From positions 310,001 through 374,000 of the forward strand of contig NZ_AAYB01000002.1 of NCBI RefSeq assembly GCF_000169435.1: a stretch of 64,000 nucleotides of DNA, in the 5' to 3' direction. The notes under the pieces are model-generated. The model did no database searches and was not told the origin of the DNA. It saw nothing but the letters and a program-made list of their open reading frames with translations. This stretch comes from Roseobacter sp. CCS2 (GTDB taxonomy: Bacteria; Pseudomonadota; Alphaproteobacteria; Rhodobacterales; Rhodobacteraceae). A program made the translations under genes and the position numbers. Shown piece after piece: positions 1 to 64,000 of this stretch (position 1 is its first letter; every line of letters begins with the position of its first letter).

Positions 1-105
1 ATGCATGAATTACCTTTCGTGCTCAAAGTAAATGTATGGGCAGTCATAAGAAAAAGCACTGTTTTTTTGTTTTGGTCCAGATGATCCTTTGACCAATCGT
101 AATCA

Positions 106-1221
106 ATGGGGGCTGATGTGGCTGTAGCTGAACAATTCGAGGGTCAAAACGAACAGGGTGCGACGGATCTGACGAAAAGCCGGTGTAAAGATCTGGCAAT
201 TCAGTTGGCAAAGTTTCCGCGCGTGGCCTTGGGGCATTTGCCCACGCCCCTAGAGCCGATGGATCGCTTAAGTGAACGCCTTGGCGGTCCCCGACTTTGG
301 GTTAAGCGCGATGATTGCACTGGTCTCTCATCTGGTGGGAATAAGACACGCAAGCTCGAATTTTTGATGGCTGATGCGCAGGCACAGGGTGCCGATACGA
401 TCATCACGCAAGGTGCGACCCAGTCAAATCATGCCCGCCAGACAGCAGCCGCTGCGGCAAAGTTGGGCATGGCTTGTCATATTCTGCTGGAAGACCGAAC
501 CGGATCGAACGACCAAAGCTATATCATGAGCGGTAACGTCCTGCTGGACCGGTTGCATGGTGCGACTGTTTCAAAGCGCAGCGGCGGGGCCGATATGAAT
601 GCAGAAATGGGCGCTTTGGCTGACCAGCTACGCCAAGACGGCAAAACACCTTACATCATTCCGGGCGGCGGTTCGAACCCAATTGGCGCGCTTGGTTACG
701 TAAATTGCGCAAGAGAGTTGGTCGAACAGGCCAACGGTATGGGTTTGCGCATAGACGCGCTGGTGCATGCCACCGGCAGTTCCGGCACGCAGGCCGGACT
801 GGTGGCCGGGTTCGCAGCGATCCAAAGCGACATCCATCTATTGGGTGTCGGGGTCAGGGCGCCTCAAGAAAAACAAGAGCGGATGGTATACGATCTTGCG
901 CAACAGACACTGTCGCATCTTGGCGTGGACGTTGAAGTTGCGCGGTCTGATGTGAGGGCGAATTGCGACTATATCGGCGGGGGCTACGGCATTCCAACAG
1001 AAGGTATGGTCGCCGCAGTCAAGCTGTTGGCAGAGACCGAGGGGCTGCTTTTTGATCCGGTCTATTCGGGCAAGGGCCTTGATGGCTTGATCGACCTGAT
1101 AGGCAAAGGACATTTCGAAGGCATGCAAAACATCGTCTTCCTGCACACGGGCGGAAGTGCCGCTTTGTTTGGATATCCGGAAACCTTTGATTTGCCTGGC
1201 TATGACGCAGACGAGAAATAA
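106..1221 (+). CDS. cuyA: L-cysteate sulfo-lyase / D-cysteine desulfhydrase family PLP enzyme
   Basis: A 371-aa PLP-dependent enzyme of the ACC deaminase/D-cysteine desulfhydrase family (tryptophan synthase beta fold). The PLP-lysine motif [11 protein letters not shown] lies near residue 78, the substrate-side [11 protein letters not shown] near 104, the phosphate-binding GSSGTQAG near 225, and a C-terminal [12 protein letters not shown]. The sequence pattern closely resembles CuyA of roseobacters, which splits L-cysteate into pyruvate, ammonia and sulfite. It heads a plus-strand operon with an ABC importer, which suggests a sulfonate substrate. The start is uncertain: family homology begins near LAKFPRV (about residue 35), and the ATG at 106 has no convincing ribosome binding site, so the true start may be later (GTG 118 or TTG 205). 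D-cysteine desulfhydrase activity is the main alternative. Confidence 0.8.
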
Positions 1222-1249
1222 CAAAACGACCAACAAGGAGACTTACACT

Positions 1250-2209
1250 ATGACAGTCAAAAACAATCTGATGGCCGCAGCGCTTGTTAGCGTGCTCAGT
1301 GTTCCTGCGTTTGCCGAAGACGTGAGCATCGGTGTGCCGACATGGACCGGTGCTCAGGCAATTGCCTATGTTTTGGGTGAAGTCGTCACGACGCGTATTG
1401 GCGGTACGGTTGAATATGTGCCCGGCAACAACGCCACGATCTTTCAAGCAATGGATCAAGGCGAAGGGGATATCGACGTGCATCCCGATGTCTGGCTGCC
1501 CAATCAGGAAAGCTTCACAAAACAATATGTGGATGAGGCCGGAACCGTAACGTTATCGTCCAACCCCTATCAGGGCAATCAGGGCTTTTGCGTCTCGCAG
1601 GATTTTGCGGCGGCAAATAACATTACTGATATTGCCGATCTTGGCCGTCCTGATGTGGCTGCTTTGATGGATAGTGATGGAAACGGGCTTGGTGAAATGT
1701 GGATCGGTGCGCCCGGTTGGGCCTCTGCCAATGTAAACGAAGTGAAGGTCCGCGATTATGGATTGCTTGATTTCATTGAACCGATCCGCGCAGAGGAAGC
1801 TGTCAAAACAGCGCGTATCAAAGACAGTATCGCCAAAGGCGAAGGCTATGCCTTCTATTGCTACGAACCACATGCAGTGTGGTATATGTTTGATGTCGTG
1901 ATGCTGACAGAGCCAGCCTTTGATCCCGAACAGTACATCATGCTCCAGCCGTCCGATGATGCGGATTGGTACGAAAATTCCATGGTTGCCACTAAAGACG
2001 ACCTCAAGCAGGTGCAAATTGCTTGGTCGAATTCTTTGGAAAGCCGCTCGCCCGCGATTGCAGAATTCTTTGCGAACTTCGCGATGACAGCAGACGATGT
2101 CAGCAGCCTTGCGTTTGAAATTAGCGCGAATGGCCGCGAGCCTGCGGAGGTTGCCAAGGATTGGGTCGAAGCCAATTCCGATCGCGTCGATGCAATGCTG
2201 GGTCTCTAG
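1250..2209 (+). CDS. OpuAC/ProX-type ABC transporter substrate-binding protein
   Basis: A 319-aa periplasmic binding protein of the glycine betaine/choline type. The start at 1250 is chosen because AAGGAG lies about 10 bases upstream and the protein then opens with a typical signal peptide (MTVKNNLMAAALVSVLSVPAFA, cut before EDVSIG). The mature part follows the OpuAC pattern: GVPTWTGAQAIAYVLGEV at the start, GEGDIDVHPDVW near residue 75, and aromatic positions (several Trp, YCYEPHAVWYMF) of the kind that form a cation-binding cage. It lies 28 bp after the CuyA-like gene and before its ATPase. The ligand cannot be read from the sequence; betaine-like compounds, taurine or cysteate are all possible. 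Confidence 0.85.
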   Translation: MTVKNNLMAAALVSVLSVPAFAEDVSIGVPTWTGAQAIAYVLGEVVTTRIGGTVEYVPGNNATIFQAMDQGEGDIDVHPDVWLPNQESFTKQYVDEAGTVTLSSNPYQGNQGFCVSQDFAAANNITDIADLGRPDVAALMDSDGNGLGEMWIGAPGWASANVNEVKVRDYGLLDFIEPIRAEEAVKTARIKDSIAKGEGYAFYCYEPHAVWYMFDVVMLTEPAFDPEQYIMLQPSDDADWYENSMVATKDDLKQVQIAWSNSLESRSPAIAEFFANFAMTADDVSSLAFEISANGREPAEVAKDWVEANSDRVDAMLGL

Positions 2210-2280
2210 ACCGAAATAGCAGCAAAATCTGCCGGCACAGATCGTTCGTGCCGGCGTTCCTTTGGGTGGGCGAGGCGACG

Positions 2281-3339
2281 ATGACCAGTGATGACCGCGT
2301 CATAGAAATTTCAAATGTCTGGAAGATCTTCGGGGCGCGCCCTCAAGTGGCACTTCAAGCGATACAGGAACGCGGGCTTTCCAAAGCTGAGGTACTTGCA
2401 GAATATAACGCCGTCGTCGGTGTTGCCGACGTCAGTTTATCGGTCAACAGGGGTGAAATTTTTTGCATCATGGGTCTATCGGGTAGCGGTAAATCCACCT
2501 TGGTTCGCCATTTTAACCGGCTTTTGGAACCGACGGCGGGCAAAATCGAAATCGAAGGCACCGATGTGATGGCTCTTGCCCCGAAAGAGCTTCAAACCTT
2601 TCGCAATCGCAAGATCGGTATGGTTTTTCAGAACTTTGCGCTGATGCCGCACCGATCAGTGCTCGACAATGTCGCAATGCCGCTCGAAATCCGGCAGGTT
2701 GCCAAGAATGAACGTATGCGCCAAGCGGCAGCGATCCTTGATATTGTTGAACTGGGGGCATGGGGCGCGAAGTTTGCGCATGAATTGTCAGGCGGAATGC
2801 AGCAGCGGGTCGGTTTGGCGCGTGCGCTGGCCGCCAATCCAGATGTCTTGCTTATGGACGAACCGTTTTCAGCGCTTGATCCTTTGATCCGTCGCCAATT
2901 GCAGGATGAATTCATCCGACTGTCCAAGATACTGAAGAAAACAACGATCTTTATCACCCATGACCTTGATGAGGCGGTACGCATCGGTGACCGAATCGCG
3001 ATTATGCGCGACGGCAAAGTGGTCCAAATGGGGACCGCCGAAGACATTGTGATGAACCCGGCAGACGACTATGTCGCGGATTTTGTTGCTGGGATTTCAC
3101 GTCTGAAAGTTGTACATGCCCACGCCGTCATGCAACCGATTGACGCTTATATCGCGGCCAAGGGCCCGCCTGCGGCGGATGCAACACGTGTTGCCGGGTC
3201 CGAAACGCTTAGTAATTTGATCAATCTTGCTATCGACGACGAAAACCCAATCCTTGTCAAATCCGCTGGCCAAGACATTGGCATCATCACCCGTGCGGAC
3301 CTGCTGCGTACGGTGATTGAAGGTACGGAGGTATCATGA
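2281..3339 (+). CDS. ProV/OpuAA-type ABC transporter ATP-binding protein
   Basis: A 352-aa ATPase energising the quaternary-amine-type importer. It has Walker A GLSGSGKST near residue 62, the signature LSGGMQQRVGLARAL near 163, Walker B VLLMDEPFSALD, and the H-loop FITHDLDEA. The N-terminus carries the insert before strand 2 typical of ProV (LQAIQERGLSKAEVLAEYNAVVGVADV). A C-terminal tail of about 80 residues ends in a single CBS-like segment (NPILVKSAGQDIGIITRADLLRTVIEG). The start at 2281 follows GGGCGAGGCG. Its stop overlaps the permease start (ATGA), which indicates translational coupling. Confidence 0.9.
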   Translation: MTSDDRVIEISNVWKIFGARPQVALQAIQERGLSKAEVLAEYNAVVGVADVSLSVNRGEIFCIMGLSGSGKSTLVRHFNRLLEPTAGKIEIEGTDVMALAPKELQTFRNRKIGMVFQNFALMPHRSVLDNVAMPLEIRQVAKNERMRQAAAILDIVELGAWGAKFAHELSGGMQQRVGLARALAANPDVLLMDEPFSALDPLIRRQLQDEFIRLSKILKKTTIFITHDLDEAVRIGDRIAIMRDGKVVQMGTAEDIVMNPADDYVADFVAGISRLKVVHAHAVMQPIDAYIAAKGPPAADATRVAGSETLSNLINLAIDDENPILVKSAGQDIGIITRADLLRTVIEGTEVS

Positions 3340-4877
3340 TGGACACTAATGTGAACCCGCTTGACGACCCAAACAGCGAAGCTGCCATCGCATATGCTGA
3401 AGAGAGAAACGACAACATACGCGTATTTGTGCGCACCAGCACTGATTATTACATCAAGAACTTTAACAAGATAGGCGCATCTTCACGGTTTACACCGACG
3501 CTAAACATGATGGCAGGGCTGTTCGGGCCGATCTGGTTTGGCGCACGCGGACTTTGGTCTTGGGCGCTGCCATTTTTGATTATTGAGGCCTTGGCTTTTG
3601 TACAAATTGCGCGCGGTTTGTTTGGTGATCTTGGTGCCGATGCGATGGCCCGGATAACCTCGATTGAAGGCACACTAGAGCTGCGGCGTCAGCAACTGAC
3701 CGCCGCGGTTGAGAACGGGTCTGACAGGGTGGATGCGTTCCGGCGCGCCGTGGAGGGTCTGGAACAAAATATCGGTGGCATCCGCGAAGAGGCCGCCGCA
3801 CTTGCCGCGCAGGGGCCGCAGATCGCGATGATCGGCGTGTTTCTTTTGCTATTGATCAAAGCAGCCCAAGCCAGCGTGGCGAACTGGGCATTAGAGGCAC
3901 GGTTTTCGGATTGGGTTTCTGACAGAACGATCCGTTCAGGGATGCCTGTGTCGCAAATCGTGTTCAGTGCGATCTTCATGGTCCTGATCGTCATGGCTGC
4001 GATGTTGCATTACAGTGTGCCCGGTCGCTTTGAACTACTTGGTGACTTTCCAACCGATCCCGATATTCGCCTGACCAGCATTGACTGGGTCGAGAATTTT
4101 TTCAATTGGGCCGTGCTGAACGGTGACGCGCTTTTTGACGCAATTACTTTTGTGATCCGACTTGTTCTGGACGCACTCGAGATCGTGTTTGTCAGCACAC
4201 CTTGGATCGTTATTGCGTCGCTTATTATTCTGCTCACATGGCTGACGGCGGGTGCACGCATGGCGATCTACTCAGCCGCGTTTCTGTCTTATATGGGGCT
4301 ATTGGGGTTCTGGGAAAAAGCGATGACAACGCTGGCGTTGCTTGGCACGGCCGCTTGCTTATCCATCCTGATCGGTATTCCACTTGGCATGTTTGCCGCA
4401 CGCAGGCCACGGTTCTACGCGGCTATCCAGCCGATTATGGACTTCATGCAAACCATGCCCGCATTCGTGTTTATGATCCCCGTGATCGCCTTCTTTGGTA
4501 CGGGCAAACCTGCCGCTGTTGTCACCACAATGATCTTTGGTGGGACGCCGGTGGTACGCTTGACCGTGCTTGGGTTGCGCGGTGTGCCTGAAAGCGTGCG
4601 CGAGGCGGCCATCTCTTTTGGTGCTAACAAATGGTATCTTTTGACACGTGTTGATCTGCCTTTGGCAAGCCCCTCAATACGGGCGGGGATCAATCAGACA
4701 ATCATGCTTTCACTCGCAATGGTCGTGGTCGCATCACTCATTGGGGCCAAGGGGCTGGGCGAGGATGTTCTGGAAGCATTGCAATACGCCAACGTCGGGC
4801 AAGGCATTTTGGCAGGTTTCGCCATTTTGTTCTGTGCCATGATCCTTGACCGCATCGTGCAAGGGCAACGCAAATGA
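3336..4877 (+). CDS. ProW/OpuAB-type ABC permease with long N-terminal extension
   Basis: A 513-aa inner-membrane permease. The C-terminal 200 residues or so are a standard BPD_transp_1 domain with the EAA loop EAAISFGANKWYLLTRVDLP. The N-terminal half is unusual. Residues 40-85 (FTPTLNMMAGLFGPIWFGARGL, then a hydrophobic stretch) resemble the DUF2628 membrane motif, followed by a predicted coiled coil (about residues 108-160, ELRRQQL to REEAAALAAQ) and further membrane segments before the permease core. ProW proteins are usually 300-380 aa. The start has ACGGAGGT just upstream and overlaps the ATPase stop; the end overlaps the hydrolase start (ATGA). Confidence 0.85.
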   Translation: MMDTNVNPLDDPNSEAAIAYAEERNDNIRVFVRTSTDYYIKNFNKIGASSRFTPTLNMMAGLFGPIWFGARGLWSWALPFLIIEALAFVQIARGLFGDLGADAMARITSIEGTLELRRQQLTAAVENGSDRVDAFRRAVEGLEQNIGGIREEAAALAAQGPQIAMIGVFLLLLIKAAQASVANWALEARFSDWVSDRTIRSGMPVSQIVFSAIFMVLIVMAAMLHYSVPGRFELLGDFPTDPDIRLTSIDWVENFFNWAVLNGDALFDAITFVIRLVLDALEIVFVSTPWIVIASLIILLTWLTAGARMAIYSAAFLSYMGLLGFWEKAMTTLALLGTAACLSILIGIPLGMFAARRPRFYAAIQPIMDFMQTMPAFVFMIPVIAFFGTGKPAAVVTTMIFGGTPVVRLTVLGLRGVPESVREAAISFGANKWYLLTRVDLPLASPSIRAGINQTIMLSLAMVVVASLIGAKGLGEDVLEALQYANVGQGILAGFAILFCAMILDRIVQGQRK

Positions 4878-5623
4878 AACACCTTGTTATGATCCATGGT
4901 TTCATGGGCGGGAGCGGTCAGTGGGACATGCAGAAGGCTACCTTGGCGGATAGATATGATGTGATTGCCCTTGATCTTCCGGGCTTTGGTTTGAATGCCA
5001 ACCTAACTCCGATCAACACAATCGGCGGGTTTGCTGAATGGGTGATTGCGCAACTAAGCGCTCGCAACATTGGTCACTTTAGCCTTCTGGGTCATTCAAT
5101 GGGAGGCATGATCGCCCAAGAGATCGCGTCGCGTATCCCTGATCAGATCGAAAGGCTTATCCTTTATTCAACAGGGGCGATTGGCGTCTTGCCCGGGCGA
5201 TTTGAAACGATCGCCCAAAGTAAAGCGCGCACGCTTGCAGATGGGCCAAAGGTCACCGCGCGGCGCATCGCTGAAAGCTGGTTTTTGAAGGGCACCGCCG
5301 CAACAGCGTTTGAAAGCTGTGCTAGCATCGCTGAGCAAGCCAGCCTTGATGCGATCCTTGCAGGGTTAAGCGCTATGGAAGGCTGGGCCGGCGAAGCTGC
5401 GCTCGCTAACATACGCGCGAAGACATTGCTCGTTTGGGGCGACAAGGATCGCACCTATCCATGGGAACAGATTGAGACACTGTGGAGAACTATACCGCAA
5501 ACCAGTCTTTGCGTTTTGCCGAATGTTGCCCATGCAATCCACCTAGAGAACCCCGAAGGCTTTAATCGTGTTCTGACCGATTATCTGGAAAGCTGTGGTG
5601 CGCAGATCAGGCCGAACGAATAG
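4874..5623 (+). CDS. alpha/beta hydrolase
   Basis: A 249-aa alpha/beta-hydrolase-fold protein. HGFMGGSGQWD near the N-terminus supplies the oxyanion hole, GHSMGG (about residue 75) the nucleophile elbow with Ser, WGDKDRTYP the acidic residue, and NVAHAIHLENP the catalytic His. There is no signal peptide, so it is cytoplasmic. It overlaps the permease stop by four bases, so it is part of the same operon and may hydrolyse an ester or amide of the imported compound. The substrate is unknown. Confidence 0.8.
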   Translation: MKHLVMIHGFMGGSGQWDMQKATLADRYDVIALDLPGFGLNANLTPINTIGGFAEWVIAQLSARNIGHFSLLGHSMGGMIAQEIASRIPDQIERLILYSTGAIGVLPGRFETIAQSKARTLADGPKVTARRIAESWFLKGTAATAFESCASIAEQASLDAILAGLSAMEGWAGEAALANIRAKTLLVWGDKDRTYPWEQIETLWRTIPQTSLCVLPNVAHAIHLENPEGFNRVLTDYLESCGAQIRPNE

Positions 5624-5842
5624 CCAATTGGGAATACCCTTGAGGCGTTAGGCGATACTTATGCTTTGGTTGACGCCTTGCCCTTGGCTTTTGATTTGAA
5701 TATCGCACATGGCTGATCCAAAGGATTGGTCGGTACCAAAAATTTCCTGCCAAAATCCGTGCGTATTGCGATGCGGTTACTTAGGCGAAGTCTGATTTGC
5801 GTCAGGATTCACCAGAAGTTTTGTGCTTGCCTAGCATGTTGC

Positions 5843-8506
5843 CTAACTTGTCGTACCCTGAAAAGTAGCGTTCTCGCTAATTCTCGATGCAGGTAATAGT
5901 ACATAGCGCCACTCTTTCTTCCCTAAAGTCGCTAGCAACTTGTTTGCATTTTCAACCCAGACTTCTGCTGATTTTGCTTTGGCGATAACGTCAGTATCCG
6001 TCAGATCATTGTCTGCCTTTACTTCCACGATGAGTAGTTCTGTCGAAGTCTCAACAACGAAGTCGGGATTGTAGTTCTTGCCGCTGGCGTATTCGATCTG
6101 AAACTGGCCCAATGCTGGCTTTAGCCATGATAAAACCGTAGGTTCGTCGGCGCGGTCCAAAAGGTACGCAAAGCGTCTTTCTGGGTCACTATCAAATTTG
6201 TGCTTCTTGAACGGAGACTTTTCACCTCCCACGAAAACGAATTGCTTTGTTGCTGAGAGAGGCGATGCTTGTTGATTAAGCGGGATAACCTTGCCTTCAA
6301 TTTCGACAATTTGCTGCGGGGCAAGTGGTGTGAAGGCATGGTTCAGCTTGACCTGAAAAGCCGTATCAGTTTTGCCTATATGATCTCTCATCTGCTGCAT
6401 GATAAAGTTCGTTAGTTGATCACCTTGTGACAGCAGAACGTTTTCCACTTCTGCGTCCGACGTTAAGTACGACTGTAGGTGCTGCACCATCTGACCTGCC
6501 AGTTTAAACAACAGATCCGATGCGCTGTCATAGTCCACCTCGGGCTCAGCTATCATTCGCCTCACAAGGTAGTTTTCTAATCGAATTTCTTGCGCAGCAC
6601 CTTCAATACGCTGAATCCGTTTTCTGAAATCACTGCCGAGTGCCTGCACAAGGATGTCCCCATCCACAGGCCGGTTTTTGATTTCATTAAGTCGTTGAAG
6701 GTCGAAATCTTCAAACCAAAAATGAACTTCCCTCTCAGGGATTACGACAATTTCTGGGATTTCGATGGTGTTTCTAATGATCGCGTCAGTTACCTGACGG
6801 ACGATCCTCTTTGTATCAGGCTTTGCCTCGCCAAGGTCCATGGTTCCCTGATCGCTTGTAGCCTCTGCTTCGATATCTCGAACTATGTTTGCGATTGTCG
6901 TGTCATCTGACAACTCATTGATCGATGTTTTTACCTTGGCTTGATATCGCGTCCGAACCAACTCCATCGTTTTCGTAGCGATCTGTCTTTCAGCCTCGCT
7001 TTGCGGGGTAAAGGTGGCTCTCGCATCAGCCATACCCTGTCCGCTCAATTGACCTGTCAGGACTTGCTCATATTGCGGGACGACTGTCACAACTTTGCGC
7101 TTCTCGTCCGACACATCTCCACCGTTTCCAAGTGTGATCGCTTTCATTTTGACGACCGAACCATCTTCCTTAGCCTTCGAGATGACGTCCTCAAAGCGGT
7201 CGTGTGCGATGACTGTCAAGGTATCCACCGTCGGGTGGCCCGTTCTACGTCCATAGGACAAACGCAAACCGCGCCCGAGGGTTTGTTCTGTCAAGATTTC
7301 CGATGCGGACGCACGTAATGGGACAATCGTGTAAAGATTGGTAACATCCCAACCTTCTTTCAGCTTGTTGACGTGGATGACGATTTCAGTGTTCGACGAC
7401 GTCTCTAGCTCAACAAGCCGTTGCATGGCTTCATCGCTCTCTTCGCCTGTTTGCTTTGAATGAACTTCTGCAACTTTCCCTTTGTAAGCGCCTTCATAGA
7501 ACCGATCACTTTCAATTTGCTCGCGTAGTGCGCGTGCATGGGTCGTGTCTTGTGCAACGACTAGCATGAAAGGATGTACCTGCTCTTTGCAGTTCTGCTT
7601 GGCATATAGCTCCAATTCTGTCCGGACATATTCGTGATAAAATACGCCATCCTTGAGCATGATATCTTCAAGCTGATCGCGGGGGTATTTCTTCGGATCA
7701 AAGTCAGTTCTGGTGGCGACGGCAGGCTCTTTGACATAGCCGTCATGCATCGCATTCCCGAGGCCGTAATCATAAATGACGTTCCGAAATGGCTTGGGGG
7801 ATGCCCCGACGGTCTTGGGTGTTGCGGTCAACTCTATGCCCAGCTTGGGCTTTAATTCATAGATCGACTTTGCGGCAGCCTTGGCGCGGTACCTATGGGC
7901 TTCATCCATCAGCATGACAAGATCGTCATGGCTTGCGAGATAGTCAAAATAACTCTCGCCTAAAGTTTCCCGAAACCCGCGAATGCGGCCTTTTTCCTTG
8001 TTGATCTTATCGACATTGAAAATGTTGATGATCGCTTCATCGCCAAACAGGTCAGCGCCCCGGATACCACGGCCCTCTTCCCATGTGTCGCCCGTGACAA
8101 TAATGGGCGGAGTTTGTGCAAATTGCGATATCCCGCGAAACACATATTTGGGCGACGATTGGCGTGAAAAGTCTTCGACCAGCTTTTGGTAAATGGTCGT
8201 ATTTGGGGCCAAAACAAAGAAGTTTTTCGAAGTACCGCTGACGTACATATAGCTGATGAAAGCACCCATCAGGCGGGTTTTCCCGACGCCAGTTGCCAGC
8301 GAAAAACACAGCGTGGGGAATGCGCGTTCAAAGGCTTCAACCGATGGATAGGCATCTTTGATCACACCCAAAAGGCGTGCCATGTCTGTGTCGCCATCAA
8401 AATCCATTTGATCGAGCACATCAGCAAGGATCGCCAATGCCTCTTCTTGCGGGGTGCGCAGCGATAGGCGTTGAGTGATCTGGCGCAGCAATTTTGCATC
8501 ACTCAT
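5843..8506 (-). CDS. res: Type III restriction endonuclease Res subunit
   Basis: An 887-aa helicase-nuclease subunit that, with Mod, cuts DNA at a distance from unmethylated sites. Superfamily 2 helicase motifs are clear: Walker A ATGVGKT (about residue 73), DEAH in LMDEAHRYR (about 200), the TATPKT motif III and motif VI QTLGRGLRLSYGR (about 415). A PD-(D/E)xK nuclease is visible at the C-terminus (NPDFVVE then LLIVEVKAD, about residues 825-845). All motifs are intact, so it looks functional. Its start overlaps the mod stop by 8 bases. It converges on the plus-strand hydrolase gene across a 219-bp gap with no recognised feature. Confidence 0.92.
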   Translation of the reverse strand: MSDAKLLRQITQRLSLRTPQEEALAILADVLDQMDFDGDTDMARLLGVIKDAYPSVEAFERAFPTLCFSLATGVGKTRLMGAFISYMYVSGTSKNFFVLAPNTTIYQKLVEDFSRQSSPKYVFRGISQFAQTPPIIVTGDTWEEGRGIRGADLFGDEAIINIFNVDKINKEKGRIRGFRETLGESYFDYLASHDDLVMLMDEAHRYRAKAAAKSIYELKPKLGIELTATPKTVGASPKPFRNVIYDYGLGNAMHDGYVKEPAVATRTDFDPKKYPRDQLEDIMLKDGVFYHEYVRTELELYAKQNCKEQVHPFMLVVAQDTTHARALREQIESDRFYEGAYKGKVAEVHSKQTGEESDEAMQRLVELETSSNTEIVIHVNKLKEGWDVTNLYTIVPLRASASEILTEQTLGRGLRLSYGRRTGHPTVDTLTVIAHDRFEDVISKAKEDGSVVKMKAITLGNGGDVSDEKRKVVTVVPQYEQVLTGQLSGQGMADARATFTPQSEAERQIATKTMELVRTRYQAKVKTSINELSDDTTIANIVRDIEAEATSDQGTMDLGEAKPDTKRIVRQVTDAIIRNTIEIPEIVVIPEREVHFWFEDFDLQRLNEIKNRPVDGDILVQALGSDFRKRIQRIEGAAQEIRLENYLVRRMIAEPEVDYDSASDLLFKLAGQMVQHLQSYLTSDAEVENVLLSQGDQLTNFIMQQMRDHIGKTDTAFQVKLNHAFTPLAPQQIVEIEGKVIPLNQQASPLSATKQFVFVGGEKSPFKKHKFDSDPERRFAYLLDRADEPTVLSWLKPALGQFQIEYASGKNYNPDFVVETSTELLIVEVKADNDLTDTDVIAKAKSAEVWVENANKLLATLGKKEWRYVLLPASRISENATFQGTTS

Positions 8507-10223
8507 CGTCAGACCCTCCTTCGGTAAACAAGGGCAGGTCGGCGTCTGGGTCTACTTCGGCCATCGGCAGGTTTGCGACGTTAAGCGAGTAGTCGTCGCG
8601 CCCCCATTCACACTTGTCCAACACAATCGAAGGGATTTTGTGGATCGTCAGATTGTCGAGGTTCTCACCACCGCTATAGGCTTTGCAACAGACAAGCAGT
8701 GTCCGGTCCTTGCCCACATCCGCACTGATCTTGCGCAACGTGTCGTGGGTCAGGCTTTGAGTTGTAACATAGATAAAATCGGTTTCGGTCGAATATCCGT
8801 GGTTCCAATAGTCGGTTGTGCTGGGTGCGTAGGTAAAGCCCATATGCTTGCACATCGCCTCTGCCAACATCGCGGCGTTGTACTCTTTTGAGATGATGGA
8901 CATGCCGAAACGGTCGGTTTCGATAAGGGAAGGGGCAAGAGTGTAGTAGCGGAAGCCGCCGCCGCCTTTCCAGTCAAGGTTTTCGCTTGCGCCTGTCATG
9001 TCGGTGCCATCGATTATTCCTGCAAGTCGCGGCATGACATGTGTCTCGCAATGCTCCCCAATTTCAACAGTTATCCATTTCCGTTTCATTTTGTGAGCAA
9101 CAGCAGCTGTCGTGCCTGATCCAGCGAAGGAATCCAATATTAAGTCGTTTTCATCGGAGAAATGTGTGAGGATTTTCTGCAATAATACTTCGGGTTTCTT
9201 TCCACTACGGAACTCCACGCCACCTTCATGGCGGCAATTCCCAAATGCACCAGCTAGGTCTAGAAAATTTTCTATTGGCTGGTTGCCAGAATTTGCATTT
9301 TCCAGTTTGGATGTCGGAACACCCTGGAAATACTTTCCCTTTGTAGCGGTTGCCTTTTTCGGACCCGTGAAAAAGCGATGATCAAACTTATCATCACCAA
9401 TCCCGTAAACCTTGTATAGAGCGCCTAACCCGTCTTCTTTAACTCTTCCATCTAGGTAATCTCGGAAGAAGCGGCCAGATGAGTTACCATCGAGGATACT
9501 ACCAGTCGCCCATATTTCTTTGCGCCCATCAACTGAAGGCTCTCCTTTTTCGATTTTGTAATTGCCTGGCTCAAAAACAATCGTTTTCTTGCCTCCCAAC
9601 TCAATTTCTTTGCCTTCACCTTGGGTCGAAACATAGAAATTGAATTTGTCTAATCCTGACGATTTTGGGGTAAGCCACGGCTTGGCGTCGAAACTATTTC
9701 TATAGATGTGGATCATCTCAATCTGCTTGTGATAGCTCATGTCTTGCTTCAAAGTTTTCTGAGGATAGCGAACCTGAAGGTAAATAGTTGTTTGGTAATT
9801 TTCTCTACCGAAAACTTCATCTAGTAAGACCTTCAGGTAGTGCCCTTCGCTATCGTCGATGTGTGCACACAAAAAACCATCTCGACGCAATAGCCGCCTC
9901 AAGATTTCAAGCCGCTCTCTCATCAAATTCAGCCAAATCGAGTGCTCAACTCCGTCATCATAGTGTTCAAACGCGTTCCCTGTGTTGAAGGGTGGGTCAA
10001 TGTAAACACATTTCACAAGGCCGGAGTAATCTTGCTCCAGTGCTTTTAGCGCGAGTAAATTATCACCCTTTATCAGCACATTATCGAAAATATCGCCCTC
10101 AGACTTCCGCTCCTGTGCGTGATAGCTTTTCTCAGGGTCTTCGATCAGAATGCGCGGCTCAAGGCGGGGGCGGTCATCCTTGCCCACCCATGTCAGTTCC
10201 AGCTTGCCCTTTTTCGCCATCAT
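8499..10223 (-). CDS. mod: Type III site-specific DNA methyltransferase Mod (adenine-N6)
   Basis: A 574-aa beta-class DNA methyltransferase. Motif IV DPPFNTG (about residue 80) precedes the variable target recognition domain, and motif I DSFAGSGTTAAVAHK follows (about 355), the order expected of type III Mod enzymes. The start is taken as the first of two adjacent ATGs at 10223, which overlaps the stop of the upstream small gene (ATGA). The middle of the gene (roughly 9050-9900) is visibly richer in A+T than its ends. Mod methylates the site that Res checks; the recognition sequence cannot be inferred here. Confidence 0.92.
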   Translation of the reverse strand: MMAKKGKLELTWVGKDDRPRLEPRILIEDPEKSYHAQERKSEGDIFDNVLIKGDNLLALKALEQDYSGLVKCVYIDPPFNTGNAFEHYDDGVEHSIWLNLMRERLEILRRLLRRDGFLCAHIDDSEGHYLKVLLDEVFGRENYQTTIYLQVRYPQKTLKQDMSYHKQIEMIHIYRNSFDAKPWLTPKSSGLDKFNFYVSTQGEGKEIELGGKKTIVFEPGNYKIEKGEPSVDGRKEIWATGSILDGNSSGRFFRDYLDGRVKEDGLGALYKVYGIGDDKFDHRFFTGPKKATATKGKYFQGVPTSKLENANSGNQPIENFLDLAGAFGNCRHEGGVEFRSGKKPEVLLQKILTHFSDENDLILDSFAGSGTTAAVAHKMKRKWITVEIGEHCETHVMPRLAGIIDGTDMTGASENLDWKGGGGFRYYTLAPSLIETDRFGMSIISKEYNAAMLAEAMCKHMGFTYAPSTTDYWNHGYSTETDFIYVTTQSLTHDTLRKISADVGKDRTLLVCCKAYSGGENLDNLTIHKIPSIVLDKCEWGRDDYSLNVANLPMAEVDPDADLPLFTEGGSDDE

Positions 10224-10663
10224 GGCCCCCGTTTCTGTTCTTGGCTGCAACCATCTTGTGGCGTTTGGTCTTGATCAGTGTCTTTGGCAGCTAAAAAACC
10301 ATCCACGTCAAAACCGGTCTTTTTCAACTGAGCAATCAAATGCTTCATCGCATTCCTATCAGTCCCGGTCAGGGCCGTCTGCCCCGATTTCAGCTTTGCC
10401 AGTGCTACTTTGGATTTAGGCGACAACAGACGCCGCGCTTCGGCAATCCGCTCAAGTTGTCCGGCCCGTTGTGCCCAACCTGGCGGGCGCGGTTTGTTGG
10501 GTTTCACGGGCGGTGCAGCGGCTGCCTCTGGCACGGCCGTCACATAGGCCACCACCCTTGGGAACTTGCGCGCAACGTCTTCGGTCTGTCCAAGCGCATG
10601 ATAGATTGCCCGCCGTTCCTCTGGTTGAGGTTGCTTGCGACGGGTCACCCGCCACAGCCCCAT
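10220..10663 (-). CDS. Unknown protein translationally coupled to mod
   Basis: A 147-aa protein (from the ATG at 10663) that I do not recognise. It is basic in the first half (MGLWRVTRRKQPQPEERR), has an Ala/Pro-rich linker near residue 50 (AAAAPPVKPNKPRPPG) and a helical Arg/Lys/Ala-rich region (RAGQLERIAEARRLLSPKS), then an acidic-polar tail. A GTG at 10717 would extend it by 18 residues and overlap the end of the integrase gene. Its stop overlaps the mod start by four bases, so expression is tied to Mod. A DNA-binding or accessory role in the restriction island is an inference only. Confidence 0.6.
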   Translation of the reverse strand: MGLWRVTRRKQPQPEERRAIYHALGQTEDVARKFPRVVAYVTAVPEAAAAPPVKPNKPRPPGWAQRAGQLERIAEARRLLSPKSKVALAKLKSGQTALTGTDRNAMKHLIAQLKKTGFDVDGFLAAKDTDQDQTPQDGCSQEQKRGP

Positions 10664-10688
10664 CTTTGTGCTTTCATTGGCCCACCCG

Positions 10689-12341
10689 CTATGCAGCAAG
10701 ATAACCGTAGTTGTCACTGGCTGCCCGACCTGCTGGTGACCAGCCCGTCACAGCTAACAGTGTTTCGGGTGGTGCCCCAACGGTCCGCAGTGCGTCACGT
10801 ACGTTATGGCGCAAACTGTAGAGTGCTTGCCGATCATTTAGTGTAATCTCTTCTGCTATAAATTTGTCGCGAAAACGCTTGGTCGCATAAGTGGCATAGT
10901 TGCCGTATTGGTCGGGCTTCAAAGTTGTAAAAATCTGTTTTGCTTTCTTTAGACTTTTGGATGGGCTCACTTTCACTAAATTCGAAAAACCCAGTTTGAT
11001 GAGTTGTGGATGCAGTGGCACACGGCGACGACTGGAGGCCGTTTTGAGCGAATGGTCATTCCTGTCAGCTTTTTCGGCAAGGTCTAGATACCATGTCCCT
11101 TGTTCGGTTTGCTTGACGTCCTCGACGTAGAGCTGGCAAATCTCGTTTGGTCTCGCCCCAGTGAACAACATCAGCAGCGGGACCCAGAAGCGCCACGCGC
11201 GGTCTTCACTTTTGTATGACTTCGCGGCATCAACACGGCAACTCTGATAGAAACTGCCAGTAAAGAAATCGACGATCTGTTGATCTGTCCATGGAAATCT
11301 TTTCTCCACAGCGCTCATATCGGATTTCTTTAATGGCTTGACGCCTGCCGCAGGGTTGTGACCCATCAGCCCTTTTCTTACCGCAACTGCAAGTACGTCC
11401 TTTAACGTGCGCAGGTATTGTGCTTGCGTGACAGGATCGAGAACCCTCTGTCCATCTTTGGCGGCTCTCTCTACCGCCTCAGTGACACTCAGGTTCGGAT
11501 AGATTTTCTTGCGGTTGGCAGGTAGCCGCGAAAGCAGGCTACGGACTTCTTGAACTGTATCATCTGTGATGTTGGATAAAGGTGTATCGGAGCCAATCGC
11601 ATCCAGCAAAAAAGACAACTCTGCCTGCACCTTGTCATAGCGCTTCTTGCTGACGCTATTGAGAGTGTATTCTTCTTCACGCTCGGCCCAAAACCGTTTG
11701 ATAACTTCTCCAAAGGTCAGTTTGGTTTTCTGTCTGGGATCAAAAAGTGGGTCGTGAAATGCGCGGTCATATTTGTGATCAAGACGGTCTCGTTGAAGCG
11801 TTTGCAGTTCGATTAGGCCACGCCTTACCAGTTCGCTGAATTCAACAATCAACTGCCTGTCTTGTAGAGCTACGTCTTGGGCTTTTGTCACCGTATCGCG
11901 AATGCTCTCGATCCATACTGCGCCGTTAGGATCGTCTCTGTTCTTGAGGGTTTGCATCGCAATTTCAGTTTCCATCTTCATTTGCTTGCGCTGATCTTCA
12001 TCGTCTGGCGGCTCAGATAACAATTGAGCAACTGCGCGATCATCTAGGCCAGAAAGGTGTTGGCGAAGGTATTCGGTCAGTTCACCTAGCGACGCCTCGG
12101 AGGGCATCTGTTTACCGTCTTGTAGCTGTGCCAGTTGCTCCTCTGCCTTTGCAAACATAGCGTCGACTTGGATGGTATACGCATTCCGCAATCGCATGGC
12201 AGACTTAAGGTCAGCTACGTTCAACGACTTTTTGATAAAGGTCTTGCCAACGATCTTAACAAGATGAACTGGCACTCTGCGATGATAATGCCAGACCTCA
12301 CCGCGCCGCGTTAAATACTGTTTGTTCGACACGTCTTTCAT
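10689..12341 (-). CDS. Tyrosine recombinase / phage-type integrase
   Basis: A 550-aa site-specific recombinase. The N-terminus (NKQYLTRRGEVWHYHRRVP) matches the DUF6538 arm-binding type found in alphaproteobacterial island integrases. The catalytic core shows Arg in TGARPNEICQL, Lys in HSLKTASSRRRVPLHP, HxxR in SLRHNVRDALR, Trp in TGWSPAG in place of the second His, and the nucleophile Tyr in DNYGYL at the C-terminus. The start at 12341 is preferred because the longer frame runs back through the tRNA gene. It lies 92 bp from the 3' end of tRNA-Ala, the usual place for the enzyme that inserted the island. Confidence 0.9.
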   Translation of the reverse strand: MKDVSNKQYLTRRGEVWHYHRRVPVHLVKIVGKTFIKKSLNVADLKSAMRLRNAYTIQVDAMFAKAEEQLAQLQDGKQMPSEASLGELTEYLRQHLSGLDDRAVAQLLSEPPDDEDQRKQMKMETEIAMQTLKNRDDPNGAVWIESIRDTVTKAQDVALQDRQLIVEFSELVRRGLIELQTLQRDRLDHKYDRAFHDPLFDPRQKTKLTFGEVIKRFWAEREEEYTLNSVSKKRYDKVQAELSFLLDAIGSDTPLSNITDDTVQEVRSLLSRLPANRKKIYPNLSVTEAVERAAKDGQRVLDPVTQAQYLRTLKDVLAVAVRKGLMGHNPAAGVKPLKKSDMSAVEKRFPWTDQQIVDFFTGSFYQSCRVDAAKSYKSEDRAWRFWVPLLMLFTGARPNEICQLYVEDVKQTEQGTWYLDLAEKADRNDHSLKTASSRRRVPLHPQLIKLGFSNLVKVSPSKSLKKAKQIFTTLKPDQYGNYATYATKRFRDKFIAEEITLNDRQALYSLRHNVRDALRTVGAPPETLLAVTGWSPAGRAASDNYGYLAA

Positions 12342-12433
12342 CCCTCGTGTATACCACAAATGTGACCACAGCAAAGGATGCAACGCATTGAAATTATGTA
12401 TGTTTAAGGTTTTCCAGCGGTTAGCGGATTGAA

Positions 12434-12509
<76 letters not shown>

Positions 12510-12594
12510 ATCCTGACAGCGTTTTGCTGTGCATTGGCTGTCTATGCAGCACGCTGGGCGAGATCAAGTAGAAATCGCGCCCAACTGTTTTGTT

Positions 12595-12924
12595 TTAGTC
12601 GTCGTCGTTTGCCGGTACATCCGCCAATTCGTCAAGCGACACTGTATCGTCGTCGTCATCATCTTCCAGAACATCATCGCCCAGATCAACGTCATCGCTG
12701 TCGTCGTCATCATCATCGAGCACCAGATCTTCTTCTTCGGTGCTTTCCTTGGCCTTGGTTGTCTGCGCGTCTTCGGCATCCGCGACCATTGTGCGGGTCT
12801 TGGATGTGTCCACAGCCACCTCATTGCCGGTATAGGGGCTGATAATTGGTGTCGCGTTCAGGTCGTAAAAGCGTTTGCCGGTTTCGGGGCAAAGGCGCTT
12901 TGTGCCCCACTCTTCCTTAGGCAT
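12595..12924 (-). CDS. TIGR02300 family acidic protein (FYDLN)
   Basis: A 109-aa protein with the family's N-terminal KRLCPETGKRFYDLNATPIISPYTG motif. The C-terminal half is almost entirely Asp and Glu with short hydrophobic breaks (LDDDDDD, DVDLGDD, EDDDDDDT). A good ribosome binding site (GAAGGGA) precedes the start. The family is widespread in alphaproteobacteria and uncharacterised; the cysteine in the CPETG turn and the acidic tail could bind metal, but that is speculation. It lies directly upstream of tRNA-Ala on the same strand. Confidence 0.9.
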   Translation of the reverse strand: MPKEEWGTKRLCPETGKRFYDLNATPIISPYTGNEVAVDTSKTRTMVADAEDAQTTKAKESTEEEDLVLDDDDDDSDDVDLGDDVLEDDDDDDTVSLDELADVPANDDD

Positions 12925-13033
12925 AGGCTATCCCTTCAAAATCCTAGTCTTCCCTTGCGGGTGATCGGTGCCAACTGCCATAAGCAGAAGGGCGTGTCAA
13001 AGCCTTTGGCACATGAATGATAAGAAGTTGGAT

Positions 13034-13723
13034 ATGGGCCGTCATACGCTTGAAGGCAACCCCCCGATCGACGTGACTTTGCGCCATTCCGCGCGGGCCA
13101 AGCGGTTGTCGCTGCGAATCTCGCGTTTGGATGGCCGGGTGACGTTGACGATGCCGCAACGGGCACCCCAGCAAGAGGGAATCGCCTTTTTGCGCACAAA
13201 AGAGCCTTGGTTGCGCAGCCATCTGCAAGAAATGAAGCCGGCAACGATTGCTGCGATCGGGCATTGCATCCCTTATCGCGGTGTTTTCGCGCCGATCGTG
13301 GCAGGCGCTGGTAAGCGTGCGCGCGTGGCGGACGACCAGATTGAGGTGGCTGGGGGGGCACCTGTTGGTCCGCAGGTCAAAGCGCTGATGCGCCATCAAG
13401 CCCGCGATGCCCTTGCTGCCGCCTCTGACCGATATGCTTTGCAGTTGGGTCAATCCTACACGCGCCTTTCGATCCGGGATACCCGATCGCGCTGGGGGTC
13501 GTGTTCCAGTCAAGGTGTGCTGATGTATTCCTGGCGACTGATTATGGCCCCTCCAAAGGTGCTGGATTATGTGGCCGCACATGAAGTGGCGCATTTGGTA
13601 GAAATGAACCACCAGCCGGCATTCTGGGCCGTTGTCGCGCGTTTGTGTCCCGACTATGAAATCTACCGCCGCTGGCTGCGTGAAGAGGGTGATCAGCTGC
13701 ATCGTGTGATCTTCGATGATTGA
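13034..13723 (+). CDS. YgjP-like (DUF45/M48) metallopeptidase-family protein
   Basis: A 229-aa protein of the YgjP/SprT-like zinc metallopeptidase family. It shows the core motif RSRWGSCSSQG, followed by the zinc-binding HEVAHL in YVAAHEVAHLVEMNHQPAFW, with a third His ligand expected in MNHQ. It has no signal peptide, so it is cytoplasmic. The start at 13034 is uncertain: an in-frame ATG at 13013 is also possible and neither has a strong ribosome binding site. It is divergent from the TIGR02300 gene and 31 bp upstream of the GntR regulator gene. Confidence 0.85.
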   Translation: MGRHTLEGNPPIDVTLRHSARAKRLSLRISRLDGRVTLTMPQRAPQQEGIAFLRTKEPWLRSHLQEMKPATIAAIGHCIPYRGVFAPIVAGAGKRARVADDQIEVAGGAPVGPQVKALMRHQARDALAAASDRYALQLGQSYTRLSIRDTRSRWGSCSSQGVLMYSWRLIMAPPKVLDYVAAHEVAHLVEMNHQPAFWAVVARLCPDYEIYRRWLREEGDQLHRVIFDD

Positions 13724-13735
13724 CCATCAGGTCTT

Positions 13736-13748
13736 TCGTGATCACAAA
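13736..13748. promoter_or_regulatory. Candidate operator, palindrome GTGATCAC, before the GntR gene
   Basis: The core GTGATCAC lies at 13738-13745 in the context TTCGTGATCACAAA, ten bases upstream of the GntR start codon. The same extended palindrome occurs in tandem upstream of sucC and sdhC. A regulator site this close to its own start codon suggests autoregulation. Only a single copy is present here. Confidence 0.55.
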
Positions 13749-13754
13749 TGACCT

Positions 13755-14405
13755 ATGATGATCCAACCGCGCCCCCAAGATAGCACCACCGCTGCGCATG
13801 AACGCGTCTATCGGGCGATGCGTACAAAGATCATGCATGGTGAAATTGGCCCGGGTGAGGCGCTTACACTGCGGGGCATCGGCAAGACGTATGATGTGTC
13901 CATGACACCCGCGCGAGAGGCCGTCCGACGGTTGGTGGCTGAGGGCGCGTTATTCTTGTCATCATCTGGCAGGGTATCGACACCCGCGTTGTCAAACGAG
14001 CGGATTGAAGAACTGGCGACGCTGCGTGCATTGCTGGAACCGGAACTTGCATCGCGCGCCCTGCCGCGGGCCCACTTTGCGTTGATCGAACGGTTGGAAA
14101 CGATCAACCAAGGGGTCAATCAGGTGATCGCCCGCCACGATGCGACGGGGTATATTCGCATGAACCTGGAATTTCACCGGACCCTCTATTTGCGTGCGCA
14201 GGCACCGGCGATGTTGGCGATGGCTGAAACGGTATGGCTCCAACTGGGGCCTACAATGCGCGCGCTTTATGGTCGGTTAAATCGGACAGAACCGCCGTAT
14301 CATCACAAGCTGATCCTATCCGCGCTCAAAGCGGGGGATGAGCCGGGATTGCGTTTGGCGGTCCGGGCCGACGCCACACAGGGCTTGCGGATGCTCAAAG
14401 GCTAG
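13755..14405 (+). CDS. GntR family transcriptional regulator (FCD domain)
   Basis: A 216-aa regulator. The N-terminal winged helix (residues 15-75) has the GntR pattern VYRAMRTKIMHGEIGPGEALTLRGIGKTYDVSMTPAREA with the R-x8-L and PVREA-like signature. The C-terminal half is an all-helical FCD effector domain with the expected metal/ligand residues around EFHRTLY and YHHKLILSAL. Two ATGs at 13755 and 13758 are equally possible. The GTGATCAC palindrome just upstream and its tandem copies at two TCA operons make it a candidate regulator of those operons, probably responding to a carboxylic acid. This is an inference from site sharing. Confidence 0.9.
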   Translation: MMIQPRPQDSTTAAHERVYRAMRTKIMHGEIGPGEALTLRGIGKTYDVSMTPAREAVRRLVAEGALFLSSSGRVSTPALSNERIEELATLRALLEPELASRALPRAHFALIERLETINQGVNQVIARHDATGYIRMNLEFHRTLYLRAQAPAMLAMAETVWLQLGPTMRALYGRLNRTEPPYHHKLILSALKAGDEPGLRLAVRADATQGLRMLKG

Positions 14406-15237
14406 GCTGATAGATATCCAGATCTTCCAGCGACATTGACATCACGCGGCGAAAATCCTCACCGGGCATGCCGATGCCATGGGCAAGATTGGTCAGGAAA
14501 TCATACTCGGGCGGGATGATCCGACCGCTGGCCAGTGCAACAAAAAATGCCCCACGCATCATTGCATCTTTTTCTGAGTCCCGCAGACCTTTGCCAAAAT
14601 CAAGGAAATCCTGCGGTGTCAGGTTCATATCGATATGATCGGCGATCCGCACAACCTCTGTCGATACGATGTTCTGGCGGGTCAGCCGGCTGGCCGCTTT
14701 TGTGATCAGCGTGATTTCATTGGACGCGACGATGCCGTCACATTTGGCCATATAACACATGGCCGTCAAAATGCGCTGGGTGGCCTTTTTGCGCATCGGG
14801 GATGACGGGTCCAGACCCAACAACGATTTGACCCGCCGCAGGATCACAGCGAACAGCGCCAGACATAGTGCAACCCAGATACCATAGTTCTGGATGGTGC
14901 GTTGCAGGCTATTGCGCGCCTCGGACGGCAGGCTTGCGTCAATCAGGTTCAGGGATTGCGCCGTTTCCATCTGTTGCGGGCTGAAGGGCCGCTCTGCTTC
15001 GCCGGCACATCGATCAACGGCCAGCACATAGCCAACGATATTACTGGAGATCGGGTATCCAAGAATGCGCAGGTCGCGCGTTTGATGGCACAGAGACAAT
15101 TGCGCGCCGTTGGGGGCTGTAATCTCAGTATCTGCGACATATTCAAGGTTGGTGAACATTCCCGAATTCGCGGTAAACGCCTGTGCCGGACCACAGGCCA
15201 GTACACTCATCAAGAGGGCAACAATGAAACGCTTCAT
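14395..15237 (-). CDS. TerB-like domain membrane-anchored protein
   Basis: A 280-aa protein. The start at 15237 gives a clean signal peptide (MKRFIVALLMSVLACGPAQA). A periplasmic region of about 110 residues with three Cys follows (CHQTRDLR, VDRCAG), then one membrane segment (YGIWVALCLALFAVIL, about residue 145). A cytoplasmic helical domain resembles TerB (ILTAMCYMAKCDGIVASNEITLI then FLDFGKGLRD). A fusion of a periplasmic sensor-like part with a TerB-like domain is suggestive of signalling, but the function is unknown. It overlaps the convergent GntR gene by 11 bases. Confidence 0.65.
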   Translation of the reverse strand: MKRFIVALLMSVLACGPAQAFTANSGMFTNLEYVADTEITAPNGAQLSLCHQTRDLRILGYPISSNIVGYVLAVDRCAGEAERPFSPQQMETAQSLNLIDASLPSEARNSLQRTIQNYGIWVALCLALFAVILRRVKSLLGLDPSSPMRKKATQRILTAMCYMAKCDGIVASNEITLITKAASRLTRQNIVSTEVVRIADHIDMNLTPQDFLDFGKGLRDSEKDAMMRGAFFVALASGRIIPPEYDFLTNLAHGIGMPGEDFRRVMSMSLEDLDIYQPSL

Positions 15238-15399
15238 GCGGGTTTCTCGAACTTGTTTAATTAACGGTGCGGCCAAAAATACGCACAATCGTGGCGCAAC
15301 TATGGTTTTATCCGCTTCTGATAGCGAAAAAGGCAAGTATTAGGCCCGGCAATGTGTTGTTTTTGCTACAAGTGTTCCTTGCGTGCCGCAAAACGTCGC

Positions 15400-15423
15400 C
15401 AGCCTGTCATGTCTGACAGGCTG
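15400..15423 (-). terminator. Hairpin downstream of lpd
   Basis: A perfect 10-bp stem, CAGCCTGTCA with loop TGTC and TGACAGGCTG, begins 25 bases after the lpd stop codon. No long T-run follows on the minus strand, so it may be a transcript-end stabiliser or a weak terminator for the suc-odh-lpd operon. Confidence 0.55.
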
Positions 15424-15447
15424 TGAATGATGGCCGTAAAGCTGTGC

Positions 15448-16836
15448 TTAGGCGTGAATAGCACCATCGCCACAGGCAAGTGCGGCTTCGCGCACGGCCT
15501 CGGAATAGGTCGGATGCGCGTGGCACGTCCGCGCGAGGTCTTCTGCGGCGGCGCCGAATTCCATCGCGACGCAAATTTCGTGGATCAGATCACCCGCCAT
15601 GGGACCGATGATATGCGCGCCAAGAATGCGGTCAGTGCTGGCATCGACCAGAATTTTGACAAACCCGTCGCCTGCAAAATTGGCCTTTGCGCGGGCGTTG
15701 CCCATGAAGGGGAATTTGCCGACTTTGTACTTACGGCCCTGTTCTTTCAGGGTTTCTTCGGTTTCGCCTACATTGGCGACCTCTGGGTGGGTATAGATCA
15801 CGCCGGGGATCACGCCATAATTCACATGCGGGTGCTGGCCTGCGATGCCTTCGGCCACGGCCATGCCTTCGTCTTCGGCTTTATGCGCCAGCATGGGGCC
15901 AGCGATGGTGTCGCCGATGGCGTAAATGCCTTTGACATTGGTCGCATAACGGTCGTTGGTTTTGATCTGACCACGGTCTGACATTTCAACACCAAGCGCA
16001 TCGAGGCCAAGGCCGTCTGTGAAAGGTTTGCGCCCTGTGGCGACCAGTACAGTGTCAGCTTGCAGCGTGTGTTCGCTGTCGTCTTTGCGCATTTTGTAGG
16101 TGACCGTGGCTTTGTTTCCTTTAACGGTCACGCCTTGGACGGCGGCGCCGAGGGTGAACTTAAGTCTTTGCTTCGTCAGCATTTTCTGGAACTGACGCGC
16201 GATCTCGGCGTCCATGCCGGGGGTGATGGCGTCGAGGAATTCGATGACCTCAACCTCGGCACCAAGGCGGGCATAGACAGAACCCAGCTCCAGCCCGATG
16301 ACGCCTGCGCCGATGACAGCGAGCTTTTTGGGCACTTTGCCCAGTTCAAGCGCGCCTGTGGAGGTGACAACTGTCTTTTCGTCCACTTCAACGCCGGGCA
16401 GGGAGGATGCCTCGGACCCTGATGCGATCACGATATGCTTGGCCTCATGGACTTCATCACCCACTTTGACTTTGCCTGCCTCGGGGATTGATCCCCAGCC
16501 TTTCAGCCAGTCTATCTTGTTCTTTTTGAACAGAAATTCGATGCCGCCGGTGTTTTGGGCAATCGTTTCATCCTTGTAAGTCAGCATCTGCTTCCAATCG
16601 ACGGAAGGTGCTTTGCCCTTTAGGCCCATGGTTGCAAAATTATGCTCTGCCTCATGCAGCATATGGGTGGCGTGCAGCATCGCTTTGGATGGAATGCAGC
16701 CTACGTTCAGGCAGGTGCCGCCCAGCGTTTCGCGCCCTTCGACGCAGGCCACTTTCATACCCAATTGGGCGCAGCGGATTGCACAGACATAGCCGCCGGG
16801 GCCGGCGCCGATTACGATGACATCATAGCTGGACAT
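15448..16836 (-). CDS. lpd: Dihydrolipoyl dehydrogenase (E3)
   Basis: A 462-aa FAD-dependent disulfide oxidoreductase that reoxidises the lipoyl groups of 2-oxoglutarate dehydrogenase. It has FAD motif GAGPGGY at the N-terminus, redox-active cysteines in [16 protein letters not shown] (about residues 40-50), a NAD-binding [17 protein letters not shown], the second FAD contact [20 protein letters not shown], and the C-terminal catalytic His in [10 protein letters not shown]. The start at 16836 follows AAGGAG. It is the last gene of the minus-strand suc/odh operon. Confidence 0.95.
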
Positions 16837-16897
16837 GGTCGTCTCCTTGGGTGGCACAACGCGTACACATGCTGTGCACACCCTGTACATACGTTGG

Positions 16898-17308
16898 TCA
16901 TATTAGGGCTGACAGTATCATCAGCATGGTTGAGAGGAACCCCACAAACCAGATCAGCGAACGCCATGGGGCGAGGCCGAAATAATAGGCGGGGATGTAA
17001 AGGATGCGGGCACCCAGATAGGTCCAAGCGCAGATGGCGCTGAACCCGGTGCCTTTGTCGCCAAGGGTGATGACAACGACGGCGATGGTGAACAGGATCA
17101 GCGCCTCAAAATGGTTGTTCATCGCGCGGATGAGGCGACCGGTTTTGTCGCTGACCTGTTCCAGCAGCGGTTTTCCAAGACGGCTGTTATCGCGCGGCGA
17201 CATGGTTTTGCCGACACCCACTTCGATGTTGGTCGGGATGGCCATGAGGGTAAACTGGACGCCTTGGAGAAGGGCGGCGAGGGCGAGGACGGTGAGTTCG
17301 GGGGTCAT
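16898..17308 (-). CDS. MAPEG family membrane protein
   Basis: A 136-aa protein with four hydrophobic helices, of the MAPEG type (membrane-associated eicosanoid/glutathione metabolism). The family-like polar stretch between helices 1 and 2 ([17 protein letters not shown]) is present. Bacterial members often have glutathione transferase-like activity, but the substrate is unknown. Its start overlaps the stop of the upstream unknown gene (ATGA) and it sits between odhB and lpd, so it is probably co-transcribed with them. Confidence 0.85.
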
Positions 17309-18024
17309 TTGAGTAATGCCATTGCAAAACTTGAGTCTTTTATACGGCGGGTAAAGTTTTCCGCTAGCTGCATTAAGGAACCGGCTTCACTGATGCTTTT
17401 GAAATACTGTGATTTAGTTGAAGAACGACTATAGAGATGGTCGCCGTTGTCCAATTCTATGCCTCGAAAAAGAAGCAGCTTGTCGATTAGTCTCTCAACA
17501 GCAAAATACTTGGGTAAATTTGGAGTCTCTAGAATAGATGAGCAAACATCGTGGTAGCCCCAATCATCGGATGAGAGTCGATGGTAAAAGTTGATAGCTT
17601 TGTTAGTTTGTGAGCTGCCTTTAGCTCTGACTGCTTTGGCGGTAAATTTATCAAACATCGGCTCGTTGTGACCTCCCGCAAACCAAAGGACTTTGGTCAG
17701 CCCTGATACAAAGGCGCCATTTGAACCTCTGATCGCAAACTCCCCTTTTTTATAGTGAGTAATCTCGAATAACTCCTGCCAAGAATGACCGGATCGTTTG
17801 AGGCTTGAAAGCTTTTGCAGATTGTCCCGTAGTGCCAATTTGCCTTTACTTGAAAGGGTGCGAGCAACATTAAACTCATACAGCATCGCCGAGAAGCAAC
17901 GTTCATCGACAACGGAACTATTCAAGCCACACCTATACAGCAATTCCGAGCCAGTCATCGTTCGGGCATGGTCAAACAAAGCAAATTTAACCAGTTCATT
18001 TAGATCGGACACAGCGCGGGGCAT
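17305..18024 (-). CDS. Unknown protein inserted between odhB and lpd
   Basis: A 239-aa cytoplasmic protein that I do not recognise. It lacks a signal peptide or membrane segment and has an even mix of charged and aromatic residues (for example KVLWFAGGHNEPMFDKF, INFYHRLSSDDWGYHD). It starts directly at the base after the odhB stop and ends in an ATGA overlap with the MAPEG gene, so it is translated with the operon. The DNA is noticeably richer in A+T than sucA and odhB on its upstream side, which suggests later acquisition. Confidence 0.7.
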   Translation of the reverse strand: MPRAVSDLNELVKFALFDHARTMTGSELLYRCGLNSSVVDERCFSAMLYEFNVARTLSSKGKLALRDNLQKLSSLKRSGHSWQELFEITHYKKGEFAIRGSNGAFVSGLTKVLWFAGGHNEPMFDKFTAKAVRAKGSSQTNKAINFYHRLSSDDWGYHDVCSSILETPNLPKYFAVERLIDKLLLFRGIELDNGDHLYSRSSTKSQYFKSISEAGSLMQLAENFTRRIKDSSFAMALLK

Positions 18025-19218
18025 TCACAAATCCATCAACAACCGCCGTGGGTCCTCAAGCGCTTCTTTCACACGCACAAGGAACGTCACCGCCCCTTTG
18101 CCGTCCACGATCCGGTGGTCGTAGGACAGGGCCAGGTACATCATGGGCCGGATCACGACTTCTCCGTTAATCGCCATCGGGCGGTCCTGGATTTTATGCA
18201 TGCCAAGGATGCCGGACTGTGGCGGGTTCAGGATGGGGGATGACATGAGCGAGCCATAGACGCCGCCGTTCGAGATGGTGAAGGTGCCACCTTGCATTTC
18301 CGCCATGCTCAGCTTGCCGTCGCGCGCTTTGGCGCCCATTTCGGCGATGCTTTTCTCGATGGTCGCAAACGACATCTGGTCAGCGTCGTTGATCACCGGC
18401 ACCACCAGGCCTGTTGGCGTGCCTGCGGCGATGCCCATGTTGACGTAGTTTTTGTAGACCACGTCCGTCCCGTCGATTTCGGCGTTCACCTCTGGCACTT
18501 CGTTCAGGGCGTGCACGCAGGCCTTGGTGAAGAAGGACATGAAGCCCAGTTTGACGCCATGTTTTTTCAGGAACAGGTCTTTGTACTCGGTGCGCAGGGC
18601 CATCACCTCGGTCATGTCGACCTCGTTATAGGTGGTCAGCATGGCGGCGGTGTTCTGGCTGTCTTTCAGACGCTTGGCGATGGTCTGGCGCAGGCGTGTC
18701 ATCTTGACCCGCTCTTCGCGTTCCGCCTGATCTGCGGCGACGGGCGCGCGCGGGGCTGGCGCCGAAGAAGGCGCGGGAGCGGCTGATGAGAGCGCGTTGA
18801 GCACATCCTCTTTCATCACGCGGCCGTCCTTGCCGGTGCCTTCGACATCTTTCAGGTCATTCTCGGCCATCAGTTTCTTCGCTGATGGGGCGTCTTCGAC
18901 GTCTTTTTCGGCGGTATCGGCGGGTTGCTCATCGGCCTTTGGGGCCTCTTCGCTTTTCTTTGCAGGCGCTGGCGCGGCGTCACCTTCGGCGATTTGGGCC
19001 AGCAATGCATCAACGCCGACCGTTTCGCCTTCGGCGGCTACGATTTCTGACAACGTGCCAGCGATTGGGCTTGGCACCTCAACCGTCACCTTATCGGTTT
19101 CCAGTTCGCACAGCATTTCATCGACAGCGACGCTATCGCCGGGCTGTTTGAACCATGTGGCGACTGTGGCCTCTGTCACGGATTCGCCAAGGGTTGGGAC
19201 GCGGACTTCGGTGCTCAT
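18025..19218 (-). CDS. odhB: Dihydrolipoyllysine-residue succinyltransferase (E2 of 2-oxoglutarate dehydrogenase)
   Basis: A 397-aa E2 subunit. An N-terminal lipoyl domain carries the lipoylated Lys in [11 protein letters not shown] (about residue 43), followed by an Ala/Pro/Glu-rich linker. A peripheral-subunit-binding domain ([25 protein letters not shown]) then leads to the catalytic domain, which ends in the active-site motif [13 protein letters not shown]. It transfers succinyl groups to CoA. The stop of sucA and the start of odhB overlap (TAATG), so the two are coupled. Confidence 0.95.
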
Positions 19219-22175
19219 TACTTTGTTCCTTTGATGGTCAGCGCATCATCGACGAGGGCTGCTTGTTGTGCTTTGTGCTGGCTGGCAAGGCCCGTGGCAG
19301 GGCTGGCCGCAGCGGCGCGCCCGGCATAGACGGGCCGTGTGTGTTTGGCTTTGATGCGTGTCAGGACCCATTCGATATTGGGTTCCATGAATGACCACGC
19401 ACCTTGGTTTTTGGGTTCTTCCTGGCACCAGACCATTTCAGCGTTTTTGAACCGGGTCAGTTCGTTGACCGCCGATTGCGCGGGGAACGGATAGAACTGT
19501 TCGTAGCGCATGATGTAGACGTCTTTGATGCCGCGCGCGTCGCGTTCTTCCAGCAGGTCGTAGTAGACTTTGCCGGAACACATGACGACACGTTTGATTT
19601 TGTCGTCGGCGGCCAGTTTGGTGTCAGAGTTGCCCTGTTGCGCATCGTCCCAAAGGACGCGGTGGAAGGATGATCCGGTGGTAAATTCTTCGCGCTTGGA
19701 CACCGCCATTTTGTGCCGCAACAGCGATTTTGGCGTCATCAGGATCAGCGGTTTGCGGAAGGTTCGGTGCAACTGACGGCGCAGCAGGTGAAAGTAGTTT
19801 GCAGGCGTCGTGCAATTGGCCACGATCCAGTTATCGCCGCCGCACATGGTCAGGAACCGTTCCAGACGCGCGGATGAGTGTTCGGGGCCTTGCCCTTCGT
19901 ATCCGTGCGGCAGCAGGCAGACGAGGCCGGACATGCGCAACCACTTGCTTTCGCCTGAGCTGATAAACTGGTCGAACATGATCTGCGCGCCATTGGCGAA
20001 GTCGCCGAACTGCGCCTCCCATAGCGTCAGTGCATTGGGTTCGGCCAGCGAATAGCCGTATTCGAAACCCAGCACCGCATATTCAGACAGCATCGAGTCG
20101 ATGACTTCGTAGTTCGCCTGACCCTCGCGGATGTGATTGAGCGGGTAGTAGCGTTCTTCGGTGTTCTGGTCGATCAGCGCGGAATGACGGTGGCTAAACG
20201 TGCCGCGCGTACTGTCCTGACCGGACAGGCGCACCGGATAACCCTCAGTCAGCAAAGAGCCGAAAGCCAGCGCTTCGCCGGTGGCCCAGTCGATGCCTTC
20301 GCCGGTATCGAACATTTTCGCCTTTGCATCGAGTAGACGGCCGACTGTTTTGTGTAGCGGAAAGTTGTCCGGCGCTTTCGACAGCGCCTCACCCACGGCA
20401 TTAAACGTCGCATCCTCAATCGCGGTGACACCGCGTTGATAATCCTCGTCCTTGCGATCAAGGTGTGACCACTTGCCATCCAGCCAGTCAGCTTTGTTGG
20501 GTTTGAAGTTCTTACCGGCTTCGAATTCTTCATTTAGGTGCGCCTGAAAGGCGGCCTTCATGTCTTCGATTTCGCCTTCGGGGATCAAACCGTCACTAAC
20601 CAGCCGTTCGGTATAAAGCGTCAGCGTTGTCTTCTGCTTCTTGATCTTCTTGTACATCACCGGGTTGGTGAACATCGGCTCATCGCCTTCGTTGTGACCA
20701 AAGCGGCGGTAGCAGATGATATCCAGCACCACATCCTTGTGGAATTTCTGGCGGAATTCGGTGGCGACACGGGCGGCGTGCACGACCGCCTCTGGATCGT
20801 CGCCGTTCACGTGGAAAATCGGGGCTTCAACCATCAGCGCGATATCTGTGGGGTAGGGGCTGGAGCGGCTGAAATGCGGGGCTGTGGTGAAACCGATCTG
20901 GTTGTTCACGACGATATGCATGGTGCCGCCGGTTCTGTGCCCTTTGAGGCCGGACAGACCGAACCCTTCGGCCACAACGCCTTGACCTGCAAAGGCCGCG
21001 TCGCCGTGTAGCAATACGCCCATGACGCGGGTGCGGTCGGTGTCTTTCTTCTGGTCCTGTTTGGCGCGGACCTTGCCCAACACAACCGGGTTCACAGCTT
21101 CGAGGTGGCTTGGGTTTGCTGTTAGCGACAGGTGGACGGTGTTGTCATCAAAGCTGCGGTCTGACGATGCGCCCAGGTGGTATTTTACGTCACCTGATCC
21201 GTCGACGTCTTCAGGTTTGAACGACCCGCCCTGGAATTCGTTGAAAATCGCGCGGTAAGGCTTTTCCATCACATTCGCCAGAACGGATAGACGGCCACGG
21301 TGCGGCATGCCGATTATAATCTCATCAAGGCCCAGCTGCCCGCCGCGCTTGATGATCTGCTCCATCGCGGGGATCAGGCTTTCGCCGCCATCAAGGCCAA
21401 AACGTTTAGTACCCATGTATTTGACGTGCAGGAATTTTTCGAAACCTTCAGCCTCAACAAGGCTATTCAGGATCGCCTTGCGTCCGTTTTTGGTAAAGGC
21501 GATTTCCTTGCCGTAGCCTTCGATCCGTTCCTTCAGCCACCCGGCTTCTTCGGGGTTGGAAATGTGCATGTATTGCAGGGCGAATGTGCCGCAATAGGTA
21601 CGTTGCACGATGGCGATGATGTCGTTCATCGTCGCCACTTCGAGGCCGAGGACGTTGTCGATGAAAATCGGGCGGTCCATGTCGGCGGCGGTGAAGCCGT
21701 AAGAGGCCGGGTCCAGTTCAGGATGCGGTTTCTGATCGCGCATGCCCAGCGGGTCAAGATCGGCAATCAGGTGGCCGCGAATACGGTAGGCGCGGATGAT
21801 CATCAGCGCGCGGATACTATCAAGGACGGCGGCGCGGACCTGTTCTTCGGAGAGTGACACGCCTTTTTCGGTGGCTTTGTCTTTGATCTTTTTACCTGCG
21901 GCTTCCGGTTCGGCTGGCCACTGACCATCAAGGGCTGCGGTCAGATCATCGGCCGGGGCAGGGGGCCAATCGGTGCGCGCCCATGATGGACCGGTGGCTT
22001 CGGCCTTGGCATCGGCAGGGGCATCGCCCAAAGACCGGAAGAACGCCTGCCAGCTTTCATCAACGGCACCGGGGTTGTCGGCGTAACGGGCGTAGAGTTG
22101 CTCCACATACTCTGCGTTGTGCCCTTGCAGGAAGGATGAGGCATGGAAGACGTCGTTGGGGGATTGGTCGTTCAT
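19218..22175 (-). CDS. sucA: 2-oxoglutarate dehydrogenase E1 component
   Basis: A 985-aa thiamine diphosphate-dependent E1. The N-terminal subunit-interaction segment ([23 protein letters not shown]) and the TPP/E1 landmarks [40 protein letters not shown] and [16 protein letters not shown] are all present. Length is normal for alphaproteobacterial SucA. It decarboxylates 2-oxoglutarate and passes the succinyl group to OdhB. Its start overlaps the stop of the upstream exported-protein gene (ATGA). Confidence 0.97.
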
Positions 22176-22765
22176 TTCGATGCCTCCTGGGCAGACGATG
22201 TTGAAGATATGAAGCGGGTCGAGCTGTAGACGACAGACACGTCAACTATGCTATCGACCAACTCACTTAACTTTGCTGAATCCAGATTGTTTTTGTCATA
22301 CCAACCGTCAGAGAGTTCAGTTCTTTGAGTGTCAGAGATAATCTCAGGTGACGCTGTTTCGACTGACTGCTCAGACAAGGCCGCCGCGCAGTAAAAGATG
22401 TAACCGTCATCGTTTCCCGGTACGCTTTTCCTGAGCATCAAAGTATCTCTGCCGCGTTCGAACGTACGCACTGCTTCGTTGTGGGCGCTATCGAGTTGAG
22501 TGAGGCGGCTTGACACACTTGATGCTTGGTTCGCAAACCACTGAGGATTGAGCTGTGATGCGGACCAAGCGCTTTTGCTCTTGTCCAAAAGAGCCCAACT
22601 CATGTTGCGTGCCTGAGCACCAGATAAAACACTTACCTGGTGCCAACCATCGTTTTCAAGCGATACCAACGCCTCTTCAAAGCTTCGGGCCTCAATACAC
22701 GCAGAAGGTGGTTCAGCAGTCGCCTGACTAGCAAAAGAGGCGCAAATGATGGCCGCCCTTAACAA
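22172..22765 (-). CDS. Unknown exported protein between sucD and sucA (TTG start)
   Basis: A 197-aa protein. The only usable start is TTG at 22765, immediately after and in frame with the sucD stop codon; GGAAG about 14 bases upstream could serve as ribosome binding site. From this start the product opens with a signal peptide (LRAAIICASFASQATA, cut before EPPSACIEAR), which supports the call. The mature protein is Ser-rich with two Cys (SACIEAR, YIFYCAAA) and no recognised domain. It ends in an ATGA overlap with sucA, so it is embedded in the operon. Confidence 0.65.
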   Translation of the reverse strand: MLRAAIICASFASQATAEPPSACIEARSFEEALVSLENDGWHQVSVLSGAQARNMSWALLDKSKSAWSASQLNPQWFANQASSVSSRLTQLDSAHNEAVRTFERGRDTLMLRKSVPGNDDGYIFYCAAALSEQSVETASPEIISDTQRTELSDGWYDKNNLDSAKLSELVDSIVDVSVVYSSTRFISSTSSAQEASK

Positions 22766-23647
22766 TTACCCAATCGCTTCCAGCACAGCCTCGCCCAGCG
22801 TTGCGGGGCTGTCGGCTACCACGATGCCCGCGGACTTCATCGCTTCGATCTTGCTTTCTGCGTCACCCTTGCCGCCTGCGACAATCGCGCCGGCGTGGCC
22901 CATGCGGCGGCCGGGAGGGGCGGTGCGCCCGGCGATAAAGCCGGCTGTTGGCTTCCAGCGCCCTTTTTTCTTTTGGGCGGTCAGGAATTCGGCGGCTTCT
23001 TCTTCGGCGGACCCGCCGATTTCGCCAATCATGATCATGGAATGGGTTTCATCGTCGTCTAGAAACATGTCCAGCACGTCGATATGTTCGGTCCCTTTGA
23101 TGGGATCGCCGCCGATGCCCACAGCGGTGGACTGGCCCAGCCCGCTGTCGGATGTCTGCTTGACCGCCTCATATGTCAGCGTGCCGGAGCGGGACACAAC
23201 ACCGACCGATCCGCGTTTGTGGATGTGGCCGGGCATGATGCCAATTTTACAGGCGTCGGGTGTAATCACGCCGGGACAGTTGGGGCCGATCAGGCGGGAT
23301 GTTGAGCCTTCGAGCGCGCGCTTGACCCGCATCATATCCAGAACAGGGATGCCTTCGGTGATGCAGATGATCAGTTCCATTTCGGCGTCGATCGCCTCGA
23401 GGATACTGTCAGCCGCGAAGGGTGGGGGCACGTAGATGACAGAGGCGTTGGCCTCGGTCTTGGCCATCGCCTCGTGGACCGAGTTGAAGATCGGCAGGTC
23501 CAGATGCGTCTGACCGCCTTTGCCGGGGGTCACGCCGCCGACCATTTTGGTGCCATAGGCGATGGCCTGTTCAGAGTGAAATGTCCCCTGCGACCCGGTA
23601 AGGCCTTGGCAGATGACGCGTGTGTTTTCGTTTACGAGAATGGCCAT
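22766..23647 (-). CDS. sucD: Succinyl-CoA synthetase alpha subunit
   Basis: A 293-aa alpha subunit. The CoA-binding Rossmann domain is at the N-terminus ([21 protein letters not shown]) and the phosphorylated His is in [18 protein letters not shown] (about residue 250). It makes succinate, CoA and ATP from succinyl-CoA with SucC. The start at 23647 has GAAGGACC upstream; longer in-frame starts are not supported by homology. An uncharacterised lipoprotein gene separates it from sucC. Confidence 0.96.
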
Positions 23648-23711
23648 TTTTGGTCCTTCGTCTAAATTTCTGTACGCAAAGTCAATTTGCTTCTCAATGT
23701 TTTCGTTCGCG

Positions 23712-24137
23712 TCAACCGCGAACGATTCCAAGTTGATATGTGCCAGCACCAGCGCCGTTCACTACACCCAGTTGTAAGAGGAGGTTGCCGCGTGGATAGC
23801 CCACTAGGCGTGATGCAATCCCAGCTGATCGCATAGGTCCAAAACGTTGTCCAAGAGTTGAGGAAACATTCACGTTTTCCGGAGCCCGCGCGCGCATGGA
23901 GCAAACCGTCAGACCTTCCGAAGTTTGGTCAATGTTGAAAAGAAATGGATCATCAGGAGCATCTGTTTTTCCATCAAGGCAAACCGCTTCGAATTCCCTT
24001 AAACCATCATCCAAAGACGTAACAGGCAGAGCGCGAATGACCTCTGCTTGGGATGGCCCAGAGGCACTTTCGCAAGCGCTCACTAAAGTAGCTGCTGCGA
24101 CCAATGGTGCAATTTTTCCTAGTATAGACTTCGACAT
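23712..24137 (-). CDS. Unknown lipoprotein between sucC and sucD
   Basis: A 141-aa predicted lipoprotein with a short signal peptide ending in the lipobox LVSAC (Cys at about residue 22), followed by a Ser-rich linker. The mature domain has a Cys pair ([19 protein letters not shown]) that could form a disulfide and a Gly-rich C-terminus. The start codon overlaps the sucC stop (TGATG), so translation is coupled. No domain is recognised. Confidence 0.75.
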
Positions 24138-25330
24138 CACCCCTTCACCGCCTTCACGATCTTCTCAGCGCCATCCTTCAAATCATCCGCTGCGATCACA
24201 TCGACGTCGCTTTCGTTGATGATCCGCTTGCCTTCTTCGACGTTTGTGCCTTCTAGGCGCACGACAAGTGGGACTTGCAGCCCGACTTCTTTGACGGCTG
24301 AAACAACGCCCTCGGCGATCACGTCGCAGCGCATGATGCCGCCGAAGATGTTCACGAGGATGCCTTTGACCTGCGGGTCAGAGGTGATGATTTTGAACGC
24401 CTCGGTGACTTTTTCTTTGGTCGCACCGCCGCCGACGTCGAGGAAGTTGGCAGGCTCGGCCCCGTAGAGTTTGATGATGTCCATCGTCGCCATGGCAAGA
24501 CCTGCGCCGTTGACCATGCAGCCGATTTCGCCGTCGAGCGCGATATAGTTGAGGTCGAACTTGGAGGCGGCGAGTTCTTTGGGATCTTCTTCTGTCTCGT
24601 CCCGCAGGGCGGCGACATCAGCGTGGCGGTAGACAGCGTTGCCGTCGAAGGCGACTTTTGCATCCAGCACTTTCAGGTCGCCGCCGTCGGTGACGATCAG
24701 CGGGTTGATTTCCAGCATCTCCATGTCCTTCTCAACGAAGGCTTTGTAGAGGTTGCCCATCAGGGCGACGCATTGTTTGACCTGATTGCCGGTGAGGCCC
24801 AGCGCGAAGGCGACGCGGCGTCCGTGGAACGCCTGATAGCCTGTTGCGGGATCGACGGTGAAGTTGAGGATTTTCTCTGGCGTGTTTTCAGCCACTTCCT
24901 CGATGTCCATGCCGCCTTCGGTGGAGCAGACGAAACCAATGCGGCTGGTGGCGCGGTCAACGAGCAAGGCGAGGTACATTTCTGTTTCAATGCCAGAGCC
25001 GTCTTCGATGTAGATGCGGTTGACCTGCTTGCCTGCAGGACCCGTCTGGTGCGTGACCAATGTGCGGCCCAGCATTTTCTTGGCTTCTTGGGCTGCTTCT
25101 TCCACGGATTTAGCCAGACGCACACCGCCTGCTTCGCCCGCGTCGGCCTCTTTAAACTTGCCTTTGCCGCGTCCGCCTGCATGGATTTGTGCTTTGACGA
25201 CCCAAAGTGGCCCGTCCATTTCGCCAGCGGCTGTTTTGGCGTCTTCGGCGCGGGTGACAGGGCGACCGTCGGAAACGGGCGCGCCATAGCTGCGCAACAA
25301 AGCTTTGGCCTGATATTCGTGAATGTTCAT
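24137..25330 (-). CDS. sucC: Succinyl-CoA synthetase beta subunit
   Basis: A 397-aa ATP-grasp beta subunit. Family landmarks include [16 protein letters not shown] at the start, [14 protein letters not shown] (about residue 46), [14 protein letters not shown] and the C-terminal [18 protein letters not shown] and [13 protein letters not shown]. It is the first gene of the minus-strand suc-odh-lpd operon. A pair of GTGATCAC palindromes lies about 100-130 bp upstream of its start, in the divergent intergenic region. Confidence 0.97.
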
Positions 25331-25426
25331 GGGGACAATTCCAATTTGGCTACGGTTGGCCGCAGCTAAACATGGAAAAATCGGGGATTATAAGGGAAAA
25401 GTGCTGAATCAGCCGAAATTCGCACA

Positions 25427-25461
25427 TTTGTGATCACAGGTTTTTTTGCTGTGATCACAAA
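25427..25461. promoter_or_regulatory. Tandem GTGATCAC operator upstream of sucC
   Basis: Two palindromes with cores GTGATCAC at 25430-25437 and 25451-25458 are spaced exactly 21 bp start to start (two helical turns), each flanked by T or A to form TTTGTGATCACA and TGTGATCACAAA. A T-rich spacer separates them. The same arrangement with the same spacing is found upstream of sdhC. It could serve sucC, the divergent glycosyltransferase gene, or both. Confidence 0.75.
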
Positions 25462-25533
25462 TTGCTATGTGTCTTGATTCTGATCAAGTTTATTCTGTTT
25501 TTAAAGATTCGCTATAATGGTAGCAAAGTTGTT

Positions 25534-26547
25534 ATGGTGAAGGATAATCCAACTTGGGCTGTTGTTGCGACAGTAGATGAACCACCTGCGCTGGTGCAGG
25601 CGTTTGTCGCATGGCATCTGTCATTGGGTGCAGCGCAGGTCTTTGTCTACTGCGACCGGCCGGATGATCCTTTGCAAGACATGCTTGGGCATCTGCCGCA
25701 GGTGACAACTGTTATCTGTGACGAGGCGCATTGGCTAAGGGTTGGCAAAAGCCGCCCGCGCCGCCATCAGGTCCGTCAGGTGCGCAATGCGCGTGATGCT
25801 TATGCGCGGATGCAGGCGGAATGGTTATTGCATTGCGATGCCGATGAATTCTTGCGCGCTGGTGTTTCGGTGTCAGACGTTCTTGGGGATGTGACACAGG
25901 ACACTGATTGCCTTGTTGTCCCTGTTGCAGAACGGATGCATCTGAAGGGCGCGCCGGTAGCCACGATTTTTGAAGGTGCGTTCCGTCGGCCTTTTCGTGA
26001 TCGGGCTGCCAAAGGGCGCAAGCTGTTCGGGCCTGATTACGACCTGACCTACAAGGGATTGACCGGGCATGCGCAAGGCAAGACCTTTGTTCGCGGTGGA
26101 AGGCCCTTGCAAATGTCGATCCATCGGCCCCGTCCGGCACACAACGATCAGGACATTTCCATGCAACGCGCCGCAGCGGATACGCTTGAATTGCTGCATT
26201 TCGAAGGTTTAACGCCGACCTATTGGATTTATAAATTGTCGCGGATGATACACGCCTTGGCCGAACGTGATGGCATGCCACCTTCGGATCATCGTCGTAA
26301 ACAGGCGGATGCGCTGATTGCTGAACCCAAAGCTGGGTCCTTGCTGTATCAGCGATTGAAATGCCCTGATGATGCGGTGCTTGATGTGTTGAAGTCCCGT
26401 GACCTTTACGTCGCGCAGGCGTTTAACCCGAGCGATGCGTTATCACGTTATTTTCCTGATACTGCGATTGATCTTGCGCCGCAGTCCATTGATGCATGGC
26501 TGCGACGCAAGAAGGCAAGGGTGCTGTCTTATTTGCATGGCAAGTAA
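25534..26547 (+). CDS. Glycosyltransferase family 2-like protein
   Basis: A 337-aa cytoplasmic protein of the Glyco_tranf_2_4 type common in Rhodobacterales. It has VVATVDEPPALVQAFVAWHLSLGA at the start, a putative nucleotide-sugar DxD motif in LLHCDADEFL (about residue 98), and a Lys/Arg-rich C-terminus. The start at 25534 begins where family similarity begins, and its ribosome binding site is weak. It is divergent from sucC and shares the promoter region holding the paired palindromes. Acceptor and sugar are unknown. Confidence 0.7.
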   Translation: MVKDNPTWAVVATVDEPPALVQAFVAWHLSLGAAQVFVYCDRPDDPLQDMLGHLPQVTTVICDEAHWLRVGKSRPRRHQVRQVRNARDAYARMQAEWLLHCDADEFLRAGVSVSDVLGDVTQDTDCLVVPVAERMHLKGAPVATIFEGAFRRPFRDRAAKGRKLFGPDYDLTYKGLTGHAQGKTFVRGGRPLQMSIHRPRPAHNDQDISMQRAAADTLELLHFEGLTPTYWIYKLSRMIHALAERDGMPPSDHRRKQADALIAEPKAGSLLYQRLKCPDDAVLDVLKSRDLYVAQAFNPSDALSRYFPDTAIDLAPQSIDAWLRRKKARVLSYLHGK

Positions 26548-26564
26548 AGCCATGCGACCGCGCT

Positions 26565-27764
26565 TTAGTTCAACACAATCATGTAAAGTCCGGCGTCGCC
26601 CCCCAGCATCCGCTGGAACTGTGTAAGGCTGCGGCCAGACATGCGGGTGCCTTCTTCCAGGTAAGGCAGTACGCCTTCACCCTGAATGATCGCGATGATG
26701 TCGATCTCGGGCGGGTTTTGCATGGCTTTGGCAAGGTTGATGCCAGCGCCATCACCCAATCGCCAATGCGGGATCAGCAGATCACCTTTCAGGACTGCCT
26801 CTGCCTCGGCCAGAACCATGCGCCATTGGCTGCCCACGTCTGCGGGGAATTCCAGCGGGAGGGCGCTGGTCTGGTTGGGGTTGGGGATCCATTCCAGTTT
26901 ATTGTCGGTTTCTGCGGCAACGCGTGACCAAAAGGTTTGGTTATCCGCAATCATTCCCAGAAAATGGGCGTGTGCGGCGCGGCTGCGTTCCACATCAGGG
27001 CGGCCTTCAATGGCGTGGATAAACATCGCGACGACGTCGATCCAGTTGTCTTCATCTGGCATAAAGACCATTTGTCGTCCGCCATCGTTAAAGGCATCCA
27101 TGGCGGCGGCACTTTCCGTCACGCGGGTAATGGCAGAGGTGGGATCAAGGGCCAGAACAGTCTCGCTTACGCCCGACAACAGGTGCGCATAGGCCGACAG
27201 CCATGCAGCATCTGAGGTATCAAAGCGCACAACCGGCGGGGTTAATGTATCATCAAGGCGGCGGTTGAGTTGTGAAGCCGCCACTTCAAGCACGCCTTCG
27301 CCCGCGTCGCGCGTGCTGTTTGCGTTAATATCGAACCACAGATCAGCGGTGTTGATGGTTACGCCGACATCGTCGGTGTCTGTGATCGTGTCGAGTGCCG
27401 CGAGGCTGCCTTTGAGATCATCAAGTGCTGCGGCGAATGTGCTGGCGATCACTTCGGGCTGGAACGGCACGGCATCCGGGTTTGGCGGCAACGGCAGGCG
27501 CAGAAAGGGTAGGTCGCTCATTTCCGCCATCTCGCGGTTGATTTGCGTGGCGTAAAGCGTTTGCAGCGCGCCTTCGACGGCGCCCAGAAAGCGGACGCCG
27601 CCGAGTGCGAATTGGTCGGATGCGGTTGGGTTTGGAAGCGCTGACAAGTTGGCCTCGGTTGTGGCAAGACCGTTTTGGGCAATCATCGCGGAATAGTCGG
27701 TTTCGGCGTTGGCTGTGGTGGCGAGTGTTAAGCTGGCCAAGGCGATGGTGGCGGCGATACGCAT
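26565..27764 (-). CDS. Secreted/periplasmic protein of unknown function
   Basis: A 399-aa protein with a clear signal peptide (MRIAATIALASLTLATTANA, cut before ETDYSA) and an ideal ribosome binding site (AAGGAG) before the ATG. The mature part is acidic, alternates helical and Asp-rich stretches, and includes a possible calcium-binding loop DINANSTRDAGEGVL. I do not recognise a family. It lies downstream of mdh on the same strand but is separated from it by a strong terminator. Confidence 0.75.
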   Translation of the reverse strand: MRIAATIALASLTLATTANAETDYSAMIAQNGLATTEANLSALPNPTASDQFALGGVRFLGAVEGALQTLYATQINREMAEMSDLPFLRLPLPPNPDAVPFQPEVIASTFAAALDDLKGSLAALDTITDTDDVGVTINTADLWFDINANSTRDAGEGVLEVAASQLNRRLDDTLTPPVVRFDTSDAAWLSAYAHLLSGVSETVLALDPTSAITRVTESAAAMDAFNDGGRQMVFMPDEDNWIDVVAMFIHAIEGRPDVERSRAAHAHFLGMIADNQTFWSRVAAETDNKLEWIPNPNQTSALPLEFPADVGSQWRMVLAEAEAVLKGDLLIPHWRLGDGAGINLAKAMQNPPEIDIIAIIQGEGVLPYLEEGTRMSGRSLTQFQRMLGGDAGLYMIVLN

Positions 27765-27800
27765 GGGAATACTCCTTTTCTATAATTTGAACATAGATCA

Positions 27801-27813
27801 TGAACAATGTTCA
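27801..27813. promoter_or_regulatory. Candidate operator, TGAACAATGTTCA palindrome
   Basis: A near-perfect inverted repeat TGAAC-AAT-GTTCA lies 37 bp upstream of the start of the secreted protein gene on the minus strand, within the likely promoter. The form suits a TetR- or LacI-type dimer, but a single occurrence gives little support. Confidence 0.3.
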
Positions 27814-27821
27814 TTCAAGAG

Positions 27822-27855
27822 GTAAAAAGTAGAGCGCTCGGATGGCGCTCTACTT
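27822..27855 (-). terminator. Rho-independent terminator of mdh
   Basis: A perfect 11-bp stem (AAGTAGAGCGC paired with GCGCTCTACTT, 7-base loop) begins just after the mdh stop codon, and on the minus strand a T-rich tract follows. It insulates the secreted-protein gene from mdh. Confidence 0.85.
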
Positions 27856-27863
27856 CCGTTGGT

Positions 27864-28928
<1,065 letters not shown>

Positions 28929-28986
28929 TCAAGATGATGCCAAACCGCTAACGAGACGTGAATGAAGGACAAATCGGACCGCTTAC

Positions 28987-29742
28987 GTGATTGACTTTGG
29001 ATGGCAATTTTTTGCGGCTGGCATCCCTGCGATCATCTTTGGGGGCATTTCCAAGGGTGGTTTCGGGTCTGGTGCCGCATTTGTCGCTGGTGCGATTCTG
29101 GCGCTTGTTGTGCCGCCAAGTGTTGCTTTGGGCATTGTGCTGCCGCTGTTTATGCTGGTCGATGCGGCGACGCTGAAACCCTATTGGGGCAAATGGCATT
29201 GGCCATCTGCCAAGGGTTTGATGCTGGGCGCGATCCCGGGCTGCATCATTGCAGCTTGGCTTTACACGATTGTTGATGCGGATGTGTTTCGGTTGTTGAT
29301 CGGTGTGATCTGTCTGGCTTTCGTGGCGTTCCAGTGGTCACGTGCGATGGGTTGGCTGACCGTGAAGCAGATGCCGTTTTCTGCGCCTCTTGCACGGTTT
29401 GCGGGCACGGTGAGCGGTTTCACGAGCTTTGTCAGCCACGCAGGCGGGCCGCCCGCCGCGGTGTTCCTGCTTTCGCAAGGACTAAGCAAGACAGCGTATC
29501 AAGCCACAACGGTGGTGACATTTTGGGCGATCAACTGGATGAAGGCTGTGCCTTATGCCTTCTTGGGTATCTTCAGCTGGGATACGATAATGGGTAGCTT
29601 GGTCTTGGCGCCATTTGCTTTGCTGGGTGCGTGGATTGGCTTGAAGGCGCATCATTTGGTGCCAGAGCGGCTTTTCTTTGGCATCACTTATGTTTTGCTC
29701 GTGTTCACGGGCGTCCGGCTTATCGCGATTGCATTGGCATAA
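28987..29742 (+). CDS. TauE/SafE family transporter (sulfite exporter-like)
   Basis: A 251-aa integral membrane protein with about eight hydrophobic segments. It starts with a GTG codon at 28987 and has the family Gly-rich motif GISKGGFGSGAAFV in the first helix and a second repeat-like segment around SHAGGPPAAVFLLSQGL. The family exports sulfite or other organic anions. Its position near the mdh/mcl region does not identify the substrate. A second, unrelated copy is at 46928. Confidence 0.85.
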   Translation: MIDFGWQFFAAGIPAIIFGGISKGGFGSGAAFVAGAILALVVPPSVALGIVLPLFMLVDAATLKPYWGKWHWPSAKGLMLGAIPGCIIAAWLYTIVDADVFRLLIGVICLAFVAFQWSRAMGWLTVKQMPFSAPLARFAGTVSGFTSFVSHAGGPPAAVFLLSQGLSKTAYQATTVVTFWAINWMKAVPYAFLGIFSWDTIMGSLVLAPFALLGAWIGLKAHHLVPERLFFGITYVLLVFTGVRLIAIALA

Positions 29743-29756
29743 GCCGGACCCTGATA

Positions 29757-30071
29757 TCAGCTTTGGCTGTCGAAGTTTGCCAAAGGTTCGTTCACATATT
29801 GATAGGCTTGGCCTGCGGCGACAAGACAGGTTGGCCCGCCGGGGCGGGTGACCGTGATGGTCCATGATCCGGTGTCCATTGACGCAAAAACCTCAACCAC
29901 AGCGTTATCACTGCCCAAACCGATAGACTGGCGGCTTTCGCCATACCGTTCGCCCAGCCGTTCGACCACTGTCGCGTGGTCTGCGCAATGACCGGTTTGC
30001 GCACTGACCGGGTGCGCGGCAAGCAGTGCGGCACCAATGCCGAATGACATCAGAAAAAATGTACGTCTCAT
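29757..30071 (-). CDS. Small exported protein of unknown function
   Basis: A 104-aa protein with a signal peptide (MRRTFFLMSFGIGAALLAAHPVSA, cut before QTGHC) and a good ribosome binding site (GGGGA). The mature part of about 80 residues has two Cys (TGHCADHA, GGPTCLVAA) that could form a disulfide. It converges on the TauE gene and is divergent from the malyl-CoA lyase-like gene. No domain is recognised. Confidence 0.75.
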   Translation of the reverse strand: MRRTFFLMSFGIGAALLAAHPVSAQTGHCADHATVVERLGERYGESRQSIGLGSDNAVVEVFASMDTGSWTITVTRPGGPTCLVAAGQAYQYVNEPLANFDSQS

Positions 30072-30267
30072 CTTTGTTCCCCTTTATTGCGAAAGGTCAC
30101 CGCAGCACTGGCGCAGTGTCCCAAGTGGATCAAATTCTGCGGTCAACTTGCGCTAAATTGGTTAACACACCGTAACGACGCCATTGCGCTGCGTTGCGGC
30201 AATTTCGCCTTGAATGATCCGCTCAAATCTGGCGTTCTTTGCGCAACATTATTACGAGGAAGATTCG

Positions 30268-31110
30268 ATGCATGACCGCCCTTACCGATCAGCACTTTAT
30301 ATTCCGGGGTCCAAAGACCGGGCGCTGGACAAGGCGCGGGGTTTGCCTGTCGATGTAATCCTGTTTGATTTGGAAGATGCCGTCGCGCCAGACGCCAAGA
30401 TCGCGGCGCGCGATACGCTTTATGCGGCATTGGCGGACGGTGGATATGGTGCGCGGCTCAAGATTGTGCGCATCAATGGGCTGGATACGGAATGGGGCGC
30501 GGCGGATGCGGCTGCTGTCGCGGCGATGAATTGCGATGCGGTTCTGCTGCCCAAAGTGAATAGTCCCGAAGATGTCGATGCGTTGGCTGCTTTGGTCCCG
30601 GATTTGCCGATCTGGGCGATGATGGAGACGCCGCAGGGCATTTTAAATGCCGAAAGCATTGCCAAACATCCACGGATTGCGGGGTTTGTGCTGGGCACAA
30701 ATGATCTGGCGAAAGATCTGAATTCACGGACCCGCGCAGCGCTGATGACATCCTTGCAGCTTTGTATGCTGGCTGCAAAGGCTGCCGGAATCGTGGCATT
30801 AGATGGCGTCTACAATGCGTTCAAGGATGAGGACGGGTTGCGCGCCGAATGTGAAGAAGGTCGCGACATGGGCTTTGATGGCAAAACGCTGATCCACCCG
30901 GCACAGGTTGGGATCGCTAACGCCGCCTTTGGTCCGACAGAGGACGAGATTGATTTGGCGCGCCGTCAGATTGCAGCCTTTGAGCAGGCGGAAGCCGAGG
31001 GGCAGGGTGTTGCCGTGGTTGATGGCCGCATCGTTGAGAACTTGCATATCGTGACCGCCCGCGCGACCTTGGCGAAAGCTGACGCCATCGCCGCATTGGA
31101 GACCACATGA
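30268..31110 (+). CDS. mcl2: HpcH/HpaI-family CoA ester lyase, likely (3S)-malyl-CoA thioesterase/lyase
   Basis: A 280-aa CitE-like TIM-barrel enzyme. Motifs LFDLEDAVAPDAK, PKVNSPEDV and METPQGILNAESIA carry the Mg-binding Asp/Glu and the CoA site. Rhodobacter sphaeroides Mcl2 is of similar length and acts as a (3S)-malyl-CoA thioesterase beside Mcl1. Here the mesaconyl-CoA hydratase gene follows in the same operon, which supports a role in the ethylmalonyl-CoA pathway. Lyase versus thioesterase activity cannot be told from sequence alone. The ribosome binding site is GAGGAA before 30268. Confidence 0.8.
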   Translation: MHDRPYRSALYIPGSKDRALDKARGLPVDVILFDLEDAVAPDAKIAARDTLYAALADGGYGARLKIVRINGLDTEWGAADAAAVAAMNCDAVLLPKVNSPEDVDALAALVPDLPIWAMMETPQGILNAESIAKHPRIAGFVLGTNDLAKDLNSRTRAALMTSLQLCMLAAKAAGIVALDGVYNAFKDEDGLRAECEEGRDMGFDGKTLIHPAQVGIANAAFGPTEDEIDLARRQIAAFEQAEAEGQGVAVVDGRIVENLHIVTARATLAKADAIAALETT

Positions 31111-31661
31111 CATTATTGATCGCAGGTGTTGCCCTTTGGTGGGCGGCGCATTTGTTCAAACGCGTGGCCCCGGGGCCGCGTGCAAAACTGGGTGAGCCGG
31201 GCAAGGGGCTTGTGAAGGTTCTGATTGTGGTCAGCATTGTGCTGATGGTGCTGGGGTATCGTGCCGCCGATGGGGCCGTGTATTGGGGCCGCGATCCCAT
31301 GTGGGTCGGGATTAATAATCTGCTGATGATCTTGGCGTTTTATTTTTATGCCGCAAGTGCGGCGAAAGATGCGAAAATCTGGTTGGGTACCAAGGTGCGT
31401 CATCCGCAACTGACCGGGTTTTCGATTTGGGCTGTGGCGCATTTGCTGGTGAATGGCGATACACCGTCGTTCATCTTGTTCGGTGGGCTTCTGGTTTGGG
31501 CTATTGTGGAAATCCTGCTGATCAATGCGCAAGAGGGGCCTTGGCAGACCCCTGACCGTGCGCCGGTCAAAAAGGAAATCGTGGCAATCGTTGTGACAAT
31601 TGTTGTTACGGTTGTCGTGATGGGAATTCACTATGCGCTGGGCGTGACGCCATGGGGGTAG
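31107..31661 (+). CDS. NnrU family membrane protein
   Basis: A 184-aa inner-membrane protein with five or six hydrophobic segments. The family-typical WWAAHLFKRVAPGPRAKLG at the start and IWAVAHLLVNGD in the middle identify it as NnrU-like. NnrU is linked to denitrification in some species, but most homologues are in other contexts and their role is not known. Its start overlaps the stop of the upstream lyase gene (ATGA), so it is co-translated with mcl2. Confidence 0.8.
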   Translation: MTLLIAGVALWWAAHLFKRVAPGPRAKLGEPGKGLVKVLIVVSIVLMVLGYRAADGAVYWGRDPMWVGINNLLMILAFYFYAASAAKDAKIWLGTKVRHPQLTGFSIWAVAHLLVNGDTPSFILFGGLLVWAIVEILLINAQEGPWQTPDRAPVKKEIVAIVVTIVVTVVVMGIHYALGVTPWG

Positions 31662-31665
31662 TGCG

Positions 31666-31869
31666 ATGAAAATCTACAGACTGCTGACTGAGGATGACAC
31701 GTCGGCCTTTTGCCATAAAGTGTCCGAGGCACTGTCAAAAGGATGGGAGCTTTATGGCGACCCGACCTATGCCTTTGACCATGCCAATGGTGTGATGCGC
31801 TGCGGGCAGGCGGTGACGAAAGATGTCGACACACCCTATTCCACAGATATGAAGTTGGGGCAGCAATGA
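31666..31869 (+). CDS. DUF1737 small protein
   Basis: A 67-aa soluble protein with the DUF1737 pattern YRLLTEDDTSAFCHKVSEALSKGWELYGDPTYAFD. Its function is not known. It begins four bases after the NnrU gene and its end overlaps the mesaconyl-CoA hydratase start (ATGA), so it is within the mcl2-mch operon. Confidence 0.8.
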   Translation: MKIYRLLTEDDTSAFCHKVSEALSKGWELYGDPTYAFDHANGVMRCGQAVTKDVDTPYSTDMKLGQQ

Positions 31870-32891
31870 TCAAGACGAACACAGGCCGTTTTTTTGAGGA
31901 CTACGCCGTGGGTGATGTGATCACCCACGCGGTGCCCCGCACGATTTCCGGGGGCGAGCGGGCGATGTATCATGCGCTTTATCCCGCACGTGGGGCGCTT
32001 TATTCTTCGGATGAGTTCGCACGCGCCTGTGGATTGCCCGCTTCACCTGTCGATGATCTGATCACGTTTCATACCGTTTTCGGCAAGACCGTTCCGGATG
32101 TGTCGTTGAACGCGGTGGCCAACCTTGGCTATGCCGAGGGGCGCTGGCTGCGTCCGGTTTATCCCGGCGACACGCTGGTGTCGCAGTCCGAAGTGATTGG
32201 GATAAAGCAGAACTCCAACGGGAAATCTGGTGTCGTGTGGGTCCGTACCACCGGGCGCAATCAGCATGGTGAAGAGGTTCTGAACTACGTGCGCTGGGTG
32301 ATGGTGCGTAAATACAAGACAACACCTGCGCCGCATCCAGTCATCCCGGAATTGGCGGCTGCGGTCGCCGCGTCTGATATCGTTGTGCCTGACGGCCTGA
32401 CCTTTGCGGCGTATGATTTTGCCCTTGCCGGAGAGCCGCATCGTATGTCGGATTATGCGGTGGGTGAGATTATCGACCATGTCGATGGTGTGACGATTGA
32501 AGAGGCTGAACATATGCTGGCCACCCGCCTGTGGCAGAACACGGCGAAGGTGCACTTTGATGCGAAAAACCGCCCGGATGGGAAGCGGTTGATCTATGGC
32601 GGCCATGTAATCTCGCTGGCGCGGGCGCTGTCCTTCAATGGATTGGCCAATGCGCAGATGATCGTGGCGTTAAATGCAGGTGCACACGCGAACCCTTGTT
32701 TTGCGGGTGATACGGTGCGCGCGTGGTCAGAGGTGCTGGATAGGGCAGAGACAGACACGCCGGGTGTCGGTGCGATCCGGTTGCGCTTGGTGGCGACCAA
32801 AGGCGATGCAGGGGTTTTGCGCGGGGACGACGGCAAATATCATCCGGACGTGCTGCTTGATCTGGATTACTGGGCCTTGATGCCAGCCTGA
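31866..32891 (+). CDS. mch: Mesaconyl-CoA hydratase (beta-methylmalyl-CoA dehydratase)
   Basis: A 341-aa double hot-dog MaoC-like enzyme. The N-terminus GRFFEDYAVGDVITHAVPRTISGGE and the second-half motif VGEIIDHVDGVTIEEAEHMLATRLWQNTAKVHFD match the mesaconyl-CoA hydratase family rather than simple enoyl-CoA hydratases, and length agrees with the Rhodobacter enzyme. It interconverts mesaconyl-CoA and beta-methylmalyl-CoA in the ethylmalonyl-CoA pathway. The operon with mcl2 and the nearby ecm and ccr genes give strong context. Confidence 0.9.
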   Translation: MIKTNTGRFFEDYAVGDVITHAVPRTISGGERAMYHALYPARGALYSSDEFARACGLPASPVDDLITFHTVFGKTVPDVSLNAVANLGYAEGRWLRPVYPGDTLVSQSEVIGIKQNSNGKSGVVWVRTTGRNQHGEEVLNYVRWVMVRKYKTTPAPHPVIPELAAAVAASDIVVPDGLTFAAYDFALAGEPHRMSDYAVGEIIDHVDGVTIEEAEHMLATRLWQNTAKVHFDAKNRPDGKRLIYGGHVISLARALSFNGLANAQMIVALNAGAHANPCFAGDTVRAWSEVLDRAETDTPGVGAIRLRLVATKGDAGVLRGDDGKYHPDVLLDLDYWALMPA

Positions 32892-32991
32892 TACAGTAGT
32901 TGTGATTTGCGCGACCCAGCATCGCCGCTGGTGTGGCGTCGTGCGCAAGCTGCTGCGTGAGTTGACCAAGTCGCTGGCAGGATTGCAGCAT

Positions 32992-33026
32992 TTTGTGATC
33001 ACAGATTTTTCGAGTGTGATCACAAG
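32992..33026. promoter_or_regulatory. Tandem GTGATCAC operator upstream of sdhC
   Basis: Two palindromes with cores GTGATCAC at 32995-33002 and 33016-33023 are spaced exactly 21 bp, with flanks TTTGTGATCACAG and TGTGATCACAA and a T-rich spacer. This matches the sucC element almost base for base outside the spacer. It lies about 140-170 bp upstream of sdhC, in a 274-bp non-coding region. Confidence 0.75.
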
Positions 33027-33165
33027 TAATAAAAACTTAATCAGACGCGACCATTTTTCACGCTATTAGCCTGTCAGTTGGCGTGACTCTCCTGATGGAA
33101 TGGTGCAATAAGACTATCAAAGGCGTCGTCTTGCCGGACGACACATGCCAACGAAGGGAACTGTT

Positions 33166-33549
33166 ATGGCTGACGTGAACCGGGGCAATCGCCCGCTTTC
33201 ACCGCATTTGACGATCTATCGTCCGCAATGGACGTCAATGTCCTCAATTCTGGTTCGGATTACCGGCAATGCGCTGATTGTCGCCGCGCTGATGATCGTG
33301 TGGTGGTTTGTGGCGGCGGCGGCGGGGCCAGATGCATTCGCAACTGCCAATGGGTTCGTGACCAGCTGGTTTGGCGATCTGATCATGACCCTTTCGGTAT
33401 TGGGTCTTTGGTATCACCTGCTGGGCGGTTTGCGCCATTTGGTGTGGGACAGCGGACGCATGCTGGATGTTGATAAGTCAGAGCTTGCCGCGCAGATGAT
33501 GGTTGTGCTGTCAGTTTTGCTGACAATCTTTACCATCGTTGTTGTGTAA
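33166..33549 (+). CDS. sdhC: Succinate dehydrogenase cytochrome b556 subunit
   Basis: A 127-aa membrane anchor with three helices. The family motif RPLSPHLTIYRPQ is at the N-terminus and the haem-ligand region YHLLGGLRHLVWD is in the middle. The start at 33166 (GAAGGGA upstream) is chosen over the in-frame ATG at 33145. It begins the sdhCDAB operon behind the paired palindromes. Confidence 0.95.
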   Translation: MADVNRGNRPLSPHLTIYRPQWTSMSSILVRITGNALIVAALMIVWWFVAAAAGPDAFATANGFVTSWFGDLIMTLSVLGLWYHLLGGLRHLVWDSGRMLDVDKSELAAQMMVVLSVLLTIFTIVVV

Positions 33550-33561
33550 AGGGGCGCTGAT

Positions 33562-33933
33562 ATGGCTTTTTTGACTGATCGTAAGCGCGCCTCTGGCATG
33601 GGGTCTGCAAAGACCGGGACAGAGCATCATTGGCAGATGATGGTCACATCCGTGGCGCTATTGATCCTGATCCCAATGTTTATCTTCACCTTCGGCTGGA
33701 TCCTTGGGGCACCTTATGAAGAGGTGATTGCCTATTACCAACGTCCATTCCCGGCTGTTGTGGCGATCCTGACTTTGTTGGTTGGCTTTTTTCATTACCG
33801 GTTGGGTGTCCAAACCCTGATCGAGGATTATGTCCATGGTTTCGCCCGCAAGGCCGCAATCATTGGCATGATCTGCCTGTCCTATGCAGCGGCGGCTTTT
33901 GCGATTTTCGCAATCATCCGCATCGCCCTTTAA
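33562..33933 (+). CDS. sdhD: Succinate dehydrogenase hydrophobic membrane anchor subunit
   Basis: A 123-aa three-helix membrane subunit. After a basic N-terminus (MAFLTDRKRASGMGSAKTGTEHHW) come helices and the conserved region FHYRLGVQTLIEDYVHGF, which contributes to haem and quinone binding. It lies 12 bp after sdhC. Confidence 0.94.
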   Translation: MAFLTDRKRASGMGSAKTGTEHHWQMMVTSVALLILIPMFIFTFGWILGAPYEEVIAYYQRPFPAVVAILTLLVGFFHYRLGVQTLIEDYVHGFARKAAIIGMICLSYAAAAFAIFAIIRIAL

Positions 33934-33954
33934 TACTTTCGGAGCAACCTCAAG

Positions 33955-35760
33955 ATGGCAGCCTACGAATACGAAACACATACCTATGACGCGATTGTTG
34001 TAGGGGCCGGTGGCGCTGGCCTGCGGGCTACATTGGGTCTAGCCGAACAGGGTCTACGGACCGCATGTATCACCAAGGTGTTCCCGACCCGGTCGCACAC
34101 TGTCGCCGCACAGGGCGGTATCGCCGCCTCCCTTGGCAACATGGGCCCCGATAGCTGGCAGTGGCATATGTATGACACCGTCAAAGGATCGGACTGGTTG
34201 GGTGATACCGACGCGATGGAGTATTTGGCCCGTGAAGCGCCCAAAGCGGTTTATGAGCTGGAACACTACGGCGTACCGTTTTCGCGGACCGAAGAGGGCA
34301 AGATCTACCAGCGTCCCTTTGGGGGTCACACGACCGAGTTTGGTGAAGGCCCGCCTGTGCAACGTACCTGTGCTGCCGCCGACCGGACTGGCCACGCGAT
34401 TTTGCATACGCTTTATGGCCAATCGCTGAAACAGCAGGCCGAGTTTTACATCGAATATTTCGCCCTTGATCTGATCATGTCAGATGATGGCATCTGCCAG
34501 GGTGTGATCGCATGGAAGCTGGACGACGGCACCATGCATGTGTTCAACGCCAAGACTGTTGTGCTGGCCACAGGCGGCTATGGCCGTGCGTATTTCAGCG
34601 CGACATCTGCCCACACCTGTACAGGTGATGGCGGCGGTATGGTCGCCCGTCAGGGGCTGCCATTGCAGGATATGGAGTTTGTGCAGTTCCATCCAACCGG
34701 GATTTATGGTGCGGGTTGCTTGATTACCGAAGGCGCGCGCGGCGAGGGTGGTTATCTGACCAACTCTGAAGGTGAGCGGTTTATGGAGCGCTATGCCCCG
34801 AACTACAAAGACCTTGCCCCCCGCGATTACGTTAGCCGCTGTATGACGATGGAAATCCGCGAAGGGCGCGGCGTGGGGGCGAATGGCGACCACATCAGCC
34901 TGAATCTGAACCACTTGCCGAAAGAAGCTTTGGCCGAACGCCTGCCGGGTATTTCGGAAAGCGCACGCATCTTTGCGGGTGTTGACGTGACTAAGGAAGC
35001 GATCCCTGTGCTACCGACCGTACACTACAACATGGGCGGTATCCCAACAAACTATCACGGTGAGGTTCTGAACCCGACGAAGAAGGACCCAACTGCTGTT
35101 GTGCCGGGTCTGATGGCTGTGGGTGAAGCGGGCTGTGCGTCCGTGCATGGGGCGAACCGCTTGGGCTCAAACAGCCTGATCGACCTTGTGGTCTTTGGCC
35201 GCGCCGCTGCAATCCGTGCGGGTGAGGTTGTGGACCGGGATGCACCTAATCCAACGCTGAACCAAGCGTCGGTTGATGCGTGCTTTGACCGTTTTGACGG
35301 GCTGCGCCATGCCAAAGGCACTGTTGGCACTGCTGAACTGCGTCTTGAAATGCAAAAGGCGATGCAGGCAGATGCGGCCGTGTTCCGTACCGACAAAACG
35401 CTGGGCGAAGGTGTGGAGAAGATGACGGCGATTGCGGAAAAGATGGACGATCTTTATGTCACTGACCGCAGTCTTGTCTGGAACAGCGACCTGATGGAAA
35501 CGCTGGAATTAACCAACCTGATGCCCAATGCGCTGGCCACAATCGTGGGTGCCGAGGCGCGCAAGGAAAGCCGTGGCGCGCATGCGCATGAAGATTATGC
35601 AACGCGTGATGACGAAAAATGGCGGGTGCATACGCTAAGCCATGTTGATGCAGCCAAAGTGAAGCTTAGCTATCGCCCAGTGATCACTGAAGGTCTGACG
35701 ACTGAGGCTGAGGGCGGGATTTCCAAAGCGAAAATCGCCCCGAAAGAGCGGACATTTTGA
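33955..35760 (+). CDS. sdhA: Succinate dehydrogenase flavoprotein subunit
   Basis: A 601-aa FAD subunit. It has the dinucleotide fold [17 protein letters not shown], the covalent FAD site His in [17 protein letters not shown], the active-site region [22 protein letters not shown], and the C-terminal [13 protein letters not shown]. It oxidises succinate to fumarate. A GGAG lies upstream of the start. Its stop overlaps the start of a lipoprotein gene (TGATG), so sdhB is not next. Confidence 0.97.
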
Positions 35761-36083
35761 TGCGTATTCTGGCTTCTTTGATTGCAGTACCCATGATGCT
35801 TGCGGGATGTATCCAAGACCTTGGTCCGACGGGCGATGTATTTGCGCGCGACGCGGCAAAGGGTGTGGTGAATACCGCAGTCCAGACCCGTTTTCCGGGC
35901 GTTGATGCGCGGCCATTGACCGATTGCATCATCGACAACGCCTCAACCCCTGAGATTTTGCAGATTGCTGAAGGTGCACTTGTCGGTGCAAATGCGGCGA
36001 CAACGGACCTGATTGTGAAAATCGCGGAACGGCCAGAAACTGTGCGGTGTACGGTAAATAGTTCTTTGGGGCTGAACCTATGA
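35760..36083 (+). CDS. Unknown lipoprotein 1 between sdhA and sdhB
   Basis: A 107-aa predicted lipoprotein: [17 protein letters not shown] gives a lipobox LAGC. The mature part has two further Cys (LTDCIIDNA, VRCTVNSS), a helical Ala-rich middle, and no recognised domain. The ATG overlaps the sdhA stop, so it is translationally coupled to the flavoprotein gene. It is followed by a second lipoprotein gene in ATGA overlap. Confidence 0.75.
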   Translation: MRILASLIAVPMMLAGCIQDLGPTGDVFARDAAKGVVNTAVQTRFPGVDARPLTDCIIDNASTPEILQIAEGALVGANAATTDLIVKIAERPETVRCTVNSSLGLNL

Positions 36084-36367
36084 TGCGATTTGCAGTTATT
36101 GGTGGAGTGATGTTGATAAGTGCTTGCGCGCCGATCACGCCAGAACGCGCAGCAGACCGCTGCGAAGACCGCGCGCGTGCAGCGCAAGGCCCCGAAGTTG
36201 GGCTGAACGTTGGCGTCAATAGCGACACTGGCGCGTCCGCAAGCGCGGACATTAGCATAAGCGCAGATGCGATACGCGGCCTTGACCCAATCGCGGTCTA
36301 CGAAAGCTGTGTTTTGAATTTGACAGGTGAGCCGCCGATCCGGCCAGTCCGCCTGCGTGCACGATAA
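36080..36367 (+). CDS. Unknown lipoprotein 2 between sdhA and sdhB
   Basis: A 95-aa predicted lipoprotein with the signal MMRFAVIGGVMLISAC and a lipobox ISAC. Two more Cys (ADRCEDRARA, VYESCVLNL) flank a Gly/Ser/Ala-rich segment with alternating small residues (VGVNSDTGASASADISISAD) that looks like beta structure. Its start overlaps lipoprotein 1 (ATGA), and sdhB begins 37 bp after its stop. Confidence 0.75.
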   Translation: MMRFAVIGGVMLISACAPITPERAADRCEDRARAAQGPEVGLNVGVNSDTGASASADISISADAIRGLDPIAVYESCVLNLTGEPPIRPVRLRAR

Positions 36368-36404
36368 GATTTAGGGCCCTGCCTTAGACGGAAGGAACGA
36401 CAAG

Positions 36405-37184
36405 ATGGTACAACTGACACTTCCCAAGAATTCCCGCATGACTGTGGGTAAAACGTGGCCTAAGCCGGAAGGTGCGACCAACCTGCGCAAAGTGCAGGTT
36501 TACCGCTGGAACCCGGATGATGGCAAAACCCCGCAGCTTGATACGTACTTTATCGATATGGATGACTGCGGTCCGATGGTTCTGGATGCGCTGATCAAGA
36601 TAAAGAACGAGATTGATCCGACACTGACATTCCGCCGGTCATGCCGCGAGGGCATTTGTGGATCTTGCGCGATGAATATCGACGGGATCAATACGCTGGC
36701 CTGTATTTACGGCATGGATGAAATCAAGGGCGATGTGAAAATCTATCCGTTGCCGCACATGCCGGTGATCAAGGATTTGATCCCTGATTTGACGCATTTT
36801 TACGCGCAGCATGCCTCTGTCATGCCATGGCTTGAGACGAAGACGAACCGCCCTGCCAAAGAGTGGAAGCAATCGATTGACGACCGCAAAAAGCTGGATG
36901 GTCTGTATGAATGCGTGATGTGCGCATGTTGTTCAACGTCTTGCCCATCCTACTGGTGGAACGGTGATCGGTATCTGGGTCCTGCCGCTCTGTTGCACGC
37001 TTACCGCTGGATCATCGACAGCCGCGATGAGGCGACGGGCGAGCGTTTGGATGAACTGGAAGATCCGTTCAAGCTTTATCGCTGCCATACAATTATGAAC
37101 TGCGCCAAGACATGTCCAAAGGGGCTTAACCCAGCCAAGGCGATTGCGCATATCAAAGGCATGATGGTCGAACGGGTCGTTTAA
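36405..37184 (+). CDS. sdhB: Succinate dehydrogenase iron-sulfur subunit
   Basis: A 259-aa subunit with the [2Fe-2S] ligands in [15 protein letters not shown] and LAC, the [4Fe-4S] motif [16 protein letters not shown], and the [3Fe-4S] and remaining ligands in [17 protein letters not shown]. It passes electrons from SdhA to the quinone. A strong ribosome binding site (GGAAGGA) precedes it. A GC-rich hairpin follows its stop. Confidence 0.97.
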
Positions 37185-37216
37185 CGCTGACTGTTGTTTT
37201 CGGCTGCAACGTCGAA

Positions 37217-37233
37217 GGGGGCTGTCTGCCCCC
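37217..37233 (+). terminator. GC-rich hairpin downstream of sdhB
   Basis: GGGGGC, loop TGTCT, GCCCCC begins 33 bases after the sdhB stop codon. No T-run follows, so this is a hairpin of terminator or RNA-stabilising type. Confidence 0.5.
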
Positions 37234-37248
37234 CGCTTACACGTCCCC

Positions 37249-37410
37249 CGAGGATATTTATGGGCCAATAATAACGAGGCATTAACCCAGATCAGTGATG
37301 CTTATCGGGCGGTACAGGCAGGGATGCTGATGACCGTGGCCGGTAATGACCGGAAGGGCTCGTCTTTGTTGGCGGGCCCTTGTCTATTATTGGTCCATAA
37401 ATCTCCTGAG
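37249..37410. repeat. Long imperfect inverted repeat between sdhB and deoD
   Basis: The left arm (37249-37273, CGAGGATATTTATGGGCCAA and onward to AATAAT) and the right arm (37386-37410, reading back as CTCAGGAGATTTATGGACCA and onward) match at about 20 of 25 positions. The arms are 112 bp apart. Short repeats of this kind lie between genes in roseobacter genomes. Whether it is an inactive mobile unit or a transcript-end signal cannot be told here. Confidence 0.6.
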
Positions 37411-37442
37411 AGGGACCTGAAACGTGGCCGGGGGTAAACCCC

Positions 37443-38147
37443 CTATGCAAAGGCTGCCGCAAGCGCGATTTCAACCATATCACCGAACGACCGTTCGCGG
37501 TCTTCTGCTGGCAGCGCTTCATGCGTGATCAGGTGGTCGCTGACGGTTAGGACGGCCAAGGCGCGCCGCCCATAGCGCGCAGCGAGATTATAGAGTTCGG
37601 CTGCCTCCATCTCGACCCCTAAAATCCCGTGTCGGACCATCTGTTCATTCAGGTCAGGGCGTTCATCATAGAATACATCCGACGAATAAATGCCGCCCAC
37701 ATGGGTCGGCACACCCTTTGATTTTGCGGCCTGATGTGCAGCTGCCAGCAGAACATAGTCGGCGCAGGGGGCGAAATTCAGTTCTTTGAAGATCCCCCGC
37801 GATGGCGTTGAAAGCGTTGAGGCTGTCATGGCAAGGATCACATCGCGGATACCGACATTTTTTTGCATGCCCCCACAAGAGCCAATACGGATCAACGTCT
37901 GAACATCGTAATCCTTGATCAGCTCGTTGGCATAGATTGACAGTGACGGCATGCCCATGCCGGACCCCTGGATCGTCACAGGATGTCCGTTCCATGTGCC
38001 TGTAAAGCCCAGCATACCACGCACTTCGTTGATGCAACGCGCATCGGTCAAAAATGTCTCGGCGGCCCATTTCGCGCGATAGGGATCGCCGGGCATCAGC
38101 ACGGTTGGGGCGATATCGCTTTTTTCAGCACCGATGTGGATTGTCAT
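37443..38147 (-). CDS. deoD: Purine-nucleoside phosphorylase, DeoD type
   Basis: A 234-aa hexameric-type PNP (family 1). Family landmarks are [13 protein letters not shown] at the start (phosphate site), [20 protein letters not shown], the nucleoside-binding [13 protein letters not shown], and the catalytic Asp in [10 protein letters not shown]. It splits purine nucleosides with phosphate. A second, trimeric-type PNP is encoded at 47984. It is convergent with the sdh operon. Confidence 0.95.
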
Positions 38148-38203
38148 GACTGGGCCTTCCTATATTTTGGCCCAGCCTAAGCGCAGTCGATCAGAGGTGA
38201 AAG

Positions 38204-38542
38204 CTAGATTTCCATCGCGTCCGGGGATGTTCCGGCCTTGATCGCAGCTTTGAACCAATCCGGTTGCCGCCCTTTGCCCGTCCAGGTTTGGTCGCTGTTG
38301 GCGGGGTTTTTGTACTTTGGGACCGACACGGTTTTTGGACCGGCCTTGCGCTTGCGTGCAGGCTTTGCAGTCGCATCACCGGTAAGTTCTGCCAAGGAAA
38401 ACCCATGAGATGCGGCCGCTTTTTCAGCAGCGATGAGTGCGGATTTTTTATCTTTCTCGGCCATTTTGACCAACGCTTTTTCAACATTGGCTTTAAGCTT
38501 TTCCAGCTCTTTGCGTGTCATGGATTTCAGATCAGGTTTCAT
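38204..38542 (-). CDS. H-NS family nucleoid-associated regulator (HvrA-like)
   Basis: A 112-aa protein with an N-terminal coiled-coil oligomerisation region (SMTRKELEKLKANVEKALVK) and the C-terminal H-NS DNA-binding motif TWTGKGRQPDWFKAAIKAG, preceded by a basic, Lys-rich linker. Such proteins regulate many genes in Rhodobacteraceae (HvrA). The ribosome binding site is CGGAGCG. It lies between deoD and ecm on the same strand as both. Confidence 0.9.
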   Translation of the reverse strand: MKPDLKSMTRKELEKLKANVEKALVKMAEKDKKSALIAAEKAAASHGFSLAELTGDATAKPARKRKAGPKTVSVPKYKNPANSDQTWTGKGRQPDWFKAAIKAGTSPDAMEI

Positions 38543-38643
38543 ATTGGTCGCTCCGGTTCAATTTGGCCGACCTATACATGATTGAAAACAAGACTGCATC
38601 CGCAATCAATGCGGTGCTATACAAAAGCGTAGGAAATTGCCGG

Positions 38644-40611
38644 TTATTCAGCCGCGACTGAGCGTGGATCGACCAATGTAACGATATCATCCATGATTTT
38701 GTTCAATTCAAAATCTTTTGGCGTATAAACACGCGCGACACCCATGGCACGTAATTCATCGGCGTCTTCATCTGGAATGATGCCACCAGCAATTACCGGA
38801 ATATGTGTCATGCCTTCTGCCCGTAGCCGGGTCATAACATCCCGGACCAATGGAATATGCGAACCTGAAAGAATGGACAGACCAATCACATGCACATCGC
38901 CGTTTTGCGCTGCTGTCACGATTTCTTCGGGCGTCAGGCGAATACCTTCGTAATCAATGTCCATACCGCAGTCGCGCGCGCGTGCCGCGATTTGTTCGGC
39001 CCCATTTGAATGCCCGTCCAGCCCCGGCTTTCCGACCAAGAATTTTAGGCGGCGGCCAAGTGCGGTGCTGACCAAATCAACCTGTTCGCGCAGGTCTTCC
39101 AACCCTTCGGTCCGGTTGGATGGATTGCTGCTGACACCCGTTGGCGCACGGTATTGCCCGAATACGCTGCGGATTACGTCAGACCATTCGCCCGTTGTGA
39201 CACCAGCCCGCGCGCATTCAATAGAAGGCGGCATGATATTACTGCCGTCTTTGGCGGCGTTGTGCAGCGCGGTCAGCGCGTCTTTCACCGCCGCGTCATC
39301 GCGGTTTGCTTTCCACGCTTTGAGACGGCGCAGCTGATCTGCTTCAGCCTTTGGATCGGATACCATAATGGCATCGTCACCGGCGGTCAGCGGCGAAGGT
39401 TCGCCCGCTTGCCATTTGTTTACACCAACGACCGTGGTGTCGCCCTTTTCAATGCCACCAATACGCGCCGCATTACTTTCGACAAGCCGTGATTTCATAT
39501 AGGCGATTGCGCCGACCGCCCCGCCCATCCCATCAATTTGCGCCAATTCGGCGCGCGCGCCGTCTTTAAGTTCGTTTACCTTGCGGTCAATTGCCGGGTT
39601 ACCATCAAACAGATCGTCGAATTCCAAAAGATCCGTTTCATAGGCCAAAATTTGTTGCATCCGCAGTGACCATTGCTGGTCCCATGGACGCGGCAGGCCA
39701 AGCGCTTCGTTCCATGCGGGTAATTGTACCGCACGGGCGCGGGCGTTTTTGGAAAGGGTGACGGCGAGTGTTTCCAATAAAATACGGTAGACGTTGTTTT
39801 CGGGTTGCTGTTCGGTCAGGCCGAGGGAATTGACTTGAACACCGTAGCGGAAACGCCGGTATTTGGCATCTTCGACGCCGTATCGATTGGCGCAAATTTC
39901 GTCCCATAATTCGACAAAGGCCCGCATTTTGCACAGTTCGGTTACGAAGCGAATACCGGCGTTGACGAAAAATGAAATGCGCCCGACCATTGCGGGGAAA
40001 TGCGCAGCCGGTACTTTGTCTTTCAGGTCGTCCAACACGGCCGTGGCTGTTGCCAAGGCGAAGGCCAGCTCTTCTTCTGGCGTCGCCCCTACCTCTTGCA
40101 AATGGTAGGAGCAGACGTTCATCGGGTTCCATTTGGGCAGATGTTCGCGGGTGTAGGCCGCCACATCCGTAATCATCCGCAGCGATGGTTCTGGCGGGCA
40201 GATGTAGGTACCGCGTGAAAGGTATTCTTTGATGATGTCGTTTTGCACGGTGCCTTGTAGGGCACTGATATCGGCGCCTTGTTCTTCAGCGACCGCGATA
40301 TAAAGCGACAACAACCAAGGCGCTGTGGCGTTGATCGTCATGGATGTGTTCATCTGATCCAATGGGATATTGTTGAACAGTGCGCGCATGTCGCCCAAGT
40401 GACTTACCGGCACGCCGACTTTGCCGACTTCGCCTTTGGCCAGCACATGATCGCTATCGTAACCCGTCTGCGTGGGTAGATCGAAAGCCACCGAAAGCCC
40501 GGTCTGTCCTTTGGCAAGGTTGCCACGATAAAGCGCATTTGATGCCGCGGCGGTCGAGTGACCGGCATATGTCCGAAACAGCCAAGGGCGATCTTTCTGC
40601 GGTTGCGGCAT
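38644..40611 (-). CDS. ecm: Ethylmalonyl-CoA mutase
   Basis: A 655-aa single-chain B12-dependent acyl-CoA mutase. The N-terminus (RPWLFRTYAGHSTAAASNALYR) is that of the MeaA/Ecm group, distinct from methylmalonyl-CoA mutase. The catalytic barrel has FDLPTQTGYDSD near residue 40. The C-terminal cobalamin-binding domain carries the base-off motif GLDGHSNGAEQIA (about residue 530) and SILSGSH. It converts ethylmalonyl-CoA to methylsuccinyl-CoA. CAGGAGACC precedes the start. A 13-bp palindrome lies in its upstream region. Confidence 0.95.
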   Translation of the reverse strand: MPQPQKDRPWLFRTYAGHSTAAASNALYRGNLAKGQTGLSVAFDLPTQTGYDSDHVLAKGEVGKVGVPVSHLGDMRALFNNIPLDQMNTSMTINATAPWLLSLYIAVAEEQGADISALQGTVQNDIIKEYLSRGTYICPPEPSLRMITDVAAYTREHLPKWNPMNVCSYHLQEVGATPEEELAFALATATAVLDDLKDKVPAAHFPAMVGRISFFVNAGIRFVTELCKMRAFVELWDEICANRYGVEDAKYRRFRYGVQVNSLGLTEQQPENNVYRILLETLAVTLSKNARARAVQLPAWNEALGLPRPWDQQWSLRMQQILAYETDLLEFDDLFDGNPAIDRKVNELKDGARAELAQIDGMGGAVGAIAYMKSRLVESNAARIGGIEKGDTTVVGVNKWQAGEPSPLTAGDDAIMVSDPKAEADQLRRLKAWKANRDDAAVKDALTALHNAAKDGSNIMPPSIECARAGVTTGEWSDVIRSVFGQYRAPTGVSSNPSNRTEGLEDLREQVDLVSTALGRRLKFLVGKPGLDGHSNGAEQIAARARDCGMDIDYEGIRLTPEEIVTAAQNGDVHVIGLSILSGSHIPLVRDVMTRLRAEGMTHIPVIAGGIIPDEDADELRAMGVARVYTPKDFELNKIMDDIVTLVDPRSVAAE

Positions 40612-40636
40612 TTAGCGGTCTCCTGAATCAGCTTAC

Positions 40637-40649
40637 GTAATTAAATTAC
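40637..40649. promoter_or_regulatory. Candidate operator GTAATTAAATTAC upstream of ecm
   Basis: A 13-bp palindrome with one central base lies 26 bases upstream of the ecm start codon, in the region between divergent ecm and the acyltransferase gene. The same 13 bases occur upstream of ccr (42144-42156). Two identical copies next to consecutive ethylmalonyl-CoA pathway genes make a shared transcription factor likely. Confidence 0.65.
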
Positions 40650-40749
40650 ACCAGTTGCTGTTTATCGGACATTTTATGGCGCTGTCAATTCGCTGCGTTG
40701 CGGCATGATGGGATTTACGTCTGCGCCGTTCCCTGTCACCTTCGCCGGT

Positions 40750-42147
40750 ATGACGCAAACGATATCAATGCCGATCTGGGTGTTCGTTCTGATGGTTCTG
40801 TTCGCCGCAGTGACCTTTGCGTCGCATTTCCTGTTCCCCTCTGTGCGCTGGTTTTTCCGCAAACGCGCAGAGCGGGTGATTGCGCGGGTTAATGAAAGAT
40901 TGCAGCGTCCTATTGAGCCGTTCAAGCTTGCCCGTCGTTATGACATGATCCAACGCCTGATCTATGATCCCGAGGTAACGCAGGCGATTGTGGAACATGC
41001 CCGCAAGGAAAAGATCCCCGAAAATGTGGCGTTTGAAAAAGCGCGCCGTTACGCGCGTGAAATCGTGCCGGGGTTTTCGGCAACGGCCTATTTCAGCGTG
41101 GGTATTCGTTTGGCGCGGTGGCTGTCCAAGTCGCTTTATCGGATCAAGCTGGGGACATTTGATCGCAAAAGGCTGGAAGAGATTGATCCTGACGCGGCTG
41201 TCGTCTTTGTCATCAACCACCGTAGTAACATGGATTATGTATTGGTCACTTATCTGGCTGCAAATGCGGGCGCCTTATCTTATGCGGTTGGTGAGTGGGC
41301 ACGCGTCTGGCCGCTGTCAGCAATTATCCGGGCGATGGGTGCGTATTTTATCCGCCGTAAATCGCGCGGCGCGCTTTATCGCAAGGTTCTTGCCCGCTAT
41401 GTGCAAATGGCGACGCGTGGTGGGGTCAGCCAGGCAGTGTTCCCCGAAGGTGGGTTGAGCCTGAATGGTTTGCTTGCCCCGCCACGAATGGGTTTGCTAA
41501 ATTATGTCGTTGAGGATTTCGACCCGGATGTGCGCGAAGTAATCTTTGTGCCCGTCGCCGTGAATTATGACCGGGTGTTGGAAGACACGATCCTGATCGC
41601 GGCTGATAAATCAGGCACGCGTAAGTTCAAACCGCCTTTGACCGGCGTGCTGTGGCGGGTGGCCCGGCATATCGGGTTGCGGATCACAAGGCGTTTTCGG
41701 GGTTTTGGCGTTGCGTCTGTCAGCTTTGGTGAACCGCTTGAGTTGTCGAAATTCCATGCCAACAGCACCGATGATCCAACAGAGCAGATCGCCAATGAAC
41801 TGATGCAGCGTATCGCCGATGTCACGCCTGTGGTCGGCGTGCCTTTGGTGTCGCGCCATTTGCTGCAATCAGCCCCGGTGCAAGTATCAGACCTTGAGGC
41901 ATCGGTGTCGCGGTCCCTTGCCCTTTTGAAAGATCGCAAATTGCCGACACCCAATCGGTCGGCGCATGACATGGTCGATGATGCCTTAAGCCGGTTGCGG
42001 GGCCGCAATCTGATTGCCGAATCTGATGCGGGCATAACGGTGACTGCATCAGGCCAAGACATTTTGACCTTTTACGCCAACTCAATCGCGCACCATTTTA
42101 ATGCAAATGCAGCAAATTCAGACGATTTTTCTGCGGTTGCAGAGTAA
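40750..42147 (+). CDS. Glycerol-3-phosphate acyltransferase-like protein (PlsB/LPLAT family)
   Basis: A 465-aa membrane-associated acyltransferase. One N-terminal hydrophobic helix (WVFVLMVLFAAVTFASHFLF) precedes a long linker. The catalytic motif NHRSNMDYVL (HxxxxD, His near residue 158), the FIRRKSRGALYR block and FPEGGLS of the lysophospholipid acyltransferase superfamily follow. It probably acylates glycerol-3-phosphate or a related acceptor in phospholipid synthesis. The start is uncertain: ATGs at 40705, 40750 and 40768 are all possible. It sits between ecm and ccr. Confidence 0.8.
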   Translation: MTQTISMPIWVFVLMVLFAAVTFASHFLFPSVRWFFRKRAERVIARVNERLQRPIEPFKLARRYDMIQRLIYDPEVTQAIVEHARKEKIPENVAFEKARRYAREIVPGFSATAYFSVGIRLARWLSKSLYRIKLGTFDRKRLEEIDPDAAVVFVINHRSNMDYVLVTYLAANAGALSYAVGEWARVWPLSAIIRAMGAYFIRRKSRGALYRKVLARYVQMATRGGVSQAVFPEGGLSLNGLLAPPRMGLLNYVVEDFDPDVREVIFVPVAVNYDRVLEDTILIAADKSGTRKFKPPLTGVLWRVARHIGLRITRRFRGFGVASVSFGEPLELSKFHANSTDDPTEQIANELMQRIADVTPVVGVPLVSRHLLQSAPVQVSDLEASVSRSLALLKDRKLPTPNRSAHDMVDDALSRLRGRNLIAESDAGITVTASGQDILTFYANSIAHHFNANAANSDDFSAVAE

Positions 42148-42156
42148 TTAAATTAC
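42144..42156. promoter_or_regulatory. Candidate operator GTAATTAAATTAC upstream of ccr
   Basis: The identical 13-bp palindrome found before ecm lies here, overlapping the stop codon of the acyltransferase gene and about 110 bases before ccr. A second, partial palindrome, GCAAAATTGC, is 20 bases downstream (42178-42187) and could be another site. Confidence 0.65.
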
Positions 42157-42266
42157 AAAAGTAGACTTCATTGGGTTGCAAAATTGCTTCGTGATCGCTT
42201 ATTCATATGCCAACGTCACCGATTCTGCGGTGCGGCAACACTGGAACCTGAGTGATGGAGACTGAG

Positions 42267-43547
42267 ATGGCCCTTGACCAAACTGCGTACACCGCACCTG
42301 AGAAAGACCTCTATGAGGTTGGCGAAATGCCACCCATGGGCCATGTCCCAGCGCAGATGCACGCGTGGGCGATCCGCCGCGAACGTCATGGTGAACCTGA
42401 TAAGGCCTTTCAGTTAGAAGTTGTTGATGTACCAAAACCGGACAGCAATGAGGTGCTCGTGCTCGTCATGGCTGCTGGGGTGAACTATAATGGCGTCTGG
42501 GCAGGCTTGGGTATCCCGATCAGTCCGTTTGACGTGCATAAGGCCGATTTCCATATTGCCGGTTCTGATGCCGCCGGGATCGTTTGGGCCGTAGGTGACA
42601 AGGTCAAGCGCTGGAAGGTGGGGGATGAGGTTGTCATTCACTGCAATCAGGACGATGGCGATGATGAGCACTGCAATGGCGGCGATCCGATGTATTCGGA
42701 AAGCCAGCGGATTTGGGGTTATGAGACACCTGACGGGTCTTTTGCGCAGTTCACTTGCGTACAATCACAGCAGTTGATGCACCGTCCCCAGCATCTGACC
42801 TGGGAAGAAAGCGCGTGTTACACGCTGACGCTTGCCACCGCTTACCGGATGCTTTTTGGTCACGAACCGCATGACCTGAAGCCGGGGCAGAACGTTCTGG
42901 TTTGGGGGGCTTCCGGTGGTCTGGGGTCCTATGCGATCCAACTTATCAATACTGCGGGTGCCAACGCGATTGGTGTTATCAGCGACGAAAGCAAGCGCGA
43001 GTTTGTGATGTCGCTGGGCGCGAAAGGTGTGATCAACCGCAACGATTTTCATTGCTGGGGCCAACTGCCCACGGTGAACACGCCCGAATATAACACCTGG
43101 CTGAAAGAGGCCCGCAAGTTCGGCAAAGCCATCTGGGAGATTACGGGCAAGGGTGTGAACGTCGATATGGTGTTCGAACACCCCGGCGAAGCAACCTTTC
43201 CTGTGTCTTCACTGGTCTGCAAAAAGGGTGGCATGGTTGTGATCTGCGCAGGCACAACCGGATTTAACTGTACATTCGATGTTCGCTATATGTGGATGCA
43301 CCAAAAACGTCTGCAAGGCAGTCACTTTGCCCATCTTGCCCAAGCGAGTGCCGCCAATAAGCTGATGCTGGAACAGCGACTGGATCCATGCATGTCAGAG
43401 TGTTTTGAGTGGAGTGCCGTTCCCGCAGCCCACACTAAGATGCGCAAGAACGAGCATAAGCCAGGCAATATGTCTGTGCTGGTGCAGGCACCAAAGATGG
43501 GTTTGCGAACGTTCGAGGACACTTTGGAGGCATCTCGCGATCGTTAA
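42267..43547 (+). CDS. ccr: Crotonyl-CoA carboxylase/reductase
   Basis: A 426-aa MDR-superfamily enzyme that converts crotonyl-CoA, CO2 and NADPH to ethylmalonyl-CoA, the defining reaction of the ethylmalonyl-CoA pathway. Diagnostic features are MHAWAIRRERHGEP, HIAGSDAAGIVWAVGD, an insert rich in Asp/His (HCNQDDGDDEHCNGGDP), the NADPH fold WGASGGLGSYAIQ and the C-terminal MGLRTFEDTLEASRDR. The start at 42267 has GGAG six bases upstream. A terminator follows. Confidence 0.96.
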   Translation: MALDQTAYTAPEKDLYEVGEMPPMGHVPAQMHAWAIRRERHGEPDKAFQLEVVDVPKPDSNEVLVLVMAAGVNYNGVWAGLGIPISPFDVHKADFHIAGSDAAGIVWAVGDKVKRWKVGDEVVIHCNQDDGDDEHCNGGDPMYSESQRIWGYETPDGSFAQFTCVQSQQLMHRPQHLTWEESACYTLTLATAYRMLFGHEPHDLKPGQNVLVWGASGGLGSYAIQLINTAGANAIGVISDESKREFVMSLGAKGVINRNDFHCWGQLPTVNTPEYNTWLKEARKFGKAIWEITGKGVNVDMVFEHPGEATFPVSSLVCKKGGMVVICAGTTGFNCTFDVRYMWMHQKRLQGSHFAHLAQASAANKLMLEQRLDPCMSECFEWSAVPAAHTKMRKNEHKPGNMSVLVQAPKMGLRTFEDTLEASRDR

Positions 43548-43566
43548 GTCACTATATTCCCAGGCT

Positions 43567-43599
43567 GGGCGTGGTTGCTTGCAGCCGCGCCCTTTTTTT
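43567..43599 (+). terminator. Rho-independent terminator of ccr
   Basis: GGGCGTGG pairs with CCGCGCCC (one G-T pair, 10-base loop) and is followed by seven T residues, 20 bases after the ccr stop codon. Confidence 0.9.
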
Positions 43600-43677
43600 G
43601 TTGCGTCAAAGTAGCAATCACGTAATACACGTATAGGTTGTTAATATTTCCTTAACGAATTCTGGGGACGGTGGCGC

Positions 43678-43893
43678 ATGGGACGAAACTGGATCATCGA
43701 TGTGCTGGCTGATCTGCGCAGGTTTGCGCGCGATAATGATTTGCCTCTCCTGTCTGCTCAGCTTGAAGAAGCAGGCCTTGTCGCCGAGGTTGAGATTGCA
43801 TCCCATCCTGATACGGCTTCACCAAAACAGGTAGGAGAGTATGACCCACTGCTTTCAGTGCCGGGGAAAATGGGTTTAAGCCGCCGAACCTGA
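43678..43893 (+). CDS. Small conserved protein of unknown function
   Basis: A 71-aa soluble protein (MGRNWIIDVLADLRRFARDN onward), amphipathic helical in its first half, Pro/Ser-rich in its second half. The pattern is common in Rhodobacterales and I know of no function. A purine-rich GGGGACGG precedes the start. It is short and directly after the ccr terminator, before the helicase gene. Confidence 0.7.
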   Translation: MGRNWIIDVLADLRRFARDNDLPLLSAQLEEAGLVAEVEIASHPDTASPKQVGEYDPLLSVPGKMGLSRRT

Positions 43894-43951
43894 CAGCTAT
43901 CCTTTGTCGAATGCGCTAGCGGCTGTTGCAGCGTCCAGATACAGTTGTTGC

Positions 43952-45478
43952 ATGAACGCGCCCACCATCACGTTTTCTGAAGATCAGGCCGAAGCATGGG
44001 ATAATGTTACGGTGGCGTTGCGCCAATCCGGTATTGATCTTGATGACAACCTGCTACAGCCGCCGCAGTCTGATACGACCTCTGTGATGGCTGTGATTGG
44101 CAAGGCTGGATCCGGCAAGACAATGTTGTTGGCCAAGCTTTATCATGCGCTAGATGACGCTGGTGTTGATGTGATTTCGGGTGACTGGGAAGGGCGCAAG
44201 CGCAAGGATCGGCGGACTTTGGCGATTTTGGCACCCACCAACAAGGCCGCGAGTGTGCTGCGCAATCACGGTGTACCCGCGACGACAATCCACCGTATTC
44301 TTTACACACCTGTCTATGATCCTGAATATGAAAAGGTGGCCGAATGGCTGGCCGGGCAGGGTGAAAAGCCCGAGATTGAAGGCTTGACCGATATCGCTTT
44401 GGACCGCGCTTTTGCATCTTATCAGGCGAATAAATCTGTTCCTGCGGCACTGGCTGCTGCGGGTCTGCGTGGCAGTGATTTCATCACCGGATGGAAGCGC
44501 CGGGAAGAGGCGCTGGATATCGGGTTTGTTGATGAAAGTTCGATGCTGGATGAAAAGCAGTTTGAAGATCTTAAAGAGATTTTTCCAACGTTGCTGTTGT
44601 TCGGTGATCCGGCACAATTGCCGCCGGTGCAATCCTCTGGCGGGATGGTTTTTGAAACGCTGCCTGCGCCGCGTGTCTTGCAACTTAACCGTATTCACCG
44701 ACAAGATGCAGGTAACCCGATCCTTGATCTGGCCCATGCGTTGGCCGATCCGCAATTGGATTTCCAAGCGTTCGAGCGGATGGTTGAAGAGGCCGCAAAT
44801 ACCGATGAACGCGTCGTCATGGCGCAACGGGTTGAGGCCGATTTGATGGCCCGGTCACCCTGTCTGGTCTGGCGCAACGCGACGCGCATTCGTTTGATCC
44901 ACGCGTTTCGGGCAGCTTTTGATGCGCCGGGGGATGAGCTGTTGGCGGGTGAGCCGTTGATCTGTGACGGCATTGAATTGCCGCTGAAACACCGCAAGAA
45001 ACGCCTTGATCTGGAAGCGCGCGGATTGATCAAGGGTGCGCAGGTGATTTACCTTGGACCGGGACGCAAACCCGGCTTTTCGCGGCTTCATGTGATGGGG
45101 GCAGAGGACCCGCAGGTGAGTGCAGCGAGCATTGTGAAGATTGAACAAGAGGGCGATGAAGAGCCTTTCATTCCCTTTGCTGCCCGTATGGGGGCGACCT
45201 TTCTGCATGGTGCCGCCGTGACCATTCACAAAGCGCAAGGTTCGCAGTGGGACACGGTGCAGGTCTTTGCGCCGGATATCTATGCCGCGTCGCGGATGGG
45301 CCGGGTTGAGGCGGGGCAGCCGCTGTGGAAACGGCTGGCCTATGTGGCGATCACGCGGGCTGAAACGCAGCTGCGTTGGGTGGTCAGGAACCGTTTGGCA
45401 CGCCCGCAAGGGTCTTTGCGTGTAGATGATCTTGAGGTTCCTGCGGCCCCACTGGAACTGAAAAGCGAAGAGATATGA
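43952..45478 (+). CDS. RecD-like superfamily 1 helicase / AAA ATPase
   Basis: A 508-aa protein with SF1 helicase motifs: Walker A GKAGSGKTMLLAK (about residue 50), motif Ia LAPTNKAASVL, DE of motif II in GFVDESSMLD (about 190), GDPAQLPPV motif III, and C-terminal UvrD_C_2 motifs IHKAQGSQWDTVQVF and AYVAITRAETQLRWV. It is shorter than RecD and its N-terminal domain is absent, so it is a solo helicase. The start at 43952 has only a weak ribosome binding site. Its stop overlaps the SDR gene start (ATGA). Confidence 0.85.
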   Translation: MNAPTITFSEDQAEAWDNVTVALRQSGIDLDDNLLQPPQSDTTSVMAVIGKAGSGKTMLLAKLYHALDDAGVDVISGDWEGRKRKDRRTLAILAPTNKAASVLRNHGVPATTIHRILYTPVYDPEYEKVAEWLAGQGEKPEIEGLTDIALDRAFASYQANKSVPAALAAAGLRGSDFITGWKRREEALDIGFVDESSMLDEKQFEDLKEIFPTLLLFGDPAQLPPVQSSGGMVFETLPAPRVLQLNRIHRQDAGNPILDLAHALADPQLDFQAFERMVEEAANTDERVVMAQRVEADLMARSPCLVWRNATRIRLIHAFRAAFDAPGDELLAGEPLICDGIELPLKHRKKRLDLEARGLIKGAQVIYLGPGRKPGFSRLHVMGAEDPQVSAASIVKIEQEGDEEPFIPFAARMGATFLHGAAVTIHKAQGSQWDTVQVFAPDIYAASRMGRVEAGQPLWKRLAYVAITRAETQLRWVVRNRLARPQGSLRVDDLEVPAAPLELKSEEI

Positions 45479-46185
45479 AATCAATCATGATCACCGGCGC
45501 AAGTAGCGGCATTGGCCGGGTCACGGCAGAGCATTTTCTGGCGCAGGGTTGGCGCGTTGGTCTGATTGCGCGGCGTGCGGATGCCTTGGCCGAGGTTGTG
45601 CATGACAACGCGGTGCTAATGCCATGTGATGTGACGGATGAGGCGGCCATTGATGCGGCTTTTGCTGATTTTGGTCACCTTGATGTCCTGTTCAACAATG
45701 CGGGCATGTTCGGGCCCCAAACAACGATTGATGAAATCGCATTGGATGAGTGGAAACAGGTTGTGGATGTGAACCTCACCGGTATGTTCCTGTGTGCCCG
45801 TGCCGCCTTTCGCCAGATGCGTGCGCAGACGCCGCAAGGTGGGCGGATCATCAACAATGGTTCGATTTCAGCCTACACCCCTCGCGAGGGATCGGTTTGT
45901 TATACGACTACCAAACACGGCGTTAGCGGCTTGACGAAGACGTTGTCACTGGATGGCCGCCCCTTTGACATTGCCTGCGGGCAGATTGATATCGGTAATG
46001 CGCGGACAGATCTGGTGGTTGGGTTGGAAAAGACCCGCACGGCGCAGGGATTGGACCCGCTGCCAAGTATGGCCGTTGAAGATGTCGCGCGGTCTGTCTT
46101 TCACATGGCAACACTTCCGCCAGAGGCGAATGTGCAATCAATGATGGTGATGGCAACCAAGATGCCGCATATCGGCCGTGGTTAG
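45475..46185 (+). CDS. Short-chain dehydrogenase/reductase
   Basis: A 236-aa classical SDR. It has cofactor motif TGASSGIGR at the N-terminus, NNAG (about residue 80), the catalytic Ser in NNGSISAYTP and the catalytic Tyr/Lys in CYTTTKHG. The C-terminal MMVMATKMPHIGRG is a typical family end. The substrate is unknown. It overlaps the helicase gene by four bases and, at its end, the convergent TIGR02186 gene by four bases. Confidence 0.9.
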   Translation: MKSIMITGASSGIGRVTAEHFLAQGWRVGLIARRADALAEVVHDNAVLMPCDVTDEAAIDAAFADFGHLDVLFNNAGMFGPQTTIDEIALDEWKQVVDVNLTGMFLCARAAFRQMRAQTPQGGRIINNGSISAYTPREGSVCYTTTKHGVSGLTKTLSLDGRPFDIACGQIDIGNARTDLVVGLEKTRTAQGLDPLPSMAVEDVARSVFHMATLPPEANVQSMMVMATKMPHIGRG

Positions 46186-46931
46186 CGGCGCAAGACGCTG
46201 AACGCCGCCGACGCGCCCCAGCCCGCCGCGATCGCGATTGAGAGTGACATCAGCCCGTAAAGAAACGGGTTGTCATGGGCGAGGTTATATAGCCAGCGTT
46301 CCAACCCAACTTTTTGCACTGGAATGTCGGTGACATAGAAATCAATGATTTCACGCCCGCGTGTCAGATAAATCTCGGCCTTGTAGTCCCCTTCGGTCAG
46401 GTTTGCAGGCAGAGGGATCAGTGTGCGAAACAGCGCCTCTTCCACGACTGACACACCGGTTGGAAGGGTTTGATACAGCCCTTGGTCTTCGCGAATACGG
46501 ATCAGCGCATCGGTAAAGCTTTGCGCGCTATCAACCGTCGCCCCGACTGACCGGATCGCACGCATGGTGCTGATGCGGGTGTTCAGATCTTCGGTGAAGG
46601 TCAAGATTTCTTCGAGGGGACGGTTTGTCGCCACTGCATAAAACGTTGGCGCGACATCAACGTCGACAGCTTCAGTATTGACCCAAATGCCAAAACGGCG
46701 GTCCTTTTTGCGTACCGTGACAGGGCGGTCTGGTCCCGCGACCGTGACGATAACACCTAGGTCGCCTTCGTTCTCAACCGGTCCATCGCGCTTGATTGCC
46801 CCAAAGATCAGGATCTCGGACCCTTCAAATGTCGCAGTGATAGAAACCTGATCGCGGCTAAGGCCAAGGACGATTTCTTCGGCCTTTGCCGGAAGTGCCA
46901 GCAGCAGGAACAGCGTAATCAGGCGGATCAT
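46182..46931 (-). CDS. TIGR02186 family membrane-anchored protein
   Basis: A 249-aa protein with a signal peptide (MIRLITLFLLLALPAKA, cut before EEIVLGL), a periplasmic beta-rich region beginning LSRDQVSITATFEGSEILIFGAIKRDG, and one C-terminal membrane helix (YGLMSLSIAIAAGWGASAAF). It is coupled to the TauE-type transporter by an ATGA overlap. The consistent pairing suggests the two form a transport unit, but the family's function is unknown. Confidence 0.85.
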   Translation of the reverse strand: MIRLITLFLLLALPAKAEEIVLGLSRDQVSITATFEGSEILIFGAIKRDGPVENEGDLGVIVTVAGPDRPVTVRKKDRRFGIWVNTEAVDVDVAPTFYAVATNRPLEEILTFTEDLNTRISTMRAIRSVGATVDSAQSFTDALIRIREDQGLYQTLPTGVSVVEEALFRTLIPLPANLTEGDYKAEIYLTRGREIIDFYVTDIPVQKVGLERWLYNLAHDNPFLYGLMSLSIAIAAGWGASAAFSVLRR

Positions 46932-47848
46932 GAGTGACCTCCTGTGCCTAGCGAATAAAGTTCGGACGGCATGACCAGCAGATCAAAGGCCAGTTTACCG
47001 CACACGGCCAGCACCATGATGGCCAGCCAGATACGCAGCTGTTCGGCCTTCATTTTGACCCCGATACGTGTGCCGATTTGTGCGCCGATAACGCCGCCCA
47101 CCAGCAGTAGAACCGCAAGCACTACGTCCACGGTGAAGTTGGTGGTTGCGTGCAGCATCGTGGTAAAAGCCGTTACAAAAATAATCTGGAACAGCGATGT
47201 CCCTACAACCACTTTTGTCGGCATCCCCAGCAGATAGATCATCGCAGGCACCATGATAAAGCCGCCGCCGACCCCCATGATTGCCGCCAGAACACCGACA
47301 AGGACACCCACCAGCAAAGGTGGAATGACCGAGATATACAGGCCGGACACCCGGAACTTCATTTTGAAGGGTAGGTTGTGCACCCAGTTGTGCTTGCGCC
47401 GTTTCGGAACGGCCCCACCGGGTTTGGATGATTTGCGAATCGCGTTCAGGCTCTCGATGAACATGAGAGAGCCGATCATGCCAAGGAAAACGACGTAACA
47501 AAGCTGCACCAGCAATTCGACCTGACCCAGCGCCTTAAGGTAGTTAAACAGGATAATGCCTAGACCAGACCCGATCAGACCCCCAATCAGCAACACGGTA
47601 CCCATTCGCAGGTCCACGGTTTTGCGTTTGAGGTGCGCCAACACGCCAGAAAAGGACGAGGCAACGATTTGGTTCGCCTCTGTCGCAACAGCGACCGCTG
47701 GGGGAATGCCAATAAAGAACAAAAGCGGTGTCATCAGAAAGCCACCACCAACGCCAAACATGCCCGAAAGCACGCCCACAATTCCACCCAGTCCCAACAA
47801 AAGGAAGATGTTCACCGAAACCTCGGCGATGGGAAGGTAAATCTGCAT
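46928..47848 (-). CDS. TauE/SafE family transporter (sulfite exporter-like)
   Basis: A 306-aa integral membrane protein with at least eight hydrophobic segments and two copies of the family motif: GMFGVGGGFLMTPLLFF near residue 35 and AIMGVGGGFIMVPAMIYL near residue 190. A cytoplasmic basic loop (RKSSKPGGAVPKRRKHNW) separates the halves. Its end overlaps the TIGR02186 gene. The family exports sulfite or sulfoacetate; the substrate is not known here. Confidence 0.9.
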   Translation of the reverse strand: MQIYLPIAEVSVNIFLLLGLGGIVGVLSGMFGVGGGFLMTPLLFFIGIPPAVAVATEANQIVASSFSGVLAHLKRKTVDLRMGTVLLIGGLIGSGLGIILFNYLKALGQVELLVQLCYVVFLGMIGSLMFIESLNAIRKSSKPGGAVPKRRKHNWVHNLPFKMKFRVSGLYISVIPPLLVGVLVGVLAAIMGVGGGFIMVPAMIYLLGMPTKVVVGTSLFQIIFVTAFTTMLHATTNFTVDVVLAVLLLVGGVIGAQIGTRIGVKMKAEQLRIWLAIMVLAVCGKLAFDLLVMPSELYSLGTGGHS

Positions 47849-47927
47849 GAACTAAATCCGGGCGCTTGTGCCAGTGCGTGCACCAAAAACCTATAAGGCG
47901 TTCATGTCAAATGAAGTGAGGGGAATT

Positions 47928-47945
47928 ATGCTGCGAACGCAGCAT
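47928..47945 (-). terminator. Hairpin downstream of the PNP gene
   Basis: A perfect 7-bp stem, ATGCTGC with loop GAAC and GCAGCAT, lies 39 bases after the PNP stop codon on the minus strand. It has only a weak T tract, so its role as terminator of the nucleoside operon is tentative. Confidence 0.35.
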
Positions 47946-47983
47946 TTCCGCCACGTGGACTTATGGGTGCGAGGTGTTTGGAC

Positions 47984-48790
47984 CTACGAAATTGAACGCA
48001 AATAACCGCGCAAGACCTTTTCCAGCTTGGCCGCACCGATGGGGGCCATCGCTTTGGTGTGTTCGTGGCTGATTGATTCATCGCTTAGCCCTGCGGCCAT
48101 ATTTGTGATAGTCGAGATGGCCGCGGCCTTGAGGCCCAGAAAACGCGCGAGGATGACTTCGGGGACCGTCGACATGCCGACGGCGTCTGCGCCAAGCATT
48201 TTGATCGCTCTGATCTCGGCTGGGGTCTCGAACGATGGGCCAGAGTACCAAGCATAGACGCCATCAGCCATATCGACATTGGTGGCGTTTGCGGCGGCGC
48301 GCAGGTCTTTGCGGATCGCTGGGTCGTAGGCGTCTTTCATCGGCACAAATCGCGCATCGGTGGGTTCGCCGATCAATGGGTTCAGGCCTGAAAAGTTGAT
48401 GTGATCTGACAGGCACATGATTGAACCGGTGGGCATATCGGCGCGCATTGAGCCCGCCGCATTCGTCGCGATCATCGTGTCTGCGTCGAGTTCCTTAAGT
48501 ACTTCCAGTGGCAAGCGCATCACATCTCCGCGCCCGCTTTCGTAGTAATGTGCGCGGCCACCGAAAACAGCGACGCGGACGCCTTCAAGGTTTCCGATCA
48601 CAAGGTTGGGGTTGTGGCCAGACACACCCGCATGTGGAAAGCCGGGAAGGTCGCCGTAGGGGACAGCGACCCCGTCCACTTCGTTCGCGATATGCCCAAG
48701 GCCGGAACCAAGGATCAGACCAATGCGGACAGGTGCATCGCCAGCGATTGCTTTGATCTGTGCAGCGAGGTCTTTAGCGTTCTTTGACAT
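47984..48790 (-). CDS. Purine-nucleoside phosphorylase (trimeric, family 2)
   Basis: A 268-aa family-2 PNP. Landmarks are LILGSGLG at the start (phosphate), GRAHYYESG, NAAGSMRADMPTGSIMCLSDHIN, and GMSTVPEVILARFLGLKAAAISTITNMAAG. It is the last gene of the nucleoside ABC operon and probably cleaves the imported nucleosides. Its start overlaps the permease end by 17 bases. Confidence 0.93.
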   Translation of the reverse strand: MSKNAKDLAAQIKAIAGDAPVRIGLILGSGLGHIANEVDGVAVPYGDLPGFPHAGVSGHNPNLVIGNLEGVRVAVFGGRAHYYESGRGDVMRLPLEVLKELDADTMIATNAAGSMRADMPTGSIMCLSDHINFSGLNPLIGEPTDARFVPMKDAYDPAIRKDLRAAANATNVDMADGVYAWYSGPSFETPAEIRAIKMLGADAVGMSTVPEVILARFLGLKAAAISTITNMAAGLSDESISHEHTKAMAPIGAAKLEKVLRGYLRSIS

Positions 48791-49742
48791 AAGGTTCGCC
48801 CCCGGCGCGTGGCGGGATCGCCTTGCCGACGAAACCGGCGAGGATCACGACAGTCAGGATATAGGGTAGCACATCGAGGAACTGGCCGTTCACCTGAAAA
48901 CCGATGACGTTTTCAATCACATCCGACCGAAGTGACATGGCCTGCAAAAAGCCGAACAGCAGGCAGGCATAAAGCGCATACCAAGGCCGCCATTTGGCAA
49001 AGATCAGTGCGGCGAGGGCGATAAAGCCGCGACCAGCGCTCATGTCTTTGACGAAACCAGCTTGCAGGGCGGTTGCAAGGTAGGCACCCGCGATACCGCA
49101 AAGGATGCCACAGATACCAACGGCGGCGAACCGCAGCCAGATGACGGATACGCCAGCGGTATCGACTGCGGCCGGGTTTTCACCCACCGCACGCAAGCGC
49201 AGGCCAAAGCGCGTGCGGAACAGGATCCACCATGTCAGCGGCACCATCAGAAGGGCAACATAGACAAGGATCGTGTGGCCGGAAATGAGTTCGTAATAGA
49301 TCGGCCCAAAGATGGGCACGTCTCGCAGCGCTTCCGCAAAAGGCAAATCAATCGGATTGAACCGTGCGTCACCCGTTAATTGCGGGGTCCGCCCGCCTTG
49401 GGCGAACCAGCTTTGCGCAATAACGACGGTCAAACCCGCCGCCAGAAAGTTAATTGCCACCCCCGAGATCAACTGATTGCCCCGGAATGTGATGGATGCC
49501 AGCCCATGCACAGCTGACAAAAGCACCGACGCGCCGATGCCAGCTAACAGTCCCAGCCAGACGCTGCCGGATACCGCAGCGATGGCCGCTGACAGAAAGG
49601 CTGCCGCCAACATCTTACCCTCTAGCCCGATATCAAAGATACCGGCCCGCTCTGAAAACAGGCCTGCGAGACAAGCCAGAAGAAGCGGGGTTGCCAGACG
49701 CAAGGTTGCGTCCAGCATCTGCAAGAGGGTCGCAAAGTCCAT
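48774..49742 (-). CDS. BMP-type nucleoside ABC transporter permease 2
   Basis: A 322-aa permease with eight to ten hydrophobic segments. GLFSERAGIFDIGLEGKMLAAAF at the N-terminus and GENPAAVDTAGVSVIWLRFAAV are typical of the nucleoside/autoinducer branch of the BPD_transp_2 family. It pairs with the permease at 50145. Its start overlaps the stop of the small gene upstream (TAATG). Confidence 0.92.
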   Translation of the reverse strand: MDFATLLQMLDATLRLATPLLLACLAGLFSERAGIFDIGLEGKMLAAAFLSAAIAAVSGSVWLGLLAGIGASVLLSAVHGLASITFRGNQLISGVAINFLAAGLTVVIAQSWFAQGGRTPQLTGDARFNPIDLPFAEALRDVPIFGPIYYELISGHTILVYVALLMVPLTWWILFRTRFGLRLRAVGENPAAVDTAGVSVIWLRFAAVGICGILCGIAGAYLATALQAGFVKDMSAGRGFIALAALIFAKWRPWYALYACLLFGFLQAMSLRSDVIENVIGFQVNGQFLDVLPYILTVVILAGFVGKAIPPRAGGEPYVKER

Positions 49743-50161
49743 TAAGCGGCTTTCTCCATCAGGAATGGGAAGAGGGTAAAGAAGCGATCTGCAACCTCTG
49801 GATTGCGGTTCAGGGCCGCTTCGGCCTCTGCTTGGGTGATATCCACAGCCTGCGTACGATCGTTACGCAGGAAAAACTGTAGGCCCAGCATCGCGTCAAA
49901 CCGGTCATCGGTGATGAAAGGGTCATGTGGGACCCGCGACATCACATTTTCGGCGGGCATTAGCACGCTGACTGGTTTTTGCAGTGCCAGCAACGCCACA
50001 AGGTGCGGCGGTACATCGGCTGCCGGGGTTTGGTCGATCACATGGTGCACCCATTGGTGCAATTCTTCCATTGTGATCATACCTAATGCGAGACAACTGA
50101 GCACAAAGCCCAAGTCTGCGCCGGTGTCATCTTCGACACCCACTTTAAACGGTCCTGCCAT
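49742..50161 (-). CDS. Unknown cytoplasmic protein between the two nucleoside permeases
   Basis: A 139-aa soluble protein with no recognised domain. It starts MAGPFKVGVEDDTGADLGFV and contains Met/His-rich helical segments (MEELHQWVHHVIDQ) and an acidic-Arg middle (HDPFITDDRFDAML). GAGGAG precedes the ATG, a strong ribosome binding site. Its start lies within the end of permease 1 and its stop overlaps permease 2, so it is translated in step with the transporter. Confidence 0.75.
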   Translation of the reverse strand: MAGPFKVGVEDDTGADLGFVLSCLALGMITMEELHQWVHHVIDQTPAADVPPHLVALLALQKPVSVLMPAENVMSRVPHDPFITDDRFDAMLGLQFFLRNDRTQAVDITQAEAEAALNRNPEVADRFFTLFPFLMEKAA

Positions 50162-51248
50162 TTTTTGCTCTCCTCATTGATAGGAATAGCCGCTCGAGCG
50201 GCATGCGCACCATATTGTCTAGTGCACCCGTAAAGAGGATCACCAATGCCTGTATTACGATGATCAACTCACGGGGGATCGACGTCCATAGGGCGAGTTC
50301 TGCGCCGCCTTGATATAGAAAGCCGAAAAGAAGGGCTGCCAGCAATACCCCGAAAGGATGGCTGCGCCCCATCAGTGCGACGGCGATGCCAATAAAGCCC
50401 GCCCCCTCCACTGCGTTCAGGACCAGCCGTTCGGCCTCGCCCTGGACATTGTTGATGGCCATCATGCCGGCAAGAGCGCCTGAGATAAGCATGGCAACCA
50501 TGATAATTTTGGTCGGGCTGATGCCCGCATATTTTGCAGCTGATTCCGAGTGCCCGAAGGACCGGATTTCATAGCCAAGCCGCGTTTTCCAGATCAGCGC
50601 CCAAAGGGCGACACAAGCGGCGAGTGCGACAAAGAAGGTGATGTTCGCAGGTGCGCCACGGAAGAATGTGGTTTCGCCGAAATTGAACATATCTTGAAAG
50701 GACGGCAGATGCGTCGCTTCCGGGAATTTTGCAGTGGCGGGTTCCATGCCGGGGGCCTTGAGCGCGCCGATCAGGAAGTAATTCAGCACAGCCGCCGCGA
50801 TAAAGTTGAACATGATCGTGGTGATCACGATATGGCTGCCGCGTTTGGCTTGCAGAAAGGCGGGGATCGCGGCCCATGCCGCGCCAAAGATCGCCGCACC
50901 AATCGCGGCACCGAGCAAGGCAAGGGACCAATGGGGCCAAGGGATAAAGAGGCAGATGATAGCAACGCCAAGGCCACCAATCAGGGCTTGGCCTTCGCCG
51001 CCGATGTTGAACAAACGAGCATGAAAGGCGATAGAGACCGCGAGACCGGTGAAAATAAAGTTGGTCGCATAATAAAGCGTGTAACCCCATCCGTAGGTGG
51101 AGCCCAAAGCGCCATCAACCATCAGTTTCAGCGCTTCCCAAGGATTTTCGCCAATCGCCAGGATCACAAGCGCCGAAAGGATTGCCGCAAGCAGGATCGA
51201 GATCAGCGGGATCAGGATCACATCGGCCCACTTTGGCATCACATCCAT
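50145..51248 (-). CDS. BMP-type nucleoside ABC transporter permease 1
   Basis: A 367-aa integral membrane permease. FNIGGEGQALIGGLGVAIICLF and RSFGHSESAAKYAGISPTKIIM are family signatures of the nucleoside-type BPD_transp_2 permeases. AAGGAGGT lies upstream of the ATG at 51248, directly after the ATPase gene stop. Confidence 0.92.
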   Translation of the reverse strand: MDVMPKWADVILIPLISILLAAILSALVILAIGENPWEALKLMVDGALGSTYGWGYTLYYATNFIFTGLAVSIAFHARLFNIGGEGQALIGGLGVAIICLFIPWPHWSLALLGAAIGAAIFGAAWAAIPAFLQAKRGSHIVITTIMFNFIAAAVLNYFLIGALKAPGMEPATAKFPEATHLPSFQDMFNFGETTFFRGAPANITFFVALAACVALWALIWKTRLGYEIRSFGHSESAAKYAGISPTKIIMVAMLISGALAGMMAINNVQGEAERLVLNAVEGAGFIGIAVALMGRSHPFGVLLAALLFGFLYQGGAELALWTSIPRELIIVIQALVILFTGALDNMVRMPLERLFLSMRRAKNGRTV

Positions 51249-51251
51249 GCC

Positions 51252-52856
51252 TCAGACCTCCTTGGCCGCAGTGCTGCCAGCGGTCGCAAGCTGTTCTTCG
51301 ACAGCTTCGTGGACCGGACCACGCGGTTCGGTGGTCATCCCTGCCATCAGGAGCCCGAGTTCTTTTTCGTCCGTTTCTTGAGGCATCCGCTCGCCCATCA
51401 TTTTTCCGTCAAACATAACGGCGATGCGGTCAGAGAGCGACAAAATCTCTTCCAACTCGACTGAAACCAGCAAAATAGCTTTGCCCTGATCCCTAAGTGC
51501 AACAATTTGCTGGTGAATAAATTCGATGGCGCCGATGTCTACACCGCGTGTGGGTTGGCCGATCAGCAGCAAATCAGGGTTCTGTTCAATCTCGCGTGCC
51601 AGCACGATTTTTTGCTGGTTGCCGCCAGAAAAGCTTTTGGCGGCAAGGCTTGGATCCGGGGGGCGCACGTCGAAACGGGCCATTTTTTCTTCAGTGTCTT
51701 TGCGAATGGCCGCATTGTTCATAAACAGTTTGGACCGCTGATATTCGGTATCATGATGGTAGCCGAAGGCGGTGTTTTCCCATGCCTGGAAGTCCATGAT
51801 CAGGCCCTCGCGCTGGCGGTCCTCTGGTACATGGCTGATCCCGCGGGTTCGCCTGCTTTGACCGTCTGATTTCGCGCCCGTCAGATCAATCTCTTCGCCA
51901 TTCAGCTTGATGGAGCCGGTCGCCTTTTCGTAGCCACCCAAAACCTCAAGCAATTCGGACTGTCCGTTCCCTGCGACACCGGCGATACCAAGGATTTCGC
52001 CTGCATGGACATCAAAGCTGACTCCTTTCAGACGATGTACGCCTTTGTCGTCCGTTACGTTCAAGTCTTTGACTTCTAGGATTTTCTTACCAATCTGCGC
52101 GGGTGCTTTGTCAACGCGTAAAAGTACCTTGCGGCCCACCATCAGTTCGGCAAGTTTGGGTGGACTTGTCTCTGATGTCTTCACGGTCGCGGTCATTTCT
52201 CCGCGCCGCATCACGCTGACGGTATCGGTGATTTCCATGATCTCGCGCAGTTTGTGCGTGATCAGAATGATCGTCTTGCCTTCGCGTTTCAGGTTTTCAA
52301 GGATACGGAACAGGTGGTCGGCTTCGGCTGGGGTCAACACGCCGGTCGGTTCGTCCAAGATTAAAATGTCAGCCTTGCGATAGAGCGCTTTGAGGATTTC
52401 AACACGCTGCTGCATGCCGACACCGACCTCTTCGATCAAGGCGTCGGGATCGACGTTCAGTTCGTATTCTTCCGCGAGGTTCTTCAGTTCGCGCCGCGCC
52501 CGCGACAGTGATGGCCGCAACAGCCCGCTGTCTTCCGCGCCAAGCACGACGTTTTCAAGAACCGTGAAATTTTCAACCAGTTTAAAGTGCTGAAACACCA
52601 TTCCGATGCCTGCGGCGATGGCGGCCTGGCTGTCAGGAATTGCTGTTTTCTGACCAGAAATATAGATTTCACCGGCGTCAGCCTTATAAAACCCATACAA
52701 AATCGACATCAGCGTCGATTTGCCCGCGCCGTTTTCCCCGATGATCCCATGGATCGTGCCCGGCATGACGCGGATGGAGATATCTTTGTTCGCTTGAACA
52801 GGGCCAAAGGCTTTGGAAATGCCTTTCAACTCAATAGCTGGGGCTTGGTCGGTCAT
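51252..52856 (-). CDS. BMP-type nucleoside ABC transporter ATP-binding protein (two domains)
   Basis: A 534-aa double ABC protein. Domain 1 has Walker A GENGAGKST, a degenerate signature (VGVGMQQRVEILKAL) and Walker B LILDEPTGVLTP. Domain 2 has a degenerate Walker A (GVAGNGQSELLEVL) but an intact signature FSGGNQQKIVLARE and LLIGQPTRGVD. This asymmetry is normal for the nucleoside/autoinducer type. The start at 52856 is by homology. A hairpin separates it from the binding-protein gene. Confidence 0.93.
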   Translation of the reverse strand: MTDQAPAIELKGISKAFGPVQANKDISIRVMPGTIHGIIGENGAGKSTLMSILYGFYKADAGEIYISGQKTAIPDSQAAIAAGIGMVFQHFKLVENFTVLENVVLGAEDSGLLRPSLSRARRELKNLAEEYELNVDPDALIEEVGVGMQQRVEILKALYRKADILILDEPTGVLTPAEADHLFRILENLKREGKTIILITHKLREIMEITDTVSVMRRGEMTATVKTSETSPPKLAELMVGRKVLLRVDKAPAQIGKKILEVKDLNVTDDKGVHRLKGVSFDVHAGEILGIAGVAGNGQSELLEVLGGYEKATGSIKLNGEEIDLTGAKSDGQSRRTRGISHVPEDRQREGLIMDFQAWENTAFGYHHDTEYQRSKLFMNNAAIRKDTEEKMARFDVRPPDPSLAAKSFSGGNQQKIVLAREIEQNPDLLLIGQPTRGVDIGAIEFIHQQIVALRDQGKAILLVSVELEEILSLSDRIAVMFDGKMMGERMPQETDEKELGLLMAGMTTEPRGPVHEAVEEQLATAGSTAAKEV

Positions 52857-52880
52857 TGGGGCACCTGTTCTTTTAAACGC

Positions 52881-52914
52881 AAAGGGCCGCGCGGATTTCT
52901 CAGCGCGGCCCTTT
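52881..52914 (-). terminator. Intercistronic hairpin after the binding-protein gene
   Basis: AAAGGGCCGCGC pairs perfectly with GCGCGGCCCTTT around a 10-base loop, in the 81-bp gap between the BMP-type binding-protein gene and its ATPase gene. A partial terminator or mRNA-stabilising hairpin here would give more binding protein than transporter. Confidence 0.75.
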
Positions 52915-52937
52915 ATCATATTGGCCTGAGCGTCGAC

Positions 52938-53933
52938 TTAGAAATCAAGCGCGGGGCAGCTTTCGTCAGATGTGTAGTCGTGAACGGCAAGTTCACCAGA
53001 CGCCATATCCGCAGCCGCACCATATGTGGCTTCCAGCATTTCGTAAGACACGATTGGTTCGTTATTCGCGTCCATTGCAAAGCCAACACCGCGGTTTGCA
53101 ACGCTCATCACGTTAAAGCCGGTTTCCAAATCCGTGCCTGCCATCATCGCATCATAAACCGCGTTATCAACGCGCTTTAGCATGGATGTCAGAACCTGAC
53201 CGGGGTGCAGGTAGTTTTGGTTCGCATCAACACCGATAGAGAGCATACCTTCATCAGCTGCTGTTTGCAGAACGCCAACGCCAGTGCCGCCAGCGGCAGC
53301 AAAGACAACGTCAGATCCTTGGCTCATCTGTGCCAATGTCAGTTCTGACCCCTTCACCGGGTCGTTCCACGCGGCAGGTGTTGTGCCCGTCATATTGGCG
53401 ATCACGTTGATGTCTGCGTTCACAGCCTTGGCGCCTTGTGCGTAGCCGCAAGCGAACTTGCGGATCAGCGGGATATCCATGCCGCCCACAAAGGATACGG
53501 TGCCAGTTTCAGAGGCCATCGCCGCCATCATGCCGACAAGGTAAGATCCTTCATGTTCGTTGAACACAACAGAGCGGACGTTTGGCGCGTCAACAACCAT
53601 GTCGATGATTGCGAACTTAGTGTCTGGGTAATCAGCAGCGACCTCTGCCAATGGTGTGGCCCATGAAAAGCCAGCCATGACGATGGGGTTTGCGCCGCTT
53701 TCAGCGAAACGACGAATGGCCTGTTCACGCTGTGCGTCAGATTGAATTTCGACTTCCGCATAAGAGCCGCCAGTTTCGGCTGCCCAACGCTCTGCACCGT
53801 TATAGGCGCTTTCGTTGAATGATTTATCGAACTTGCCACCAAGATCGAACAGGATGGCAGGGTCTGCCGCGGCAGTACCAGCAGTCAGTGCCAGTGCAGC
53901 AGATGCGCCAAGCATTTTTTGCATAAGTGTCAT
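52938..53933 (-). CDS. BMP family ABC transporter substrate-binding protein
   Basis: A 331-aa periplasmic binding protein of the Bmp/Med family. The signal peptide is MTLMQKMLGASAALALTAGTAAA, cut before DPAIL, with no lipobox. Family landmarks are LGGKFDKSFNESAYNGAERWA, DYPDTKFAIIDM and FVGGMDIPLIRKFACGYAQGA. With the two permeases and PNP next in the operon, a purine nucleoside is the likely ligand. A good ribosome binding site (GGGAGAA) precedes it. Confidence 0.93.
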   Translation of the reverse strand: MTLMQKMLGASAALALTAGTAAADPAILFDLGGKFDKSFNESAYNGAERWAAETGGSYAEVEIQSDAQREQAIRRFAESGANPIVMAGFSWATPLAEVAADYPDTKFAIIDMVVDAPNVRSVVFNEHEGSYLVGMMAAMASETGTVSFVGGMDIPLIRKFACGYAQGAKAVNADINVIANMTGTTPAAWNDPVKGSELTLAQMSQGSDVVFAAAGGTGVGVLQTAADEGMLSIGVDANQNYLHPGQVLTSMLKRVDNAVYDAMMAGTDLETGFNVMSVANRGVGFAMDANNEPIVSYEMLEATYGAAADMASGELAVHDYTSDESCPALDF

Positions 53934-54020
53934 GAATAATTCTCCCAGGTCGTTACGCGAGGTTTTTTGCAGGCGTCACACGCCCCCTCAGTTAATGGCT
54001 GAGCCGATCTGATGTCGGTC

Positions 54021-54030
54021 ATCAATTGAT
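54021..54030. promoter_or_regulatory. Candidate operator ATCAATTGAT upstream of the BMP gene
   Basis: A perfect 10-bp palindrome lies about 90 bases upstream of the binding-protein start in a 191-bp gap. It is a single copy, so support is weak. Confidence 0.2.
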
Positions 54031-54124
54031 AAGGCCTTGCCTTGGGGGGAAGATCAACTGCTTTTTAAGGATAAAGACCCGGTTTCGGATCAAAAAGCGG
54101 TGTTATCCACAGCCTGACGCAGGG

Positions 54125-54544
54125 TTAGGTTGTGGTCAGCGATTTGCGTAAGACCAATGCGGCAACAGGTGCCCCATCTTTGGGCACATAATAGCCCGGA
54201 CGCCGCCCGATCTGGCGGTATCCAGACGCGGTGTAAAGCGCGATGGCTGGGGTGTTGTCTTCGGCGACTTCAAGAAACACTGTTGTTGCCCCTTGCGCTG
54301 CTGCTTGGCGTTCACCTTGATGCAACGTCGCTTTGGCAAGGCCTTGCCGGCGTTTTTCAGGATCTGTGGCCAATGTCAGGACTTCGGCTTCATCAAGAAC
54401 TGTGCGGATCATGATAAAGCTGCGCATGTCGCCCAGCACGAATGTGCCGGGCTGCGTAAGAAGGTCCGCAAATTCCTTTTCTGACCATGCCCGCGATGCG
54501 CTGAACGCTGCGGCATGCAATTTTGCACAGGCCGACGGTGTCAT
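54125..54544 (-). CDS. rimI: Ribosomal protein S18-alanine N-acetyltransferase-like GNAT protein
   Basis: A 139-aa GNAT acetyltransferase. The acetyl-CoA-binding motif VLTLATDPEKRRQGLAKATL and the following VFLEVAEDNTPAIALYTASGYRQIGRRPGYY are the RimI pattern. The ATGA overlap with tsaB upstream is the common tsaB-rimI arrangement in proteobacteria and supports the call. Confidence 0.9.
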   Translation of the reverse strand: MTPSACAKLHAAAFSASRAWSEKEFADLLTQPGTFVLGDMRSFIMIRTVLDEAEVLTLATDPEKRRQGLAKATLHQGERQAAAQGATTVFLEVAEDNTPAIALYTASGYRQIGRRPGYYVPKDGAPVAALVLRKSLTTT

Positions 54545-55116
54545 GGCAACAATACAGGGGCGGGATCACGCGGCGGGGCGGCGTCTGCGCTGCGGATATA
54601 GAGTGGCGTGGGGCGTGGATTGTTGTTGTTCAGTCGTGCCGCTGTGATCTGTGCGATATTTGCAATCAGGGCCGCTGCTGGTTTTTGTACACCTGCTGGT
54701 CTGTCTAATTGCGCGCACGAACCCATACCGTCAGGCGCATAAGTCTGTATGTAGGACTGGTTGCGCGGAGCTGGAATTGTTGCGGTATAGGGGAGTGGTT
54801 CTTGAAATGCGCGTGCGTCAAAGCCATTCACGCCTATCGCAGGCTTTCCAAGTCCCAAGGCCAGACCGCGTGCAGCCGCTAGCGAGATGCGGATGCCCGT
54901 AAAGTTACCGGGGCCAACGCCAACGCCAATCCCGTCCAGATCAGCCCATGTCAGGTTTTCGGCGGTCAGCATTTCTTCCAACATGGGCATCAGATGCTCT
55001 GCCTGCCCTTTGGCCATTTCATCAACACGGGTTACAATCCGGTCGCCCAACAGCAAAGCGGCGGCGCAATGCGCCGCCGATGTATCAAATGCCAGAACTG
55101 TGAGGTTAGGCCGCAA
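54541..55116 (-). CDS. tsaB: tRNA N6-threonylcarbamoyladenosine biosynthesis protein TsaB
   Basis: A 191-aa M22-family protein of the t6A complex, a partner of TsaD. LAFDTSAAHCAAALL at the N-terminus and VGVGPGNFTGIRISLAAARGLALGLG are diagnostic. The only start compatible with this end is TTG at 55116, inside the end of the upstream NifU-like gene; no ATG or GTG is available nearby. It is followed by rimI in ATGA overlap. Confidence 0.92.
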   Translation of the reverse strand: MRPNLTVLAFDTSAAHCAAALLLGDRIVTRVDEMAKGQAEHLMPMLEEMLTAENLTWADLDGIGVGVGPGNFTGIRISLAAARGLALGLGKPAIGVNGFDARAFQEPLPYTATIPAPRNQSYIQTYAPDGMGSCAQLDRPAGVQKPAAALIANIAQITAARLNNNNPRPTPLYIRSADAAPPRDPAPVLLP

Positions 55117-55669
55117 CGGGCCGGACCTCGACCACCTCGGGGATGTAGTGGCGCAGCAGGTTTTCGATGCCCATTTTCAGCGTCAAAGTGGATGACGGGC
55201 AGCCGGCGCATGCGCCTTGCATATGCAGATAAACAATACCGCGTTCAAACCCGTGGAATGTAATGTCGCCACCGTCCTGTGCCACGGCTGGGCGCACCCG
55301 CGTATCAAGCAGTTCTTTGATCTGACCCACGATTTCACCGTCTTCGCCAGTGTGTTCGGCATGGCCGCTGACCGGTTTATGATCTTCTGCCATCACGGAT
55401 TGACCGGACTGATAATGTTCCATGATCGCACCTAGGATACCGGGCTTGATATGATCCCATTCAACATCGTCGGCCTTTGTGACTGTTACAAAGTCGATGC
55501 CAAAGAACACGCCTGTCACGCCGCCTGCATCAAAGATGCGCTTTGCCAAAGGTGAGTTTTCAGCAGCTTCTGCGCTTGGGAAATCTGCTGTTCCAACCTC
55601 CAACACATTCTGGCCGGGCAGAAACTTGAGCGTTGCGGGGTTTGGTGTTGATTCAGTCTGGATGAACAT
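55106..55669 (-). CDS. NifU-family iron-sulfur cluster carrier (Nfu-type)
   Basis: A 187-aa Nfu-type protein. The N-terminal Nfu_N domain (MFIQTESTPNPATLKFLPG) is followed by the C-terminal NifU-like domain with the cluster-binding CxxC in GACAGCPSSTLTLK. It delivers [4Fe-4S] clusters to target proteins. It overlaps tsaB by 11 bases. Confidence 0.93.
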   Translation of the reverse strand: MFIQTESTPNPATLKFLPGQNVLEVGTADFPSAEAAENSPLAKRIFDAGGVTGVFFGIDFVTVTKADDVEWDHIKPGILGAIMEHYQSGQSVMAEDHKPVSGHAEHTGEDGEIVGQIKELLDTRVRPAVAQDGGDITFHGFERGIVYLHMQGACAGCPSSTLTLKMGIENLLRHYIPEVVEVRPVAA

Positions 55670-55760
55670 GGGGCCAACCTTTTTTGTCAGGCTTTAGATA
55701 TGCGCCTGCCACGTCCCACTGTCAAGGGTTTGGAATGATTCTAAACTGCGGAAAGGCTAT

Positions 55761-56216
55761 CTAAGTGATCGCCTCAAGCCGCTCTTTCGACAAATCACCC
55801 GGTACGATCGTGATCGGAATGGGCAAGCTACCCGATTGTTTGCTGAGCTGTGTGACCAAAGGCCCTGGTCCTTTGCCATCGTCGCCCGCGCCCAGAACAA
55901 GAACACCGATTTCAGGGTCCTCTTTCACATGGGCGATAATCTCATTCAGCGGTTCACCTTCGCGAATGATTAATTCGGGATCGACATTTTGCTTGTCGCG
56001 CATCCATTTGGCGAACACTTCGAAGTGCACTTCAATACGTTCTCGTGCTTCGGCACGCATGATTTCGCCCACACCAATCCAGTGGTTAAATTCATCCGGC
56101 GGAATGATGGAAAGAACAGCAACACCGCCACCGGTGTGCGACGCCCGCATCGCGGCAAAGCGCATTGCATTCAGGCATTCGCGGCTGTCATCCAAAACGA
56201 CCATGAACTTACGCAT
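55761..56216 (-). CDS. Universal stress protein (UspA family)
   Basis: A 151-aa single Usp domain. MRKFMVVLDDSRECLNAMRFAAMRA opens it, and the ATP-binding-type motif LVLGAGDDGKGPGPLVTQL (GxxGxG pattern) lies near residue 110, followed by LPIPITIVPGDL. It is cytoplasmic. Its effector and conditions are unknown. Confidence 0.88.
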   Translation of the reverse strand: MRKFMVVLDDSRECLNAMRFAAMRASHTGGGVAVLSIIPPDEFNHWIGVGEIMRAEARERIEVHFEVFAKWMRDKQNVDPELIIREGEPLNEIIAHVKEDPEIGVLVLGAGDDGKGPGPLVTQLSKQSGSLPIPITIVPGDLSKERLEAIT

Positions 56217-56299
56217 ATCGGCCTCCCTCTTGTGGGTAAGTGTGGCGCATCAATGGGGCAGTGGCAACGACAGATTACCGCGTTTTATAAGCGCAGTTG

Positions 56300-57163
56300 T
56301 CAGGCAGTGCTGGCGGCCCAATCCCAATACATCTCGCGCAGTTTTCGGGTGACTGGGCCGACCTGATATTGGTGGTCCTCGAACGCCGTGACCGGCGTTA
56401 CCTTGGACATATTGCCTGACAGAAACACCTCATCCGCGCCGCGAAAATCGTCGAAGGTCAGGACCGTCTCATGCACGCTTACACCATCGGATTTGAGGTT
56501 TGCGATATGGCGTGCCCGCGTAATCCCTGACAGGAAGGTACCATTCGGGATCGGGGTGAAGACCTCTCCGTCCTTGACCATAAAGACGTTTGCTGTCGCA
56601 CTTTCGGCCACGTTGCCCATCGCATCGGCGACCAGCGCATTGCCAAATCCGCGGCTGCGGACCTCAGCCAGCATGCGCGCATTGTTTGGGTAAAGGCAGC
56701 CTGCCTTGGCGTTGACCACCGCATCGTCGATAACGGGGCGGCGGAATTTCGTCAGACCCAAAGTGGTTGTGGCTGTTTCCGGTGCAAACGGAATTTCCTC
56801 AAGACAGATCGAAAAACCGGTTTCTGTGGGGCTGGGCACGATCGCTGTTGGGTCACCGTGGATCGCCCAGTACATCGGGCGAATGTAAACGGCTGCATCT
56901 TGCGGGTACTTCGCCAGCCCGTCTTTGGTTATGTTGATCATGTCTTCGGTGCTGACCGTTGGTTTGATCATCAACGCTTCTGCTGACCGGTTCACGCGTG
57001 CGCAATGCAAATCAAGGTCAGGTATAAGCCCATTCACACACCGGGCCCCATCAAAAACTGTGGTGCCAAGCCAAGATCCGTGATCGGCCGCGCGCATCAC
57101 GGGCACATCGCCCTCGTGCCAGGTGCCTTCGAAATATGTACGGATATTGGTGCCGGTCGCCAT
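56300..57163 (-). CDS. ilvE: Branched-chain amino acid aminotransferase (class IV)
   Basis: A 287-aa PLP-dependent class IV aminotransferase. The Schiff-base Lys is in VVNAKAGCLYPNN (about residue 150), and VAESATANVFMVKDG with the C-terminal FLSGNMSKVTPV are family landmarks. A D-amino acid transaminase or ADC lyase in the same class is possible. GGAGT precedes the start at 57163. Three copies of a 10-base repeat lie in its upstream region. Confidence 0.8.
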   Translation of the reverse strand: MATGTNIRTYFEGTWHEGDVPVMRAADHGSWLGTTVFDGARCVNGLIPDLDLHCARVNRSAEALMIKPTVSTEDMINITKDGLAKYPQDAAVYIRPMYWAIHGDPTAIVPSPTETGFSICLEEIPFAPETATTTLGLTKFRRPVIDDAVVNAKAGCLYPNNARMLAEVRSRGFGNALVADAMGNVAESATANVFMVKDGEVFTPIPNGTFLSGITRARHIANLKSDGVSVHETVLTFDDFRGADEVFLSGNMSKVTPVTAFEDHQYQVGPVTRKLREMYWDWAASTA

Positions 57164-57249
57164 AACGATACTCCTTTTCCCGCGAACCCTAGGCGCGGGT
57201 TTGAACAAGGTAAAGTGGGAGCGGCGTCCAATGCCGGGGAACATCGGAC

Positions 57250-57335
57250 GCCAGAGTGTGCCAGAGTGTTGAGTGGGACGTATGCAGCACTGTGGCGGGC
57301 GGTTAGAGCGAATCTGAACAGCCCTGCCAGAGTGT
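57250..57335. repeat. Three copies of GCCAGAGTGT upstream of the aminotransferase gene
   Basis: The 10-mer GCCAGAGTGT occurs at 57250-57259, directly repeated at 57260-57269, and again at 57326-57335, in the 186-bp gap between the VOC protein and aminotransferase genes. The copies lie upstream of the aminotransferase gene on its transcribed strand. They could be regulator half-sites. Confidence 0.5.
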
Positions 57336-57349
57336 GCTATCGCCGCGTT

Positions 57350-57844
57350 TCAGTTTTGTGACGGTGACCGTGCAAGGGCAAGGAGCCCGGCGACATCAAG
57401 CCGGTCGTTGACCATTTGCAACGCGCCCACGTCATTGCGGGGCCATTGGGTCATTGGCTTGTCGACATAAAGTTCAACACCGTTTTCATCCGGGTCACGC
57501 AGATACACGGCCTCACTGACGCCATGATCTGCGGCGCCATCAAACGGAATGCCAGCCGCCACGACACGTGCCATCACCACTGCCAATGCTTGTCTATCAG
57601 GGTATAGGAATGCTGTGTGATAAAGACCTGTATGCCCTGTAGGCGGCGGTGTTGCGTCAAGGCTTTCCCATGTGTTCAGCCCAATATGATGGTGGTAATC
57701 GCCCGCCGCCAGAAAAGCAGCACTGCCGCCGTAGCGCAGTGTCACCGCAAACCCAAGAATATCAGCATAAAATGCGATAGATCGATCAAGGTCAGAGACG
57801 CGCAAGTGAACGTGACCGACGCGGGGTGTGGTTGATGTGGACAT
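57350..57844 (-). CDS. VOC (glyoxalase/extradiol dioxygenase) family protein
   Basis: A 164-aa protein with the VOC fold. VGHVHLRVSDLDRSIAFYADILGF opens it with the first metal His; DYHHHIGLNTW and the Glu in ENGVELYVD provide the other ligands. It resembles CatE-type catechol 2,3-dioxygenases more than glyoxalase I, but substrate cannot be read. Confidence 0.85.
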   Translation of the reverse strand: MSTSTTPRVGHVHLRVSDLDRSIAFYADILGFAVTLRYGGSAAFLAAGDYHHHIGLNTWESLDATPPPTGHTGLYHTAFLYPDRQALAVVMARVVAAGIPFDGAADHGVSEAVYLRDPDENGVELYVDKPMTQWPRNDVGALQMVNDRLDVAGLLALARSPSQN

Positions 57845-57946
57845 GGGATATATCTTTCAAAAGTTATATCCGAAAAATGACAAATCACTGCTACGCACAC
57901 AACACCGACCAGCGCATGGCTGGTGTGCGCTCACTCACATAAAATA

Positions 57947-58963
57947 TTAAGAGCGCAGCATGCCAACAATGTCATAAGTGTCGCGCAAGATCGGGTTGGC
58001 GATGGCGCGTGCCTTTTCGGCACCCGCCCCTAAGATACGATCAATTTCTGCAGGGTCCGCCATAAAGCGTGCCATTTCCGTGGAAATTGGAGCAAGCTTT
58101 GCAACAGCCAGATCAGCAAGTGCTGGTTTGAACGTACCCCATTGCGCGCCGGGATATTCAGCGATCACAGCCTCTGGTGTCATATCGGCGAGTGCTGCGT
58201 AAATATCGACCAAGTTGCGCGCCTCGGGGCGGTCTGCCAGACCGTCCAGGGTTTCCGGCAGCGGTTCCGGGTCTGTCTTGGCCTTGCGGAACTTCTTGGC
58301 GATTTTGTCTGCATCATCGGTCATGTTGATGCGTTCCATGTCGCTTTCGCCAGACTTTGACATCTTTTTGGTGCCGTCACGCAGGTTCATGATGCGCATC
58401 GCGGGGCCTTCGATGACCGGTTCTGTCAGCGGGAAGAAATCGGTCTTGAAGTCGTGGTTGAACTTGGCCGCGATATCGCGCGTCAGTTCCACGTGCTGCT
58501 TTTGGTCGTCGCCCACAGGTACGTGGGTCGCGTGATACAGAAGAATGTCAGCGGCCATTAGCGCCGGATACGCATAAAGGCCCAGCGACACTTTTTCAGC
58601 ATTGCTGCCTGCCTTGTCCTTGAACTGTGTCATGCGGTTCATCCAGCCGACACGGGCGACGCAGTTGAAGATCCAGCCCAACTCGGCATGGGCCGCAACC
58701 TGACTTTGGTTGAACAGGATGGATTTACTGGGGTCGAGGCCCGCTGCCAAATAGCCTGCCGCCACTTCGCGGGTCATATTGGCCAGTTCCTTGGGGTCCT
58801 GCCACACCGTGATCGCGTGCATATCGACCACGCAATAAACGGTTTCCATCTGCCCTTGCATGCCGACAAAGCGTTTGATCGCCCCCAGATAGTTGCCAAG
58901 CGTTAACCCGCCAGAGGGTTTGATCCCTGAGAAAACGCGCGGTGTGAAAGATGTCTGGTTCAT
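57947..58963 (-). CDS. trpS: Tryptophanyl-tRNA synthetase
   Basis: A 338-aa class I synthetase that charges tRNA-Trp. The HIGH-like motif is [12 protein letters not shown] (about residue 18) and the KMSKS motif KKMSKSGES (about 200). [13 protein letters not shown] and [16 protein letters not shown] are typical of the enzyme. It is divergent from the rhomboid-like gene. Confidence 0.96.
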
Positions 58964-59052
58964 GATGCAATGTCCGGGGTGGCTTTCGGGGCAGGGGTCG
59001 CATACCCATGTCCGAGCGATGCGTCAACTTTAACTACCCCAGCGAGACCAAG

Positions 59053-59733
59053 ATGAAGCCAGAAAGCCCGTTTAATACGTTACCGCCTGTAGTGGTTGTG
59101 CTGGCACTTGCGATTGTCGGGATTGAAGCGATCTTTCAACTGGCAAATTACGGGGTCATTGGTGGGCCGCGCGGCGTTGGTTGGCGTATTTCGGCGATCA
59201 ATGAATATGGGTATTCGTCCGCCATTCTGGACCGTGTGCTGGTCAACGGTGACTATTCCTTTGATATGCTCAAGCGGTTTGTGACCTATACCTTCATCAA
59301 TGGCCAACTGGTACAGGTCGCTTTTTGTGCGGCGTTGGTTCTCGCTTTGGGCAAGTTTACAGCCGAATACTATGGCTCGCTTAAGGTGGTCATCCTTTAT
59401 GTTGTGACCAGCATTGCGGGGGCCGTCGTTTTTGGGCTGTTCGTTGAAAGCCGCTATCCTCTGATAGGTGCATTTACCCCGGTCTATGGGTTGATTGGTG
59501 CCTATACCTATGCGCTTTGGTTGCGTCTGGGTGCAGCGGGTGAGAACCAGATTTTGGCGTTTCGCCTGATTGGATTTTTGCTGATGTTGCAGTTGATCTT
59601 TGGGCTGATCTTTGGTGGCAACAATCAGTGGATAGCAGAGCTGACAGGTTTTTTTACAGGCTTCTTGCTATCCACACTTCTTGCGCCCGGCGGGTGGAAC
59701 AGCCTTGTGGCGCGGATGCGTCAACGGTCTTAG
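59053..59733 (+). CDS. Rhomboid-like membrane protein lacking catalytic residues
   Basis: A 226-aa protein with six hydrophobic segments. The rhomboid fold is suggested by TM4 (IGAFTPVYGLIGAYTYALW, compare the usual GASGxxxGLxGA) and the last helix (AELTGFFTGFLL, compare AHLGGFxxG). At the catalytic positions the Ser is Phe and the His is Glu, so it cannot be a normal protease. The start at 59053 is chosen over 59008. It converges on murJ with a 4-base overlap. Confidence 0.75.
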   Translation: MKPESPFNTLPPVVVVLALAIVGIEAIFQLANYGVIGGPRGVGWRISAINEYGYSSAILDRVLVNGDYSFDMLKRFVTYTFINGQLVQVAFCAALVLALGKFTAEYYGSLKVVILYVVTSIAGAVVFGLFVESRYPLIGAFTPVYGLIGAYTYALWLRLGAAGENQILAFRLIGFLLMLQLIFGLIFGGNNQWIAELTGFFTGFLLSTLLAPGGWNSLVARMRQRS

Positions 59734-61292
59734 CGACGCAGGTTGTGGCGGAACTCGGACAGTTTGAACGCGCCGATCAGATGCCCGATCCCGAAGTAGC
59801 TGACGATGCCGATTGTCACCAGAATAAGCAAAGCCAGATAGCGAAGGGCACCTGCGCCAAAGAATGGTGTCATGGTCGTCGCAGTAACGACAAGGATCAA
59901 TCCCATAGCACCTGATGCGACAACGATCCGTCCAAGCCGTTGCTTGAAGCGATTATCGAATTTGCCAGCATCACCCATGGTGCGTGCGCCGCGCATCAAT
60001 AGTAGAACCATGGCCCATCCCGTCAGCGAGGTGCCAATCGCCGCGGCGGCAAAGCCAATAACGGGTGCAAGGCCTATTGCCAGCGCTGCGTTCAACACCA
60101 TCGCCATCACGGCATAATAAAACGGGCGTTTGGTGTCTTCGCGGGCGAAGAACAGTGGTTGAAGTGTCTTTTGCAGCACGAAAGCAGGCAGGCCCAGCCC
60201 GTAAATCGCAACCGCCAACGCCGTTGCGGCAGTATCATCGCTGGTGAATGCGCCCCGTTCGAACAAGACACTGACAAGGGGCAACGGAATGGCCATCAGG
60301 GCCACCGACGCAGGAATGGTCAGCGCGAGGCTGATCTCGGATGCGCGGTTAAAGGCATCGCGCCCGCCCGCTGCGTCGCCTGCCCGCAAGCGACGCGAAA
60401 GATCCGGCAGCAATACGACGCCAATGGCAATGCCAACCACACCAAGTGGAAGCTGATACAATCGATCCGCATAGCTTAGCCATGCGACCGCACCGTCAAA
60501 AAAGCTGGCCACCTGTCGGCCGACCAAAAGGTTCACTTGCACCACACCACCCGCGAGCGCGGCAGGGGCGGCAATGATCGCCAGCCTTTTGAGTTCCGGC
60601 GTGATCTTCGGCATGCCGATGCGCAGCGCATAGCCTGCCCGTTTGGCCGCAACCCAGACCACTGCCAATTGCGCAATGCCTGCGATGGGTACAGCGTATG
60701 CCAACGATTGACCGATAGTGGTTTGTCCGTCCGCCCCGGTGCAATCACACACAAACCCGGTGACGATCAGGGCCAATACAAAAATGATATTCAGCAAGAT
60801 TGGGGCCGCTGCCGCGGCGGTGAAGCGCCCGGTGGCGTTCAGCACGCCGGACAGCAATGCCGTCAGTGATATGAACAGGATATACGGAAAGGCGATCCGG
60901 CCATAATAAACGGCCAGGTCAAACCGCTCTGTTCCCAGAAAACCGCTGGCCATCAAGGTGACAAGGGCGGGCATGAAGACGACACCAAGCACGGTAAAAA
61001 TAGTCAAAATACCGCCCAGCCCAACAAAGGCGTCCTGCGCGAAACGATGCGCGTCATCACCGCCTTCCACTTTCTTTGAAAACATTGGCACAAAGGCCAT
61101 GTTAAAAGCACCTTCGGCAAAGAAACGGCGGAACAGATTAGGCAGGGAAAAGGCGATGAGGAAAGCTTCGGCCACAGGGCCAGTGCCCAAAAACGCCGCA
61201 ATCATGATGTCGCGTACAAAGCCCATCACACGGCTGAGCAGCGTCCAGATGCCAACGGTAAAAAAGCCTGACATCAGGCGGATCGGTTTCAT
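59730..61292 (-). CDS. murJ: Lipid II flippase MurJ
   Basis: A 520-aa MOP-superfamily transporter with about 14 membrane segments that moves lipid II across the inner membrane for peptidoglycan synthesis. The N-terminus FTVGIWTLLSRVMGFVRDIMIAAFLG, then AFLIAFSLPNLFRRFFAEGAFNMAFVP, are strongly conserved in MurJ/MviN. The start at 61292 is by homology. It follows glnD, the usual alphaproteobacterial order. Confidence 0.96.
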   Translation of the reverse strand: MKPIRLMSGFFTVGIWTLLSRVMGFVRDIMIAAFLGTGPVAEAFLIAFSLPNLFRRFFAEGAFNMAFVPMFSKKVEGGDDAHRFAQDAFVGLGGILTIFTVLGVVFMPALVTLMASGFLGTERFDLAVYYGRIAFPYILFISLTALLSGVLNATGRFTAAAAAPILLNIIFVLALIVTGFVCDCTGADGQTTIGQSLAYAVPIAGIAQLAVVWVAAKRAGYALRIGMPKITPELKRLAIIAAPAALAGGVVQVNLLVGRQVASFFDGAVAWLSYADRLYQLPLGVVGIAIGVVLLPDLSRRLRAGDAAGGRDAFNRASEISLALTIPASVALMAIPLPLVSVLFERGAFTSDDTAATALAVAIYGLGLPAFVLQKTLQPLFFAREDTKRPFYYAVMAMVLNAALAIGLAPVIGFAAAAIGTSLTGWAMVLLLMRGARTMGDAGKFDNRFKQRLGRIVVASGAMGLILVVTATTMTPFFGAGALRYLALLILVTIGIVSYFGIGHLIGAFKLSEFRHNLRR

Positions 61293-61362
61293 GTGCCGCG
61301 CCCCAAAGTTTCGCGAAACTCTGGTCTGTCTTTTATGGGAAAAACGGTGCCTTGCATGGCCA

Positions 61363-64000
61363 TTATCCTGCGACTGCGCGTTCGGCGCCTTGGGCAATCG
61401 CTTCGCGCAGTTTGCGTTCCAGCCCTGCGCGCTTGGCCTCTGAGTGGTATTTCAGCCCGACGATATCTTTGACGTAGAATGTATCCACCACCTGCTCTCC
61501 ATAGGTCGCGATGACTGCTGAGGCGATATAGACATGGTTATTCGCAAGAGTTCGGGTCAAATCGTAAAGAAGTCCGGTACGGTCGCGTGTATCGACCTCA
61601 ATGATGGTGTAAATTTCGGACCCGTCGTTGTCGAAACTGATGTTGGTCGGGACCTTGAAGGCGCGTTCGCGTTTCTTGATCTTGTCTTTGTCCTTAAGCG
61701 CGTCTTTGGCCACGACTTCACCGCGCAAGGTACGTTCGATCATCTTGCGCAGGCGCGGCAGGCGCGCGGCCTCGTAAGGGTTGCCGTCATTGTCCTGCAC
61801 CCAAAACACAGCCGTGGCGTAGCCGTCGTTTGATGTGTAGGTCCGCGCATCAACCACATTCGCGCCGACCAGTGCTAATGCCCCGGTCATGCGGCTGAAA
61901 AGCCCCGGATGATCAACCATGGCAAAGCAAGCGCGGGTCGCGTCACGGTCTTCGTCCAACATCAGGTCAATCTTGATTTCATCATCTGCGATTTCGCGCA
62001 GGAGTTTGGCAAAAACTTTTTGCGCGGCAAGCGGCAGGCCTTGCCAGTAAGGGCCATAGTGTCGGCTCATCTCTGTCTTGAGTGTCTTTTTATCCCAATC
62101 AGAAAGTGCGCTACGCAGCGCGCGCTTGGCCTCTGCCTCGCGGGTGTCGCGGTTGAGGTCTTCTAGGCCCGTCTCCAACGCTGATTTCGTGGCCTTATAA
62201 AGATTGCGGATCAGCACTGCCTTCCAGTTGTTCCACGTCCCCGGTCCAACCCCGCGAATGTCACAGACCGTCAGAGCGGTCAGCAAGTCCAGCCGTTCCA
62301 CAGACTTGACCGCCTTGGCAAAGCCGCGCACCGTGCGGGGCTCTGCGATGTCGCGTTTTTGGGCGACGTCAGACAGCAACAGGTGATAACGGATCAGCCA
62401 CTCGACCGTTTCGCATTCTTTTTTGTTCAGGCCCAACCGCGGCGCGACTTTTCGTGCGATTTGTGCGCCAAGGATCGAATGATCCTCTGGACGGCCTTTG
62501 CCGATGTCATGCAACAGCAATGCCACATAAAGCACTTTACGGTTTACGCCGCGTTCCAGAATGCCGGACACAACAGGCAGTTCTTCGATCAGTTCCTTGC
62601 GTTCGATCTGTGCAAGGTTGCTGATGCATTGGATCGTATGTTCATCGACTGTGTAGTGATGGTACATATTGAACTGCATCATCGCGACAATTGGCGCGAA
62701 TTCGGGAATGAAGGCGGCCAGCACGCCCAATTCATTCATGCGTCGCAGCGCCCGTTCGGGGTTGCCATGCTTGAGCATCAGATCAAGGAAGATCCGTCGC
62801 GCCTCTTTGTTGTCGCGCATATCGGCGTCGATCTGATCAAGATTTGCCGAAATGAGCCGCATCGCATCAGGGTGCAAAAGGGTTCCCGTTCGCAATGCTT
62901 CTTCAAACAAACGCAGAATATTGAGCTTATCTTCCAAGAACGCCTTTTCGTTGCCAACGGTCAGTCGGTTTTGCTTGATGGCATAGGGCGGTTTGGCCTT
63001 CTTGCGCCTTTTAAGCAGCCGCACCAGCATTGGGTCTTGCTTGGTATGGTTTGCTTCCAACGCGGTCAGGAAGATGCGTGTCAGTTCACCGACATGGGTG
63101 GCTTGCCGGAAATAAGCTTGCATGAAATGCTCGACCCCGCGCCTGCCGCCGTGGTCTTTGTAGCCCATGGCTGTTGCCACCTCGACTTGCATATCGAAGG
63201 TCAGCTGATCGGTGGGTCTGGCTGCGATAAGATGCAAATGGCAGCGGACCGCCCATAAGAAGTCTTCGGCGGTGACGAAGGTTTCGAATTCCTCGGCTTT
63301 GAAGACACCCAGATCGACCAGTTCAGCGGCGTCTTTTACGCCATTGACGTATTTGCTGATCCAGAAAAGCGATTGCAGGTCGCGCAGCCCGCCTTTGCCT
63401 TCTTTGACATTGGGTTCGACCACATATCTTTGCCCGCCTTGTTTGCGGTGGCGGGTTGCGCGTTCTTCGAGTTTAGCCTCGATGAATTCGCTTGCCGTTG
63501 ATTTGAAAAGGTCCGACCACAGCCGTTCGCCAAGCTCATTCGCCAGTGCAGCGTCACCAGCCAAAGGCCGGTATTCAACCAGCGACGTCCGAATTGTGTA
63601 GTCTTCCTTGGCCAACCGCAGGCAATCCTTCACCGTGCGACTTGCGTGCCCAACCTTCAGTTTCAGGTCCCACAGCATATAAAGCATGGATTCGATCACG
63701 CTTTCAGCCCAAGGTGTGATCTTGTAAGGCGTCAGAAACAGTAAATCGACGTCCGAATGCGGCGCCATTTCCCCGCGCCCATAGCCACCAACCGCAATCA
63801 GTGAAAGCCGCTCGCTTTCGGTAGGATTGGGAAGGGGGTGCAGGTGCGTTGTCGCGACGTGCAGAACAGTCTTCACAATCTGATCGGTCAGCCAGCTATA
63901 CGCACGTGTCGTGGGGCGCGATGCAAAAGGTTGCGCTTGAAAGGCCGAAGCGATCTGCTGCATGCCCGCTTTGCGCGCCTGAGACAACGCTTTGACGGTG
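61363..64000 (-). CDS. glnD: Bifunctional uridylyltransferase/uridylyl-removing enzyme GlnD (5' end outside window)
   Basis: At least 878 codons of GlnD are present; the frame stays open to the right edge, so the N-terminus (perhaps 40-60 residues) is missing. The nucleotidyltransferase motif is GGYGRGEMAPHSDVDLLFL, followed by the HD phosphohydrolase domain (HHYTVDEHTIQCI, LLLHDIGKGRPEDHS) and two C-terminal ACT domains (MVDHPGLFSRMTGALALVGAN and VDTRDRTGLLYDLTRTLA). It modifies the PII proteins in response to glutamine. murJ follows downstream. Confidence 0.96.
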   Translation of the reverse strand, partial: TVKALSQARKAGMQQIASAFQAQPFASRPTTRAYSWLTDQIVKTVLHVATTHLHPLPNPTESERLSLIAVGGYGRGEMAPHSDVDLLFLTPYKITPWAESVIESMLYMLWDLKLKVGHASRTVKDCLRLAKEDYTIRTSLVEYRPLAGDAALANELGERLWSDLFKSTASEFIEAKLEERATRHRKQGGQRYVVEPNVKEGKGGLRDLQSLFWISKYVNGVKDAAELVDLGVFKAEEFETFVTAEDFLWAVRCHLHLIAARPTDQLTFDMQVEVATAMGYKDHGGRRGVEHFMQAYFRQATHVGELTRIFLTALEANHTKQDPMLVRLLKRRKKAKPPYAIKQNRLTVGNEKAFLEDKLNILRLFEEALRTGTLLHPDAMRLISANLDQIDADMRDNKEARRIFLDLMLKHGNPERALRRMNELGVLAAFIPEFAPIVAMMQFNMYHHYTVDEHTIQCISNLAQIERKELIEELPVVSGILERGVNRKVLYVALLLHDIGKGRPEDHSILGAQIARKVAPRLGLNKKECETVEWLIRYHLLLSDVAQKRDIAEPRTVRGFAKAVKSVERLDLLTALTVCDIRGVGPGTWNNWKAVLIRNLYKATKSALETGLEDLNRDTREAEAKRALRSALSDWDKKTLKTEMSRHYGPYWQGLPLAAQKVFAKLLREIADDEIKIDLMLDEDRDATRACFAMVDHPGLFSRMTGALALVGANVVDARTYTSNDGYATAVFWVQDNDGNPYEAARLPRLRKMIERTLRGEVVAKDALKDKDKIKKRERAFKVPTNISFDNDGSEIYTIIEVDTRDRTGLLYDLTRTLANNHVYIASAVIATYGEQVVDTFYVKDIVGLKYHSEAKRAGLERKLREAIAQGAERAVAG

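Follow-up and report, generated by a model that had tools for sequence, protein, structure and literature searches.

A conserved pair of GTGATCAC palindromes before sucC and sdhC in Rhodobacteraceae, most likely the composite operator of an AkgR-type GntR regulator

Imam, Noguera and Donohue are said to have reported in 2015 (mBio) that AkgR is a GntR protein which activates citric-acid-cycle genes. As far as the accessible part of PMC6365646 goes, AkgR of Rhodobacter sphaeroides is a transcriptional activator, and GTGATCAC is among its binding sites. In the same part of that source, PS417_07240 of Pseudomonas simiae, which is 32% identical to AkgR and belongs to a deoxyribose cluster, is proposed to bind GTGATCAC at positions −47 to −40 relative to where its own gene is predicted to begin (PMC6365646). 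PdhR is also a member of the GntR family; it is pyruvate-responsive, and its regulon includes sdhCDAB in Shewanellaceae, according to the accessible part of PMC5343134.

The window, that is, the whole stretch of 64,000 nucleotides of Roseobacter sp. CCS2 analysed here, contains GTGATCAC eight times against 1.17 expected, and none of 100 shuffles reached as high as eight. First of all, two exact copies stand before sucC (25430–25437 and 25451–25458) and two before sdhC (32995–33002 and 33016–33023). In both pairs, 13 bp lie between the cores and 21 bp between their centres, which is about two helical turns, and within each core the half-sites GTGA and TCAC are directly adjacent, with no gap. 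The sequence agrees with an earlier sequence-only reading, which had described paired palindromes 21 bp apart before sucC, with cores at 25430 and 25451 that each extend to TGTGATCACA. When up to three mismatches were allowed, the spaced pair was found six times in the window against 0.25 expected, a count as high as six being reached by none of 100 shuffles; only the sucC and sdhC pairs among these six are exact, and one of the remaining four overlaps the sdhC pair. In the whole genome of Roseobacter sp. CCS2 there are three exact N13 pairs, and with up to three mismatches the pair has 70 matches vs 5 for the reversed control, among which weaker targets are possible.

Several other occurrences in this genome were set aside. 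The third exact N13 pair (C6:130097) is probably due to chance: it is located inside a SurA-like open frame, its outer flanks are not A/T-rich, and neither copy reaches TGTGATCACA. The window cores at 31917, 35680 and 50821, the first of which was inspected in detail, were also taken as chance occurrences, being located inside open frames and having no partner 21 bp away at up to three mismatches. In addition, six single TGTGATCACA sites are found in the genome outside the two pairs, and none was taken as regulatory. Three of them are within open frames (L002, L003 and L004), one is within an AcrB-like gene (L188), one is within a photosynthetic reaction-centre gene on contig 11 (L189), and one is at the junction of two open frames (L001). 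The contig 11 locus has two photosynthetic reaction-centre genes, so that Roseobacter sp. CCS2 may live as an aerobic phototroph.

The genes next to the operators are listed in Table 1. The distance from the dyad to the start codon in the window is 114 bp at sucC and 136 bp at sdhC. There is a divergent glycosyltransferase-like gene at 25462, and its control was rejected as the main function of the pair; in a tblastn comparison of 77 family loci, a match adjoins the pair in three loci alone, namely the window's own, L014 and L153, and at none of the sdhC pairs. Two open frames on the minus strand can also be mentioned, namely one of 197 aa (22175–22765) between the sucD-like gene and sucA, which has no Pfam or NCBIfam match, and one of 399 aa (26565–27764), which has no Pfam match.

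Table 1. Coordinates of the operators, the probable regulator and the neighbouring genes in the window
Feature	Positions	Strand	Basis
sucC composite operator, TTTGTGATCACA-N11-TGTGATCACAAA	25427..25461	-	sequence; kept before sucC in relatives
sdhC composite operator	32992..33026	+	sequence; kept before sdhC in relatives
Single GTGATCAC core, probable autoregulatory site	13738..13745	+	sequence; same position in most relatives
GntR-family, FCD-domain regulator; probable AkgR-type, predicted operator binder	13755..14405	+	Pfam; co-occurrence
CGTGAC element, putative part of a -35	33082..33087	+	kept in relatives, about 66 bp downstream from where the proximal core at sdhC starts
sucC, succinate--CoA ligase beta subunit; first gene downstream of the sucC operator	24137..25330	-	Pfam/NCBIfam
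sucD-like CoA-binding/ligase gene, sucC cluster	22766..23749	-	Pfam
sucA, 2-oxoglutarate dehydrogenase E1	19218..22175	-	Pfam
sucB-like 2-oxoacid dehydrogenase acyltransferase	18025..19218	-	Pfam
Dihydrolipoamide-dehydrogenase-like gene, sucC cluster	15448..16890	-	Pfam; named after its domains and location
sdhC, succinate dehydrogenase cytochrome b subunit	33145..33549	+	Pfam/NCBIfam

Most genomes sampled from the family have the pair. In a sample of 295 Rhodobacteraceae genomes from 294 genera, a pair of exact cores at any spacing from 0 to 30 was found in 267 genomes, and the reversed control pattern was found in one. The exact N13 pair is present in 249 of the 295; 18 of the 46 genomes without it have some other pair, which is N12 in 16 of them, so that 265 genomes have an N12 or N13 pair, and the two with other spacings only are G061 (N5 and N14) and G201 (N8). 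The gene context was followed in 77 family pairs, which are part of those listed and include the window's own pairs. Among them, 69 are N13, four are N12 and four have other spacings (N5, N10, N19 and N23), none of these last four being before sucC or sdhC. The 73 N12/N13 pairs precede sucC in 37 cases, sdhC in 33, sucA in one (L031) and fumC in one (L141), and the remaining one is located within an open frame in the genome from which the window was taken (L115). At fumC, the pair and the start of the longest frame overlap, but the lyase domain comes after the pair, and the true start is probably located downstream. The dyad-to-start distance in the family is 111–165 bp at sucC and 101–185 bp at sdhC. 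The sequence-only reading had named absence of the pair before sucC orthologues in relatives as a refutation; the outcome speaks against it, since the pair is found throughout much of the family at both sucC and sdhC. The fixed geometry serving two citric-acid-cycle operons, which had also been claimed, is confirmed.

In a class-wide draw of 385 genomes, the pair was found in 29, of which five belong to the family and have two or three pairs each, at N12/N13; in the 24 others it is sporadic and its spacing is scattered. The reversed control matched two genomes in this draw, one of them 42 times. One genome outside the family (G440; L161, 992–1900) has an N13 pair directly before a GntR/FCD gene that adjoins a TonB-dependent receptor gene, and the paired arrangement may serve another use there. 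Within the family, the 2.6-Mb genome G265 has ten core pairs at 0–30 bp, two of which are N13.

The window also encodes a candidate regulator, a protein with a GntR winged helix at its N-terminus (E 2.3e-12) and an FCD domain at its C-terminus (E 1.2e-17), both above the curated cut-offs; the NCBIfam search returned no model above its cut-off. Twenty orthologues are 78–95% identical to this protein, and their DNA-binding region is nearly unchanged. A single GTGATCAC core is located 17 bp before its start codon, and this position is largely kept. In 80 relatives whose regulator locus was collected, one of which (L081) is cut at the start and was left out (n = 79), an exact core occurs within 200 bp upstream in 64 of 79 loci, and 58 of the 65 upstream cores are 16–20 bp before the matched regulator start, the background being 25 cores per 898 kb elsewhere in these loci. 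The exact upstream core is missing from 15 of the 79 loci, four of which have a core with one mismatch.

The pair and this regulator gene come and go together in the family. Regulator matches at E<=1e-30 were found in 274 of the 295 genomes; at this threshold, 264 genomes have both regulator and pair, 10 the regulator only, 3 the pair only and 18 neither (n = 295; Fisher p 6e-19), and at E<=1e-70 the corresponding numbers are 260, 5, 7 and 23 (p 2e-23), both p-values being too small because related genomes are not independent. The three genomes that have the pair without a regulator match at E<=1e-30 are G096, G256 and G264 (77, 93 and 77% complete), the last of which was assigned to the regulator-lacking class by elimination, and in four more, G019, G033, G114 and G273, the pair is accompanied by a weak match only (1.2e-39 to 3.4e-55, and 5.8e-32). 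Seven genomes with a strongly matching regulator lack an exact N12/N13 pair (G040, G291, G147, G155, G166, G061 and G201). In two of them, G040 and G291, an N13 pair with one mismatch is present upstream of sucC. In three others, G147, G155 and G166, the true sucC was not found, so they are uninformative on the coupling, and two of the three are poorly complete.

Among the 28 pair-lacking family genomes, 25 have a SucC match, which by identity (73–86%) is the true sucC in 22; in G021, G147 and G166 the match is only a paralogue at 50–53%. Apart from G040 and G291, the remaining 20 pair-lacking genomes with a true sucC gave no pair with fewer than three mismatches, and weak regulator matches are found in four of the 20 (G054, G101, G195 and G281). 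In G017, which is without the regulator, there is an N12 pair with three mismatches, a level reached by 1.5% of shuffles, and it is perhaps a relic. In a SucC tree of 68 rows, 16 of them regulator-lacking, whose bootstrap had not settled, the regulator-lacking state is scattered, with 10 changes by parsimony, at least four of which are forced by well-supported branches; some regulator-lacking genomes, on a separate supported branch, may never have had the system. Both the core at the regulator's own gene and the co-occurrence agree with the predicted recognition of GTGATCAC by this protein, and the putative link of the pair to the GntR gene of the window, which the earlier reading had suggested, is strongly supported by these two lines of sequence evidence.

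The flanks of the cores suggest how the pair is read. In 70 pairs (140 outer and 140 inner flanks), whose loci were picked for exact cores and whose flanks were unselected, A/T stands at both flank positions 2 and 3 in 119 of the 140 outer flanks vs 19 of the 140 inner ones, and AAA occurs in 83 outer vs 6 inner flanks. The rule is strong at sucC (69/74 outer vs 8/74 inner) and weaker at sdhC (50/66 vs 11/66). At the regulator gene, the 64 single sites have A/T-rich flanks on either side, whereas in the pair A/T is on the outer side only, which indicates that the pair is read as one unit. In addition, the 66 N13 spacers share a pattern: they mostly begin and end with A/T, G/C is more frequent at the two positions that follow inwards from either end, and the middle is again rich in A/T. 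This pattern has its centre of symmetry at the dyad and shows more clearly at sucC than at sdhC.

As for the promoters, a consensus sigma-70 promoter was found at neither window locus, as would be expected of an activated promoter, and this is weak evidence given that the shuffle means are only 0.7 and 0.2. At sdhC, CGTGAC (with at most one mismatch) occurs in 28 of 33 sequences, in 23 of the 33 at 65–67 bp counted from where the proximal core starts, and the dyad is about 73 bp before it. It is followed by AAA and then a TAnnAA-like block, of which the window's own version, the -10 candidate, is poor. CGTGAC may be the -35 element or the site of another regulator. At sucC, a CGTTTA-like element (with at most two mismatches) is located at 52–53 in 24 of 37 sequences, a count biased towards that place by the way in which ties were broken, although TTT is also present there in ungapped columns; aligning the sequences brought out no clear -10 element at a fixed position. 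If the CGTGAC and CGTTTA-like elements are -35 elements, the operator would be located upstream of the promoter, which is the place of an activator.

Taken together, we consider it quite probable that the AkgR-type GntR/FCD regulator uses the pair as a two-site operator, activating sucC and sdhC from upstream. One dimer of the regulator would bind each GTGATCAC core, and since the cores are two helical turns apart, both dimers would be on the same face of the DNA, where they would probably touch each other across an A/T-rich, bent spacer and bind cooperatively. The bound pair, upstream of the weak sucC and sdhC promoters, would most likely activate transcription, so that the part of the citric acid cycle from 2-oxoglutarate to fumarate would be tied to one signal, carried by a presumed ligand. 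For the single site in front of the regulator gene, the most likely role would be negative autoregulation. The only pointers to an activating role in this analysis are the geometry and the missing consensus promoters.

It is also conceivable, although unlikely in our judgement, that the same GntR protein represses sucC and sdhC through the pair and is released by a metabolite of the citric acid cycle. Many GntR/FCD proteins are repressors, the family is known largely for them, and a repressive role would suit the single site close to the start codon of the regulator gene. However, the dyad is 101–185 bp from the start codon and, at sdhC, well before CGTGAC, neither locus has a consensus promoter, and AkgR is described as an activator in the accessible part of PMC6365646. 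That the two cores are independent sites without functional coupling is given very little credence: the single cores used at the regulator gene speak for it, but the distance between the paired cores hardly varies, being 21 bp or, less often, 20 bp, and their flanks follow a one-sided pattern that is mirrored across the middle of the pair.

The least probable of the readings, and a highly improbable one, is that TGTGATCACA is bound by a different regulator, such as one of the Crp/Fnr kind. The half-site TGTGA does resemble that of Crp, but the half-sites of Crp/Fnr sites are several bp apart, with a gap of 6 bp for Crp, while those of the window cores adjoin each other; moreover, the site upstream of the GntR gene and the joint absence of gene and element tie the two together.

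A broader proposal is put forward tentatively, its chances being a little short of even. There may be a family-wide operator code, consisting of two palindromes 20–21 bp apart with outer A-tracts, inner flanks richer in G/C and an A/T spacer centre. A GntR/FCD tetramer, that is, two dimers on bent DNA, would read this code, a lone core flanked by A/T on either side would mediate autorepression, and the number of sites would decide between activation and repression.

The element is real and conserved and is most likely the composite operator of an AkgR-type regulator, judging from sequence comparisons. It would be the likely operator through which one regulator, the probable switch, controls the succinyl-CoA and succinate steps in 265 of 295 genomes of an abundant family, and it would allow a sharp test of how two sites at a fixed distance let a GntR/FCD protein act as an activator. 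The sequence-only reading knew of no description of the element. The core is not new, since GTGATCAC has already been reported for AkgR (PMC6365646, accessible part), and the kind of regulator is known as well. As for the arrangement, neither the fixed 21-bp pair nor the one-sided flank pattern was found described in the parts of the literature searched, and the original AkgR paper may show the pair.

Compared with the described systems, the differences are as follows. For PS417_07240, one site is mentioned in the accessible part of its source, and the target is a catabolic cluster, not the citric acid cycle. PdhR is alike in being a GntR regulator over sdhCDAB and different, as far as the accessible text goes, in being pyruvate-responsive. 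The operator of PdhR also differs from the paired GTGATCAC element. McbR (PDB 4p9f) is the closest solved structure by sequence (E 6.8e-18), yet it is distant from the window regulator, and its regulon is different. The window regulator is likened to AkgR: it belongs to the GntR family as well, its putative sites have the GTGATCAC core, and its predicted targets are citric-acid-cycle genes, judged by the position of the pairs before sucC, sdhC, sucA and fumC.
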